Shown one piece after another: positions 1 through 44,678 of a stretch of 44,678 nt of DNA. The DNA comes from Dehalococcoidia bacterium (lineage in GTDB: Bacteria > Chloroflexota > Dehalococcoidia > GIF9 > AB-539-J10). Positions within the stretch are counted from its first letter, which is position 1. Each line of letters begins with the position of its first letter. The notes below the pieces were generated by a model. It was given only the letters and a program-made list of their open reading frames with translations. It was not told the DNA's origin and did no database searches. The position numbers and the translations under genes are program-made. The stretch is from the NCBI GenBank assembly GCA_030602785.1, contig JAUVZB010000011.1, positions 1-44,678 on the forward strand, in the 5' to 3' direction.

Positions 1-123
1 GTTGCTCTCATCCGTGCTCTCCGGTTGATACTGAGCGTCTTCGACGCCGGACCAACGGCCCATCACCGTCCAAGAAACCGCCTCAGCGTGGCGGCAAAGC
101 CCACATATACCCACCCTTTCCAT
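1..123 (-). CDS. Possible 5' part of a gene running off the left edge (hypothetical)
   Basis: An ATG at 123 on the minus strand opens a frame that stays open to the edge of the window (41 codons). It has a Cys-Gly-Leu-Cys-Arg-His stretch near the N-terminus and fairly GC-rich third positions, which is mildly coding-like. There is no clear ribosome binding site. The candidate promoter (TTGTCA, 18-base spacer, TAATCC) is poor. I do not recognise the product. It may simply be an open frame by chance. A small inverted repeat (CCGCC/GGCGG, about 80-95) lies inside it. Confidence 0.25.
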   Translation of the reverse strand, partial: MERVGICGLCRHAEAVSWTVMGRWSGVEDAQYQPESTDESN

Positions 124-154
124 CAATCCACGGATTACGGCATCGTGACACCTA

Positions 155-183
155 TTGACAAATGATACGGACGGAACTAGCAT
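155..183 (+). promoter_or_regulatory. Sigma-70-type promoter for cstA
   Basis: TTGACA at 155-160, a 17-base spacer and TAGCAT at 178-183. The predicted start of transcription is near 190, which leaves a leader of about 150 bases before the GTG start at 343. I see no strong hairpin or known riboswitch in that leader. Confidence 0.6.
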
Positions 184-342
184 GTTGCCTACTACATCGA
201 TTCGCGATATATGGAAGGTACGGAAGGGCCATGTGGAGGTGAGGCATATGTAGCAGTGTTGGTGTCGTCGCGTCCTTTTCTGCAGCTCCCCTTGTTCCCC
301 ATCTATCCGGGTAATCTCATTTCGGAAAGGAGGTGAGAGCAG

Positions 343-2019
343 GTGAGTACCACTTTGATGATTGTCCTGGCGGTTGTCATCTACGTGGCCGTGTACCTCA
401 TATACGGCAAGCGCGTAGCCCGAATCGCCAAACTCGACGCCAAGAACGTTACTCCCGCACACAGGTTGTTTGACGGGGTGGACTATGTTCCTGCGAAGTG
501 GCCTGTCGTGTTCGGCCATCACTTCGCGTCCATCGCGGGCGCAGGCCCCATTGTCGGCCCCATCGTAGGTATCACTTGGGGCTGGGCGCCTGCCATTCTG
601 TGGATATGGTTCGGCAATGCGTTCATCGGCGCGGTCCATGACTTCATGGCGCTGCTGTCCTCGGTGAGATACGACGGCAGGTCTGTGCAGTGGATCGCCG
701 GCGAAGTTATGAAGCCGAGGGTTGCCGTTATCTTCGGTATCTTCGTGTGGATAGCGATGGTGCTCGTCATCGCGGCGTTCACAAACGTCGTGTCGGGCCT
801 ATTTGCGTCGATTCCACCGGTGGCCACAGCGTCCATCCTGTTCATCGTCATCGCCATCATCATAGGCTACCTTCTCTACTGGAAGAAGCAGAGCCTTGTC
901 GCCATGACCATACTCGGTCTGGTGCTGCTGGTGGCAGCGATTATCGGCTCGCAATCAATCCCGATAGTGGCGGAGAAGATGACGTGGATCTGGGTGCTCC
1001 TGGTCTACATCATTCTGGCTGCGGCACTGCCGGTGACGATACTGCTACAGCCGAGAGACTACCTGAATGCGTACTTGCTGGTGGCGTTCCTTGCCATCGG
1101 CGGTGTTGCATTCCTCCTCATCAATGCGCCACTGACCTGGCCGGCGTTCACGTCTTTCTCGGCCTACACCATTGGTGGCCAACCATCACCCTTCTGGCCC
1201 ACGGTGCCGCTCGTCATCGCCTGCGGCTCCCTCTCGGGCTTCCACGCAGTCGTGGGCTCCGGCACTACGTCGAAGATGCTGGACAATGAGCTTCATGCTC
1301 TGAGAATCGGCTACGGTGGCATGCTGACGGAGGGCTTTCTGTCTACTATCGTGATTGCCTCTCTCGGGGCGTTCGGACTCAAGGTTGCCGGTGTCAAGGC
1401 GGCCGCTGTTGGCGTCGCCGGATGGACAAATCTAGGCATCGCGAATTTCAGTGAGGCGTATGCCATGGGCGCCAACCAGGCGTTTGGCATGTCCATTGAC
1501 TTCGGTATGACGTTCGCCTCTCTTGTGATTTGTGCGTTCGCCCTGACGTCCCTCGACACGACCTGTCGGCTTGGACGCTTCGCATGGCAGGACTTGCTGG
1601 GACGAATTGTGACGAGCCCGTCCAGTCAGGCGGGTGGAGGGTTCAAGTTCTTCACCAACAAGTGGGTTGCGTCCGCAATCGCGGGCGGCGTTGGTGTGTA
1701 CATGGCTACGACAGGCGGCGTTTTCTCTGCCATCTGGGCCGCATTCGGCGCTGCCAACCAGATGCTTGCGGCCGTGGCCCTCATGGGGGCCTGTGTCTTC
1801 TCCACCAACGTGCTGCGTGGCGGGCAGAAATGCTGGGTCACTCTCATCCCTGCCTTCTTCCTCTGGGTGACCGTGTTCGCCGCCATGATCTGGTACATCG
1901 TGGCCCTGGGCTCCACTGCGAGTCCGCTGACCGTCGGCTTCATGGTGATACTGGTCGTGCTGGCCGTCATCCTTCTGATTGAAACGGTTGCAGCGCTGAA
2001 GAGAGGACCTCAGAAGTAG
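343..2019 (+). CDS. cstA: CstA-family carbon starvation protein (peptide/pyruvate-type carrier)
   Basis: A 558-residue, very hydrophobic integral membrane protein with more than a dozen likely transmembrane helices. The N-terminal third carries the family signature: the PAHRLFDGVDYVP segment, then GHHFASIAGAGPIVGP and the WIWFGNAFIGAVHDF block. CstA proteins take up peptides or pyruvate under carbon limitation. This one is shorter than the roughly 700-residue E. coli protein, as are many family members. The GTG start is supported by the ribosome binding site AAAGGAGGTGAG a few bases upstream. A consensus promoter lies 150 bases upstream. A small gene and an ArsA-like ATPase follow closely and probably share the transcript. 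Family assignment is firm; the substrate is unknown. Confidence 0.9.
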   Translation: MSTTLMIVLAVVIYVAVYLIYGKRVARIAKLDAKNVTPAHRLFDGVDYVPAKWPVVFGHHFASIAGAGPIVGPIVGITWGWAPAILWIWFGNAFIGAVHDFMALLSSVRYDGRSVQWIAGEVMKPRVAVIFGIFVWIAMVLVIAAFTNVVSGLFASIPPVATASILFIVIAIIIGYLLYWKKQSLVAMTILGLVLLVAAIIGSQSIPIVAEKMTWIWVLLVYIILAAALPVTILLQPRDYLNAYLLVAFLAIGGVAFLLINAPLTWPAFTSFSAYTIGGQPSPFWPTVPLVIACGSLSGFHAVVGSGTTSKMLDNELHALRIGYGGMLTEGFLSTIVIASLGAFGLKVAGVKAAAVGVAGWTNLGIANFSEAYAMGANQAFGMSIDFGMTFASLVICAFALTSLDTTCRLGRFAWQDLLGRIVTSPSSQAGGGFKFFTNKWVASAIAGGVGVYMATTGGVFSAIWAAFGAANQMLAAVALMGACVFSTNVLRGGQKCWVTLIPAFFLWVTVFAAMIWYIVALGSTASPLTVGFMVILVVLAVILLIETVAALKRGPQK

Positions 2020-2024
2020 GACAT

Positions 2025-2294
2025 TTGGTATTCAAGATCCTGTGGGATATTGTTAGGAGCTTTGGAAGCGGGCTAAGATCCAACTCAACTGAGTACGTGG
2101 AGTTCGAACTCAGGGAGTTGGAAAACATCTTAGCCCTGCTTCTGTTCAGCTCTTTTCTGGGTATGCACAGCCCGCCGTCGGACCTCTCGTTGAGGCTGAT
2201 GCCGCACATGGTGCGCGAGATGCACGTGATGCGGAGGCGGGCAGGGGACCTTGATGACATCTCAGGGCAGATAGCTGGCCTCTTCATCGACTAA
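2025..2294 (+). CDS. Small helical protein of unknown function between cstA and an ArsA-like ATPase
   Basis: An 89-residue frame starting with TTG, five bases after the cstA stop and ending one base before the ATPase start. That tight packing argues that it is real. The sequence is rich in Leu, Glu, Met and Arg, looks mostly alpha-helical, and has no obvious signal peptide or metal motif. A moderately hydrophobic stretch (around residues 36-46, LALLLFSSFLG) could be amphipathic or peripheral. I do not recognise the family. Context suggests a partner of CstA or of the ATPase; that is inference. The start codon is uncertain, since TTG has only a weak AGGA upstream. Confidence 0.6.
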   Translation: MVFKILWDIVRSFGSGLRSNSTEYVEFELRELENILALLLFSSFLGMHSPPSDLSLRLMPHMVREMHVMRRRAGDLDDISGQIAGLFID

Positions 2295-2295
2295 G

Positions 2296-3252
2296 ATGGC
2301 AATACGGATTGTGTACTCGGTCGGCAAGGGCGGCGTCGGCAAGACGACGTGTGCCGCCGCCGTTGCCGTCCATGCATCCCGAACACTCCGCGTGCTCGTC
2401 GTCTCTCTTGACCCGGCGCACAACCTCGGGGACGTGTTGGCCACTCGCCTCTCAGACAAGCCGCAGGAGATTGCTTCGCATCTCTGGGCAAGCGAAGTGG
2501 ACATGGAGGCAGCCATAACGCGCTACCTCGATGACAGTTCTCAGAGGCTGAAGCAGATGTACTCGTACTTGAAAGTCATCAACATCGAGGGCTATCTGGA
2601 CGCACTGAAGCTCTCTCCTGGAATCGAGGAGTACGCAACGCTTCAGGCCATGGAAGAGCTTCTCCGTGCCGCGGAGGGGCGCTACGATATCGTTGTGTTC
2701 GACACTCCTCCCACCGGCCTGATGCTCCGGGTGCTTGCCCTTCCCCGTGTGTCCCTTCTCTGGGGAGAGCACCTCACGCGTCTGCGACGGGAGATCTTGG
2801 ACAAGCGCCGCACAGTCGAGAATATCCAGGGAGAGCGGCGCTTCGTGCTTGAGGGGAAGGAGTTCCGTCTGGCTACGGAGGAGAGAGACGATAAGGTCAT
2901 GCAGGAGTTGAACGAGTATGTCAGCCGCATGCGCAGCCTCAGCGCGCTGCAGTCCGACGCAACACGAAGCCGGGTGATGCCGGTGATGAACCCCGACAGG
3001 TTGTCACTCTTCGAGACGAAGCGAGCCTTCGCGACGATTGGAAAGCTCGGGATGTCCATTGGCCCGGTCATAGTGAACAAAGTGGGCATGAAGTTGACGG
3101 ACGAGCGTACGGTGGGCGAGATAGAGACTGAGCTCCGGTGCCCCGTGAGGACATTGCCGTTCATGGATGTGGAGCCCGTGGGCCTGGAGGCCATCGAAGG
3201 CGTCGAGCGGCGGCTTGACTTCGAGAGCTGGATCCCGGAGAACCACCTGTGA
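2296..3252 (+). CDS. ArsA/Get3-like P-loop ATPase
   Basis: A 318-residue protein opening with a deviant Walker A motif GKGGVGKTT (residues 10-18), followed by the ArsA/Get3 switch segment DPAHNLGD (about 39-46) and a DTPPTG motif around residue 135. These place it in the anion-transporting ATPase (ArsA/Get3) branch of the SIMIBI NTPases. The arsenite-binding cysteines of ArsA and the CxxC of Get3 are not evident; I see only two cysteines, near residues 19 and 275. No arsenical genes (arsB, arsR, arsC) are nearby, so arsenite export is unlikely. It follows a small gene by one base and precedes a membrane-anchored protein, suggesting a membrane-protein or cofactor handling role. That role is inference. 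Confidence 0.8.
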   Translation: MAIRIVYSVGKGGVGKTTCAAAVAVHASRTLRVLVVSLDPAHNLGDVLATRLSDKPQEIASHLWASEVDMEAAITRYLDDSSQRLKQMYSYLKVINIEGYLDALKLSPGIEEYATLQAMEELLRAAEGRYDIVVFDTPPTGLMLRVLALPRVSLLWGEHLTRLRREILDKRRTVENIQGERRFVLEGKEFRLATEERDDKVMQELNEYVSRMRSLSALQSDATRSRVMPVMNPDRLSLFETKRAFATIGKLGMSIGPVIVNKVGMKLTDERTVGEIETELRCPVRTLPFMDVEPVGLEAIEGVERRLDFESWIPENHL

Positions 3253-3318
3253 GTGTCCCTGCTGACCGCTGTGAGGACTGCCTCCTGCGGGGCAGTAGGG
3301 AAGAAAGGACTTAGAGCT

Positions 3319-3966
3319 ATGGACTCCTCTTCTTGGATTCTTCCTGTCATCATCGGTGCAGCGCTGGTCATAACCGCCTCCTACTTCTTTGGCAGGAGGG
3401 AGAATGCCACCCTCATGAGGATGTGCGCCGCAGCGACCGAGAAGGTCCTGAAGCCCATTGACCAGAGCTACACCTGGGTCGGCGGCTACATCGGATACAA
3501 GGCGGAGTACAAGGTGAAGGACGACATCATCAAGGTGGTGAAGGCGACCCTCCACCTGAAGCCGAGGATGAGCTTGCTCTATTACCCCGTGGCGCGCTTC
3601 ACGATGCGGCACGACAAGCTCTACATCGTGTTTGAATGCAAGAGGAGTGTGCCGGGCGAGGGGCATCTCATAAAGAAGGGACAGTACCGCCTGATTCCGC
3701 CGGGGATAGAGCACGTGGAGCAGTTCCGGAAGCGCGACGTGACAGTTGGCGGAGTGGAGTTCGAACTCCTTTCCCTCGACCCGCGCGGCGAGAAGGAACT
3801 GCTGCACTGGGCCGAGCAGATCCAGGCTGAGGACTACTCCATGGTCAAGCATCTCTCCTTCACCTCAAGCACGAACGTCATCTACGCGTACATTGACCCC
3901 GGCGAAGAACTGATAGCCGCAGTCCTCCGCACTGCTCCTGCATTCGCGAAGACCGTAGCCAAATAG
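3319..3966 (+). CDS. Membrane-anchored protein of unknown function downstream of the ArsA-like ATPase
   Basis: A 215-residue protein with one N-terminal transmembrane helix (about residues 5-22), then a short Arg-rich turn and a soluble domain of mixed alpha/beta character, presumably cytoplasmic if the positive-inside rule holds. I chose the ATG at 3319 because AAAGGA lies nine bases upstream; the frame itself extends to a GTG at 3253 directly after the ATPase stop. I recognise no domain or catalytic motif. Its position suggests co-transcription with the ATPase and perhaps a physical partnership, which is inference. It ends 135 bases before glyS. Confidence 0.65.
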   Translation: MDSSSWILPVIIGAALVITASYFFGRRENATLMRMCAAATEKVLKPIDQSYTWVGGYIGYKAEYKVKDDIIKVVKATLHLKPRMSLLYYPVARFTMRHDKLYIVFECKRSVPGEGHLIKKGQYRLIPPGIEHVEQFRKRDVTVGGVEFELLSLDPRGEKELLHWAEQIQAEDYSMVKHLSFTSSTNVIYAYIDPGEELIAAVLRTAPAFAKTVAK

Positions 3967-4019
3967 CCCGCATCGCGGTCAGGAGCGACAGCTTTCGACA
4001 GGCCATTCTCGCGGGCTCC

Positions 4020-4035
4020 TGCGGGCGCGCCCGCA
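4020..4035. repeat. Perfect 16-base palindrome between the ATPase cluster and glyS
   Basis: TGCGGGCGCGCCCGCA reads the same on both strands. No T-tract follows, so it is a weak terminator at best. It could be a protein-binding site or merely a GC-rich cruciform. Confidence 0.35.
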
Positions 4036-4101
4036 AGGCGCTGTCCCTTTGCGCTCCACGAAGCAAGCTGCTAATCTAGAACGCTCGGAGGTCACACAGC
4101 A

Positions 4102-5448
4102 ATGGCAGATACCATCACCATGGAGAAGCTCGTCTCTCTATGCAAGCGACGGGGCTTCATATTCCAGAGCAGCGAGATATACGGGGGTCTTGGGAGTTGC
4201 TGGGACTATGGCCCTGTGGGCGTTGAGCTGAAACGGAACGTGAAGAACGCCTGGTGGCGGTCCGTGGTTGAGCAGCGGGCCGATGTGGTGGGCCTCGATT
4301 GCAGCATCATGATGCATCCCACCGTATGGAAGGCGAGTGGGCATCTGGACAGCTTCAGCGACCCTCTTGCTGAATGCAAGGTCTGTAATCAGAGATGGCG
4401 CGCCGACCACCTTGAGACGGACAAGTGCCCCGCCTGCGGGGGCGAACTTGGCGAGTCCCGGCGTTTCAATCTCATGTTCAAGACGTTCATGGGGCCGGTT
4501 GAGGAGGAAGCAGCCGTTGTCTATCTCCGGCCGGAGACGGCACAGGGGATTTTCGTCAATTTCGAGAACGTCGTGACGACCTCGCGGAAGAGGCTCCCTC
4601 TTGGGATTGCCCAGGTGGGGAAGTCCTTCCGCAACGAGATAACACCCGGCAACTTCACCTTCCGTACGCGCGAGTTCGAACAGATGGAGATGGAGTTCTT
4701 CGTGAAGCCGGGGACCGACGAAGAATGGTACCGCTACTGGGCAAGCGAGCGCTTCCAGTGGTATGTGGGGCTCGGCATTCGGCAGGAGAACCTGAGAGTG
4801 AGGGAGCACGAGAAGGACGAACTGGCCCACTACGCAAAGGCTTGCGTTGATATTGAGTATCGGTTTCCCATCGGTTGGTCTGAACTGGAGGGCGTCGCAA
4901 ACCGCCAGGACTACGACCTTACTCAGCACTCGTCGTGGAGCGGCAAGGACCTCAGCTACTTCGACAGTCAGGCCAACGAGAGGTACACACCGTACGTTAT
5001 CGAGCCGTCTGCCGGGGCCGACAGGTCGGTGCTGGCATTCCTTGCGGATGCGTACACAGAAGAAGAGGTCGAGGGCGCGACGCGCGTAGTGCTCAAGCTG
5101 CATCCGTCGCTGGCTCCCGTGAAGGTAGCGCTCCTGCCTCTCAGCAGGAACGAACGTCTCGCGCCGCTGGCGAAGGAGATTCACGCGAGGTTGAGCCGCA
5201 ACTTCGTGACGGAATACGATGACACTCAGAGTATCGGGCGCCGCTATCGGCGGCAGGACGAGATAGGAACGCCGTTCTGCGTGACTGTGGACTTCGATTC
5301 GCTCGAGGACAACCAGGTGACGATCCGTGATCGGGATACGCTCGCGCAGATTCGGTTGCCCGTGGACAATCTGGAGGCAACTCTCAAGGCGAAGCTCTCG
5401 GGCGAGGTCTTCGGAGAGGACAACCTGTGGGCAGGAGCCAGGGCCTGA
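4102..5448 (+). CDS. glyS: Glycyl-tRNA synthetase, alpha2 (eukaryote/archaea-like) type
   Basis: A 448-residue class II aminoacyl-tRNA synthetase that charges tRNA-Gly. It begins with the typical [15 protein letters not shown] segment and contains a CxxC...CxxC zinc pair (CKVCNQ about residue 93 and CPACGG about 112). The catalytic core includes [13 protein letters not shown] and FRNEITP. Motif 3 is visible as [10 protein letters not shown], and the C-terminal anticodon-binding domain follows from about residue 345. It is a single-chain enzyme, not the alpha2beta2 form of most proteobacteria. Start: ATG with GGAGGT nine bases upstream. A bidirectional terminator separates it from the convergent etfA. 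Confidence 0.95.
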
Positions 5449-5497
5449 GGTGGCCTGACAGGGCAGAGCGGAATCCGGGCAAGACAAGCAAAGGAAG

Positions 5498-5522
5498 GGG
5501 GCGGGCTCATTGAGCCCGCCCC
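5498..5522. terminator. Bidirectional intrinsic terminator between glyS and etfA
   Basis: An 11-bp GC-rich stem (5498-5508 with 5512-5522) with loop ATT. It lies between convergent genes. Downstream bases are T-rich on the minus strand (TTCCTTTGCTT) and only weakly so on the plus strand. Confidence 0.75.
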
Positions 5523-5551
5523 TGCTGTGTTCATGACTCCACAGAGCGTTG

Positions 5552-6520
5552 CTACTTCTTCAGAGCCTCGAGCATCTGCGGAATAATCTCGTACATGTCG
5601 CCTACGACCGAGTAGTCGGCGATGCGGAAGAGGGAGACAGAAGGGTCTGAGTTGATTGCCACGATGGTGCCCGAGTCCCGCATGCCCGCGAGGTGCTGGG
5701 GCGACCCGGAGACGCCGCATCCGATGTAGAGCTTGGGCTTGACCAGCGTGCCGCTGAACCCAACCTGATGGTCCTTGCTGATCCAACCGTCGTCGACCAG
5801 GGGGCGGGTTGCCCCCACGACGCCACCCAGGGCGTCGGCCAGTTCCTTCACGAGAGCGAAGTCCTCGGCCTTCTTGAGGCCCCGTCCGACGCACACGACA
5901 ACATCCGCGGCAGCGATACTGGACTCCTTCGCTGCACCCTTTCCAAGAACCTTAACCGTTGTCTGAACGGTCTGTACTTCCTTCCTGACAATCGCTCCCT
6001 GGCGGGAGTCGTCCCTGGTCCCTGCCTCAAGAGCGCGGTATCGCACAGTCGCCATGATTGGGGAGGACTTGGTCTTGATGCTGGCGAGGAAGTTACCTGT
6101 GAAAGCCGGTCGGATTTGGAGAAGAGAGCCGTCGTCCTGAAGTTCCAGGGCGATGCCATTGGACGTGAGCCCGGCCTCGAGCGCCGTGGCGACCCGGGGC
6201 GCCAGGGCCTTGCCGGCGAAGGTTGCGCCGAAAAGCACCAGGCCAGGTGCGATTTCGCCGACCAGCCCCGCTACGTTCAGCTTGTAGGCTAGAGGGTCGA
6301 ACACTGCAAGAGACTCGTCGTCAAACACGTACACGGTATCCGCACCGTAGGCGACGAGTTCCTGTGCGGCATCCGACACTCCGGACCCCAGGAGCGCACA
6401 CGAGACGGTTGCGCCGGTCTTCTCTGCCAGTTCCCGGCCCTTGCCCAGGAGTTCGAAACAGATAGGGTGGACCTTCCCACCTTCTTGTTCAGCATAGATA
6501 AGTACGCCTTTGTTTTCCAT
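5552..6520 (-). CDS. etfA: Electron transfer flavoprotein, alpha subunit
   Basis: A 322-residue ETF alpha subunit, which with EtfB accepts electrons from acyl-CoA dehydrogenases and passes them to a quinone oxidoreductase or another carrier. The C-terminal FAD domain is well preserved: VCVGRG, GATRPLVDDGW, HQVGFSGTLVKPKLYIGCGVSGS spread over residues 205-275, then VAINSDP. It begins four bases after the etfB stop, with GAAGGGG as ribosome binding site. It is the last gene of the AbfD-like/ACAD/EtfB/EtfA run. I did not see the features that would mark a bifurcating ETF with confidence. Confidence 0.95.
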   Translation of the reverse strand: MENKGVLIYAEQEGGKVHPICFELLGKGRELAEKTGATVSCALLGSGVSDAAQELVAYGADTVYVFDDESLAVFDPLAYKLNVAGLVGEIAPGLVLFGATFAGKALAPRVATALEAGLTSNGIALELQDDGSLLQIRPAFTGNFLASIKTKSSPIMATVRYRALEAGTRDDSRQGAIVRKEVQTVQTTVKVLGKGAAKESSIAAADVVVCVGRGLKKAEDFALVKELADALGGVVGATRPLVDDGWISKDHQVGFSGTLVKPKLYIGCGVSGSPQHLAGMRDSGTIVAINSDPSVSLFRIADYSVVGDMYEIIPQMLEALKK

Positions 6521-6524
6521 GACT

Positions 6525-7319
6525 CTACCCCTTCAGCAGCCCGTCTTTGTCAAGAGCTGCGACAAGTTTGCCGGCCGAGTCCTCTCCCTTGAGAACCTCT
6601 CCCTTGCGTTTCTTCTCAGGAGGGACCGAGATGCTGTCTACCCATGTGGCGGACCCTTCCTGGCCGAACTTCGAGAGGTCGGCCATGTCCGCAAGGTCGG
6701 CGGCACTCCACTTCTCGACCTCGGCTTTGCGTGCCCTCAGCTTGTCCTTGAGGGTTGGAAGCCGTGGAGTGTTCAGGTCTTTCGTACCGGTAATGAGGAG
6801 GGGGTAGCCCGACTCAACGATGACTGAGCCGGAAGCGGTCTCTACCACCATGGTGATTCTGTCCTCCGCTACAGCGCTAATCTCCGACACGAAGGACAGA
6901 TGCGGGATTCCCAGTCTCTCCGCGACAGATGGCCCAACCTGGCTTGTGTCGCCGTCGACGGTCTTCTCTCCGCACAAGAGGAGGTCGAAATCGCCTGCCT
7001 TCCTGATAGCCGCAGCCAGAGCGCAGGATGTCGCCAGCGTATCGGCTCCTGCGAACTTCTCGTCAGTCAGCAAGATGCCTCTGTCAGCGTTGCGGGCTAT
7101 CGCCTCCTTGAGGACCGCCTCCGCGGGCGCAGGCCCCATGCTGATCGCGGTGACCGTGGCCCCAAGGGTCTCCTTCATCTGCTGGGCAGCCTCGACGGCG
7201 TTCAGGTCAAAGGGATTAATCTCGGAGTCAGCGGACGCCCGGTCTACCCAACCCTTGTCTTTGAGGAACTGAACCTTCTCGATATCGGGAACCTGCTTGA
7301 CGAGTACGATGATATGCAA
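6525..7319 (-). CDS. etfB: Electron transfer flavoprotein, beta subunit
   Basis: A 264-residue ETF beta subunit, partner of EtfA. The family's opening HIIVLVKQVPD follows a TTG start at 7319, which has AAGGAGGT eight bases upstream. The frame extends 28 codons further, but that extension is not family-like. Conserved INPFDLNAVEAA, LLCGEKTVDGDTSQVGP and ESGYPLLI blocks are present, including the segment that binds AMP in housekeeping ETFs. It sits between the acyl-CoA dehydrogenase and etfA and is probably co-transcribed with both. Confidence 0.95.
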   Translation of the reverse strand: MHIIVLVKQVPDIEKVQFLKDKGWVDRASADSEINPFDLNAVEAAQQMKETLGATVTAISMGPAPAEAVLKEAIARNADRGILLTDEKFAGADTLATSCALAAAIRKAGDFDLLLCGEKTVDGDTSQVGPSVAERLGIPHLSFVSEISAVAEDRITMVVETASGSVIVESGYPLLITGTKDLNTPRLPTLKDKLRARKAEVEKWSAADLADMADLSKFGQEGSATWVDSISVPPEKKRKGEVLKGEDSAGKLVAALDKDGLLKG

Positions 7320-7444
7320 CTCGGCATACCTCCTTCCTGTCGCGTTGCGACTCTTCTGCCCCGGGCGAAATCTGCCGGGCCCGTCAGGACCCAGCGTCCA
7401 CATTGCAGATTGCTACTTCCAGCCTGGGGGCAATGATTGTCTGA

Positions 7445-8593
7445 CTATACCTTGCCCACCTCTTCCCGCGAGATGATGATGCGCATGATCTCGGAGGTGC
7501 CACCGCCCATCTCGAGGACCTTGGCGTCCCTGAAGTACCGCTCCACAGGGTAGTCCGTGGTGTAGCCGGGACCGCAAAGGACGTTCATGGCCATGTTGCA
7601 GACCCACGTGCACTCCTCTGTGGCGAACACCTTGGCGATGGCGGCCTCCTTCGCTGCGGGAAGGCCCTGGTCCTTGAGCCAGGCTGCGTGGTACAGCGCA
7701 TTCTTTGCGAGCTCCACTCGTGAGGACATATTGGCGATGTGGAACTGGATTGCCTGGTTCTTGACGATAGGCCTGCCGAACTGCACGCGCTCCTTGGCGT
7801 AGGCGATGGCCTGTTCCATTGCGACCTGCATAAGCCCGAGGCCCTGCGTACCGATGCCGATTCGCGCAATCTCAAGCGCGGAAAGGGCGAGGGGCATGCC
7901 GAGCCCTATCTCGCCGAGCACGGCGCCGTCAGGCACGCGGCAGATCTCGATGAAATACTCGGTTGTGGGAGTGGCCGTGGCGCCCATCTTGTTCTCGACC
8001 TTGCTGATCTTGATGCCGGGGTTGTCACCATCGACTATGAACCCGGTGAAGGCCTTCTTGCCATCAACGTCGTCCGTTCTGGCGAACAGGACGTGTGCAT
8101 CCGCAAATATGCCGTTAGTGATGTAGTGCTTGGAGCCATTGAGCACCCACTCGTCGCCGTCCTTGACGGCGGTCGTCTTCATAGAAGCGACATCTGAGCC
8201 GGCCTCCGGTTCGGTGGTCGCGAATGAGAGGATTGAGCCACTGCAGGCCGCACTCAGGTACTTTTTCTTCTGCTCATCGGTACCACCAAGCCTGATGCCG
8301 TCCATCGCCAGCCGCTGGGTGTTGAAGGAGAACGCGGTGGAGAGACATCCCTTCGCAATCTCCTCGAGTGCCACGAAGTGGCCGACCAGGTCGAGCCCCT
8401 CTCCTCCGTATTCCGTAGGAATATGAATGCCGATGAGGTTCAACTCAGCGAGCCTCTTCATGTTCTTTTCGATGATCTTGTAGTCGTGGTTCCGGTCCGC
8501 CTCCTCAGCGGTCTTCTTGAACTCTTCGGCTGCACCACGAGCGATCTCTCGAATCTCCTCATGCACGTCCGAAAAATAGGGGAATTTACCCAT
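7445..8593 (-). CDS. Acyl-CoA dehydrogenase lacking both usual catalytic glutamates
   Basis: A 382-residue flavoprotein of the acyl-CoA dehydrogenase superfamily, which oxidises acyl-CoA to enoyl-CoA with ETF as acceptor. Family blocks are clear: FATTEPEAGSD (124-134), NGSKHYITNG (152-161), ERVQFGRPI (268-276) and the C-terminal CGPGYTTDYPVERYFRDAK. The position of the MCAD-type catalytic Glu is Gly364 (MGGGTSEIMR), as in LCAD and IVD. The alternative Glu of those enzymes, just before the helix-G Arg, is Ala243 (LEIAR). The nearest acid is Glu241. Chain length is otherwise normal. The start has AAGGAGGT upstream. The adjacent etfBA and AbfD-like gene support a role in CoA-ester oxidation; the substrate is unknown. 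Confidence 0.9.
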   Translation of the reverse strand: MGKFPYFSDVHEEIREIARGAAEEFKKTAEEADRNHDYKIIEKNMKRLAELNLIGIHIPTEYGGEGLDLVGHFVALEEIAKGCLSTAFSFNTQRLAMDGIRLGGTDEQKKKYLSAACSGSILSFATTEPEAGSDVASMKTTAVKDGDEWVLNGSKHYITNGIFADAHVLFARTDDVDGKKAFTGFIVDGDNPGIKISKVENKMGATATPTTEYFIEICRVPDGAVLGEIGLGMPLALSALEIARIGIGTQGLGLMQVAMEQAIAYAKERVQFGRPIVKNQAIQFHIANMSSRVELAKNALYHAAWLKDQGLPAAKEAAIAKVFATEECTWVCNMAMNVLCGPGYTTDYPVERYFRDAKVLEMGGGTSEIMRIIISREEVGKV

Positions 8594-8679
8594 GGCTAGT
8601 TGACCTCCTTCATAAATGTGCCCTCTGTTGCTTCCTTATACGGTATCTCGCCCTGGTGGTCGGGTACAAACAGGCAGCA

Positions 8680-8701
8680 GGGCCGCTACGCAGAGCGGCC
8701 C
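8680..8701 (-). terminator. Hairpin between the AbfD-like gene and the acyl-CoA dehydrogenase
   Basis: A perfect 8-bp stem GGGCCGCT/AGCGGCCC with a 6-base loop. On the minus strand it follows the AbfD-like stop by 26 bases. The downstream T content is poor (CTGTTTG some way off), so it may attenuate or process rather than terminate. Confidence 0.4.
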
Positions 8702-8726
8702 AACGCCTGATGCTACACAAATGATA

Positions 8727-10190
8727 CTACTTCTTCGGTGCCGGCTCCGAAATGTCCTCCTCCAGCTCGATAAGCCGCTTTGCATATGCGACGGAGGTCT
8801 CGATGCCGGAGTTGAGCCTCACCATGAGCTTCGCTCCTTCGGGGGAGCCGCCGCCGTGCATGCAGCCGGGGACGCCGGCGCCCAGCGTGAGCCACTCGAT
8901 GAGACGGGCAATCTTGACTCGAGACTCAGCCGTTGACGAGGCCTTCAGGTACTTCTGTACGAGGTGGCCGTACTTGGGGTCGATGAAGTCGACGTATGAC
9001 GGCATGCAGCCCGTCTCTCCGATACCACCCGATATGTCCTGGGCGATACGCTTCGTATCGTACGGGAGAGTGCCGACGTGGATCTTGTTGACGTTGGCCA
9101 ACATCGGGTCGGTGAGCCATGCTCCTGAGGGGTGCTTCTTGCCCAGGGCTGAGGCGGCTACACCCACGGCGAAAGTGGTCTCGTTGTTGATGTACATCTG
9201 GATGAGCCTCTCGTTGACAACCCTGGTGGAGAGCCCGTTTGCACGCACGATGAGTGCTGCCGCACCGCACATCAGGTCGCCCTGACCTGCGACGCAGCCG
9301 CCGATTGCAGCCCGGTAGGGCATGATGAAGTTCATCACCGCGGCGCCCGCGTACTTGAACTCCTTGCACATGAAGACGCGCTCCTTCGGTACGAAGACGT
9401 CCTCAAAGAAGAGATAGGCCTGCGTGATGCCGCCTATCTTGACAGGAACGTCGAAGCCTTCCTCGGCCTCTCGCGTATCGCTGGGGTGTCGGGCCTCGAC
9501 AATCATAAGTCCCTCGATGTCCTTCGGGATGACGAATGAGACCGCGTAGTCCTGATCGGACTCCTTGTAGCCTGCCCCCGGGAGGATGAATATCTCCTGG
9601 GCCGCTGCGGTGCCGCAAATCATCACCTTGGCCCCGCGGACAACGATGCCGTTGTCCTTCACCTCCACGATATGAAGGTTCATGTCGAGATCTTCCTGTT
9701 GCGATGGAGGGAAGGCCCGGTTGCCTTTCGGATCGGTCAGCGCGCCGGAAACCGTGATGTCGTTGTCCTGAGCGTAGCGGAGCCAGGTCTTGAGTCTCTC
9801 GTGGTAGTCGGTGCCCAACTCCTTGTCCATCTCATACGTCGTGATCCACATGGAATTGAGGCCGTTGTAGCCGGCGCAGCGCCCGCCTGTGCAGGTGCCG
9901 GTAAGGTGATAGGCCGCGCGCTTCATCTTGCAGTTGGTTATCATGTCCTCAGCACTCTGGTTGATGGCGAGGTAGCGGGATACTTTGTCGCCTGTCAAGA
10001 TGGATGTCGTGGAGAACAAGTCTGCGTACTCCGGGTCGAGGGCTGCAGCATACAACTGGGCGTGTCCCGCGACAGTCCCCTTCGTGTGGGGGTTCGTTGT
10101 GGTGTCCTCAATCAGCTGTCCAAACTTGTACATGTTTGGCTTGAGCTTACTGAGTGCCTGCTTGTATTGTTCGGGAGTCTTGAGAGCCAT
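8727..10190 (-). CDS. HpaB/AbfD-family protein, 4-hydroxybutyryl-CoA dehydratase-like with altered active site
   Basis: A 487-residue protein of the 4-hydroxyphenylacetate 3-hydroxylase / 4-hydroxybutyryl-CoA dehydratase (vinylacetyl-CoA isomerase) family. AbfD uses FAD and a [4Fe-4S] cluster held by Cys99, Cys103, His292 and Cys299 in the clostridial enzyme. Here the cysteines correspond to Cys100, Cys105 (spaced CxxxxC, not CxxxC) and Cys299. The His position is Tyr292, and the catalytic Tyr296 and Lys300 positions are Ile and Val (YRAAIGGCV, 292-300). Family blocks VRGAKVMICGT, FEDVFVPKERVF and MHGGGSPEGAK are intact. Normal length. The ATG follows TAGGAGGC. It heads the ACAD-EtfBA run. 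A CoA-substrate enzyme is likely, but the exact AbfD reaction should not be assumed. Confidence 0.8.
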   Translation of the reverse strand: MALKTPEQYKQALSKLKPNMYKFGQLIEDTTTNPHTKGTVAGHAQLYAAALDPEYADLFSTTSILTGDKVSRYLAINQSAEDMITNCKMKRAAYHLTGTCTGGRCAGYNGLNSMWITTYEMDKELGTDYHERLKTWLRYAQDNDITVSGALTDPKGNRAFPPSQQEDLDMNLHIVEVKDNGIVVRGAKVMICGTAAAQEIFILPGAGYKESDQDYAVSFVIPKDIEGLMIVEARHPSDTREAEEGFDVPVKIGGITQAYLFFEDVFVPKERVFMCKEFKYAGAAVMNFIMPYRAAIGGCVAGQGDLMCGAAALIVRANGLSTRVVNERLIQMYINNETTFAVGVAASALGKKHPSGAWLTDPMLANVNKIHVGTLPYDTKRIAQDISGGIGETGCMPSYVDFIDPKYGHLVQKYLKASSTAESRVKIARLIEWLTLGAGVPGCMHGGGSPEGAKLMVRLNSGIETSVAYAKRLIELEEDISEPAPKK

Positions 10191-10313
10191 TCAGCCTCCT
10201 ATCCAAGTAATACCATCCAACCAGACATATTAGCACAGGGGAGAGAGCGGCTTCTAGGGGGAAAGGGGCAATCAGGCGGAACTGGTGAAGAGCAAAGGAG
10301 GATTGAAAAGAAG

Positions 10314-10387
10314 TCGGGGCGAGAGGACTCGAACCTCCGGCCTCAGCGTCCCGAACGCTGCGCGCTACCAATCTGCGCTACGCCCCG
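10314..10387 (-). tRNA. tRNA-Pro (anticodon CGG)
   Basis: A complete cloverleaf on the minus strand. The acceptor stem is CGGGGCG/CGCCCCG with discriminator A. The D arm is GCGC...GCGC. The anticodon stem CAGCG/CGCTG holds loop TTCGGGA, giving anticodon CGG. The T arm is GGAGG TTCGAGT CCTCT. CCA is not encoded. Confidence 0.95.
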
Positions 10388-10403
10388 TTTGACCATGCTA
10401 TTA

Positions 10404-10409
10404 TATAGT
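10404..10409 (+). promoter_or_regulatory. Candidate -10 box (TATAGT) for the apgM operon
   Basis: TATAGT ends six bases before the ATG at 10416, so transcription would start on or beside the start codon. An overlapping TATTAT begins at 10399. No good -35 is visible; that region is the tRNA-Pro gene. Confidence 0.45.
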
Positions 10410-10415
10410 TCTTCA

Positions 10416-11615
10416 ATGAACGCGGCAAACATGAAGTACTTCGTACTCATCATGGACGGCGCCGCAGGTTGGGGACTTCCGGCCCACGAGGGCAAGACCA
10501 GCCTCGAACTTGCGAGAACGCCGTATCTTGATGCCCTCGCGCGGGAGGGCACAGTCGGTGTTGTACGCACCGTGCCGGTTGGCATGGAGCCCAGCAGCGC
10601 TTGCGCGTGCATGTCGCTTCTCGGGTATGACCCTCGAGTCTACTACAGAGGACGGGGGGCGATTGAAGCCCGCAGCATGGAGATACCGATAGGGCGCGGC
10701 GAAGTCGTATTCCGCTGCAACCTCGTAAGCGTGCGGGATGGCAGGATGAACAGCTATAGCTCAGGGTACATCAGCAACGATGAGGCACACAGGCTTGTCG
10801 CGGCACTCAATTCCGCCATGGGCGACCGCGAGGTGAGCTTCTTCCCTGGTATCAGCTACAGACATATCTGCAAGATACGCGGACGCGAGGAAACACTCGA
10901 GGCTGAGTGCACTCCCGCACACAACATACCGGGAGGGCTCATTGGAGAGTATCTTCCCAGAGGCAACGGAAGCGACTACCTTCGCGAACTGATGGTTCGG
11001 TCCCGGGAAGTGCTCGAGGGCCATCCTGTCAATCTTGAGCGCGAAGCGCGCGGAGAGGCCCCCGCCAACATGATCTGGCTCTTCTGGGGCAGCGGACAAA
11101 TTCCGCCCATGCCCTCCTTCCGTGACACATTTGGCCTGAGTTCGGCCATGACTTCGGGAGTGGACCTCCTCCTTGGCTTTGCGAAGATGCTCGACATGCG
11201 TATACTCGAGATTCCCGGTGTTACGGGGGACACTGCGAATGACTATGCGGGGCAGATGAAAGGGGCAGTCGAGGCGCTGGAAACATGTGACCTCGTGGTC
11301 GCACATGTTGAAGCTCCTGACGAGGCGGGCCACGATGGGGCGGTTGAGGACAAGGTGCGAGCGATTGAGCGGATAGACAGCGAAATGGTGTCAGTCCTTC
11401 GTGGTTTTGAGAGAGAGAGAATCAGGGTCCTTGTGGCCCCTGACCACCCCACCCCGATTGAGGTGCGGACGCACGTCGCAGACCCTGTGCCATTCCTGCT
11501 CTGGGGTGCGGGCATGGATGGCAACGGCGCCTCCGGTTTCACGGAACGCCAGGCCTTGAGCACAGGGCTCGCTCTCGATGAAGGGCACCGGATTATGGCG
11601 ATGTTCACGTCCTGA
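10416..11615 (+). CDS. apgM: ApgM-type phosphoglycerate mutase / proposed homoserine kinase-like phosphotransferase
   Basis: About 399 residues of the alkaline-phosphatase-fold, cofactor-independent phosphoglycerate mutase family of archaeal type. Visible motifs are the metal-binding MDGAAG at the N-terminus, the Ser region MEPSSACACMSLLGYDP, GRGAIEA, VEAPDEAGHDG and LVAPDHPTP. Some members of this family are proposed to be homoserine kinases. An aspartate kinase gene 11 bases downstream makes that a real alternative, because both enzymes belong to threonine synthesis. I place the start at ATG 10416 because of the closely spaced -10 box; ATG 10431 (MKYFVL) is the other option and matches the family's usual start. 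No Shine-Dalgarno is visible for either. Confidence 0.8.
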   Translation: MNAANMKYFVLIMDGAAGWGLPAHEGKTSLELARTPYLDALAREGTVGVVRTVPVGMEPSSACACMSLLGYDPRVYYRGRGAIEARSMEIPIGRGEVVFRCNLVSVRDGRMNSYSSGYISNDEAHRLVAALNSAMGDREVSFFPGISYRHICKIRGREETLEAECTPAHNIPGGLIGEYLPRGNGSDYLRELMVRSREVLEGHPVNLEREARGEAPANMIWLFWGSGQIPPMPSFRDTFGLSSAMTSGVDLLLGFAKMLDMRILEIPGVTGDTANDYAGQMKGAVEALETCDLVVAHVEAPDEAGHDGAVEDKVRAIERIDSEMVSVLRGFERERIRVLVAPDHPTPIEVRTHVADPVPFLLWGAGMDGNGASGFTERQALSTGLALDEGHRIMAMFTS

Positions 11616-11626
11616 GGGAGTCCACA

Positions 11627-12853
11627 ATGGCAGTGATAGTCCAGAAGTATGGCGGCAGTTCCGTTGCTGACGCCGGAAAGATACGCAACGTTGCGCGGCG
11701 CATAGAACGCTGCAAGGATTCAGGCAACGACATGGTTGTTGTCGTGTCCGCGATGGGCGACACGACTGACGAATTGCTATCCCTTGCCCGGCAGATGACC
11801 GACCGCCCTGATGAGCGGGAACTGGACGTGTTGCTCTCCACAGGAGAAATGGTATCGAGCACCTTGATGGCGATGGCCCTGAAGAGCGATGGACACCCGG
11901 CCGTGAGCCTGACGGGGCGGCAGGCGGGAATCCGGACCGATTCGAGTCACAACAAGGCACGGATAGAGAGAATTGACCCGCAGCGCATTGTCGGCGAACT
12001 GAAGAAGGGCAACATAGTGATTGTGGCAGGGTTTCAGGGCGTCACCGCGGACATGGATACGACGACGCTCGGCAGGGGTGGCTCGGACACCACGGCAGTG
12101 GCTCTGGCGGCAAGCCTGGGAGCGGAAGTCTGCGAGATATACTCTGATGTGGAGGGCGTGCTATCCGCTGACCCCCGTGTAGTGCCCGATGCCGTAAAGT
12201 TGTCGAGGATAGGTTATGAGGAGATGCTGGAGCTTGCAACCTACGGTGCGAAGGTGATGGCGCCCAGGGCTGTGGAGTTGGGGCAGGTCTACGGGATGCC
12301 TATTCTCGTGGCATCGAGCAGCAGCGAAGTGCCCGGCACCCTCATCTGCAAGGAGGCTTCCATGGAAGTGCGCAACAGAGTGAGCGGCATCGCTCACGAC
12401 AAGAACGTCGCGAAGATAACCGTCATCGGCGCACCCGACCACCCTGGGACGGCAAAGGACATCTTCGAGCCACTGGCCCGTGCGAACATCAGCGTTGACA
12501 CCATCGTGCAGAACGCAAGTACCGACGACGTGACGGACGTCACGTTCACGGCTGCGCGCACCGACCTCGTCAAGGCACTATCGATAATCGAGCCGGTTGC
12601 AAAGAAGCTGGGAGCGGCGAAGGTCGTCAGGGATGAGACTCTCGCCACGGTGAGCATAATAGGCACCGGGATGCAGAACACGCCCGGCTATGCCGCGCGG
12701 ATGTTCCGGGCGATGTACGAAGAGAATATCAATATCGAGCTGATAACGACATCCGAGATTCGGATAACATGTATCATCAGCGAGGCGCGAGTGGAAGATG
12801 CCGTCAGAGCGCTTCACCGTGCGTTTGAGGTGGAATTCCACCGGCCGGAGTGA
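11627..12853 (+). CDS. lysC: Aspartate kinase
   Basis: A 408-residue aspartokinase that phosphorylates aspartate, the first step to lysine, threonine and methionine. The kinase domain opens with QKYGGSSVAD and includes STGEMVSSTLMA, TTTLGRGGSDTTAVALAA and YSDVEGVLSADPR. Two C-terminal ACT domains follow (about residues 265-400), which in this class sense lysine and/or threonine. GGGAG lies upstream of the ATG. It is 11 bases from the apgM-like gene and overlaps the next gene by four bases (GTGA), so the run apgM-lysC-TPR-gyrA is probably one transcript. Confidence 0.95.
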   Translation: MAVIVQKYGGSSVADAGKIRNVARRIERCKDSGNDMVVVVSAMGDTTDELLSLARQMTDRPDERELDVLLSTGEMVSSTLMAMALKSDGHPAVSLTGRQAGIRTDSSHNKARIERIDPQRIVGELKKGNIVIVAGFQGVTADMDTTTLGRGGSDTTAVALAASLGAEVCEIYSDVEGVLSADPRVVPDAVKLSRIGYEEMLELATYGAKVMAPRAVELGQVYGMPILVASSSSEVPGTLICKEASMEVRNRVSGIAHDKNVAKITVIGAPDHPGTAKDIFEPLARANISVDTIVQNASTDDVTDVTFTAARTDLVKALSIIEPVAKKLGAAKVVRDETLATVSIIGTGMQNTPGYAARMFRAMYEENINIELITTSEIRITCIISEARVEDAVRALHRAFEVEFHRPE

Positions 12854-13749
12854 CTCAGCGACTCAGGCCTGCAATGGAGAGACGACGTACTGTGACACTG
12901 CAGCAGGAAGAAGACCGCACACGGCTCGGCAGGAAGCTCGGCCAACAGGCTGTAGCCCTGGCGGTGGAGGGAAGATGGGATGAGGCTGTGGCGGCCAATC
13001 AGGCGATACTCGAGAGATTCCCGGACGAGGTGGCTGCGTGCAATCGCCTTGGAAGAGCCCTCATCGAGCTCGGGCGGTTCGCCGAGGCCGACGAGGCGTA
13101 CCAGAGGTCTCTGGAGATACACCCAGGCAATTCCATCGCGATGAAGAACATCGAACGGCTCAAGACATGGATGGGTGCAGGGCAGTTGGAGGAGGAGAGG
13201 GCGCGTAGACTCGGGAAGGCGTTCTTCGCTTCGGCGGTCGGCAAGACGGGCGTTGTTGTCCTCACAAACGTGTTGGCACTCGACCGCATAGGAGAGATTG
13301 GTGCGGGTGGGGTTGGCGCATTGCGACGCCGAGGACAGCGGGTCTATGTAGAGGACAGTGAGGGACACTTGCTGGGAGAGCTGGAACCCAGACAAGGCGC
13401 ACGACTCGCGAAGCTGATGCAGGGCGGGAACGAATACAGCGCAACTGTGCTGACAACAAGTGAGGGCGGCACTCAGGTGCTCGTCAGGGAGGAATCCCAG
13501 CACCCGAGCCAGGTGGGACAGGCATCGTTTCCTCCCACGCAGGCTGACAGGCTGTATGGCCAACTGGACCGGGTGTCGCCTGTCGAGACTCCGCCGATAG
13601 TCGACCAGGCCCGGCGACCTGCCGCCTCCACGGAGGGGATGAGTGAGGGCGAGGCAGGGGAGTCCTTCTCGGGAGAAGAGGACAGAGGGTTACTGGAAGG
13701 GTTCACGCTTGTGGAGAAGCCAGGAGACAAAGAGGGGAGTGTCGAGTGA
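12850..13749 (+). CDS. Tetratricopeptide-repeat protein
   Basis: A 299-residue soluble protein. Two or more TPR units lie at about residues 28-105 ([20 protein letters not shown], then a second helix pair [20 protein letters not shown]). The central region is Gly/Val-rich and predicted beta, and the C-terminal 90 residues are acidic, Ser/Gly-rich and probably disordered. There is no signal peptide. The GTG start overlaps the lysC stop by four bases, and its own stop overlaps the gyrA start in the same way. A later ATG at 12874 is possible. TPRs suggest protein-protein contact; the role is unknown. Confidence 0.8.
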
Positions 13750-16184
13750 CAGGTATTGGCCTTGTAAGACCCATTGATATCGAGCAGGAGATGAAGCGCT
13801 CCTACCTCGACTATGCCATGAGCGTTATCGTCGCCCGGGCGCTTCCTGACGCGCGTGACGGCCTGAAGCCGGTCCAGCGGCGAGTGCTCTTCGCGATGGA
13901 GGAACTCGGGATTCGCCCGAACACCGCGTACAAGAAGAGCGCTCGCATCGTCGGTGAAGTTCTCGGTAAGTATCACCCACACGGAGACTCCTCCGTATAC
14001 GAAGCCATGGTCCGAATGGCGCAGAATTTCTCTCTCCGCCACCCCCTCGTCGACGGACAGGGTAACTTCGGCAGCGTGGACAATGACCCTCCTGCCGCCA
14101 TGCGATACACGGAGGCGCGGCTCGCTCCCATCGCGGCGGAGATGCTCGTCGACATCGACAAAGACACCGTCGATTTCGTGTCGAACTTCGATGATTCACT
14201 GAAGGAGCCCTCAGTCCTTCCTGCGCGGATTCCCAACCTCCTGGTCAACGGGGCATCAGGCATCGCGGTTGGAATGGCCACCAACATCCCTCCCCACAAT
14301 CTGGGCGAGGTCTGCGACGCGATAGGGCACCTTATCGAGAACCCTCTCGCCGGCAACGCAGAGCTGATGCAGTTCGTGAAAGGGCCGGATTTCCCCACGG
14401 GGGCCATTATCCTTGGCACCGAGGGCATACGGAGCGCGTATTCCACAGGGCGCGGCAAGGTGGTCATGAGAGCGCGCGTGGAGGAGATAACCACCAAGAG
14501 CGGGAAGCGGCAGATTGTGATTACCGAGATACCGTACCAGGTGAACAAAGCCGCACTCGTTGAGAGAATCGCGGAACTTGCCAAGGAGAAGAAGATAACC
14601 GGCGTTGCCGAGGTGAGAGACGAATCGGACAGGGAAGGCCTGCGGGTTGTCATCGACCTCAAGAAAGAGGCGCAGGTCGGCCGCCTCCTGAATAACCTCT
14701 ATCGGCACACTCCTCTGCAGACGATCTACTACGTCAACATGGTGGCCCTGGTCAATGGCAAGCCACAGACGATAGACCTGAAGGAGGCGCTCACCTGTTA
14801 CATCGACTTCCGCACGGAAGTCATCACGAGGCGTTCTCAGTTCGATCTCGAGAAGGCGTCGAAACGGGCGCACATCCTCGAGGGCCTGCAGATTGCCCTG
14901 GACAACCTGGACGAGGTGATAGCCGTCATTCGGGGCTCCGAGACGGTGGAGGCGGCGCGAGACAACCTCATGGCCCGATTCGAATTCTCTCAGGAGCAGG
15001 CACAGGCAATCCTGGATATGCCCCTGCGCCGACTGGCGCACCTGGAGCGCGAGAAGATCGCCGCGGAGTATGCGGAGCTGCTCAAGACCATTGCCTATCT
15101 GGAAGACCTGCTCGCGAATCCCAGGAAGATACTGCGCCTGATTCGTGACGACGTAGTCGAGGTGAGGAACAAGTTCGCGAACAAGCGGCGGACGGAGATA
15201 TGGGAGGAGGAGGCCACACAGTTCAGCAACGAAGACCTCATTCCGCACCAGAAGACGATAGTGACATTGACTTCCAACGGCTTCATCAAGCGCCTGCCCA
15301 CGAGCACCTACAGGGTGCAGCACCGTGGCGGACGGGGGGTCATGGGCATGGTGACCCGGGATAACGACGCGGTGCGGCACGTTCTTGTAGCCGACACGCA
15401 TGACAGCATCCTTTTCTTCACGGGGCGGGGGCGAGGGTACAGCGTCAAGTGCTATCAGCTTCCCGAGGAATCATCGCGCACGGCGAAAGGCACGGCGATT
15501 GTGAATGTAGTGCCTGTTGACCTGAGCGAGGAGATTACCGCGCTCGTGACCGTTCCGAAGTTCGAGCCGAACAGCTTCCTGGTCATGGCGAGCCGTCGAG
15601 GTGTCGTGAAGAAGACGCCGCTTGAGAAGTTTGCCTCCATCCGCCGTTCAGGCGTTGTTGCAATCAACCTCAGGGAAGATGACCATCTCGTGTCCGCGCG
15701 GGTCGTCGGTGGCAGCGGAGAGGTCGTGTTGGTGAGCCAGAACGGTATGGCCAACAGGTTCAAGGTGGAGGAACTCCGCACTGCTTCCAGAAGCAGCGGG
15801 GGGGTGCGTGGCCTGCGGCTCGCAGGCGACGAGATCGTCGGTATGGACCCAGTTGCCATCGATGTTTACCTCCTGTCGGTGTCGGAGAGGGGCTATGGCA
15901 AGCTGACGCGTGTCAACAGCATCCCCGTGCACAGGCGAGGAGGCAAGGGCCTCCGCGCCCACAGGGTCGGGGCGGAGACCGGGAAGCTCGCCGTAGCGCA
16001 GCTCGTGCCGCCGCAGGGCTCGCTCGTGCTGATGTCCTCCACGGGCAAAGTCGTGGTCATCCCGATGGAGCAGATTTCCGTGCAGAGCAGGAACGCGCGA
16101 GGTGTCCACCTGATGGCTCTTGAAGTGGGGGAGACCGTCGTCTCGGTCACCGCCACGGGTAGCGTGGAGATGGCCGTGGGCTAG
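13746..16184 (+). CDS. gyrA: DNA gyrase subunit A
   Basis: An 812-residue type IIA topoisomerase subunit that cuts and rejoins DNA during supercoiling. The catalytic tyrosine is Tyr121 in AAMRYTEAR. The quinolone-determining region reads [12 protein letters not shown], with Ser82 and Glu86 at the E. coli Ser83/Asp87 positions. The beta-pinwheel C-terminal domain contains the GyrA box QHRGGRG (about residue 523), which marks it as GyrA and not ParC. The GTG start overlaps the upstream stop by four bases. gyrB is not in the window. Confidence 0.96.
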
Positions 16185-16255
16185 CCTGCGACCGGTTCCG
16201 GCTCGATTGCCGCCGACGCGCGGGAGCTTCGCCACAGGGAAGGAGGCATTGTCTT

Positions 16256-16990
16256 ATGAACCTGGTCTTCATACATGGCTCAGGCAACACGGGAATCATC
16301 TGGAAACACCAGACCGACTACTTTGTTGGCTCTGAGTCTATCAATCTCCCTGGACATCTGTCGGAAGGGGAGGCGTGCACAAGCGTCGAGGAGTATGCAG
16401 CCTGGCTGCATGGATACCTGTCCGGGAAAGGCTACTTACAGCCTGTGCTTGCGGGACACTCGCTCGGTGGCGCTATCGCCCTGCAATATGCGCTGGATTA
16501 TCCCCGGGATGTCGGCGGACTCATCCTCATCGGGACCGGCGCCAAACTGAGAGTGGCCCCGCATGTCCTTCAGATTATTGAAAAGGGCATTCGGGATCCC
16601 GATTCCTGGCTGGCCGAGTTCATCGAGCCGCAGCTTCGCCGCATCGTCGACACGGTTGTCGAAGTGGCAACCCGGGAAACCGGGATGGATGCCGAGTTGA
16701 GACACAAGGCGCTGGCGGAGATTGCCCAGGTGGGAGCCAGAGTTCAGGTGAACGACTTCCTCTGCTGTGACAGGTTCGATGTCATGGCAAGATTGCACGA
16801 GATAAGCGTTCCGGCACTCGTGCTCTCGGGGAGTTGGGACGTGATGACTCCTCCAAAGTATGGCGCGTACCTTGCGGGCAACATCGAAGGGGCAAGGCAG
16901 GTGGTAATTGAGGGAGGGACACACCACTTCTTCGGGGAGAAGCCGAACCAGACCAACAAGGCCATAGAGGACTTCCTCAAGGCGCTGTAG
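16256..16990 (+). CDS. Alpha/beta hydrolase
   Basis: A 244-residue alpha/beta-hydrolase-fold protein, probably a cytoplasmic esterase, lipase-like or C-C hydrolase. The catalytic triad is visible: Ser69 in GHSLGG, Asp195 in GSWDVMTPP and His223 or His224 in GGTHHFF. The oxyanion HG motif is in FIHGSGNTG near the N-terminus. No signal peptide. The start is preceded by GGAAGGAGG. It follows gyrA by 71 bases, and its end overlaps the convergent radical SAM gene by 14 bases. The substrate cannot be told from sequence. Confidence 0.85.
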   Translation: MNLVFIHGSGNTGIIWKHQTDYFVGSESINLPGHLSEGEACTSVEEYAAWLHGYLSGKGYLQPVLAGHSLGGAIALQYALDYPRDVGGLILIGTGAKLRVAPHVLQIIEKGIRDPDSWLAEFIEPQLRRIVDTVVEVATRETGMDAELRHKALAEIAQVGARVQVNDFLCCDRFDVMARLHEISVPALVLSGSWDVMTPPKYGAYLAGNIEGARQVVIEGGTHHFFGEKPNQTNKAIEDFLKAL

Positions 16991-18797
16991 TCGTTCCGGT
17001 GCTGTGTCTGGAGGCGCAGCCTTCCTCCCACTGCTGCAGCCCGCATGCGTTGCAGCTTTCGGTTCGACAGTCAGGCGTCAGTTCCTCCGAGCTCATCCTC
17101 CTGTGCTCCCTGACAAGGTAGGCTTGTGAGACTCCCGTGTCGATGTGAGCCCAGGGGAGTGGCTCGTCGAGCGAGCGCTCGCGGTTGGCGTAGTCTTCCA
17201 GCCGGAGCCCGCAGGACTCGAAGGCAAGCAGCCAGTTGTCGTAGCAGAAGCTCTCGCCCCATGCGTCAAACCTGCTGCCAAGCTGCCACGCACGGAGGAT
17301 TGCCTTGCCCACACGCCGGTCTCCCCTCGAAAGCGCGGCTTCGACCTGACTGACGAGAGAGTCAGACCAGGAAAGCTTGACGCGGTCGGTGCGCAGGCCT
17401 TTCTTCAGCAAATCCACCTTTGAGAAGACCTGCTGCTCATCCTCCTGCGCCGTCCACTGGCAGGGGGTGTGAGGTTTTGGGACGAGGAGGTTCACGCTCA
17501 CACTCAAACGAAAGAGGGAGCCTGCCCGGGCAATCCTGCGCACGAGGTCGGTGATGCCCTCGATGTCCTCCTCCGTCTCGGTGGGCAGTCCCATCATGAA
17601 ATAGAGCTTGAGCTTCGTCCAGCCACCCTTGAGCAGCGCCTCCAATGTGCTGAACACATCGTCCTCGGTGATGTTCTTGTTGACTGCACGCCTCAAACGC
17701 TCGGTTCCTGCCTCCGGCGCGAAAGTGAAAGAGCTGCTTCGTCGTCCGGGAACGCTCTCAAGCAGGCGAACGGACTCCGGCCCGAGCCTGAGGCTGGGGA
17801 GAGAAAGAGAGATGTTCTGTCGGCGGCAGAGTGGCTGCAGGTCGGAGACGAGTTCCTCGATCTCCGGGTAATCGCTGCTGCTGAGAGACAGGAGCGACAG
17901 CTCGCTGTAACCGCAGTTGGCCGCCAGTTCTTCACACGCGTCCACGATTTGCGCGCGGTCGCGGATTCGTACGGGGCGGTCAATCATGCCTGCCTGACAG
18001 AAGCGGCAACCTCGCGTGCAGCCCCTCTGTATCTCCACGCTCGCGTAGTCGTGCACGGCCTCAAGGAACGGTACGACAGGGCGTGTCGGTGGTGGTGGCA
18101 GGACGGGAACTATCCGGCGGGAGATGGAAGGAGAGGCCTCGGGAACTGCAGGATCGAGCGACTCGAAGGAGCCGGCAGCGCTGTATCGTGGCGCAAGGGC
18201 AGGCACATAGACGCCGGGAATTCGGGCTGCTGCTCTCAAGAAGCGCTGACGTTCGGCTCCGTACGCGCGGAAGGAGTCGAGCAGCTCCAGGATTCCCTCC
18301 TCTGCCTCGCCGATGAAGAAGAGGTCGATGAAGTCGGACATCGGCTCGGGGTTGACGGCACAACTGCCTCCGGCGATGACGACGGGGTATCTTCCGTCCC
18401 TCTGCTCACGCAGAACAGGGATACCTCCCAGGTCCAGCACGGTCAGCACGTTGGTGTACGTGAGCTCGTATCCCAGCGAGAACGCCACAATGTCGAACTC
18501 ATCCAGCGGATGTCTGGTCTCGAGCGAGAAGAGGCGTTGCCTGCTGCCTCGCAGTAGTTCTTCCATGTCGGCCCATGGGGCGAACACTCGCTCCGCAATG
18601 ACGTCCGGCTGCCTGTTCAGTATCTCGTAGAGGACGGGCAGCGCGAGGTTGGACATCCCCAACTCGTAGGTGTCCGGGTAGCACAGAGCGATGCGCAGCG
18701 ATACGCTGTCCCAGCCCCTGGCGACAGAGTTCCACTCGCCGCCGGTGTACCTGGCGGGACGAGACACTTGATAGAAGGCGGATTCCGGAAAGCTCAC
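16977..18797 (-). CDS. B12-binding-domain radical SAM protein, TIGR03960-like
   Basis: About 606 residues. An N-terminal region begins with SRPARYTGGEWNSV and continues as a cobalamin-binding-like Rossmann domain (ALCYPDTYELGMSNLA). A radical SAM core follows with the cluster motif CTRGCRFC. A cysteine-rich C-terminus (CRTESCNACG) is typical of this family. Relatives often lie near tRNA or ribosome genes; the reaction is not established. The frame extends upstream to a TTG at 18839, but that codon lies in the -35 box of a strong promoter (18811-18839). The real start must be downstream: GTG 18797, or ATG 18812, which overlaps the -10. I chose GTG 18797. Confidence 0.88.
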   Translation of the reverse strand: MSFPESAFYQVSRPARYTGGEWNSVARGWDSVSLRIALCYPDTYELGMSNLALPVLYEILNRQPDVIAERVFAPWADMEELLRGSRQRLFSLETRHPLDEFDIVAFSLGYELTYTNVLTVLDLGGIPVLREQRDGRYPVVIAGGSCAVNPEPMSDFIDLFFIGEAEEGILELLDSFRAYGAERQRFLRAAARIPGVYVPALAPRYSAAGSFESLDPAVPEASPSISRRIVPVLPPPPTRPVVPFLEAVHDYASVEIQRGCTRGCRFCQAGMIDRPVRIRDRAQIVDACEELAANCGYSELSLLSLSSSDYPEIEELVSDLQPLCRRQNISLSLPSLRLGPESVRLLESVPGRRSSSFTFAPEAGTERLRRAVNKNITEDDVFSTLEALLKGGWTKLKLYFMMGLPTETEEDIEGITDLVRRIARAGSLFRLSVSVNLLVPKPHTPCQWTAQEDEQQVFSKVDLLKKGLRTDRVKLSWSDSLVSQVEAALSRGDRRVGKAILRAWQLGSRFDAWGESFCYDNWLLAFESCGLRLEDYANRERSLDEPLPWAHIDTGVSQAYLVREHRRMSSEELTPDCRTESCNACGLQQWEEGCASRHSTGTTTAP

Positions 18798-18810
18798 GAT
18801 GTGTTCCCGC

Positions 18811-18839
18811 ATTATAGTCGCTGACGCACAGGCACTCAA
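18811..18839 (-). promoter_or_regulatory. Promoter of the radical SAM gene
   Basis: On the minus strand TTGAGT (18839-18834), a 17-base spacer and TATAAT (18816-18811). The predicted transcript start is near 18804, about seven bases before the GTG at 18797. Confidence 0.75.
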
Positions 18840-18873
18840 TTCGAGCGACGGGCCCGCAGCCGCCCTGCGCTCG

Positions 18874-18903
18874 TTGACCGGTCGTCGCGCCGAAGCCTAG
18901 AAT
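18874..18903 (+). promoter_or_regulatory. Promoter of dtd
   Basis: TTGACC (18874-18879), an 18-base spacer and TAGAAT (18898-18903). Transcription should start near 18910, leaving only about eight bases before the ATG at 18918 and no room for a normal ribosome binding site. Confidence 0.65.
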
Positions 18904-18917
18904 ACGACTTCATCATC

Positions 18918-19376
18918 ATGAAGGCACTTGTGCAACGTGTTCTTTCCGGCTCGGTGACCGGCTCGGTGACCATTGACGAGGTGGTTGTCGGACGTATCGG
19001 ACCCGGACTGGTCATCCTGCTTGGCGTTGGACGTGAGGACAGGGAGGAGGATGCCGACTATCTCGCGCAGAAGGTGGCGAACCTGAGGATATTCCCGAAT
19101 GAGGGTGCGGAATTCGACCGGTCGGTCCTGGATTCAGAGGGTGATGTCCTTGTGGTCAGCCAGTTCACGCTGATGGCGGATACGAAGAAGGGACGGAGAC
19201 CAAGCTTCATCGCGGCAGCTCCTCCTGAGAGCGCCCGCTTGCTCTACGAGCGTTTCGTGCATTCCCTGATGGCGCAGGGGCTGACCGTGGCGACGGGCAT
19301 CTTCCAGGAGTACATGCACGTAGAGATACACAACGATGGGCCTGTGACGCTGCTGGTTGACAGCAACCGCTCGTAG
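18918..19376 (+). CDS. dtd: D-aminoacyl-tRNA deacylase
   Basis: A 152-residue protein of the DTD family, which removes D-amino acids (and glycine mischarged on tRNA-Ala) from tRNA. Both active-site motifs are present: SQFTLMAD (about residue 81) and NDGPVT near the C-terminus. Compared with E. coli DTD it carries four extra residues, a repeated Gly-Ser-Val-Thr near residue 12, caused by a perfect 12-base tandem duplication. It diverges from the radical SAM gene and has its own promoter. Confidence 0.95.
   Translation: MKALVQRVLSGSVTGSVTIDEVVVGRIGPGLVILLGVGREDREEDADYLAQKVANLRIFPNEGAEFDRSVLDSEGDVLVVSQFTLMADTKKGRRPSFIAAAPPESARLLYERFVHSLMAQGLTVATGIFQEYMHVEIHNDGPVTLLVDSNRS
18948..18971 (+). repeat. 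Perfect 12-base tandem duplication inside dtd
   Basis: GGCTCGGTGACC occurs twice in direct succession. It is in frame and doubles the residues GSVT in the first beta-hairpin of the protein. Confidence 0.9.
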
Positions 19377-19445
19377 GCTCCTCCCGCTGAAGGACTCTTC
19401 CGAGACGGGCTCTAGCTGCGGGCCGCATCGTGATTGCGGTCACAG

Positions 19446-19472
19446 TTGTGCAGAAAGACGTTCTGTTATAAT
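19446..19472 (+). promoter_or_regulatory. Promoter of the symporter pair
   Basis: A perfect TATAAT at 19467-19472, ending eight bases before the ATG at 19481. The best -35 candidate is TTGTGC (19446-19451) with a short 15-base spacer. Confidence 0.6.
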
Positions 19473-19480
19473 CCCCGTCC

Positions 19481-19660
19481 ATGACAAAAAGTAGAGTTGT
19501 ATGGGGGTGGTTGGGTGTGCTCCTGGCGCTTGACCTCGTGGTCCCCTGGGTTGTGCTGGGCAGCGAGGGGCGGTTCCTCGGTGCCTTCCTGTTCTGGGTC
19601 GTCTGGACGGCTGTTGCCATCGCCAGCATGTTCATCCTTTTGCTGAGGTGGAGAGAATGA
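19481..19660 (+). CDS. Small two-helix membrane protein, DUF3311-like symporter partner
   Basis: A 59-residue protein with two hydrophobic helices (about residues 8-27 and 33-54) joined by a short LGSEGR loop, and a C-terminal RWRE. Size, topology and position directly before an SSS-family symporter match the DUF3311 class of small proteins that accompany such carriers. The stop overlaps the symporter start (ATGA), which implies translational coupling. A TATAAT box lies eight bases before the ATG. Family assignment rests on pattern and context, not on an alignment. Confidence 0.75.
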   Translation: MTKSRVVWGWLGVLLALDLVVPWVVLGSEGRFLGAFLFWVVWTAVAIASMFILLLRWRE

Positions 19661-21159
19661 CCACTACCGCCTGGGCTTGGCTTGCCGTTGCCATATACGT
19701 CGTGCTGGGCTTCCTCATCGCCGTCGCTGCGCGCCGGCATGCAGGAGGAGGCATGAGCGAGTTCTTTCTGGCCGACCGCCGCGTTGGAGGTTTCATCGCG
19801 GCACTCACGTACAGCGCGACGACATACAGCGCGTTCATGCTCGTGGGACTTGCCGGCCTGAGCTACAGGGGAGGGGTTGGCGCACTTGGATTCGAATTGA
19901 CCTATCTGTGCGGCCTCTTTCTGGCGGTCTTCTTCCTTCCAAGGTTCTGGCTCGTCGGACGCAAGTACGGGTACATCACGCCGACGGATATGCTGGCTGA
20001 CAGGTACCAGAGCAAGGTGGTGGGAGCTGTGGCGGCCGTCCTTGCGCTCGTGTTCCTCGTTCCCTACTGCGCAGCGCAGTTACTGGGTATCGGATTGCTT
20101 CTGAACGGGCTCAGTGGAGGGGGCATCCCCGTCATACTGGGCATCCTGGTGGCCACGCTCATCGCCATCGCCTGGTCGCGGATTGCGGGACTGCGGTCCA
20201 TCGCATGGACGGATGCGTTTCAGGCTATTGTGATGATTGTGAGCGCGACTGTGCTGGTCGGGTTCCTGATCTCCGAGTTGGGCGGCCTTGGCTCGTTCTT
20301 CTCTCGCTTCGAGACCGAGTACCCCGAGCTACTCCGGGTGCCGTCAGGCTCGGGCATGTGGAGCTTGAACATGTTCATCGGGCTCGCACTTCCGTGGTTC
20401 TTCTTCTGCCTGTCCAATCCACAGGTGAGCCAGAGGTTCTTCATCCCCGCATCGGTGAAGGCGATGAAGCAGATGCTGGGAGGATTCCTTGTGTTCGGCT
20501 TCGTCTACACGCTGATTGCGGTACTGTGGGGTTTTGGAGCAAAACTGCTGGTTCCCGGGCTGGAGAATCCCGATATGGCAACGCCGACGTTGCTCGCGAT
20601 GCCCTTCGTGCCTAAGGCTCTTGCACTCATGGCGATGATTGGTATCGTTGCGGCCGCGGTGTCCACTATCGACTCGATTCTGCTGACGTTGTCTTCGATG
20701 TGGGCGCGGGACATCTATCGAGGAGTGTTCAACCCGCAGGCGAGCGAGGCGCGGGAACTCAGGGTCGGCCAGTGGGTCATACCGATTATGGCCCTGATCG
20801 CCCTCGCCTTTGCGTGGCAGGTGTCCATCAGGTCAGGCATCGATTTCATGATTGCTCCTCTGTCGGCCGCCGCGTCTGCGGGGCTTCTGATGGTCGTCCC
20901 GAGCATCTTCGGCGCTTTCTACTGGAAGCGCGCCACTGCGCCAGGGGCGATATCGAGCATATTGTCCGGGGCCTTGCTCGTCCTGGTGCTCCAGGTCACG
21001 GGACTCAAGCCACTGGGCTGGTGGCCCGGAGTATGGGGGCTCATCCTGTGCGTGGTGGTGTTTGTGGTTGTGAGCCTCGTCACGCGGGCACCCAGAGATA
21101 AGGCCGAAGAGTTCATGGGCTACGCTGCCCAGAAGCTTGACTCCGGCGGTTACGTCTGA
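19657..21159 (+). CDS. Sodium:solute symporter (SSS family)
   Basis: A 500-residue carrier with about 13 transmembrane helices. Family features include the early FFLADRRVGGF segment, the TYSATTYSAFMLVGLAGL helix with unwound-helix character, YGYITPTDMLADRY, and the conserved AAAVSTIDSILLTLSSMWARDIYR block that holds Na+-site residues in SSS proteins. Relatives include pantothenate, proline and monocarboxylate symporters; the substrate is not evident. ATG 19657 overlaps the upstream small gene. A GTG nine bases earlier is possible. Confidence 0.92.
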   Translation: MTTTAWAWLAVAIYVVLGFLIAVAARRHAGGGMSEFFLADRRVGGFIAALTYSATTYSAFMLVGLAGLSYRGGVGALGFELTYLCGLFLAVFFLPRFWLVGRKYGYITPTDMLADRYQSKVVGAVAAVLALVFLVPYCAAQLLGIGLLLNGLSGGGIPVILGILVATLIAIAWSRIAGLRSIAWTDAFQAIVMIVSATVLVGFLISELGGLGSFFSRFETEYPELLRVPSGSGMWSLNMFIGLALPWFFFCLSNPQVSQRFFIPASVKAMKQMLGGFLVFGFVYTLIAVLWGFGAKLLVPGLENPDMATPTLLAMPFVPKALALMAMIGIVAAAVSTIDSILLTLSSMWARDIYRGVFNPQASEARELRVGQWVIPIMALIALAFAWQVSIRSGIDFMIAPLSAAASAGLLMVVPSIFGAFYWKRATAPGAISSILSGALLVLVLQVTGLKPLGWWPGVWGLILCVVVFVVVSLVTRAPRDKAEEFMGYAAQKLDSGGYV

Positions 21160-21190
21160 TGTGCCGCGCGTGATAGAGTGCGGACTGCCT

Positions 21191-21463
21191 CTATGCCTGT
21201 CGGCCGACGACGCTGATCTTGGACACCTTGATCAGCGCACCGGATTCGGTCTTCAGCACAACAGTCGTGTCGTCGATGCTCTCCACCGCCCCGTAGATAC
21301 CCCCGCTCGTGACCACCTTGCTTCCCTTCTTGAGGGCCAGGAGAAGAGCTTCTTGCTCCTTCTGGCGCTTCCGCTGAGGTCGGATGGTGAAGAAGTACAT
21401 GGCGCCGAACATGAGGACGAAGAAAAAGAGTAGCGGTAGTAGAGAAGTCAGTTCATCTCCCAT
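21191..21463 (-). CDS. yajC: Preprotein translocase accessory subunit YajC
   Basis: A 90-residue protein with one N-terminal transmembrane helix (about residues 8-26), then the signature FFTIRPQRKRQKEQ and a small cytoplasmic domain with GSKVVTSGGIYG. YajC associates with SecDF and the Sec translocon. secD and secF are not adjacent here; instead yajC starts two bases after miaB, with its AAGGAGGG inside the end of miaB. Confidence 0.93.
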   Translation of the reverse strand: MGDELTSLLPLLFFFVLMFGAMYFFTIRPQRKRQKEQEALLLALKKGSKVVTSGGIYGAVESIDDTTVVLKTESGALIKVSKISVVGRQA

Positions 21464-21465
21464 AG

Positions 21466-22815
21466 TTAGTGGTCCCTCCTTGCTTCAATGCTGCTATTGT
21501 AGCCGAGACTGCCCTGTAGTGCCCAGGGACTGGCCTTGTCTATCGTGACTTGTACGAGTTGGCCCGTCAACCCCTGTTCGCTTCCAAAGAACACGAGCTT
21601 GTCTGTCCGTGTCCTGCCGAACCACTTTCCTCTCCTCCTGCCTTGCACGAGTACGGCCTCAGTGCCGCCCACGTAGCGCTCGTTTATCTCGCCTGCAACT
21701 GTCTCCTGGAGCATTTCCACGCGATGCAATCGTGAGCGTTTCACCTCATCGGGGACCGAGTCATCGTACTTGCGGGCAGCCACCGTACCCGGGCGCGGTG
21801 AGTATGCCGCGACGTGTACCACGTCGAAGCGCAAGCGTTCGAGCGTGGAGTAGGTGTCCTCGAACTGCTGCTCCGTTTCTCCCGGAAAGCCGACGATTAT
21901 GTCGACACTCAGCGAGATTCGCGGCATCGCTTCTCTGATCTCGTCCACGAGCCGGCAATAGTCCTCCACAGAGTATCCACGATTCATCTCGCGGAGGATG
22001 TCGTTGTTCCCCGACTGGAGAGCCAGATCGAGGTGCTCGCACACACTGTCGAGTTCCGCCATGGTCCTGATGAGCTTCTTGCTCATGTCCTTGGGGTGGT
22101 TCGTCAGGAAGCGAATTCGCAGCAGCCCTGGAATAGGCTGCAAGCGCACGAGAAGGTCTGCCAGATCCGGATGGCCCGGGAGGTCGTGTCCGTAGGAGTC
22201 AACGTTCTGCCCCAGCAGCACGGCCTCTCTGGTTCCGCGCGAAACCAGTTCCCGCACCTCTGCTTCAATCTCCTCGACCGGACGGCTTACCTCGCGACCC
22301 CTCGTGTAGGGCACGATGCAGTACGAGCAGAAGTTGTTGCAGCCCTGAATGATGGGCACGTATGTCGAGACGCCTGCTGAGCCGTCTGCGTCGATTGCCC
22401 GGACACAGGGAGTGTCTCCCGCGCCGTCATGCCGTAGACCGGTCGGCGCATCAGCGCCGGGGAGCGGATGAATAGAGAGCCATTCGGAGAGTTGGTCGTA
22501 GGCCCCGGCGTCGAAGAAGAGGTCGACATGCGGGAACCGCTTGTGGAGTACCTTCCTGTCTCGCGCTGTGAAGCAGCCTGTGACGGCTATTCGGAGGTCC
22601 TGCCGCTCTCGCTTGATGCCCTTGAGCAGCCCCAGAGTACCGATGATTCTGTCCTCTGCGCTCTGCCGCACCACGCAGGTGTTCAGTATGACGAGGTCAG
22701 CCCCGTCAAGCCCGGCACCTTCCTCGTAGCCGCCAGCCGCCAGCAGCCCGGCGATGCGCTGGGATTCTGCCTTGTTCATCTGGCAGCCGATTGTCCAGAG
22801 GTGGTAGTGTGGCAT
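21466..22815 (-). CDS. miaB: tRNA-2-methylthio-N6-isopentenyladenosine methylthiotransferase
   Basis: A 449-residue radical SAM methylthiotransferase that adds 2-methylthio to i6A37 of tRNA. The UPF0004 domain cysteines are seen in TIGCQMNKAES, LNTCVVRQSAED and AVTGCFTARD. The radical SAM cluster motif is CNNFCSYC. A C-terminal TRAM domain follows (about 375-440). It is MiaB-like and not RimO-like by its CNNFCSYCIVPYTRGRE block. The ATG has no Shine-Dalgarno, and a -10 box lies just upstream, suggesting a leaderless message. It diverges from radC. Confidence 0.93.
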   Translation of the reverse strand: MPHYHLWTIGCQMNKAESQRIAGLLAAGGYEEGAGLDGADLVILNTCVVRQSAEDRIIGTLGLLKGIKRERQDLRIAVTGCFTARDRKVLHKRFPHVDLFFDAGAYDQLSEWLSIHPLPGADAPTGLRHDGAGDTPCVRAIDADGSAGVSTYVPIIQGCNNFCSYCIVPYTRGREVSRPVEEIEAEVRELVSRGTREAVLLGQNVDSYGHDLPGHPDLADLLVRLQPIPGLLRIRFLTNHPKDMSKKLIRTMAELDSVCEHLDLALQSGNNDILREMNRGYSVEDYCRLVDEIREAMPRISLSVDIIVGFPGETEQQFEDTYSTLERLRFDVVHVAAYSPRPGTVAARKYDDSVPDEVKRSRLHRVEMLQETVAGEINERYVGGTEAVLVQGRRRGKWFGRTRTDKLVFFGSEQGLTGQLVQVTIDKASPWALQGSLGYNSSIEARRDH

Positions 22816-22820
22816 TGGCG

Positions 22821-22849
22821 ACTATATCTACGAGGAAGAACCATATAGT
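22821..22849. promoter_or_regulatory. Interlocked divergent -10 boxes of miaB and radC forming an inverted repeat
   Basis: ACTATAT (22821-22827) and ATATAGT (22843-22849) are a perfect 7-base inverted repeat with a 15-base gap. Read outward, each contains TATAGT: one ends five bases before the miaB ATG (minus), the other 13 bases before the radC GTG (plus). Each -10 sits about where the other promoter's -35 should be. Confidence 0.5.
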
Positions 22850-22862
22850 AAAGTATGGGTTC

Positions 22863-23615
22863 GTGGGAGGCAAACAGCCGGAAGGGAAAGACGACCGGAA
22901 AGGGCACTGGGAGCGCCTGCGCAAGCGGTTCGCCCAGGATGGGCTTGCTGGCTTCCATGACTACGAAGTAGTCGAGCTGCTCCTCACACTTGCCGGCGGC
23001 AGAATTGACACCAAGTCGGCAGCAAAAGAATCCATCAAGCGCTTCAAGAGCGTGAGGGGCGTCCTGGATGCGCCTGCGGAAGAACTGGCCGGGATAGCTG
23101 GTCTGTGGCCAAAGCGAGCCTTCGTCATCGAGTTTGCAAAGGCGCTGGCGGAGAGGTACTACGGTGAACGCCTCACGGAACAGAAATCCGTGCTCGGCAA
23201 CTCGCAGGCGGTCGTCGACTACCTGAGTCTCTCCATGCGTGCGCTCGACAAGGAGTCCTTCTGCGCCGTGTACCTCGACGCACAGAACGGCCCGCTTGCT
23301 GTTGAGACTCTTTTCGAGGGAACCCTCACATCCAGTGCGGTCTATCCACGGGAAGTCTTCAAGAAAGCCCTCAAGCACAACGCCGCAGCGGTCATCTTTG
23401 CCCACAATCACCCGTCAGGCAGCACGGAGCCGAGCGACAACGACCGCCAGATAACGCGGGACCTCGTCATGGCCGCGAACTTCATGGACATAAGGGTCCT
23501 CGACCATATCGTCGTCGGCGCCAATTCCCATTTCAGCTTCGCCGACCACGGCTTGATTCGGGAGTATGGCAAGGAGGCGCTGGACTTCCAGGAGAGCCGG
23601 CGCCGTACGGGGTGA
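22863..23615 (+). CDS. radC: RadC-family JAB-domain DNA repair protein
   Basis: A 250-residue protein. An N-terminal helix-hairpin-helix-like region (about residues 15-85) is followed by a JAB/MPN metalloprotease-fold domain with the metal motif HNHPSGSTEPSDND. The family's biochemical role is unsettled despite its name. I selected GTG 22863 because the -10 TATAGT at 22844-22849 would put the transcript start near 22856; the open frame continues upstream through miaB's promoter. An overlapping ATG at 22855 is out of frame. Confidence 0.88.
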   Translation: MGGKQPEGKDDRKGHWERLRKRFAQDGLAGFHDYEVVELLLTLAGGRIDTKSAAKESIKRFKSVRGVLDAPAEELAGIAGLWPKRAFVIEFAKALAERYYGERLTEQKSVLGNSQAVVDYLSLSMRALDKESFCAVYLDAQNGPLAVETLFEGTLTSSAVYPREVFKKALKHNAAAVIFAHNHPSGSTEPSDNDRQITRDLVMAANFMDIRVLDHIVVGANSHFSFADHGLIREYGKEALDFQESRRRTG

Positions 23616-23637
23616 CGACTCCCCGTTGGGACTCGCG

Positions 23638-24210
23638 CTAGCCCCTGTCGAAGTACGGGTTCTTGCCGGTGGTGCTCAACGGAATGCCGTGAACGATGTC
23701 GGCCTCCAGCCAGCGCAGTTTCGTGGCTGCAGCCCCCAGCGTGTACATGATTCTGTTGTCGATGTTCAAGTCACCTGCGATCTTCACAGCGGAGCCAAGA
23801 GCCACGCCGAGATCCAGTGAGGCGAACACGCACAGCGGGCCGAAGAAGTCCTTGCCTTCCTGGAGCCTCGCGTTGAGCAGCCCCTTGCAGGTCTTGAATC
23901 CGCACGCGCCGCAGTCAAGCGGCTGTTCCGGCTTCTTCGGGACTCCCGATACGCCGATGAGGACAACGCACTCGGAGCCGCGCACATTCTGTGCGTCTCT
24001 TCGGAAGGCCGGGGCCAGATACTCCGGTTTGGTGTTGGCAGCTTCATCCATGGCCGCTGCGAGGAGCTCGATGTCCTCGCCCTCGACTATCATGGTCTGA
24101 GTCGTGTCCACACCCCTGGTCTTGGGAGCCGTGCGTGCGCTGGCTGCCATGAGGGTTGCCACCGTCCTGATGGCTGCCCTTTCTGCATCGCTCGATGATG
24201 TCCGTGCCAT
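23638..24210 (-). CDS. DUF2148 ferredoxin-domain protein
   Basis: A 190-residue soluble protein. The cysteines Cys100, Cys103, Cys108 and Cys127 (in CGACGFKTCKG and PLCVF) suit a 4Fe-4S cluster. The pattern matches the DUF2148 'ferredoxin domain' family found in anaerobes, whose function is unknown. I chose the ATG at 24210, with AAGGAGA upstream. It converges on radC, 22 bases apart. Confidence 0.85.
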   Translation of the reverse strand: MARTSSSDAERAAIRTVATLMAASARTAPKTRGVDTTQTMIVEGEDIELLAAAMDEAANTKPEYLAPAFRRDAQNVRGSECVVLIGVSGVPKKPEQPLDCGACGFKTCKGLLNARLQEGKDFFGPLCVFASLDLGVALGSAVKIAGDLNIDNRIMYTLGAAATKLRWLEADIVHGIPLSTTGKNPYFDRG

Positions 24211-24304
24211 GTCGTTTCTCCTTCGTGAGATAGGCCTTGCGTTCGGTTCGCCGCTGCAAGAACCGCATTGTAGGCCGGAGGACCTTGCTGCTGCAAAACT
24301 TGGC

Positions 24305-24333
24305 TTCCACACCCCATGTGCCGATGGTACAAT
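24305..24333 (+). promoter_or_regulatory. Promoter of the lipoprotein gene
   Basis: TTCCAC (24305-24310), a 17-base spacer and TACAAT (24328-24333). Transcription should start near 24340, before the ATG at 24383 that carries GGAAGGAG. Confidence 0.5.
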
Positions 24334-24382
24334 AGCCTGAGGGATGGAGAGGCGCAATCGAGGGAACGGAAGGAGTGGTGCA

Positions 24383-24820
24383 ATGAAGATATTGCCCGAC
24401 GTCGCTGGTCGCGGCTCCCGCCGCCCGCCTGCGGCCATTCTGGCGGGAATCTGCGCACTGGCATTCGGACTGCTTGTGCTCGCGGGGTGTGCGTCAACCA
24501 CATATGCGCAGACAATCAGAGTCACAGCCGAGCCCGTCAACGTGGCTGGTCTGTTCGCGCGTGTGGAGTATCTCCGTGACGGAGAGGTGGTGAGTTCCGT
24601 CCACCTCGTCGATGGGAATGGAGACGGAGTGATTGACGGGAAGTCGGGTCCCCGGGACGAAGGAATGTGGCCTGACGGGTGGGAGTGGTTCGACAACATG
24701 TACGAGGACGTTGTGGTCGGACAGTCGACGATGACGTTTGATGGAATGAAGGTTGTGGTCAGAGAAGTCAACGAGTACGAGTTCATCGTCGGCGAATACG
24801 AGTGTGGGAGCCTCTCCTAG
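24383..24820 (+). CDS. Lipoprotein with an EF-hand-like calcium loop
   Basis: A 145-residue secreted lipoprotein. It has a basic N-region, a hydrophobic core and a lipobox ending at Cys36 (VLAGC). The mature part has a DGNGDGVIDG loop that resembles an EF-hand or dockerin-type Ca2+ site, followed by Trp-rich MWPDGWEWFDNMYED. I do not recognise the family. The ATG 24383 has GGAAGGAG seven bases upstream; an in-frame ATG at 24344 lies just after a -10 box and could give a leaderless, longer form. Confidence 0.75.
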   Translation: MKILPDVAGRGSRRPPAAILAGICALAFGLLVLAGCASTTYAQTIRVTAEPVNVAGLFARVEYLRDGEVVSSVHLVDGNGDGVIDGKSGPRDEGMWPDGWEWFDNMYEDVVVGQSTMTFDGMKVVVREVNEYEFIVGEYECGSLS

Positions 24821-24859
24821 GACTTCCGCTCGCGTTCGCTCTTCCGCCTGAGGATGCTG

Positions 24860-25207
24860 ATGACAACAGACTGTTTGTTCTGCCGCATCGTGACCGGCGA
24901 GATACCAGGCGACATTGTCTACCAGGATGCCGAGATCGTCGCGTTCAGGGACATACATCCGGTGGCCCCTACACATATCCTGATTCTGCCTCGAGAGCAC
25001 ATAGGGTCCGTGCAGGAAATGGGCGAGTGTGATGGAGCTCTGATTGGCAGGATGGTGCTGTGTGCGAGGCAACTCGCCGAGCAGGAGGGGGTGGCGGAAA
25101 GGGGCTATCGGCTGGTCGTCAACTGCGGACCTGAAGGCGGACAGGTAGTGCCGCATCTGCATCTCCACCTGATAGGTGGCAGGAAGCTCGACGACAGCAT
25201 GGGCTAG
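24860..25207 (+). CDS. HIT-family nucleotide hydrolase
   Basis: A 115-residue histidine-triad protein of the HINT type, which hydrolyses nucleoside phosphoramidates. The N-terminus CLFCRIVTGEIP and the triad HLHLHLIGG are typical, with the usual length. ATG 24860 has TGAGG at a good distance; ATG 24854 is the alternative. The stop codon shares the bases CTAG with the stop of ispH on the other strand. Confidence 0.93.
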   Translation: MTTDCLFCRIVTGEIPGDIVYQDAEIVAFRDIHPVAPTHILILPREHIGSVQEMGECDGALIGRMVLCARQLAEQEGVAERGYRLVVNCGPEGGQVVPHLHLHLIGGRKLDDSMG

Positions 25208-26052
25208 AGCTCGCGCAGCCTGCGTTCGACCAGTTCTATGCTTGAATCGGGGGTGGAGGCTCCTGCCGTGATTCCGACGCGCCTCTTTCCTCTGACCCGG
25301 GCTTCTTCAATCTCATCTGCGGTCTCGATGTGATAGGTCTCGACGAGCGCCGAGCACGTGTCTGCGAGGCGCCGCGTGTTGGCGCTGTGGCGGCCGCCGA
25401 TGACGAGCATCACATCGACTTTGTGGGCCAGTTCCGCTGCAGACTCCTGTCGTCGCTGCGTGGTACAGCACAGCGTGTTGACGACACGGAGCTCCTCTGT
25501 TCCCTGGAGCAGCTTGCCGCAGAGTTCCTGCACAAAGAATGTGAATTCGGCCAGGCGTTGCGTAGTCTGCGAGATGACTGCCACCCGGTGGAGCGACTCT
25601 GCCCTGCCTTCTAGAGGCAGCCCTGTGACCCTGAGTGCGGCGATGCTTCTTTCCCCGGCCCATCCGAGTAGTCCCTTGACCTCCGTGTGGCCGGCATCAC
25701 CGAAGATTACAATTGTAAACCCCTCGTTTGCCAGCCCCTCGGCGACCCGCTGGGCCCGTGCGACCGTGGGGCAGGTAGTGTCGACTATTGTGAGCCCTCG
25801 CTCCTCCATCTCGTGGGTGACGCTGGGGGTGGCCCCGTGGGCGGAGATGACCACAACCGGACCTCGTATCCGGTCCAGTGAGTCCACGGACGTGACGCCA
25901 AGGGCCGTAAGCTCACGAACAAGGACGCTGTTGTGAGCAACAGGCCCGAGAGTCTCCAGGGGGCCGTGCTTCGTTGCGGCCTCGCGCAGCATGTCTACCG
26001 CGCGCCTCACTCCGTGGCACAGCCCCAGTTCGCGCGCGCGCTCAATCTGCAT
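25204..26052 (-). CDS. ispH: 4-hydroxy-3-methylbut-2-enyl diphosphate reductase
   Basis: A 282-residue Fe-S enzyme, the last step of the MEP isoprenoid pathway, giving IPP and DMAPP. The three cluster cysteines are Cys12 (GLCHGVRRAVD), Cys94 (DTTCPTV) and Cys195 or Cys196 (NTLCCTTQRRQ). The acid-base motif HGVxxAV and HNSVLV are present. It overlaps plsC by 11 bases, so cmk-plsC-ispH is one transcription unit. Confidence 0.95.
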   Translation of the reverse strand: MQIERARELGLCHGVRRAVDMLREAATKHGPLETLGPVAHNSVLVRELTALGVTSVDSLDRIRGPVVVISAHGATPSVTHEMEERGLTIVDTTCPTVARAQRVAEGLANEGFTIVIFGDAGHTEVKGLLGWAGERSIAALRVTGLPLEGRAESLHRVAVISQTTQRLAEFTFFVQELCGKLLQGTEELRVVNTLCCTTQRRQESAAELAHKVDVMLVIGGRHSANTRRLADTCSALVETYHIETADEIEEARVRGKRRVGITAGASTPDSSIELVERRLREL

Positions 26053-26686
26053 AGGGTCCCCGCTGTTCCTTCGGAAGCAGAGCAGCTATCTGCCGCATTA
26101 TCTCGTCCGTGAGTCCGGTGGCCCGGGACCGTGAAATCCTGCCGCCGGTCTGGCTGAGGCGAAACGGCTTGCCGATGGTGACCGTCACCGTCGGGCGCAG
26201 CCACAGCCAGTTCAGGCCCCTTATCTGCTCGGTGCCCGAGACGGCCACCGCTATGAGTGAGGCGCCTGAGTGTGCGGCCAGGATTGCCGCCCCCGGCTTG
26301 CCCGGCAGAAGCACGCCCGTTCTGTCCCTTTTCCCTTCGGGGAACACGCCAAGCACGTGGCCCTGCGACAGGAGTTCCTCGGCGCGCCGCATGGCGTCTC
26401 TTTTCTCCTGCACCGTGCCCGTGCGCGCGACCGATAAGATCCCTCCCGAGCGCAGCAGTGCGCCGAGGAAGGGATAACGGAACAGTTCCTCTTTCGCCAT
26501 GTATGTCACCCATCGGGGGAAGGCGCACAGCAGAAGCGCGGGGTCAGCGAAGTTCACGTGGTTGGCAACGACTACTAGAGCCCCGCACTGAGGGACGTTC
26601 TCCCTGCCGGTCACGCTCCAGTTGAAGAAGATGTTGTACAGGACCCTGGAGGCGGCAACAGCGAAGCGGGCGAAGAGTCCTGGCAT
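26042..26686 (-). CDS. plsC: 1-acyl-sn-glycerol-3-phosphate acyltransferase
   Basis: A 214-residue acyltransferase that makes phosphatidic acid. The catalytic HxxxxD motif is NHVNFADP, and the substrate motif is VFPEGKRDRTG. The N-terminus is hydrophobic and likely membrane-associated. GGAGGC lies before the ATG. It sits between cmk and ispH, an arrangement known in several Chloroflexota and Firmicutes. Confidence 0.92.
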   Translation of the reverse strand: MPGLFARFAVAASRVLYNIFFNWSVTGRENVPQCGALVVVANHVNFADPALLLCAFPRWVTYMAKEELFRYPFLGALLRSGGILSVARTGTVQEKRDAMRRAEELLSQGHVLGVFPEGKRDRTGVLLPGKPGAAILAAHSGASLIAVAVSGTEQIRGLNWLWLRPTVTVTIGKPFRLSQTGGRISRSRATGLTDEIMRQIAALLPKEQRGPYAD

Positions 26687-26720
26687 TGGCTAGCCTCCGG
26701 CGAGACGTTGCTCCGTACTG

Positions 26721-27401
26721 TCAATGACCTGCATCGCGATTCACGGCGAGCTCGTATATCTTGTCCACAACCTCCTCCTGACTCAAGCCATCGGTGTTGA
26801 TAGCGATGGCATCAGGGGCAGGCTTCAGAGGAGAGACTTTGCGCGTCGTGTCGTTGTGGTCTCTCTGCTTGAGCTCCGCAAGCACGGTAGTGTATTCGAT
26901 TTCCACACTGCGCTCGGCGAGCTCTTTGTGGCGCCGGCGCGCGCGCTCTTCCACCGAAGCTGTGAGGAATACCTTGAGGTCGGCCCATGGCAGCACGACT
27001 GTGCCGATGTCTCGTCCCGCCATCACCAGCTTCGTCTCTCCGGCCATCCTCCGTTGCTCGGCGACCATGCGCTCCCGTACAAGTGGAATCTTGGCGATGA
27101 GTGCCACGTTCCGCTCCACTGGCTGCGACATCATCAACTTCGAGACATCCTGTCCGTCAACGAGCACGGTCAAGCGGGCCCCGCTGCCCGGTATGAACTG
27201 GAAGGCGATATCATGCGCAAGCTGGACAAGGGCATTCGTCTCTGACGGCGACAGGCCCGCGTCAAGTGCCTTCCAGGTGAAGGTGCGGTATATGACGCCC
27301 GTGTCGAAGAACCGGAAGCCCAGCTTCTCTGCCAGCAACAGGCCGACGCTACTCTTCCCGACTGCTACTGGCCCGTCGATGGTAATCAGGCGCAGATTCA
27401 A
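26721..27401 (-). CDS. cmk: Cytidylate kinase
   Basis: A 226-residue CMP/dCMP kinase. The P-loop GPVAVGKSS is at the N-terminus, with FDTGVIYR and AGRDIGTVVLPWADLKVFLT further in. I place the start at TTG 27401 (reading NLRLITIDGP). A -10 box TATACT at 27418-27413 lies inside the longer frame that begins at 27428, so the longer form could not be made from that promoter. It is the first gene of cmk-plsC-ispH. Confidence 0.9.
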   Translation of the reverse strand: MNLRLITIDGPVAVGKSSVGLLLAEKLGFRFFDTGVIYRTFTWKALDAGLSPSETNALVQLAHDIAFQFIPGSGARLTVLVDGQDVSKLMMSQPVERNVALIAKIPLVRERMVAEQRRMAGETKLVMAGRDIGTVVLPWADLKVFLTASVEERARRRHKELAERSVEIEYTTVLAELKQRDHNDTTRKVSPLKPAPDAIAINTDGLSQEEVVDKIYELAVNRDAGH

Positions 27402-27412
27402 ACTGAGGATGT

Positions 27413-27418
27413 AGTATA
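27413..27418 (-). promoter_or_regulatory. -10 box (TATACT) for cmk-plsC-ispH
   Basis: TATACT on the minus strand, 11 bases before the TTG at 27401. No convincing -35 is visible. Confidence 0.45.
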
Positions 27419-27465
27419 CCAGACCCATCGCTCGGCAGGGAGCATCGTGTCACGTACAGGTGTGC

Positions 27466-27471
27466 TATAGT
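27466..27471 (+). promoter_or_regulatory. -10 box (TATAGT) for mdh-fumAB
   Basis: TATAGT about 47 bases before the mdh start. The leader holds a small hairpin (GCAGAC/GTCTGC, 27488-27502) and then GGGAGGA. Confidence 0.45.
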
Positions 27472-27518
27472 GGCCGAACGATAGTCGGCAGACTCCGTCT
27501 GCTATCCGGGAGGATTCG

Positions 27519-28448
27519 ATGCGTGCCAAAGTCTCTGTCATAGGGGCGGGAATGGTGGGGGGAACCAGCGCCCAGCGATTGGCGGAGCGCGGGTATTCTG
27601 ATGTCGTACTGCTTGACATAGTCGAGGGGCTCGCCCGTGGCAAGGCGCTGGACATACTTCAGTCCCTGCCGGTCGTCGGCTCAGACGCGGGAATAATCGG
27701 CACTGCGTCGTACGATGATGTCGCGGATTCGGACATCGTTGTTATCACCTCGGGCATTGCACGGAAGCCGGGAATGAGCCGCGAGGACCTCGTACTGACG
27801 AATATGAAGATAGTCGCCGGGGTCTGCGAGAACGTGGCCCGCGTGGCCCCTGAGAGCATCGTGGTTGTTGTCACCAACCCGCTGGATGCCATGGTGCAAC
27901 TCGCGCTAAGCGTGACCGGGTTCGAGCGCGGGCGGGTAATCGGCCAGTCGGGAATCCTCGACACTGCCAGGCTGAGGACCTTCATCGCCGAGGAACTCGG
28001 CGTGGCTGTCACGAGCGTCTCCGCGTATGTCCTCGGCGGGCACGGTAATACGATGCTTGCCCTGCCGAGGCTCTGCACGGTAGGAGGAGTCCCCCTGAGG
28101 GAGCTCTTGCCGCCAGAGCGGGTTGAGGCGCTGGTGCAACGGGCGGTCAACGGGGGAGCGGAGATTGTGGGTCTGTTGCAGACGGGAAGTGCATACTATG
28201 CGCCCTCGGCTGCAGCAGTCAGTATGGTGGATTCGATTGTGCTGGACAGGAAGAACATCTTGCCCTGCGCGGTGCAACTGAAGGGGGAGTACGGGATTGA
28301 TGATGTGGTTGTGGGAGTGCCCGTGAAGCTGGGTGCTGCCGGAGTGGAGCAAGTGCTTGAGCTTGCCCTGACGGATGACGAGATGGCAGCTCTCCGCCGT
28401 TCGGCAGATGCGGTGCGTGAGACGGTGACCCTGATGGGCCTCCGGTGA
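27519..28448 (+). CDS. mdh: Malate dehydrogenase
   Basis: A 309-residue LDH-like malate dehydrogenase, interconverting malate and oxaloacetate with NAD(H). The Rossmann start VIGAGMVGGT, the mobile loop IARKPGMSREDL carrying the malate-specifying Arg, GQSGILDTAR and the catalytic His in GGHGNTM are all visible. GGGAGGA precedes the ATG. It leads the run mdh-fumA-fumB. Confidence 0.95.
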   Translation: MRAKVSVIGAGMVGGTSAQRLAERGYSDVVLLDIVEGLARGKALDILQSLPVVGSDAGIIGTASYDDVADSDIVVITSGIARKPGMSREDLVLTNMKIVAGVCENVARVAPESIVVVVTNPLDAMVQLALSVTGFERGRVIGQSGILDTARLRTFIAEELGVAVTSVSAYVLGGHGNTMLALPRLCTVGGVPLRELLPPERVEALVQRAVNGGAEIVGLLQTGSAYYAPSAAAVSMVDSIVLDRKNILPCAVQLKGEYGIDDVVVGVPVKLGAAGVEQVLELALTDDEMAALRRSADAVRETVTLMGLR

Positions 28449-28494
28449 AGCCCCTCAGGTCCGGCCCGATACTTTCTGCCGCGAGGAAAAGGCA

Positions 28495-29343
28495 ATGGTG
28501 CGGGATGTAGATGTTGCTGAACTGACACGCGTTGTGTCCGAGCTCTTCCAAGAAGCCTGCCACAGGCTGCCGAAGGACGTTACTGAGGCTCTGGTACGTG
28601 CGCGGGCGAGCGAGGAGTCCCCGACCTCTCGCGATATCCTCGACAGGCTGCTTGAGAACGCCGAGCTGGCCCCGAGGGAGCAGATACCACTCTGCCAGGA
28701 CACAGGGCTTGCGGTTGTCTGGGTTGAACTGGGACAGGATGTGCATCTCGTTGGTGGCGACCTCTACGAGGCCGTGAACGAGGGTGTGCGTCGTGGCTAT
28801 GCGGAGGGCTATCTGCGAAAGTCGGTCGTCCGCCGACCGTTCACCGCACGAGAGAACACAGGGGACAACACCCCCGCAGATGTGTGGGTCGAGATTGCTC
28901 CCGGCGACCGGGTGAAGGTCTCGGTGCTTCCAAAGGGCGGAGGCTCAGAGAACATGAGCAGGCTCACAGTGCTGACGCCGGCCATGGGTAGGCAGGGCAT
29001 CATCGACTACGTCACAAAGGTCGTGGATGAGGCCGGCGGCAATCCATGTCCCCCACTCGTGGTGGGTGTTGGCATCGGTGGGACAACAGAGAAGACAATG
29101 ATGCTGGCCAAGAAGTCCCTGCTGCGGCCGGTCGGTGAGCCAAGCAGTGATGCTGAGAATGCGGCGCTGGAGCGGGACTTGCTGGAAAGCATCAACGGAC
29201 TGGGCGTCGGAGCGCTCGGCTACGGGGGCACCGTCACAGCACTTGCAGTGCACGTTGAGTCCTTCCCCTGCCACATCGCGAGCCTTCCTGTCGCGGTGAA
29301 CCTGCAGTGTCACAGCGCCCGCCGGGGACAGGCCGAGATATGA
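28495..29343 (+). CDS. fumA: Class I fumarate hydratase, alpha subunit
   Basis: A 282-residue N-terminal-domain subunit of the two-subunit, oxygen-sensitive 4Fe-4S fumarase. Candidate cluster cysteines are in LCQDTG (Cys67), NPCPP and [13 protein letters not shown] is also conserved. Length fits the split form, as distinct from the single-chain E. coli FumA. GAGGAAAAGG lies before the ATG. The stop overlaps fumB (ATGA), implying coupled translation. The related L-tartrate dehydratase has similar sequence, but mdh next door favours fumarase. Confidence 0.92.
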
Positions 29344-29924
29344 GGAGCGACGCTTTGCAAGAAAGCAGGAGAATAGCGCTTCCCTTCACGGATGAAGTCG
29401 TGAGCCAGCTTCGGGCGGGTGACCGCCTTCTGCTGTCGGGGGTCCTGTACGTGGCCCGGGACGCCGCCCACAAACGCATGGTCGAGGCGCTGGACCGCGG
29501 GGAACCGTTGCCGTTCGACGTGAGAGGAGCCACGATTTACTTCATGGGTCCGTCTCCGGCGAGGCCCGGAAGGCCGATGGGAGCGGGAGGCCCAACCACT
29601 GCAAGCAGGATGGATCCCTACTCTCCCCGGCTCATCGAGTTGGGGTTGAAGGCGATGATTGGCAAGGGCTCCCGGTCTCGTACTGTGAGGGACGCGATGG
29701 TGCAGCACGGCGCCGTGTTCCTTGGTGGTGTGGGAGGGGCTGGCGCGCTCCTCTCGATGGCAGTCAAGAGCGCGGAGGTCATTGCCTACGATGACCTTGG
29801 CCCTGAGGCGTTGCGCCGCCTCGTTGTGGAGGACCTGCCGGTTACCGTTGTGGACGATTCTACTGGCAGAGACCTCTATGAGGAAGGGCGCGCGCGGTAT
29901 CGCAGGAGCGGCAACGCCGCCTGA
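29340..29924 (+). CDS. fumB: Class I fumarate hydratase, beta subunit
   Basis: A 194-residue C-terminal-domain subunit that completes the fumarase with the alpha subunit. Typical blocks are SGVLYVARDAAHKRM, GPSPARPGRPMGAGGPTT, MIGKGSR and FLGGVGGAGALLS. ATG 29340 overlaps the fumA stop. Its stop lies only two bases from the convergent sucD stop, with no terminator between. Confidence 0.93.
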   Translation: MRSDALQESRRIALPFTDEVVSQLRAGDRLLLSGVLYVARDAAHKRMVEALDRGEPLPFDVRGATIYFMGPSPARPGRPMGAGGPTTASRMDPYSPRLIELGLKAMIGKGSRSRTVRDAMVQHGAVFLGGVGGAGALLSMAVKSAEVIAYDDLGPEALRRLVVEDLPVTVVDDSTGRDLYEEGRARYRRSGNAA

Positions 29925-29926
29925 GA

Positions 29927-30814
29927 CTACAGCAGCCCGTGTTCGGCGAGCACGCGCCGGGTCGTGGCGCCAATCTCCGCGGGACTATCCACGACAACAG
30001 CTCCGGCTGCACTGAGAGCCACCTTCTTCTGCGCGGCCGTGCCTGACGCTCCTGAGACGATTGCCCCGGCATGGCCCATGCGCCGCCCCGGCGGGGCGCT
30101 GGCGCCGGCAACGAAGGCAACGACTGGCTTGCTCATCCCACCCCGGATGTACTCTGCGGCCTCCTGCTCGAGCGCCCCACCTATCTCCCCGACGAGCACA
30201 ACTGCGTGCGTAGACGGGTCGCCTTCGAACAGCCGCAGGGCCTGAACGAAGTCCGTTCCGGGCAGTGGGTCGCCACCAATGCCGAGGCAGGTGGACTGCC
30301 CGAGGCCCTGAGCGGTGAGTTGCCCGACAACCTCGTACGTGAGAGTTCCGCTTCGAGACACGACGCCCACGTTGCCCGGTGTGTGGATGTGGCCGGGCAT
30401 GATTCCCACTTTGCAGTGCGCCGGCGGCGATATCAGCCCCGGGCAGTTGGGGCCGACGACCGCGATGTCTCTCCCCTCCAGGTAGCGGTGCCACATGACC
30501 TCGTCGAGTGTCGGTATGAGTTCCGTGATACAGACGACGAGCGAGATGCTGGCATCGGCAGCCTCCATGATTGCGTCTGACGCATACCTGGCAGGGACGA
30601 AAACGAGGCTTGTGTTGGCTCCTGTGTTTCTCCGGGCCTCCTCAACGCTGTCGAATACGGGAATGAGGCCCTGCCAGGTCATGCCGCCCTTGCCGGGGGT
30701 CACTCCTGCGACGACCTGCGTGCCATACTCGATGCAGCGCTGCGTGTGGAAAGTGGCTTCGTTGCCCGTGATTCCCTGGACGAGTACCCTCGTCCGTTCA
30801 TCTACGAGAATCAT
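29927..30814 (-). CDS. sucD: Succinate--CoA ligase, alpha subunit
   Basis: A 295-residue subunit carrying the CoA-binding domain and the phosphorylated histidine ([12 protein letters not shown]). [13 protein letters not shown] at the start and [10 protein letters not shown] are conserved. It interconverts succinyl-CoA and succinate with nucleotide. The start overlaps the sucC stop by four bases. It converges on fumAB. Confidence 0.93.
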
Positions 30815-32001
30815 CTTCCTGCATCCTTTCGGGTCTGCTCCGGGGCCGTTGCCGCGGCGACAGCCAAGCGGGCCGCGGCCCCGAGCTCCGGCTCGAGCAG
30901 CACGCTCATCGGGCTTTTCGCAAGAAGACGGGTGGCCTCCTCGGCATTCGTGCCTCGCATCCGGACTACGAACGGCACCGCCGGCTTACGCTCGGAGTAG
31001 ACTCGCAACAGGGCACGGGCCACCACGTCGCAGCGCAGGATGCCACCGAAGATGTTCACCCACGCAACCCGAACGTCCGGATCGTCAAGGAGAAGATTGA
31101 ACGCGTCTGCGATTCGATTCTCGTCGCCTGTGCCGCCGAGGTCAAGGAAGTTCGCAGGCCTGCCTCCCAGGAGTCCCACAATATCCATCGTGGCCATCGC
31201 GAGGCCGGCTCCGTTCACGAGACAACCGATGGAGCCGTCCATCTTGACGTAGCTGACTCCCGTGCGTTCCGCTTCCCGTTCCAGAGGGTCGAGTTGGGAG
31301 TCATCCCGCAGTGCAGACAGTTCCTGTTGCCGGAACAGGGCGTTGTCGTCCAGCGCGACCTTGGCATCGAGAGCCAGCAGCTCGCCCCCCGCAGTCACCG
31401 CGAGAGGGTTGATTTCCACGAGACTGCAGTCCTTCTCTACGAAGAGTCTGTAGAGGGCGCTCATGAGCTGCGCTGCCCTGCCGGCAAGTGCCCCTTTGAG
31501 TCCCATCTGTCGCGCAAGGCCACGGGCCTGGTAGGCCAGTAGTCCCGTGACAGGGTCGATTGCAGTCGAGGCCAACTCCTCAGGACTCCGGTCTGCAAGC
31601 TCCTCGATCTCCGTGCCGCCGTGCGCGCTCACCACGAACACGGGGCGTCTGCGTGATGGGTCTACGAGGAGTCCCAGGTAGAACTCGCGCTCGGGAGCGA
31701 TGCTTTGTTCGATCAGGACTGCGTGCACGGGCAGGCCATTGGCCCCGGTTTGGGCCGTCGTGAGCCTGGAGCCCAGGAGTCTGCCGGCTGCCTGCTCTGC
31801 CGCCACGGCATCGTGCGCAGTGAGTATCCCTCCGGCCTTGCCTCGCCCTCCCGCGTGGACCTGGGCCTTGACAACTACGGGTCCCCCGATTGCTGCGGCG
31901 CGCGTTCGCGCCTCCTGCGGATTCCTTGCGACGCCACCCTGTGGCACCGGCACCCCGTAGTCCGAAAGGAGCTTCTTGGCCTGGTACTCGTGCAGTTTCA
32001 T
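30811..32001 (-). CDS. sucC: Succinate--CoA ligase, beta subunit
   Basis: A 396-residue ATP-grasp subunit: [12 protein letters not shown] start, [14 protein letters not shown] nucleotide loop, EINPLAV metal site, [11 protein letters not shown] and [10 protein letters not shown]. The usual GGGA/GGTA segment reads GGTGDENR, slightly divergent. Malate--CoA ligase is a related alternative, but the sucD partner and length favour succinate. A hairpin sits in its short leader. Confidence 0.92.
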
Positions 32002-32010
32002 TCTGCCTGC

Positions 32011-32028
32011 CCCGCCGAACTCGGCGGG
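32011..32028 (-). promoter_or_regulatory. Hairpin in the sucC leader
   Basis: CCCGCCGA/TCGGCGGG inverted repeat with only two bases between, ten bases before the sucC start. It could limit ribosome access. The rest of 32029-32258 is comparatively AT-rich; I see no gene in it. Confidence 0.35.
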
Positions 32029-32258
32029 CGTCTTACGTATGTGCGAGAGGGAGCGTTGGCTGACAGCGAGTTGTCGAAGAAGCTGGAACTGCGATCAGGG
32101 AACAGCACTCACACACACTCATCACATAATGTTTGCGGATAGGACAAGCTACGAAGGGCGATTTGGGGAGGTCTTGATTCCCCTTCTGCCCGCTGTCACG
32201 TGACCCGAAGGGCCAGGTTGCGAAGCACCACAGAGTTCCAAACCCTCTGTTCAGATGC

Positions 32259-32747
32259 CTAGCTACCCATGGTTTCCGTGAATCTGACCCCATTCTTCAG
32301 CCCTGCTGCAAACTCCCTTGCATCATCCAGATCTCTTTCATCAGGATGGCCCCTGTTCTTGCCACCAACAAGCCTTAGCGGTCCACTCGTGTCAAAACCC
32401 AGACAGGAGAACTCTCCCACAATCTCAAACCCTTTTTCAAGCAAGCTGTTTCTAGCAACTTTGTGATAGTTCTCCAGTGGCACAAGTCGGATGAGATTTC
32501 CTCTTGTTGAGTAGATGAAGGCTCCTACGTTTGTGTTGGGCAGCCTGTCAATGAGATTCAGTAGACTCTTGTGGTGCTTCCATCCGTAGATTCCAGAGCC
32601 GAAACCGATGAGGTCATATTCTTCAAGGTTGCCAATGCCTACATTCACAGCTTCCACTATGTCTGCATCTAGAACAGCAGCGATTGTTCTTGCGATCTTC
32701 TCGGTATTGCCATGATGTATGGACGCGTAGATGATGAGTGTCTTCAC
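32259..32747 (-). CDS. Flavodoxin-family protein
   Basis: A 162-residue flavodoxin-fold protein: the FMN phosphate loop ASIHHGNTEKIA follows the first strand MKTLIIY, and GFGSGIYGWKHHKSL holds a second loop. It could be an electron carrier or a small NAD(P)H-independent flavoprotein. The start is GTG at 32747. Base composition is visibly lower in GC than neighbouring genes, suggesting recent acquisition. It lies between tRNA-Ser and sucC, alone in its orientation group. Confidence 0.85.
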   Translation of the reverse strand: MKTLIIYASIHHGNTEKIARTIAAVLDADIVEAVNVGIGNLEEYDLIGFGSGIYGWKHHKSLLNLIDRLPNTNVGAFIYSTRGNLIRLVPLENYHKVARNSLLEKGFEIVGEFSCLGFDTSGPLRLVGGKNRGHPDERDLDDAREFAAGLKNGVRFTETMGS

Positions 32748-32835
32748 AGCAACCCCGCCTGTGGTACTGATGTGGCTATTGAGTGCCTTTCCTCTTCCGG
32801 GTCGGGGCCGGAGTTACAGATAGCTCGTTACTATG

Positions 32836-32920
32836 CGGAGGGGGTGGGATTCGAACCCACGTTCGCTTGCGCGAAAACGGTTTTCAAGACCGTCACCATC
32901 GGCCTCTCGGTCACCCCTCC
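32836..32920 (-). tRNA. tRNA-Ser (anticodon TGA)
   Basis: An 85-base class II tRNA on the minus strand. Acceptor stem GGAGGGG/CCCCTCC, discriminator G, anticodon stem ACGGT/ACCGT with loop CTTGAAA, long variable arm TTCGC GCAA GCGAA, and T arm GTGGG TTCGAAT CCCAC. CCA is not encoded. Confidence 0.96.
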
Positions 32921-32983
32921 AGGGCGGCCAAAGTATAGCATCAGTCGTGGAGCCAATCGTGTCCTGCCTTCAGCCATAGTGTG

Positions 32984-33012
32984 TTGACACGCCCGATGGA
33001 CGGGCCTAGAAT
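32984..33012 (+). promoter_or_regulatory. Strong promoter upstream of the amino-acid dehydrogenase
   Basis: TTGACA (32984-32989), exactly 17 bases, TAGAAT (33007-33012). The predicted start is 33019, at the first G of GGGATGT. Confidence 0.8.
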
Positions 33013-33018
33013 GCCGCC

Positions 33019-33181
33019 GGGATGTCGGGTGGGTCTGTGGTGCTGCTGCCATGGCGCCCCGAGGGGGGTATCCTCCGGGCGACGCATCTCCTCATTCATT
33101 TATCAGACACACACATCCCAGTGCGTGGGGCCGCGAACGGAACGCCCAGGGGGCCGGGTTCAACCCGGCCCCCTTTTCTTT
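33019..33181 (+). ncRNA. Structured leader or small RNA ending in an intrinsic terminator
   Basis: From the predicted start the RNA can fold with GGGATGT (33019-33025) pairing to ACATCCC (33113-33119) and GTCTG (33033-33037) to CAGAC (33104-33108). Inside them is a stable hairpin CGCCC-GAGG/CCTC-GGGCG (about 33054-33080). The domain is followed by a perfect terminator at 33149-33181. This is either a roughly 160-nt small RNA or an attenuating leader of the dehydrogenase gene, which starts about 100 bases beyond the terminator. I recognise no known class: it lacks the SRP, tmRNA, TPP, SAM and T-box consensus elements. It is not coding in a convincing frame. Confidence 0.6.
33149..33181 (+). 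terminator. Intrinsic terminator within the dehydrogenase leader
   Basis: An 11-bp perfect stem (33149-33159 with 33163-33173), loop TCA, then TTTTCTTT. It is the clearest terminator in the window. Confidence 0.88.
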
Positions 33182-33213
33182 GTGGGAGGAAGAGCGACTC
33201 GTTGGTGACATGC

Positions 33214-33242
33214 ACGGAGCCGCGGTTAGGCCGCGGCTCCGT
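33214..33242 (+). promoter_or_regulatory. 12-bp perfect hairpin before the dehydrogenase start
   Basis: ACGGAGCCGCGG pairs with CCGCGGCTCCGT around loop TTAGG. No T-tract follows, and it lies 27 bases before AAAGGAGG. It could stabilise the mRNA 5' end or take part in leader control. Confidence 0.55.
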
Positions 33243-33282
33243 CATTGCAACTGCAGGAAGTGATAGAGAAAGGAGGCTACAC

Positions 33283-34407
33283 GTGGGCGCTGAAGAAGAG
33301 ATCTTTGGCTATGCGGACGACCTGGGGCCGGAGAAGGTAATCCATTTCTACGATCCGAGACTGCAACTGAAGGGGATTCTCGTGGTGGACAACACCGCAC
33401 TTGGTCCTGCTATCGGAGGAATCCGCATGGCGCCGGATGTGACCACGCGTGAGATATTCCGGCTGGCGCGCTCCATGACGCTCAAGAACTCGGCTGCCGG
33501 CATATCTTATGGTGGCGGGAAGGCCGGCATCCGCGGGAATCCCGACATATCCAACAAGGATGAGGTGATAAGGGCGTTTGCACGGTTCCTACGGGTTCAT
33601 ACCGACTACATCCCGGGTCCTGACATGGGCACGGACGAGCATTGCATGGCGATAATCCAGGACGAGATTGGCCGGGCTATTGGCCTGCACAAGGAACTCG
33701 GCGGCATTCCTCTGGATGAGATTGGTGTGACAGGCTACGGCGCCGTTGAGGCAGCGGAAGTGGCTGCAGATTTCATCGGGATGAGCCTGAAGGGCGCCAC
33801 CGTTGCCATAGAGGGATTCGGAGCAGTTGGCCAGGCATGCTTCCGGTCACTGGTGACGAAGGGCGCGAAGGTGGTGGCGGTCTCGGACATTGACGGCGCC
33901 CTCTTCGACCCCGATGGACTTGAGTTCGACGCCATTGTGCAGTACGACCAGTCCACGAAGAAGGTGAGCAAGCTATGGAACCGGGGGTATGACCGGGGCC
34001 GGCGGATTTCTGATGAGGAGCTGTTCGCACTCGATGTCGACATCCTCGTACCCGGAGCACGACCGGACGTCATCACGATGAAGAACGTGGGGGACGTGAA
34101 GGCGCGGCTGGTGATTGAGGCGGCGAACATTCCTGCGACTCTTGAAGCCGAGAGGTGCCTGGGAGACAAGGGAGTGCTGGTCATTCCCGACTTCATCGCG
34201 AATGGTGGAGGCGTCATTGCCGGCTCCGTTGAGCTTCGCAGGGGCACCATCGAGGAGAGCTTCGAGACTATCAGGAAACAGATAAGCTGCAACGTCAGCG
34301 AGATACTCGCATTGAGCAAGGCCGAGGGGCTGTATCCCCGGGAGGCAGCCGAGCAGGTCGCACGGCGGCGGGTCATTGTGGCGATGAAGGACAAAGGGAG
34401 GCTGTAG
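33283..34407 (+). CDS. Glu/Leu/Phe/Val dehydrogenase family enzyme
   Basis: A 374-residue NAD(P)-dependent amino-acid dehydrogenase that deaminates an amino acid to a 2-oxo acid and ammonia. The catalytic-lysine motif is SYGGGKAGI, followed by PGPDMGTDE. The Rossmann domain starts at VTGYGAVEAAEVAADF and GATVAIEGFGAVG. FIANGGGVIAGSVE near the end is conserved. It is shorter than typical hexameric glutamate dehydrogenase (about 420) and close in length to leucine dehydrogenases, so the substrate is open. The start is GTG 33283 with AAAGGAGG six bases upstream; longer frames reach back through the terminator and are not real. A transporter gene follows. Confidence 0.9.
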   Translation: MGAEEEIFGYADDLGPEKVIHFYDPRLQLKGILVVDNTALGPAIGGIRMAPDVTTREIFRLARSMTLKNSAAGISYGGGKAGIRGNPDISNKDEVIRAFARFLRVHTDYIPGPDMGTDEHCMAIIQDEIGRAIGLHKELGGIPLDEIGVTGYGAVEAAEVAADFIGMSLKGATVAIEGFGAVGQACFRSLVTKGAKVVAVSDIDGALFDPDGLEFDAIVQYDQSTKKVSKLWNRGYDRGRRISDEELFALDVDILVPGARPDVITMKNVGDVKARLVIEAANIPATLEAERCLGDKGVLVIPDFIANGGGVIAGSVELRRGTIEESFETIRKQISCNVSEILALSKAEGLYPREAAEQVARRRVIVAMKDKGRL

Positions 34408-34443
34408 AAGTCCGACGGAAGGCCTTTTCCGAAGCCACAGGTA

Positions 34444-34473
34444 TTGACAATACGAACTGCTGCGCGGAATAAT
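34444..34473 (+). promoter_or_regulatory. Promoter of the NSS transporter
   Basis: TTGACA (34444-34449), an 18-base spacer and AATAAT (34468-34473). The predicted start is near 34480. Confidence 0.7.
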
Positions 34474-34479
34474 AGCTGC

Positions 34480-34743
34480 CGTACGTAGGTACTGGATGGC
34501 ACGTCCTGCCCGGAGGGCAGGAAGGGGGGTGTTGTGAACGGGGGTTGCTGTAGGGATTTGTCGAGCGCGTCCGCCGGATGGGGACGAGCCTTTGGTGGGT
34601 ATCGCGATGCGGCTGCCTGGTAGGCAGCCGTTCTTATGTCGGACGGCGTGCGAAGTGCCCTGTAGCTGTCCTCCTGCGTGGGGACAGAAAGGTCGAGCTG
34701 CAGGGCAAGACTGAAGCTACTAAGACTGATAGGAGGTGATCAA
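34480..34743 (+). promoter_or_regulatory. Long structured 5' leader of the NSS transporter
   Basis: About 264 bases without a credible gene, but with three strong hairpins: CCTGCCC/GGGCAGG (34505-34521); CGGCTGCCT/AGGCAGCCG (34610-34630); and GCCCTGTAGCT/AGCTGCAGGGC (34657-34667 with 34696-34706, one G-U pair). CGTCCG (34568-34573) can pair with CGGACG (34640-34645) to enclose the second. The ribosome binding site AGGAGGTGAT follows the last hairpin. I recognise no known riboswitch class. Confidence 0.55.
34610..34630 (+). terminator. Terminator-like hairpin in the NSS leader
   Basis: A 9-bp perfect stem with loop GGT, followed by TTCTTATGTC. The T-tract is imperfect, as expected for a conditional attenuator. 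Confidence 0.5.
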
Positions 34744-36249
34744 TTGGCTGAGTTAACGAGGGAAAGATGGGGTAAGCGTAGCTACTTCATCTTCGCTGCG
34801 TTGGGATCGGCTATAGGTCTGGGCAACCTGTGGCGTTTCCCGTATCTGAGCTATGCGAATGGCGGCGGTGCGTTCCTTGTGGCCTGGATGGTTGGGTTGC
34901 TTGCCATCGGTATCCCCTGGCTTATCCTCGAATACGGCATGGGCAAGTACTTCAACTCCAGCGCCCCGGGCGTGTTTGAGGGAATTGGCAAGAAGTGGGA
35001 GTGGATCGGGTGGTGGCCGGTCTGGGTGGCCTTCCTTATCACCACGTACTACACGGTCGTCATGGCGTGGACTCTTCGCTACATGGTGGCAGCGGGTACT
35101 GTTGAATGGGGCATGGGCGCGGCAGGCACCGAAGGGGCTGGCGACTTCTTCTTCGGCACGGTTCTCGGGCTCTCAGGAGGTCCCGGGGAGATAGGCGCCC
35201 CCTTACCCGCGCTCCTGATAGGGTTGGTTGTGGTATGGGTCATTATCTTCCTTGTTGTCTACAAGGGCACTGCGGTCATCGGCCCGGTTTCCAAAGTGGT
35301 GATGATTGTGGCCTGGACTTTCCTTGGCATCCTTGTGGTTAGAGGCGTAACCCTTGTCGGGGCGGCTCAGGGCCTCAACTTCTACCTGGAGACTGACTGG
35401 AGCAAGCTGGCCAGCGGAGACGTGTGGTTTGCGGCCTTCAGCCAGATCGCATTCACTCTGTCGCTTGGCATGGCGGGCATGTTCGCGTACGGCAGTTTCA
35501 TCAAGTCACGTGGTGACGTGAACAACAACGCTCTTATCACCGGCTTCGGCAATTGTGCGACGAGCTTCCTTGCCGGCTTTGCTGTTTTCAGCATCGTCGG
35601 GTTCCTGATGCAGTCGTTGTCCATTGGCATTGAAGAGGTGGCATCCAAGAGCGTAGGTTTGGCGTTCATCACCTGGCCTGTAGCAATCTCGATGCTACCT
35701 GCCGGCAACGCGTTCTTCGGAATCATCTTCTTCCTGTGCCTGTTCCTGCTCGGACTCTCGTCCGCCTACTTCCTGGCGTATGGCGGCGTCATCAGTCCGC
35801 TCATGGACAAGTTCGGCTGGAGCAGAACCAAGACCGCTCTCGGCGTCTGCGTGATCGGGTTCCTCATCGGAATCCTGTTCACGACTAACGGAGGTCTGTA
35901 CTGGGGCGCCGACATTCTGGACAGGGCTGTTGCGTTCTATGGACTCCTCATTACGGGAGCTCTCACGTGCCTCGTGGTTGGCTGGGGCTTCCCTGCCAGT
36001 CGGCTGAGAGAGTACGTCAATGGGACGTCCGACTTCCGTATCGGTCCCTGGTTCGATGTGATGGTGAAGTTCGTGGTACCGGCGGCACTGCTGTTCGTGG
36101 TTGTCTACGGAGGCTTCATGCAGGACATCCCGAACTCCTACAGCGGCTATCCGCGCTGGGCCAGCAACGCCATCTGGGGAGTGCTGATTGTGACGCTCGT
36201 TTTCAGCTTCATAATGGGTAAGATGAAGACCAAGGGCCGCGGGGACTAG
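34744..36249 (+). CDS. Neurotransmitter:sodium symporter (NSS) family amino-acid transporter
   Basis: A 501-residue carrier with 11-12 transmembrane helices. The NSS signature is at the N-terminus: GSAIGLGNLWRFPYLSYANG, with the Na+-site residues in helix 1, and GGGAFLVAW after it. The mid-chain QIAFTLSLGMAGMFAYGSF block matches the helix 6 substrate site. Bacterial members import amino acids with Na+. The TTG start has a perfect AGGAGGTGAT upstream. It is followed 17 bases later by a MetS-like small gene and preceded by an amino-acid dehydrogenase, so it probably imports the dehydrogenase's substrate (inference). Confidence 0.93.
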   Translation: MAELTRERWGKRSYFIFAALGSAIGLGNLWRFPYLSYANGGGAFLVAWMVGLLAIGIPWLILEYGMGKYFNSSAPGVFEGIGKKWEWIGWWPVWVAFLITTYYTVVMAWTLRYMVAAGTVEWGMGAAGTEGAGDFFFGTVLGLSGGPGEIGAPLPALLIGLVVVWVIIFLVVYKGTAVIGPVSKVVMIVAWTFLGILVVRGVTLVGAAQGLNFYLETDWSKLASGDVWFAAFSQIAFTLSLGMAGMFAYGSFIKSRGDVNNNALITGFGNCATSFLAGFAVFSIVGFLMQSLSIGIEEVASKSVGLAFITWPVAISMLPAGNAFFGIIFFLCLFLLGLSSAYFLAYGGVISPLMDKFGWSRTKTALGVCVIGFLIGILFTTNGGLYWGADILDRAVAFYGLLITGALTCLVVGWGFPASRLREYVNGTSDFRIGPWFDVMVKFVVPAALLFVVVYGGFMQDIPNSYSGYPRWASNAIWGVLIVTLVFSFIMGKMKTKGRGD

Positions 36250-36266
36250 CAGGAGGTGAAGGCGAA

Positions 36267-36377
36267 ATGACAACACAAGCAATAATCGCGGCAGTAGTCA
36301 TGTGGGTCGTGTTTATCGGCGGTCTGTCCTGGTGTTTCGCGAAGTGGCGGGGCGGTGGCAGTGAATGGGAGGACTGA
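36267..36377 (+). CDS. MetS-like small subunit of the NSS transporter
   Basis: A 36-residue protein with one transmembrane helix (about residues 5-25, IIAAVVMWVVFIGGLSWC) and a charged C-terminal FAKWRGGGSEWED. It has a strong AGGAGGTGAA and sits 17 bases after the NSS gene, before a terminator. Size, topology and position match the MetS family that is required by MetP-type transporters. It is too short for most gene finders. Confidence 0.8.
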   Translation: MTTQAIIAAVVMWVVFIGGLSWCFAKWRGGGSEWED

Positions 36378-36411
36378 GCCGCAGGGAGCACGTCTCTCTG
36401 GGACTATCTCA

Positions 36412-36444
36412 GGGGTGGGTGGCCGTCAGGCCATCCACCCCTTT
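36412..36444 (+). terminator. Intrinsic terminator of the NSS-MetS operon
   Basis: A 13-bp stem (36412-36424 with 36429-36441, one G-U pair), loop GTCA, then TTTCCTGTT. Confidence 0.8.
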
Positions 36445-36472
36445 CCTGTTCTGTGCCTCTACGACTGCGAGG

Positions 36473-36676
36473 AGTTGTAACGATGTCCAGAAAGCTCCGC
36501 GTCCTGAGATAAGGGATATCGTTGCAGGGTCGCAGCAGGGCAAGACCGAAGACTCCCGGATTACGCTGTTCGACACGACGGGACTCGCGATTCGGGATGT
36601 TATCTGTGCCTGGAAGGGGTACGAAGTGGCCGGGCAGGAGAAGCTCGGCATCCAGATGGACAGCCTCTACTCATAG
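36473..36676 (+). pseudogene. C-terminal remnant of an ornithine cyclodeaminase/alanine dehydrogenase-like gene
   Basis: The frame from 36473 to the stop at 36676 encodes 67 residues that match the C-terminal end of the ornithine cyclodeaminase / mu-crystallin family: EIRDIVAGSQQGKTEDSR then ITLFDTTGLAIRDVICAWKG. The family runs to about 320-330 residues, so roughly four fifths are missing. Upstream in the same frame is only the NSS terminator, there is no start or ribosome binding site at the homologous boundary, and no other part of the gene is in the window. It is therefore a decayed gene. Placement next to amino-acid genes suggests a lost amino-acid catabolic function. Confidence 0.75.
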
Positions 36677-36754
36677 GGAGGCCTCGTGCCGTGCGCCGAC
36701 GCGCCGGCAATCGTGTGGGGTGGTGACAAGGCAAATTCGCCCGTACGCCTGTGA

Positions 36755-36760
36755 TAAAAT
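36755..36760 (+). promoter_or_regulatory. -10 box (TAAAAT) for thiE
   Basis: TAAAAT ends nine bases before the ATG at 36770. No clear -35, and no TPP riboswitch between promoter and gene. Confidence 0.45.
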
Positions 36761-36769
36761 TGCCAGGGG

Positions 36770-37858
36770 ATGCCTTCTATCTCTCTTCGCCTCGTGGATG
36801 CCAATCTGAACCGGGCCTCTGAGGGACTTCGGGTTCTTGAGGACCTTGCGCGGTTTGTCATCAACGATGAAGTCATCAGCCGCGAGCTGAAAGTGGCCAG
36901 GCATGAACTTGCGCGCCTGGCGCAGCCTCTTGATGCTCAATTGCTCTCATGGCGGGACTCCGCTACCGATGTCGGCAGGGAGTCTACTCTGCGTGCGGGT
37001 GGCCGTGACAGAAACCTCCTGGCTGTCGTCCGGGCGAACGCCAAGAGGGCGGAGGAGTCACTCCGCGTCATCGAGGAACTCGCACGGCTTCCCGAGCTTG
37101 GCGCCTGCGTCAGCCCCGGAGATATTGAGCGTCTGCGCTACGCAGTCTACGACATCGAGAAGAGGCTTGCGGGACGCGTGCTGCGCAGGGAGCGTGCTGC
37201 CGGCTTGAGGGGACTCTACGTTGTTGTTGACCGTGAGGCCAGCCGGGGACGTGCGCTCACTGACGTGGCGCGTGAGGCCATTGCCGGCGGCGCCTCGGTG
37301 ATTCAGCTTCGGGACAAGGTTAGGGGCAGAGGCGAGGTCTATCGCGCGGCCCTGGAACTGAGCGAGCTCTGTGCCGGGAGCGGCGTACTGTTCGTTATGA
37401 ACGACTACGCCGATGTCGCGGCTGCCGTAGGCGCCGCTGCGTTGCACGTCGGGCAGGATGACCTGCCGCTGGAGGTTGTGCGCAAGCTGTTATCCATCGA
37501 TACGGTGGTTGGTGTTTCGTGTGACAGCACGGAACACGTGCGCCGGGCGCAGGAAGACGGAGCTGACTACATCGCTGTGGGTGCGGTCTACCCCACGCTA
37601 CAGAAGGAGAACCCGGTCGTTGTGGGCGTGGAATTCGTGAGACGGGCGCGGCAGCAGGCGCCCGGGACGCCACTCGTGGCGATAGGCGGGATAACCCTTG
37701 CGAATGCCTGCGAAGTTGTCACTGCGGGGGCTGACGCCATCGCGGTCATCAGTGCGGTGGTGAGCCAGCCCGATGTGGCGCGGGCCGCGCGCGAGATGGT
37801 GTCGGAGATACGACGAAGCGAGGAGCAGAGAGAGGAAGATGAGCACGAGTCAGCTTGA
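36770..37858 (+). CDS. thiE: Thiamine phosphate synthase with N-terminal ThiD2 domain
   Basis: A 362-residue fusion. Residues 1 to about 135 form a ThiD2 domain (RLVDANLNRASEGLRVLED at the start and KRAEESLRVIEELAR later). Residues about 147-350 form the TIM-barrel thiamine phosphate synthase with GLYVVVDRE, GASVIQLRDK, MNDYADVAAAVGAAALHVGQ and AVGAVYPT, ending in IGGITLANACEV. It joins HMP-PP and thiazole phosphate to thiamine phosphate. The translin gene overlaps its 3' end by 20 bases. No other thi genes are nearby. Confidence 0.92.
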   Translation: MPSISLRLVDANLNRASEGLRVLEDLARFVINDEVISRELKVARHELARLAQPLDAQLLSWRDSATDVGRESTLRAGGRDRNLLAVVRANAKRAEESLRVIEELARLPELGACVSPGDIERLRYAVYDIEKRLAGRVLRRERAAGLRGLYVVVDREASRGRALTDVAREAIAGGASVIQLRDKVRGRGEVYRAALELSELCAGSGVLFVMNDYADVAAAVGAAALHVGQDDLPLEVVRKLLSIDTVVGVSCDSTEHVRRAQEDGADYIAVGAVYPTLQKENPVVVGVEFVRRARQQAPGTPLVAIGGITLANACEVVTAGADAIAVISAVVSQPDVARAAREMVSEIRRSEEQREEDEHESA

Positions 37859-38474
37859 CGGAATCGCAGCCTCAGCTCAGGAATACTTTGCGGCGCAGAA
37901 CCGCGCTCGTGAGCGCGCGCTGCCGATGTGCCGGCAGATGGTGCAGAACAGCGGCAACGCAATCCGCTCCGCGCACCGGCAACAACCGGATGCTGCCAGG
38001 GCGCTGCTCGACGCAAACAAGGTCCTGAACGAGCAGCTTCTGGCCGCGGTGTCAGAGAGCGACGAGATTGGGCATGCAGGATTTGTTCACGACGCTCAGA
38101 AGGAGTATGCGGAGGCATGCATCACGGTCGCGCTCATCGGGGGAGTGGCCTTTCCGGAGGCTGCCGAACTCGGCATCTCCGTGCCTGCCTACTTGAACGG
38201 GTTGGGAGAGGTAGTGGGGGAGTTGCGTCGCTACATCCTCGACAGCCTCAGGCGAGGAGATGTGGCGCGCTGCGAGGCACTGCTGGAGACGATGGATGAT
38301 ATCTATGGTGTTCTCATGGCGATGGACTACCCCGACATGGTGACGCACGGTCTCAGGCGCAACTCCGATGCGGCACGCGGCCTGATAGAGCGGACTCGCG
38401 GCGACCTGACAACAGCACTGAGGCAGGACGCCCTCGGGGCGAAACTGGCGAAGCTCGAGAGCAAGGACTGTTGA
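37839..38474 (+). CDS. Translin-family RNA/DNA-binding protein
   Basis: A 211-residue all-helical protein of the translin superfamily. Diagnostic blocks are ANKVLNEQLL, GHAGFVHDAQKEYAEA, LGISVPAYLNGLGEVVGELR, RRGDVARCEALLETMDDIY and RTRGDLTTALRQ. Translin/TRAX bind single-stranded nucleic acid and TRAX-type members are nucleases in eukaryotes and archaea; bacterial members are uncommon. The Glu residues in helices near AQKEYAE and ETMDD could be catalytic, but I cannot tell. ATG 37839 has GAGAGAGGA upstream and overlaps thiE, so the two are probably co-translated. Confidence 0.88.
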   Translation: MSTSQLDGIAASAQEYFAAQNRARERALPMCRQMVQNSGNAIRSAHRQQPDAARALLDANKVLNEQLLAAVSESDEIGHAGFVHDAQKEYAEACITVALIGGVAFPEAAELGISVPAYLNGLGEVVGELRRYILDSLRRGDVARCEALLETMDDIYGVLMAMDYPDMVTHGLRRNSDAARGLIERTRGDLTTALRQDALGAKLAKLESKDC

Positions 38475-38499
38475 CAAATGGAAGCGCGCCTCATAAAGT
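38471..38499 (+). promoter_or_regulatory. Promoter of hppA
   Basis: TTGACA (38471-38476) overlaps the translin stop codon. A 17-base spacer leads to TAAAGT (38494-38499). The predicted start is near 38506. Confidence 0.6.
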
Positions 38500-38533
38500 G
38501 TAGCGGGCTGATGATACGGACGTGATTCACGGG

Positions 38534-38564
38534 AAAGGCGCTGTTCGGCGAGGCGCCTTTTCTT
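38534..38564 (+). terminator. Terminator-like hairpin in the hppA leader
   Basis: AAAGGCGC/GCGCCTTT (8 bp, loop of 11) followed by TCTTA. It lies between the promoter at 38471 and the AGAGGAGGAC before the hppA ATG, so it may attenuate hppA or end thiE-translin transcripts. Confidence 0.55.
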
Positions 38565-38590
38565 ATGTCTAGAAGAGGAGGACTGACGCT

Positions 38591-40651
38591 ATGAATCTAA
38601 TGTGGCTAAGCGTGGCTGCCGGTGTCCTCGCCGCCGTCGTCGTAGTGTACTTCGTGCGCTACGTGTTGGCACAGGACGAAGGCACCCAGGCTGTGAAGGA
38701 GACGTCGGCCGCAATCAGGGAAGGCGCGATGGCGTTCATCAGCCGGGAGTACCGGACGCTCGCCATCGTTGTCGTGATTGTGGCCATCATCCTTGCGGTA
38801 GTTCCGAGCCTTGGCTTGAAGATGAGTGCAGCGTTCGTGTTCGGTGCGGTGTGCTCGATGGGTGCCGGATATGCCGGCATGAACATGGCAACCAGGGCAA
38901 ATGGCAGGACCTGCGCGGCCGCGCAGAAGGGACTCAACCAGGGGTTGCGTGTAGCTTTCAGGGGTGGAGCGGTCATGGGGCTGACGGTTGTCAGTATCGG
39001 CATCCTGGGCCTCTGCATCCTCTACTTCCTGTGGCACAAGGACCCGAGCTTCCTTGCCGTGATTCCCGCGTATGGCACGGGAGCTTCGCTCGTTGCACTG
39101 TTCGCAAGGGTTGGAGGAGGCATCTTCACGAAGGGTGCCGATGCAGGGTCCGACCTTGTCGGAAAGGTTGAAGCCGGCATACCGGAGGATGACCCCCGGA
39201 ACGCTGCGGTCGTGGCCGACAACGTCGGCGACAACGTCGGCGATGTTGCCGGAATGGGGGCGGACCTCTTTGAGTCCTATGTCGAGTCCATCATTGCGAC
39301 AATGACACTGTCCGTGGTTGCCACGGCGATGGGCCTCGTCGGTGACACCGAGACTGCGTTGCTCATCCCGATGCTTATCGCAGCGGGAGGCATTGTCGCC
39401 TCCATCATCGGCTGCTTCATGGTGAGGGTCGGTGAGACGGTGGAGATGAGCAAGCTGCTGGGCGCACTTCGCCGGGGCACGTTGACGGCCTCGGTCCTTA
39501 CCGCGGTGTTCGCTTTCCTTGTCATCCACTTCCTGGGTGCGAGCATCGGACTTTTCTGGGCCATGCTCTCCGGCCTTGCAGCCGGCGTGCTGCTCGGTGA
39601 GAGCACGAGCTACTTCACCTCCTACGAGTTCAAGCCCACCAGGGGGATTGCCCAGGCCTCTACATCGGGCGCGGGCGCCACGATTATCCAGGGGTTCGCC
39701 GTGGGAATGATGAGCGCCTGGCCCGCAGTGCTCCTCATCGCGGGCGCCATATTTGCCGCGTTCCAATTCGGCAGTTTCTACGGAGTCGCGCTTGCGGCGG
39801 CAGGTATGCTGTCCACCCTGGGCGTGACCCTTGCGACGGACGCCTACGGTCCGGTGGCGGACAACGCTGGGGGCATCACCACGATGACAGGCCTTCCAGA
39901 CGAGGTGCGCGAGCGCACCGACGCCCTTGACTCCCTCGGAAATACGACGGCGGCGACGGGCAAAGGCTTCGCAATCGGGGCTGCGACCCTCAACTCCCTC
40001 GGCCTCATCCTGTCCTTCGCCATTGTGACGGGAATTGTGAGTCTGTCAGGCGGAACCATGTCGGTCACGGATCCTGAGGCGTTCAGCCTGCTGAGCGCAC
40101 CGATTCTCGTCGGCTTGTTGCTTGGCGCAATGATGCCGCCTGTATTCTGTGCGATGACGATGAAGTCAGTCGGCATTGCGACCGAGGCCATTATCGTGGA
40201 GGTGCGCAGGCAGTGGCACGAGATTCCGGGCATCATGGAGGGAACTTCCAAGCCGCTCTACGGCAAGGTGGTTGACATCTGCACAGGGACGGCTCTCAGG
40301 GAGATGATGGTCCCGTCTATCATGACTATCCTCGCGCCTGTGATTGTCGGCGTCGTGCTCGGCAAGTTCGCGCTTGCCGGCTTCCTGATTGGTGCGGTCG
40401 TGACCGGCTTTGTCTTTGCCATAGTCCTGAACAACGCAGGTGGGGCGTGGGACAATGCCAAGAAACTGATTGAGTCAGGCGAGTTTGGCGGCAAGGGCTC
40501 GGAGGCCCACAAGGCGGGCGTCGTTGGTGACACCGCCGGGGACCCCATGAAAGACACCGCCGGCCCATCTCTGAACATCATGCTGAAGCTGATGTCGGTG
40601 ATTTCGCTGATGCTTGCACCTGTGCTCGTCAACTTCACCGGTATCCTCTAG
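38591..40651 (+). CDS. hppA: Membrane-bound ion-pumping pyrophosphatase
   Basis: A 686-residue integral membrane enzyme (about 16 helices) that couples PPi hydrolysis to H+ and/or Na+ export. Substrate motifs are present: [13 protein letters not shown] (182-194), [19 protein letters not shown] (200-218) and DNAGG later. The [10 protein letters not shown] segment has Ala where K+-independent enzymes have Lys, so it should be K+-dependent. Helix 6 contains two glutamates, Glu228 and Glu232 ([11 protein letters not shown]), relevant to ion choice. A leader hairpin and GAGGAGGAC precede the ATG. Confidence 0.95.
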
Positions 40652-40673
40652 TACGGAACAACACGGGACTTCC

Positions 40674-40707
40674 ACAGGCGGCCCCTCTTTTCAGGGGGTC
40701 CGCCTGT
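40674..40707 (+). terminator. Hairpin terminator after hppA
   Basis: ACAGGCGG/CCGCCTGT (8 bp) enclosing CCCC/GGGG. Only a short CGTTTG follows, so termination may be partial. Confidence 0.55.
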
Positions 40708-40738
40708 CGTTTGCGTCCACGCGAAGTTCCGCAGCGCT

Positions 40739-40768
40739 TTGTTGGCCCGTTCGGCCCGATGCTACAAT
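40739..40768 (+). promoter_or_regulatory. Promoter of uvrA
   Basis: Weak TTGTTG (40739-40744), 18 bases, TACAAT (40763-40768), which ends ten bases before the ATG at 40779. No LexA-type operator is evident to me. Confidence 0.45.
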
Positions 40769-40778
40769 CTGCAAGGTC

Positions 40779-43634
40779 ATGGCCACCACAATCGTCGTGA
40801 GGGGCGCCCGCGAGCACAACCTCAAGAACATAGATGTAGTCATCCCGCGCGGCAAGCTCGTAGTAATCACCGGCGTCTCGGGCTCCGGGAAGAGTTCGCT
40901 CGCATTCGACACGATATACGCTGAAGGGCAGCGCCGCTACGTCGAATCGCTTTCTGCCTACGCACGTCAGTTCCTCGGCCAGATGCGCAAACCCGACGTG
41001 GACTACATCGAAGGGCTGAGCCCCGCTATCTCAATCGATCAGAAGGGCCCCGGCCATAACCCTCGCTCCACGGTCGGGACGGTCACTGAAGTCTATGATT
41101 ACCTGCGGCTCCTGTTCGCCCGCATCGGGCATCCACATTGCCCGAACTGCGGGCGCGAGATACAGCGCCAGACCGTGCAACAGATAGTTGACGCCACTCT
41201 CGAATTGCCTCAGGGCAGCAGGATAGTGCTGCTGGCTCCACTTGTGAAGGACAGGAAGGGGGAGCACCAGCAGGTGTTCCAGGACCTGCGCAGGGCCGGC
41301 TTCGTTCGAGTCAGGGTGGAAGGGGACGTGCATGACCTGTCGGACGAGTTCCAACTTGACAAGAACCGCAAACACTCCATCGAGGCGGTCGTTGATCGTC
41401 TCGTTGTGGACTCCGGTGAAGGCGGCACCAGGCTTGCGGAGTCCGTTGAGACTGCGTTGAAGCTCGGCTCCGGCGTCGTTGTCGTCAAGGTCATTGACGG
41501 CGATGAGATGCTGTTCTCCGAGCACTTCGCGTGTGTCTACTGTGGCATCAGCATCGGCGAGATTGAGCCGCGTACGTTCAGCTTCAACAGCCCTCATGGC
41601 GCCTGCCCTTTGTGCACCGGCCTGGGAGTGAAGTGGGAGATTGACCCGCAGCTCGTTATGCCGGATCGCAGTCTGAGTGTCACGGAAGGGGCTGTCTTTC
41701 CGTGGTCGCGAAGCGGAGCCATGTCATCCTGGTACTCGAGTATGCTGGAGGCCATAGCGGACAGAGGCGGATTCTCCCTCTCGACGCCGGTGCGCGAACT
41801 CACTGAAGACCAGGTGGACACCATACTGTACGGGGACAATCGGGGCCCCATCCTGGCAACGTATGATGGCAGAAACGGCTTCGTCCAGCGCTACACTCGC
41901 TTCGAGGGAGTGATTCCGAATCTCGAGCGACGCTTTCGCGAGACTGATTCCGATGCGGCACGGGCCGAGATCAGCCGCTACACATCGTCGCACCCCTGCG
42001 GAGCCTGTAAGGGCAAACGCCTCAAGCCGGAGGTTCTGGCGGTGAAGATAGACAACCTGAACATCATGGACGTGTCAGAGTTGTCCATCTCCTCGGCCCT
42101 CCGGTGGGCAGAGCAGCTGCCTGAGAGCCTCTCGGAGAGAGAGGAAGTGATAGCGCGACAGATACTGAAGGAGATATGCAGCAGGCTGAGCTTCCTGCGC
42201 GACATCGGCCTCAGCTACATCACGATAGACCGGGCATCGTCTACGCTGAGCGGAGGCGAGGCCCAGAGGATTCATCTCGCAACCCAGATAGGGAGCGGGC
42301 TCACGGGCGTTCTGTACGTGTGTGATGAGCCCACCGTGGGATTGCACCCTGCGGACGACTCGCGCCTCATCAAGACACTGGAGCGCCTGCGGGACCTCGA
42401 CAACACGGTGCTTGTCGTGGAACACGACGAGGCGATGATGCGAGCCGCCGACCACATCATCGACATAGGGCCGGGTGCGGGCAAGTGGGGTGGCGAGGTG
42501 GTCGCCACGGGGACCATCGAGGACATCATGGCCTGTGGCGCCTCGGCCACGGGCAACTATCTCAGTGGAGCCCGGCGGATACCGATGCCCTGCTCCAGGC
42601 GGATGGGCAATGGGAAAGAGATAGTCATCAGGGGGGCGCGAGAGAACAACCTCAAGGAAGTCAACGTTCACATACCGCTTGGGCGCTTCGTGTGCGTGAC
42701 AGGAGTCTCGGGTTCCGGGAAAAGCTCGCTCATCAACGAGGTGCTGTACAAGCGGCTCGCGCGCGACCTTTACAGGGCGAAGGATGCACCGGGAGACTGT
42801 GATGCCATAACGGGACTGGAGCACATCGACAAAGTCGTCAACATCGACCAGTCGCCCATCGGCCGCACTCCACGCAGCAACCCCGTGACGTACACCGGCA
42901 CCTTCACCCCCATAAGGGAGCTGTTCGCGCAGGTGCCGGAGGCAAGGGCGAGGGGATATGGTCCGGGCCGCTTCTCGTTCAATGTCAAGGGAGGGAGATG
43001 TGAGGCCTGCCAGGGAGCGGGGTTTGTCCAGATACCGATGCAGTTCCTCTCAGATGTGGCTGTCCCCTGCGAAGTCTGCCGTGGCCGCAGGTACAACCGC
43101 GAGGCGCTCGAGATCAGATTCAAGGGGAAGACGATCGCCGATGTCCTCGACATGACAGTGGAGGAGGCCGTCGAGTTCTTCCAGAACATTCCGTCTATTC
43201 GCAGGAGGCTTGAGACCCTGCGTGACGTTGGCCTTGGCTATGTCTGCCTCGGCCAGCCGGCGCCCACGCTCTCAGGCGGTGAAGCGCAGCGTGTGAAGCT
43301 CGCGACCGAGCTTTCTCGCCGCTCCACGGGCAACACCTTCTATATCCTCGACGAGCCTACGACCGGACTGGCCTTCTCCGATATCGAGTGCCTGCTGCGT
43401 GTGCTGCAGCGCCTCGTCGATTACGGCAACACGGTGCTGGTCATAGAGCATCACCTCGATGTGCTCAAGAATGCGGATTGGATTATTGACCTTGGCCCGG
43501 GTGCCGGCGACGATGGGGGATGGGTCATCGCGACGGGGAAACCGGAGGAGATTGTGGAGAACAGCGGGTCCGTGACGGGTCGTTACCTGTGCCCTGTAAT
43601 CATGAGGGGGGCCGGGCACGCTGCGGCGCGCTGA
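40779..43634 (+). CDS. uvrA: Excinuclease ABC subunit A
   Basis: A 951-residue ABC-type ATPase that recognises DNA damage with UvrB. It has two ATPase modules: the first with GVSGSGKSS at 32-40 and a signature [17 protein letters not shown], the second with [14 protein letters not shown] and [16 protein letters not shown]. Zinc modules are seen as CPNCG, CVYCG/CPLC, CGAC and CEAC/CEVC. ATG 40779 gives the family's usual start ([14 protein letters not shown]) just after a -10 box; longer frames run back into the hppA terminator. Confidence 0.95.
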
Positions 43635-43713
43635 GGACAATACGCGGCGTTGGTAGCGCACATGGATGGAGCCGGTGTGAGCTGTCCCGGGCTTTGGAGC
43701 GAAAGGAGAGAGA

Positions 43714-44367
43714 ATGGAAGACCTCGCAGTGTATCTCAACCCGACGGACACGATTGACTCGGAGAGTGAGACTATCGTCCGTACTGCCGGGCAACTCACC
43801 GCAGGATGCTCTACAGACTCCGAGAAGGCCGTGAAGCTCTTCTACTTCGTTCGTGACACCATACCGTACAACGTGTACATGATATCCATGTTCCGGGAGG
43901 ACTTCGTGGCGAGTACCGTGCTCGAAAGGGAAAAGGGGTACTGTGTCCAGAAGGCGGTGTTACTGGCGGCGCTCGGCCGTGCAGCGGGCATACCCACGAG
44001 GCTTGCCTTTGCCAGCATACGCAACCATCGTATACCCGCGCGTTTCGTGGAGAAGCTCGGGACGAATGTGTTCCCGCGGCATGGCTATAACCAGTTCCTT
44101 CTCGATGGGCGGTGGGTTAGTGTTGCGGCGACGTTTGACCGGGCTCTGTGCGAGAAGAACGGTCTCAGGACAGTCGAGTTCGACGGTGTGAACGAAGCCA
44201 TACTCCCGCCGGTCGATGCGTCGGGCAACCCCTACATCGAGTACGTGGAGAAGTTCGGTTACGAGGCTGACCTGCCGCTCGACTGGATAGTCAGCGCGAT
44301 CTCCGGGGTCTGGGGTGCGGACAAGCGTCCCTGGCTCAGTCGCGAGCCCCGAGCAGAGTCAATCTAG
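43714..44367 (+). CDS. Transglutaminase-like superfamily protein
   Basis: A 217-residue protein with the papain-like transglutaminase core: Cys in EREKGYCVQKAVLLAALGRA, His in FPRHGYNQF and Asp in VAATFDRAL. Such proteins are usually cysteine proteases or amidohydrolases. There is no signal peptide, so it is probably cytoplasmic. AAAGGAGAGAG precedes the ATG. Its stop codon TAG (44365-44367) lies inside the terminal CTAG of a MITE-like element, so the C-terminus may have been cut or altered by the insertion. Confidence 0.85.
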   Translation: MEDLAVYLNPTDTIDSESETIVRTAGQLTAGCSTDSEKAVKLFYFVRDTIPYNVYMISMFREDFVASTVLEREKGYCVQKAVLLAALGRAAGIPTRLAFASIRNHRIPARFVEKLGTNVFPRHGYNQFLLDGRWVSVAATFDRALCEKNGLRTVEFDGVNEAILPPVDASGNPYIEYVEKFGYEADLPLDWIVSAISGVWGADKRPWLSREPRAESI

Positions 44368-44678
44368 GAGCCTGTCGGAGAAACAGCCCCCTTGGTATTG
44401 GTGCGAAGGGAGCAGCTCGGCCATGTCGCGCTGTCGACACGCCACTCATTATCAGCATTCACAGTCGAGTCCCCTGGTGTAGGGGCGGACCTCTGTGTCC
44501 GCCCGCCACGGGTTTGCGCACCGTCGGCGGTTGGCTGCACCAACACCTCCACCTGCATCCATCGCCCCCACCACGGGCAGGCGCAGAGGCCTGCCCCTAC
44601 ATTTCGCGCTTCGCGCACCAACCCTGCCCTACGCTGTGTAGCCTCACCGTCAGTGTGTTTATTCCGACAGGCTCCTAG
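44364..44678. mobile_element. MITE-like element with 16-base perfect terminal inverted repeats
   Basis: CTAGGAGCCTGTCGGA (44364-44379) is exactly inverted as TCCGACAGGCTCCTAG at 44663-44678, the last base of the window. The 315-base unit has no convincing gene. The outer CTAG is palindromic, so it may be a CTAG target duplication flanking 12-base ends GAGCCTGTCGGA, as in some IS5-related elements. The interior has two nested palindromes. The element would need a transposase supplied elsewhere. Confidence 0.8.
44478..44601. repeat. Nested palindromes inside the MITE-like element
   Basis: Two perfect 8-bp hairpins with 6-base loops (GGGCGGAC/GTCCGCCC at 44483-44504; GGGCAGGC/GCCTGCCC at 44575-44596) are enclosed by TGTAGGGGC (44478-44486) and its inverse GCCCCTACA (44593-44601). 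The style resembles REP-type repeats. Confidence 0.75.

Follow-up and report, generated by a model that had tools for sequence, protein, structure and literature searches.

The leader of an amino-acid dehydrogenase gene in a Dehalococcoidia bacterium is very probably gated by an intrinsic terminator, and regulated read-through into the gene is predicted. This leader occupies positions 33019-33282 of the window, by which we mean the whole 44,678-nucleotide stretch of DNA analyzed; the window is a contig of the 2.57-Mb genome G000, whose near relatives are MAGs of Dehalococcoidia and other Chloroflexota. The original prediction had proposed a riboswitch or protein-controlled leader with a promoter, a 7-bp end pairing, a terminator and a second hairpin. 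All of these elements are present where they were placed, and the leader can be described as cis-acting, terminator-containing and without an Rfam class, leaving the riboswitch-like reading partly supported. It is plausible that the leader represents a new example of a known control principle, transcription attenuation, and not a new riboswitch.

Promoter and terminator of the dehydrogenase leader

The locus is built around the following features.

32984-33012, + strand: sigma-70-type promoter TTGACA-17-TAGAAT (-35 at 32984-32989, -10 at 33007-33012), with 11 of 12 consensus matches
33148-33181, + strand: intrinsic terminator and putative attenuator with a 12-bp stem, a 3-nt loop and a U-rich tail, from folding, shuffles and orthologs
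33283-34407, + strand: ELFV-family amino-acid dehydrogenase gene (374 aa; GTG start preceded by the Shine-Dalgarno sequence AAGGAGG), from Pfam, profiles and orthologs

We compared six orthologous leaders, those of G000 (the window), G006, G004, G002, G016 and G005. The promoter, originally described as perfectly spaced, does have a 17-nt spacer and is common to all six: TTGAC and TAGAAT were kept in G006, G004, G002 and G005, and G016 carries TTGACA-17-TAATGT.

The terminator (AGGGGGCCGGGTTCAACCCGGCCCCCT at 33148-33174, followed by TTTCTTT) has a folding energy of -26.8 kcal/mol. An equal or better hairpin arose in 1.4% of dinucleotide shuffles of the leader, with a fold z of -3.9, and the terminator that had been placed at 33149-33181 was thus borne out as both non-random and conserved. 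A strong intrinsic terminator lies between the promoter and the gene start on the same strand, the arrangement of an attenuator, in five of the six leaders (G000, G006, G004, G002 and G016), 79-128 nt behind the start region. In the G005 leader, promoter and gene are present and the terminator is absent. Each of the five terminators was rare by chance (0.4-4.6% of shuffles), and in the more distant species the stems have unrelated sequence, for example AACGGGCTGGGGGATCCCCCAGCCCGTT in G002 and AAGACTGGGATTTTTCCCAGTT in G016. Because promoter and terminator were kept in five of six leaders with divergent sequences, and such terminators are rare in shuffles, the attenuator layout is well supported. 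That a promoter-proximal terminator is maintained while the sequence turns over is the best-supported part of our finding. The data comprise only five terminator-bearing leaders, from about three independent lineages.

One alternative is a fixed, unregulated partial terminator that merely sets a low expression level. The G005 gene, which persists without a terminator, is consistent with this, as are the lack of a conserved upstream structure and of visible selection on the leader peptide described below. However, the terminator was kept in five leaders despite sequence turnover in the distant ones, which suggests selection, and we regard a fixed terminator as unlikely. It nevertheless ranks first among the rival explanations, followed by a protein-controlled leader and then by a riboswitch or a separate small RNA.

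A promoter, about 160 nt and a terminator are also the anatomy of a small RNA gene, which would end at 33181 and leave the dehydrogenase to be transcribed from another promoter. Yet no second promoter-like site was found between the terminator and the gene, and the promoter and terminator stay beside the dehydrogenase gene although the RNA body is unconserved. No homologous leader RNA was found in G001 and G003, where the close ortholog is missing, and a separate small RNA gene seems to us distinctly improbable. The upstream neighbor is a tRNA-Ser gene in divergent orientation, so the terminator is unlikely to be part of a same-strand upstream transcription unit.

The distribution of the leader was further surveyed among relatives. 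A blastn search of the leader among 100 relatives returned one clear homolog (G006, 80%), the other matches being short and attributable to chance. In the neighboring family f64 the leader is short (~100 nt) and has no terminator, and orthologs with 45% identity have different promoters and upstream regions, without a leader of the window type.

The proposed sensor domain and the second hairpin

Beyond the promoter and the terminator, the original prediction involved three further segments.

33019-33025, + strand: 5' arm of the 7-bp end pairing, GGGATGT, as originally claimed; not conserved
33113-33119, + strand: 3' arm of the same pairing, ACATCCC, as originally claimed; not conserved
33214-33242, + strand: second GC-rich hairpin of at least 12 bp, without a U-tract, from folding

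The two arms, exact complements in the window, had been thought to close a folded sensor domain of about 100 nt. In relatives this stem is broken: the window has 7/7 pairs, the nearest relative 6/7 and the following one 4/7, and the remaining orthologs have no alignable counterpart. Over the three alignable leaders the closing helix was paired in 81% of cells, and few of the adjoining pairs (columns 21-25) survived beyond the window. At -40.8 kcal/mol, the 102-nt domain folds no better than shuffles (-37.7 +/- 3.5 kcal/mol; z = -0.91; 38 of 200 as good), and its whole-domain covariation score over the three alignable leaders is borderline, being reached by 39 of 500 shuffles. RNAalifold favored other structures, including an alternative 5' hairpin in which 92% of pairs are kept in three leaders with one compensatory change; we rejected this hairpin as a conserved element, its covariation not exceeding shuffle controls (190/500). 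The folded sensor domain was therefore not upheld, and conservation of its stems among relatives, on which the original prediction had hinged, failed for the closing stem.

A covariance model of the 5' domain, searched against 100 relatives, gave convincing scores in its three source genomes only; the covariation search suggested at the outset thus yielded no convincing further members, and covariation was weak or at shuffle level. Searches against Rfam, at the gathering score and at E values up to 10, returned nothing relevant, and the best sub-threshold matches were terminator look-alikes. This agrees with the earlier statement that no known class matched, and no known housekeeping RNA was recovered. 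A T-box match was likewise absent from Rfam even at E values up to 10. With three alignable sequences, some structure may yet be present, but we see nothing positive that would support an aptamer.

A transcription-attenuating riboswitch would require that the ~100-nt 5' RNA bind a small molecule, such as an amino acid, and that an alternative fold open the terminator. The layout fits this, G000 and G006 share two well-conserved blocks of the 5' RNA, G004 has part of the first block as well (GCUGCUGCC), and the alternative 5' hairpin is largely retained. Set against these are the lack of an Rfam match at any useful score, the broken closing stem with a fold no better than shuffles, covariation within controls, a covariance model confined to its source genomes and the lack of a strong antiterminator, and a riboswitch is, on balance, quite improbable.

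The second hairpin, also part of the original prediction, is indeed present and non-random in the window genome (z = -5.1), but it is not conserved: only 7 bp of it remain in G006, another hairpin stands in its place in G004, and none was found in G002 or G016.

A reading frame beginning near the 5' end of the leader

The leader also contains an upstream reading frame, which the original prediction had missed.

33022-33147, + strand: near-leaderless upstream reading frame before the terminator, MSGGSVVLLPWRPEGGILRATHLLIHLSDTHIPVRGAANGTP, with its ATG 9 nt after the -10 element
33080-33115, + strand: pyrimidine-rich, G-poor stretch with the hydrophobic codon run HLLIHLSDTH (counterpart in G004, LLVFNFFFFHL)
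33148-33282, + strand: continuation of the same frame without a stop through the terminator, in phase into the dehydrogenase gene, from reading-frame analysis

The ATG at 33022 would correspond to about position +3 or +4 of the RNA. Its distance from the -10 element is 9 nt in G000 and G006, 8 nt in G004 and G016, and 4 nt in G002, so the RNA would begin almost at the start codon; in G002 the ATG may sit at or before the start site. A short reading frame with a possible start site, as in leader-peptide attenuators, was thus present on five leaders. The ATG frame is open through the terminator hairpin in all five, as in pyrL-type attenuators, and neither other frame is open in all five, although openness as such is not rare, each frame being open by chance about half the time (44-58% of shuffles for each leader). 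The window frame never stops before the dehydrogenase gene; the frames of the relatives stop earlier or are out of phase.

Codons for L, I, V, F, M and W were most numerous in the ATG frame in five of five leaders (14, 16, 18, 9 and 9, against maxima of 8, 9, 11, 6 and 5 in the other frames), with shuffle P values of 0.029, 0.005, 0.008, 0.09 and 0.26. For the pre-terminator stretch of G004, the best-scoring segment gave P = 0.002. Between G000 and G006 there are no indels over the 126 nt from ATG to terminator, and the aligned G004 leader has a gap of 3 nt there. The G000/G006 substitutions are spread evenly over the three codon positions (8/9/9) and the similarity score of the two peptides is not above chance (P = 0.18), which gives no hint of selection on the leader peptide; conservation of codons for a single residue was absent among the hydrophobic codons of the leaders. 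We do not claim the frame as a conserved peptide, since its substitutions lack codon-position bias. No convincing antiterminator was detected: upstream partners of the terminator arm were no better than shuffles in three of the five leaders and weak in the other two (0.07-0.16). A mutually exclusive antiterminator defines trp-type attenuators, not pyrL-type ones.

The pyrimidine-rich, G-poor stretch before the terminator, seen in G000, G006 and G004, could also serve a regulator or RNA-binding protein that chooses between termination and read-through, and the presence of long hairpin-bearing leaders on both genes of the locus (see below) would suit such control. In G002 and G016, however, such a stretch is not apparent, and we identified neither a repeated motif common to the leaders nor a regulator gene adjoining the leader, which makes a protein-controlled leader rather unlikely.

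Leaderless starts elsewhere in the genus were also considered. TAGAAT lies 6-8 nt before the ATG of full-length proteins in two ortholog sets, a tubulin/FtsZ-like protein (390 aa) and an M16 peptidase-like protein, names that we presume from reading the translations and not from a family search. These two sets suggest that leaderless starts are probably used in the genus. Genus-wide, no general excess of ATG just behind promoters was observed (22 at 5-9 nt vs 25 at 15-19 nt), and leaderless starts are convincing only for specific ortholog sets. TA-like signals close before start codons have been described in Chloroflexi (PMC3160421). The leaderless promoter of the 390-aa tubulin/FtsZ-like gene, TTGACATT(A/C)GTGAAGGAGGG(CAT/AAC)TAGAAT(N6)ATG, is strikingly conserved, spacer included, and is present in all seven genomes of the genus (G000, G006 and other members; L097-L116).

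The dehydrogenase and the neighboring transporter gene

Pfam assigned the encoded protein to the ELFV dehydrogenases, and no more than five further genomes of the family have a close ortholog (95, 86, 68, 66 and 65% identity). Sequence profiles scored highest for glutamate dehydrogenases (214 bits), followed by leucine (170) and tryptophan (144) dehydrogenases. The GPxKGG motif, whose lysine we take to bind the side-chain carboxylate in known glutamate dehydrogenases, reads GPAIGG in the window, and the lysine position is Ile, Val or Phe in six of six orthologs. Because this lysine is replaced and the second-contact serine of glutamate dehydrogenases aligns with a glycine, the predicted substrate is probably a hydrophobic amino acid and not glutamate. 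The downstream neighbor is an SNF-family sodium symporter gene, and the missing glutamate-binding lysine together with this transporter fits a hydrophobic amino-acid signal.

A second ELFV homolog in G000 (G000:C23:6737-7744) contains an in-frame TAG, which may reflect a pseudogene, recoding or an assembly error. Outside Chloroflexota, the nearest dehydrogenases that we found come from archaea, with 49-56% identity (L071 and L072 from Bathyarchaeota, L073-L075 from ANME-2), which suggests gene transfer between sediment archaea and Dehalococcoidia.

A separate promoter, TTGACA-18-AATAAT, precedes the SNF transporter gene, followed by a ~260-nt leader (window 34444-34743) with a terminator-like hairpin, CGGCTGCCTGGTAGGCAGCCGTTCTT, at about 34610-34635. 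In a further block of this leader, GCTGTCCTCCTGCGTGGGGACAGAAAGGTCGAGCTGCAGGG, the loop hardly varies in G006 and G004, and one outer-stem pair covaries (U-A/G-C). The element had no match in Rfam, and its covariance model, searched in 393 genomes of the class, gave strong matches only within the genus; the weak matches elsewhere that were inspected were not upstream of SNF genes. Of the two leaders, that of the SNF gene more closely resembles a structured regulatory RNA. In G003 (L122), which has no close dehydrogenase ortholog, an SNF transporter gene comes immediately downstream of that tRNA-Ser gene, with a TTGACA-17-TAGCAT promoter and a leader bearing a GGGGGGGCTTTGCCCCCC hairpin, indicating that a gene was exchanged or lost at this site.

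A possible mechanism of attenuation

Our tentatively preferred reading, which may well hold yet falls short of being probable, is translation-coupled transcription attenuation of the dehydrogenase gene by the leader. RNA polymerase would start at about 33019 and, on reaching the terminator, would mostly stop unless the hairpin were prevented. The ribosome is the most likely agent of such prevention; it would load at the AUG, 3-4 nt from the 5' end, and translate the hydrophobic-rich leader frame across the terminator. With charged tRNAs for Leu, Ile, Val, Phe and Trp plentiful, the ribosome would keep pace with the polymerase and cover the 5' arm of the terminator, and transcription would enter the catabolic gene, which would thus be on when its substrate amino acids are abundant. 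If the ribosome stalled or failed to load, the terminator would form. The promoter and terminator with their conservation, and the location and open state of the frame, are observed; translation of the frame, regulation of the terminator and what the signal is and in which direction it acts are inferred. The direction in particular is deduced from the course of the frame across the terminator, the missing antiterminator and a probable catabolic role. In its most specific form, in which translation from the very 5' end of the RNA serves as the antiterminator and switches on a hydrophobic amino-acid dehydrogenase when amino acids are plentiful, the proposal is doubtful.

Known attenuators share parts of this arrangement. 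The pyrL leader begins with a conventional 5' UTR and senses UTP by way of polymerase pausing. In E. coli pyrBI, ribosome-polymerase coupling across this leader prevents an intrinsic terminator (PMC5021804). The window leader is similar in that its frame crosses an intrinsic terminator, but its AUG lies at the 5' end, it shows no evident UTP logic and it precedes a gene for an amino-acid dehydrogenase. In mycobacteria, leaderless upstream reading frames have been proposed as attenuators (PMC4633059). These too are short frames at the 5' end of leaderless transcripts upstream of amino-acid metabolism genes; they were described as attenuating translation and contain conserved Cys runs (cysteine-rich leader peptides), whereas the window leader carries an intrinsic terminator and lacks any conserved run of a single residue. 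Mycobacterial attenuators of this kind were reportedly taken further by Canestrari et al. in 2020. Classical leader-peptide attenuators, such as ilvB1 of M. tuberculosis, place hydrophobic or branched-chain codons before a terminator (PMC13236596). The window leader likewise has hydrophobic codons ahead of the terminator, as do trp, ilv, leu and phe attenuators. In those systems, however, the leader peptide ends ahead of the terminator, and stalling gives rise to an antiterminator that turns biosynthesis on; the window frame instead runs across the terminator in front of a probably catabolic gene, and we see no evident antiterminator. If true, the proposed control would have a sign opposite to that of classical amino-acid attenuation.

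The leader is narrowly distributed, in a few related uncultured Dehalococcoidia, and its leaderless-frame twist is interesting but unproven; a terminator that is merely fixed would be ordinary. We know of no attenuator described in Chloroflexota that combines a leaderless upstream frame with terminator crossing, and, to our knowledge, hardly any account exists of how uncultured Dehalococcoidia regulate the breakdown of amino acids. If an intrinsic terminator is indeed coupled to leaderless initiation here, this would amount to a minimal form of attenuation, requiring neither a Shine-Dalgarno sequence nor an antiterminator.
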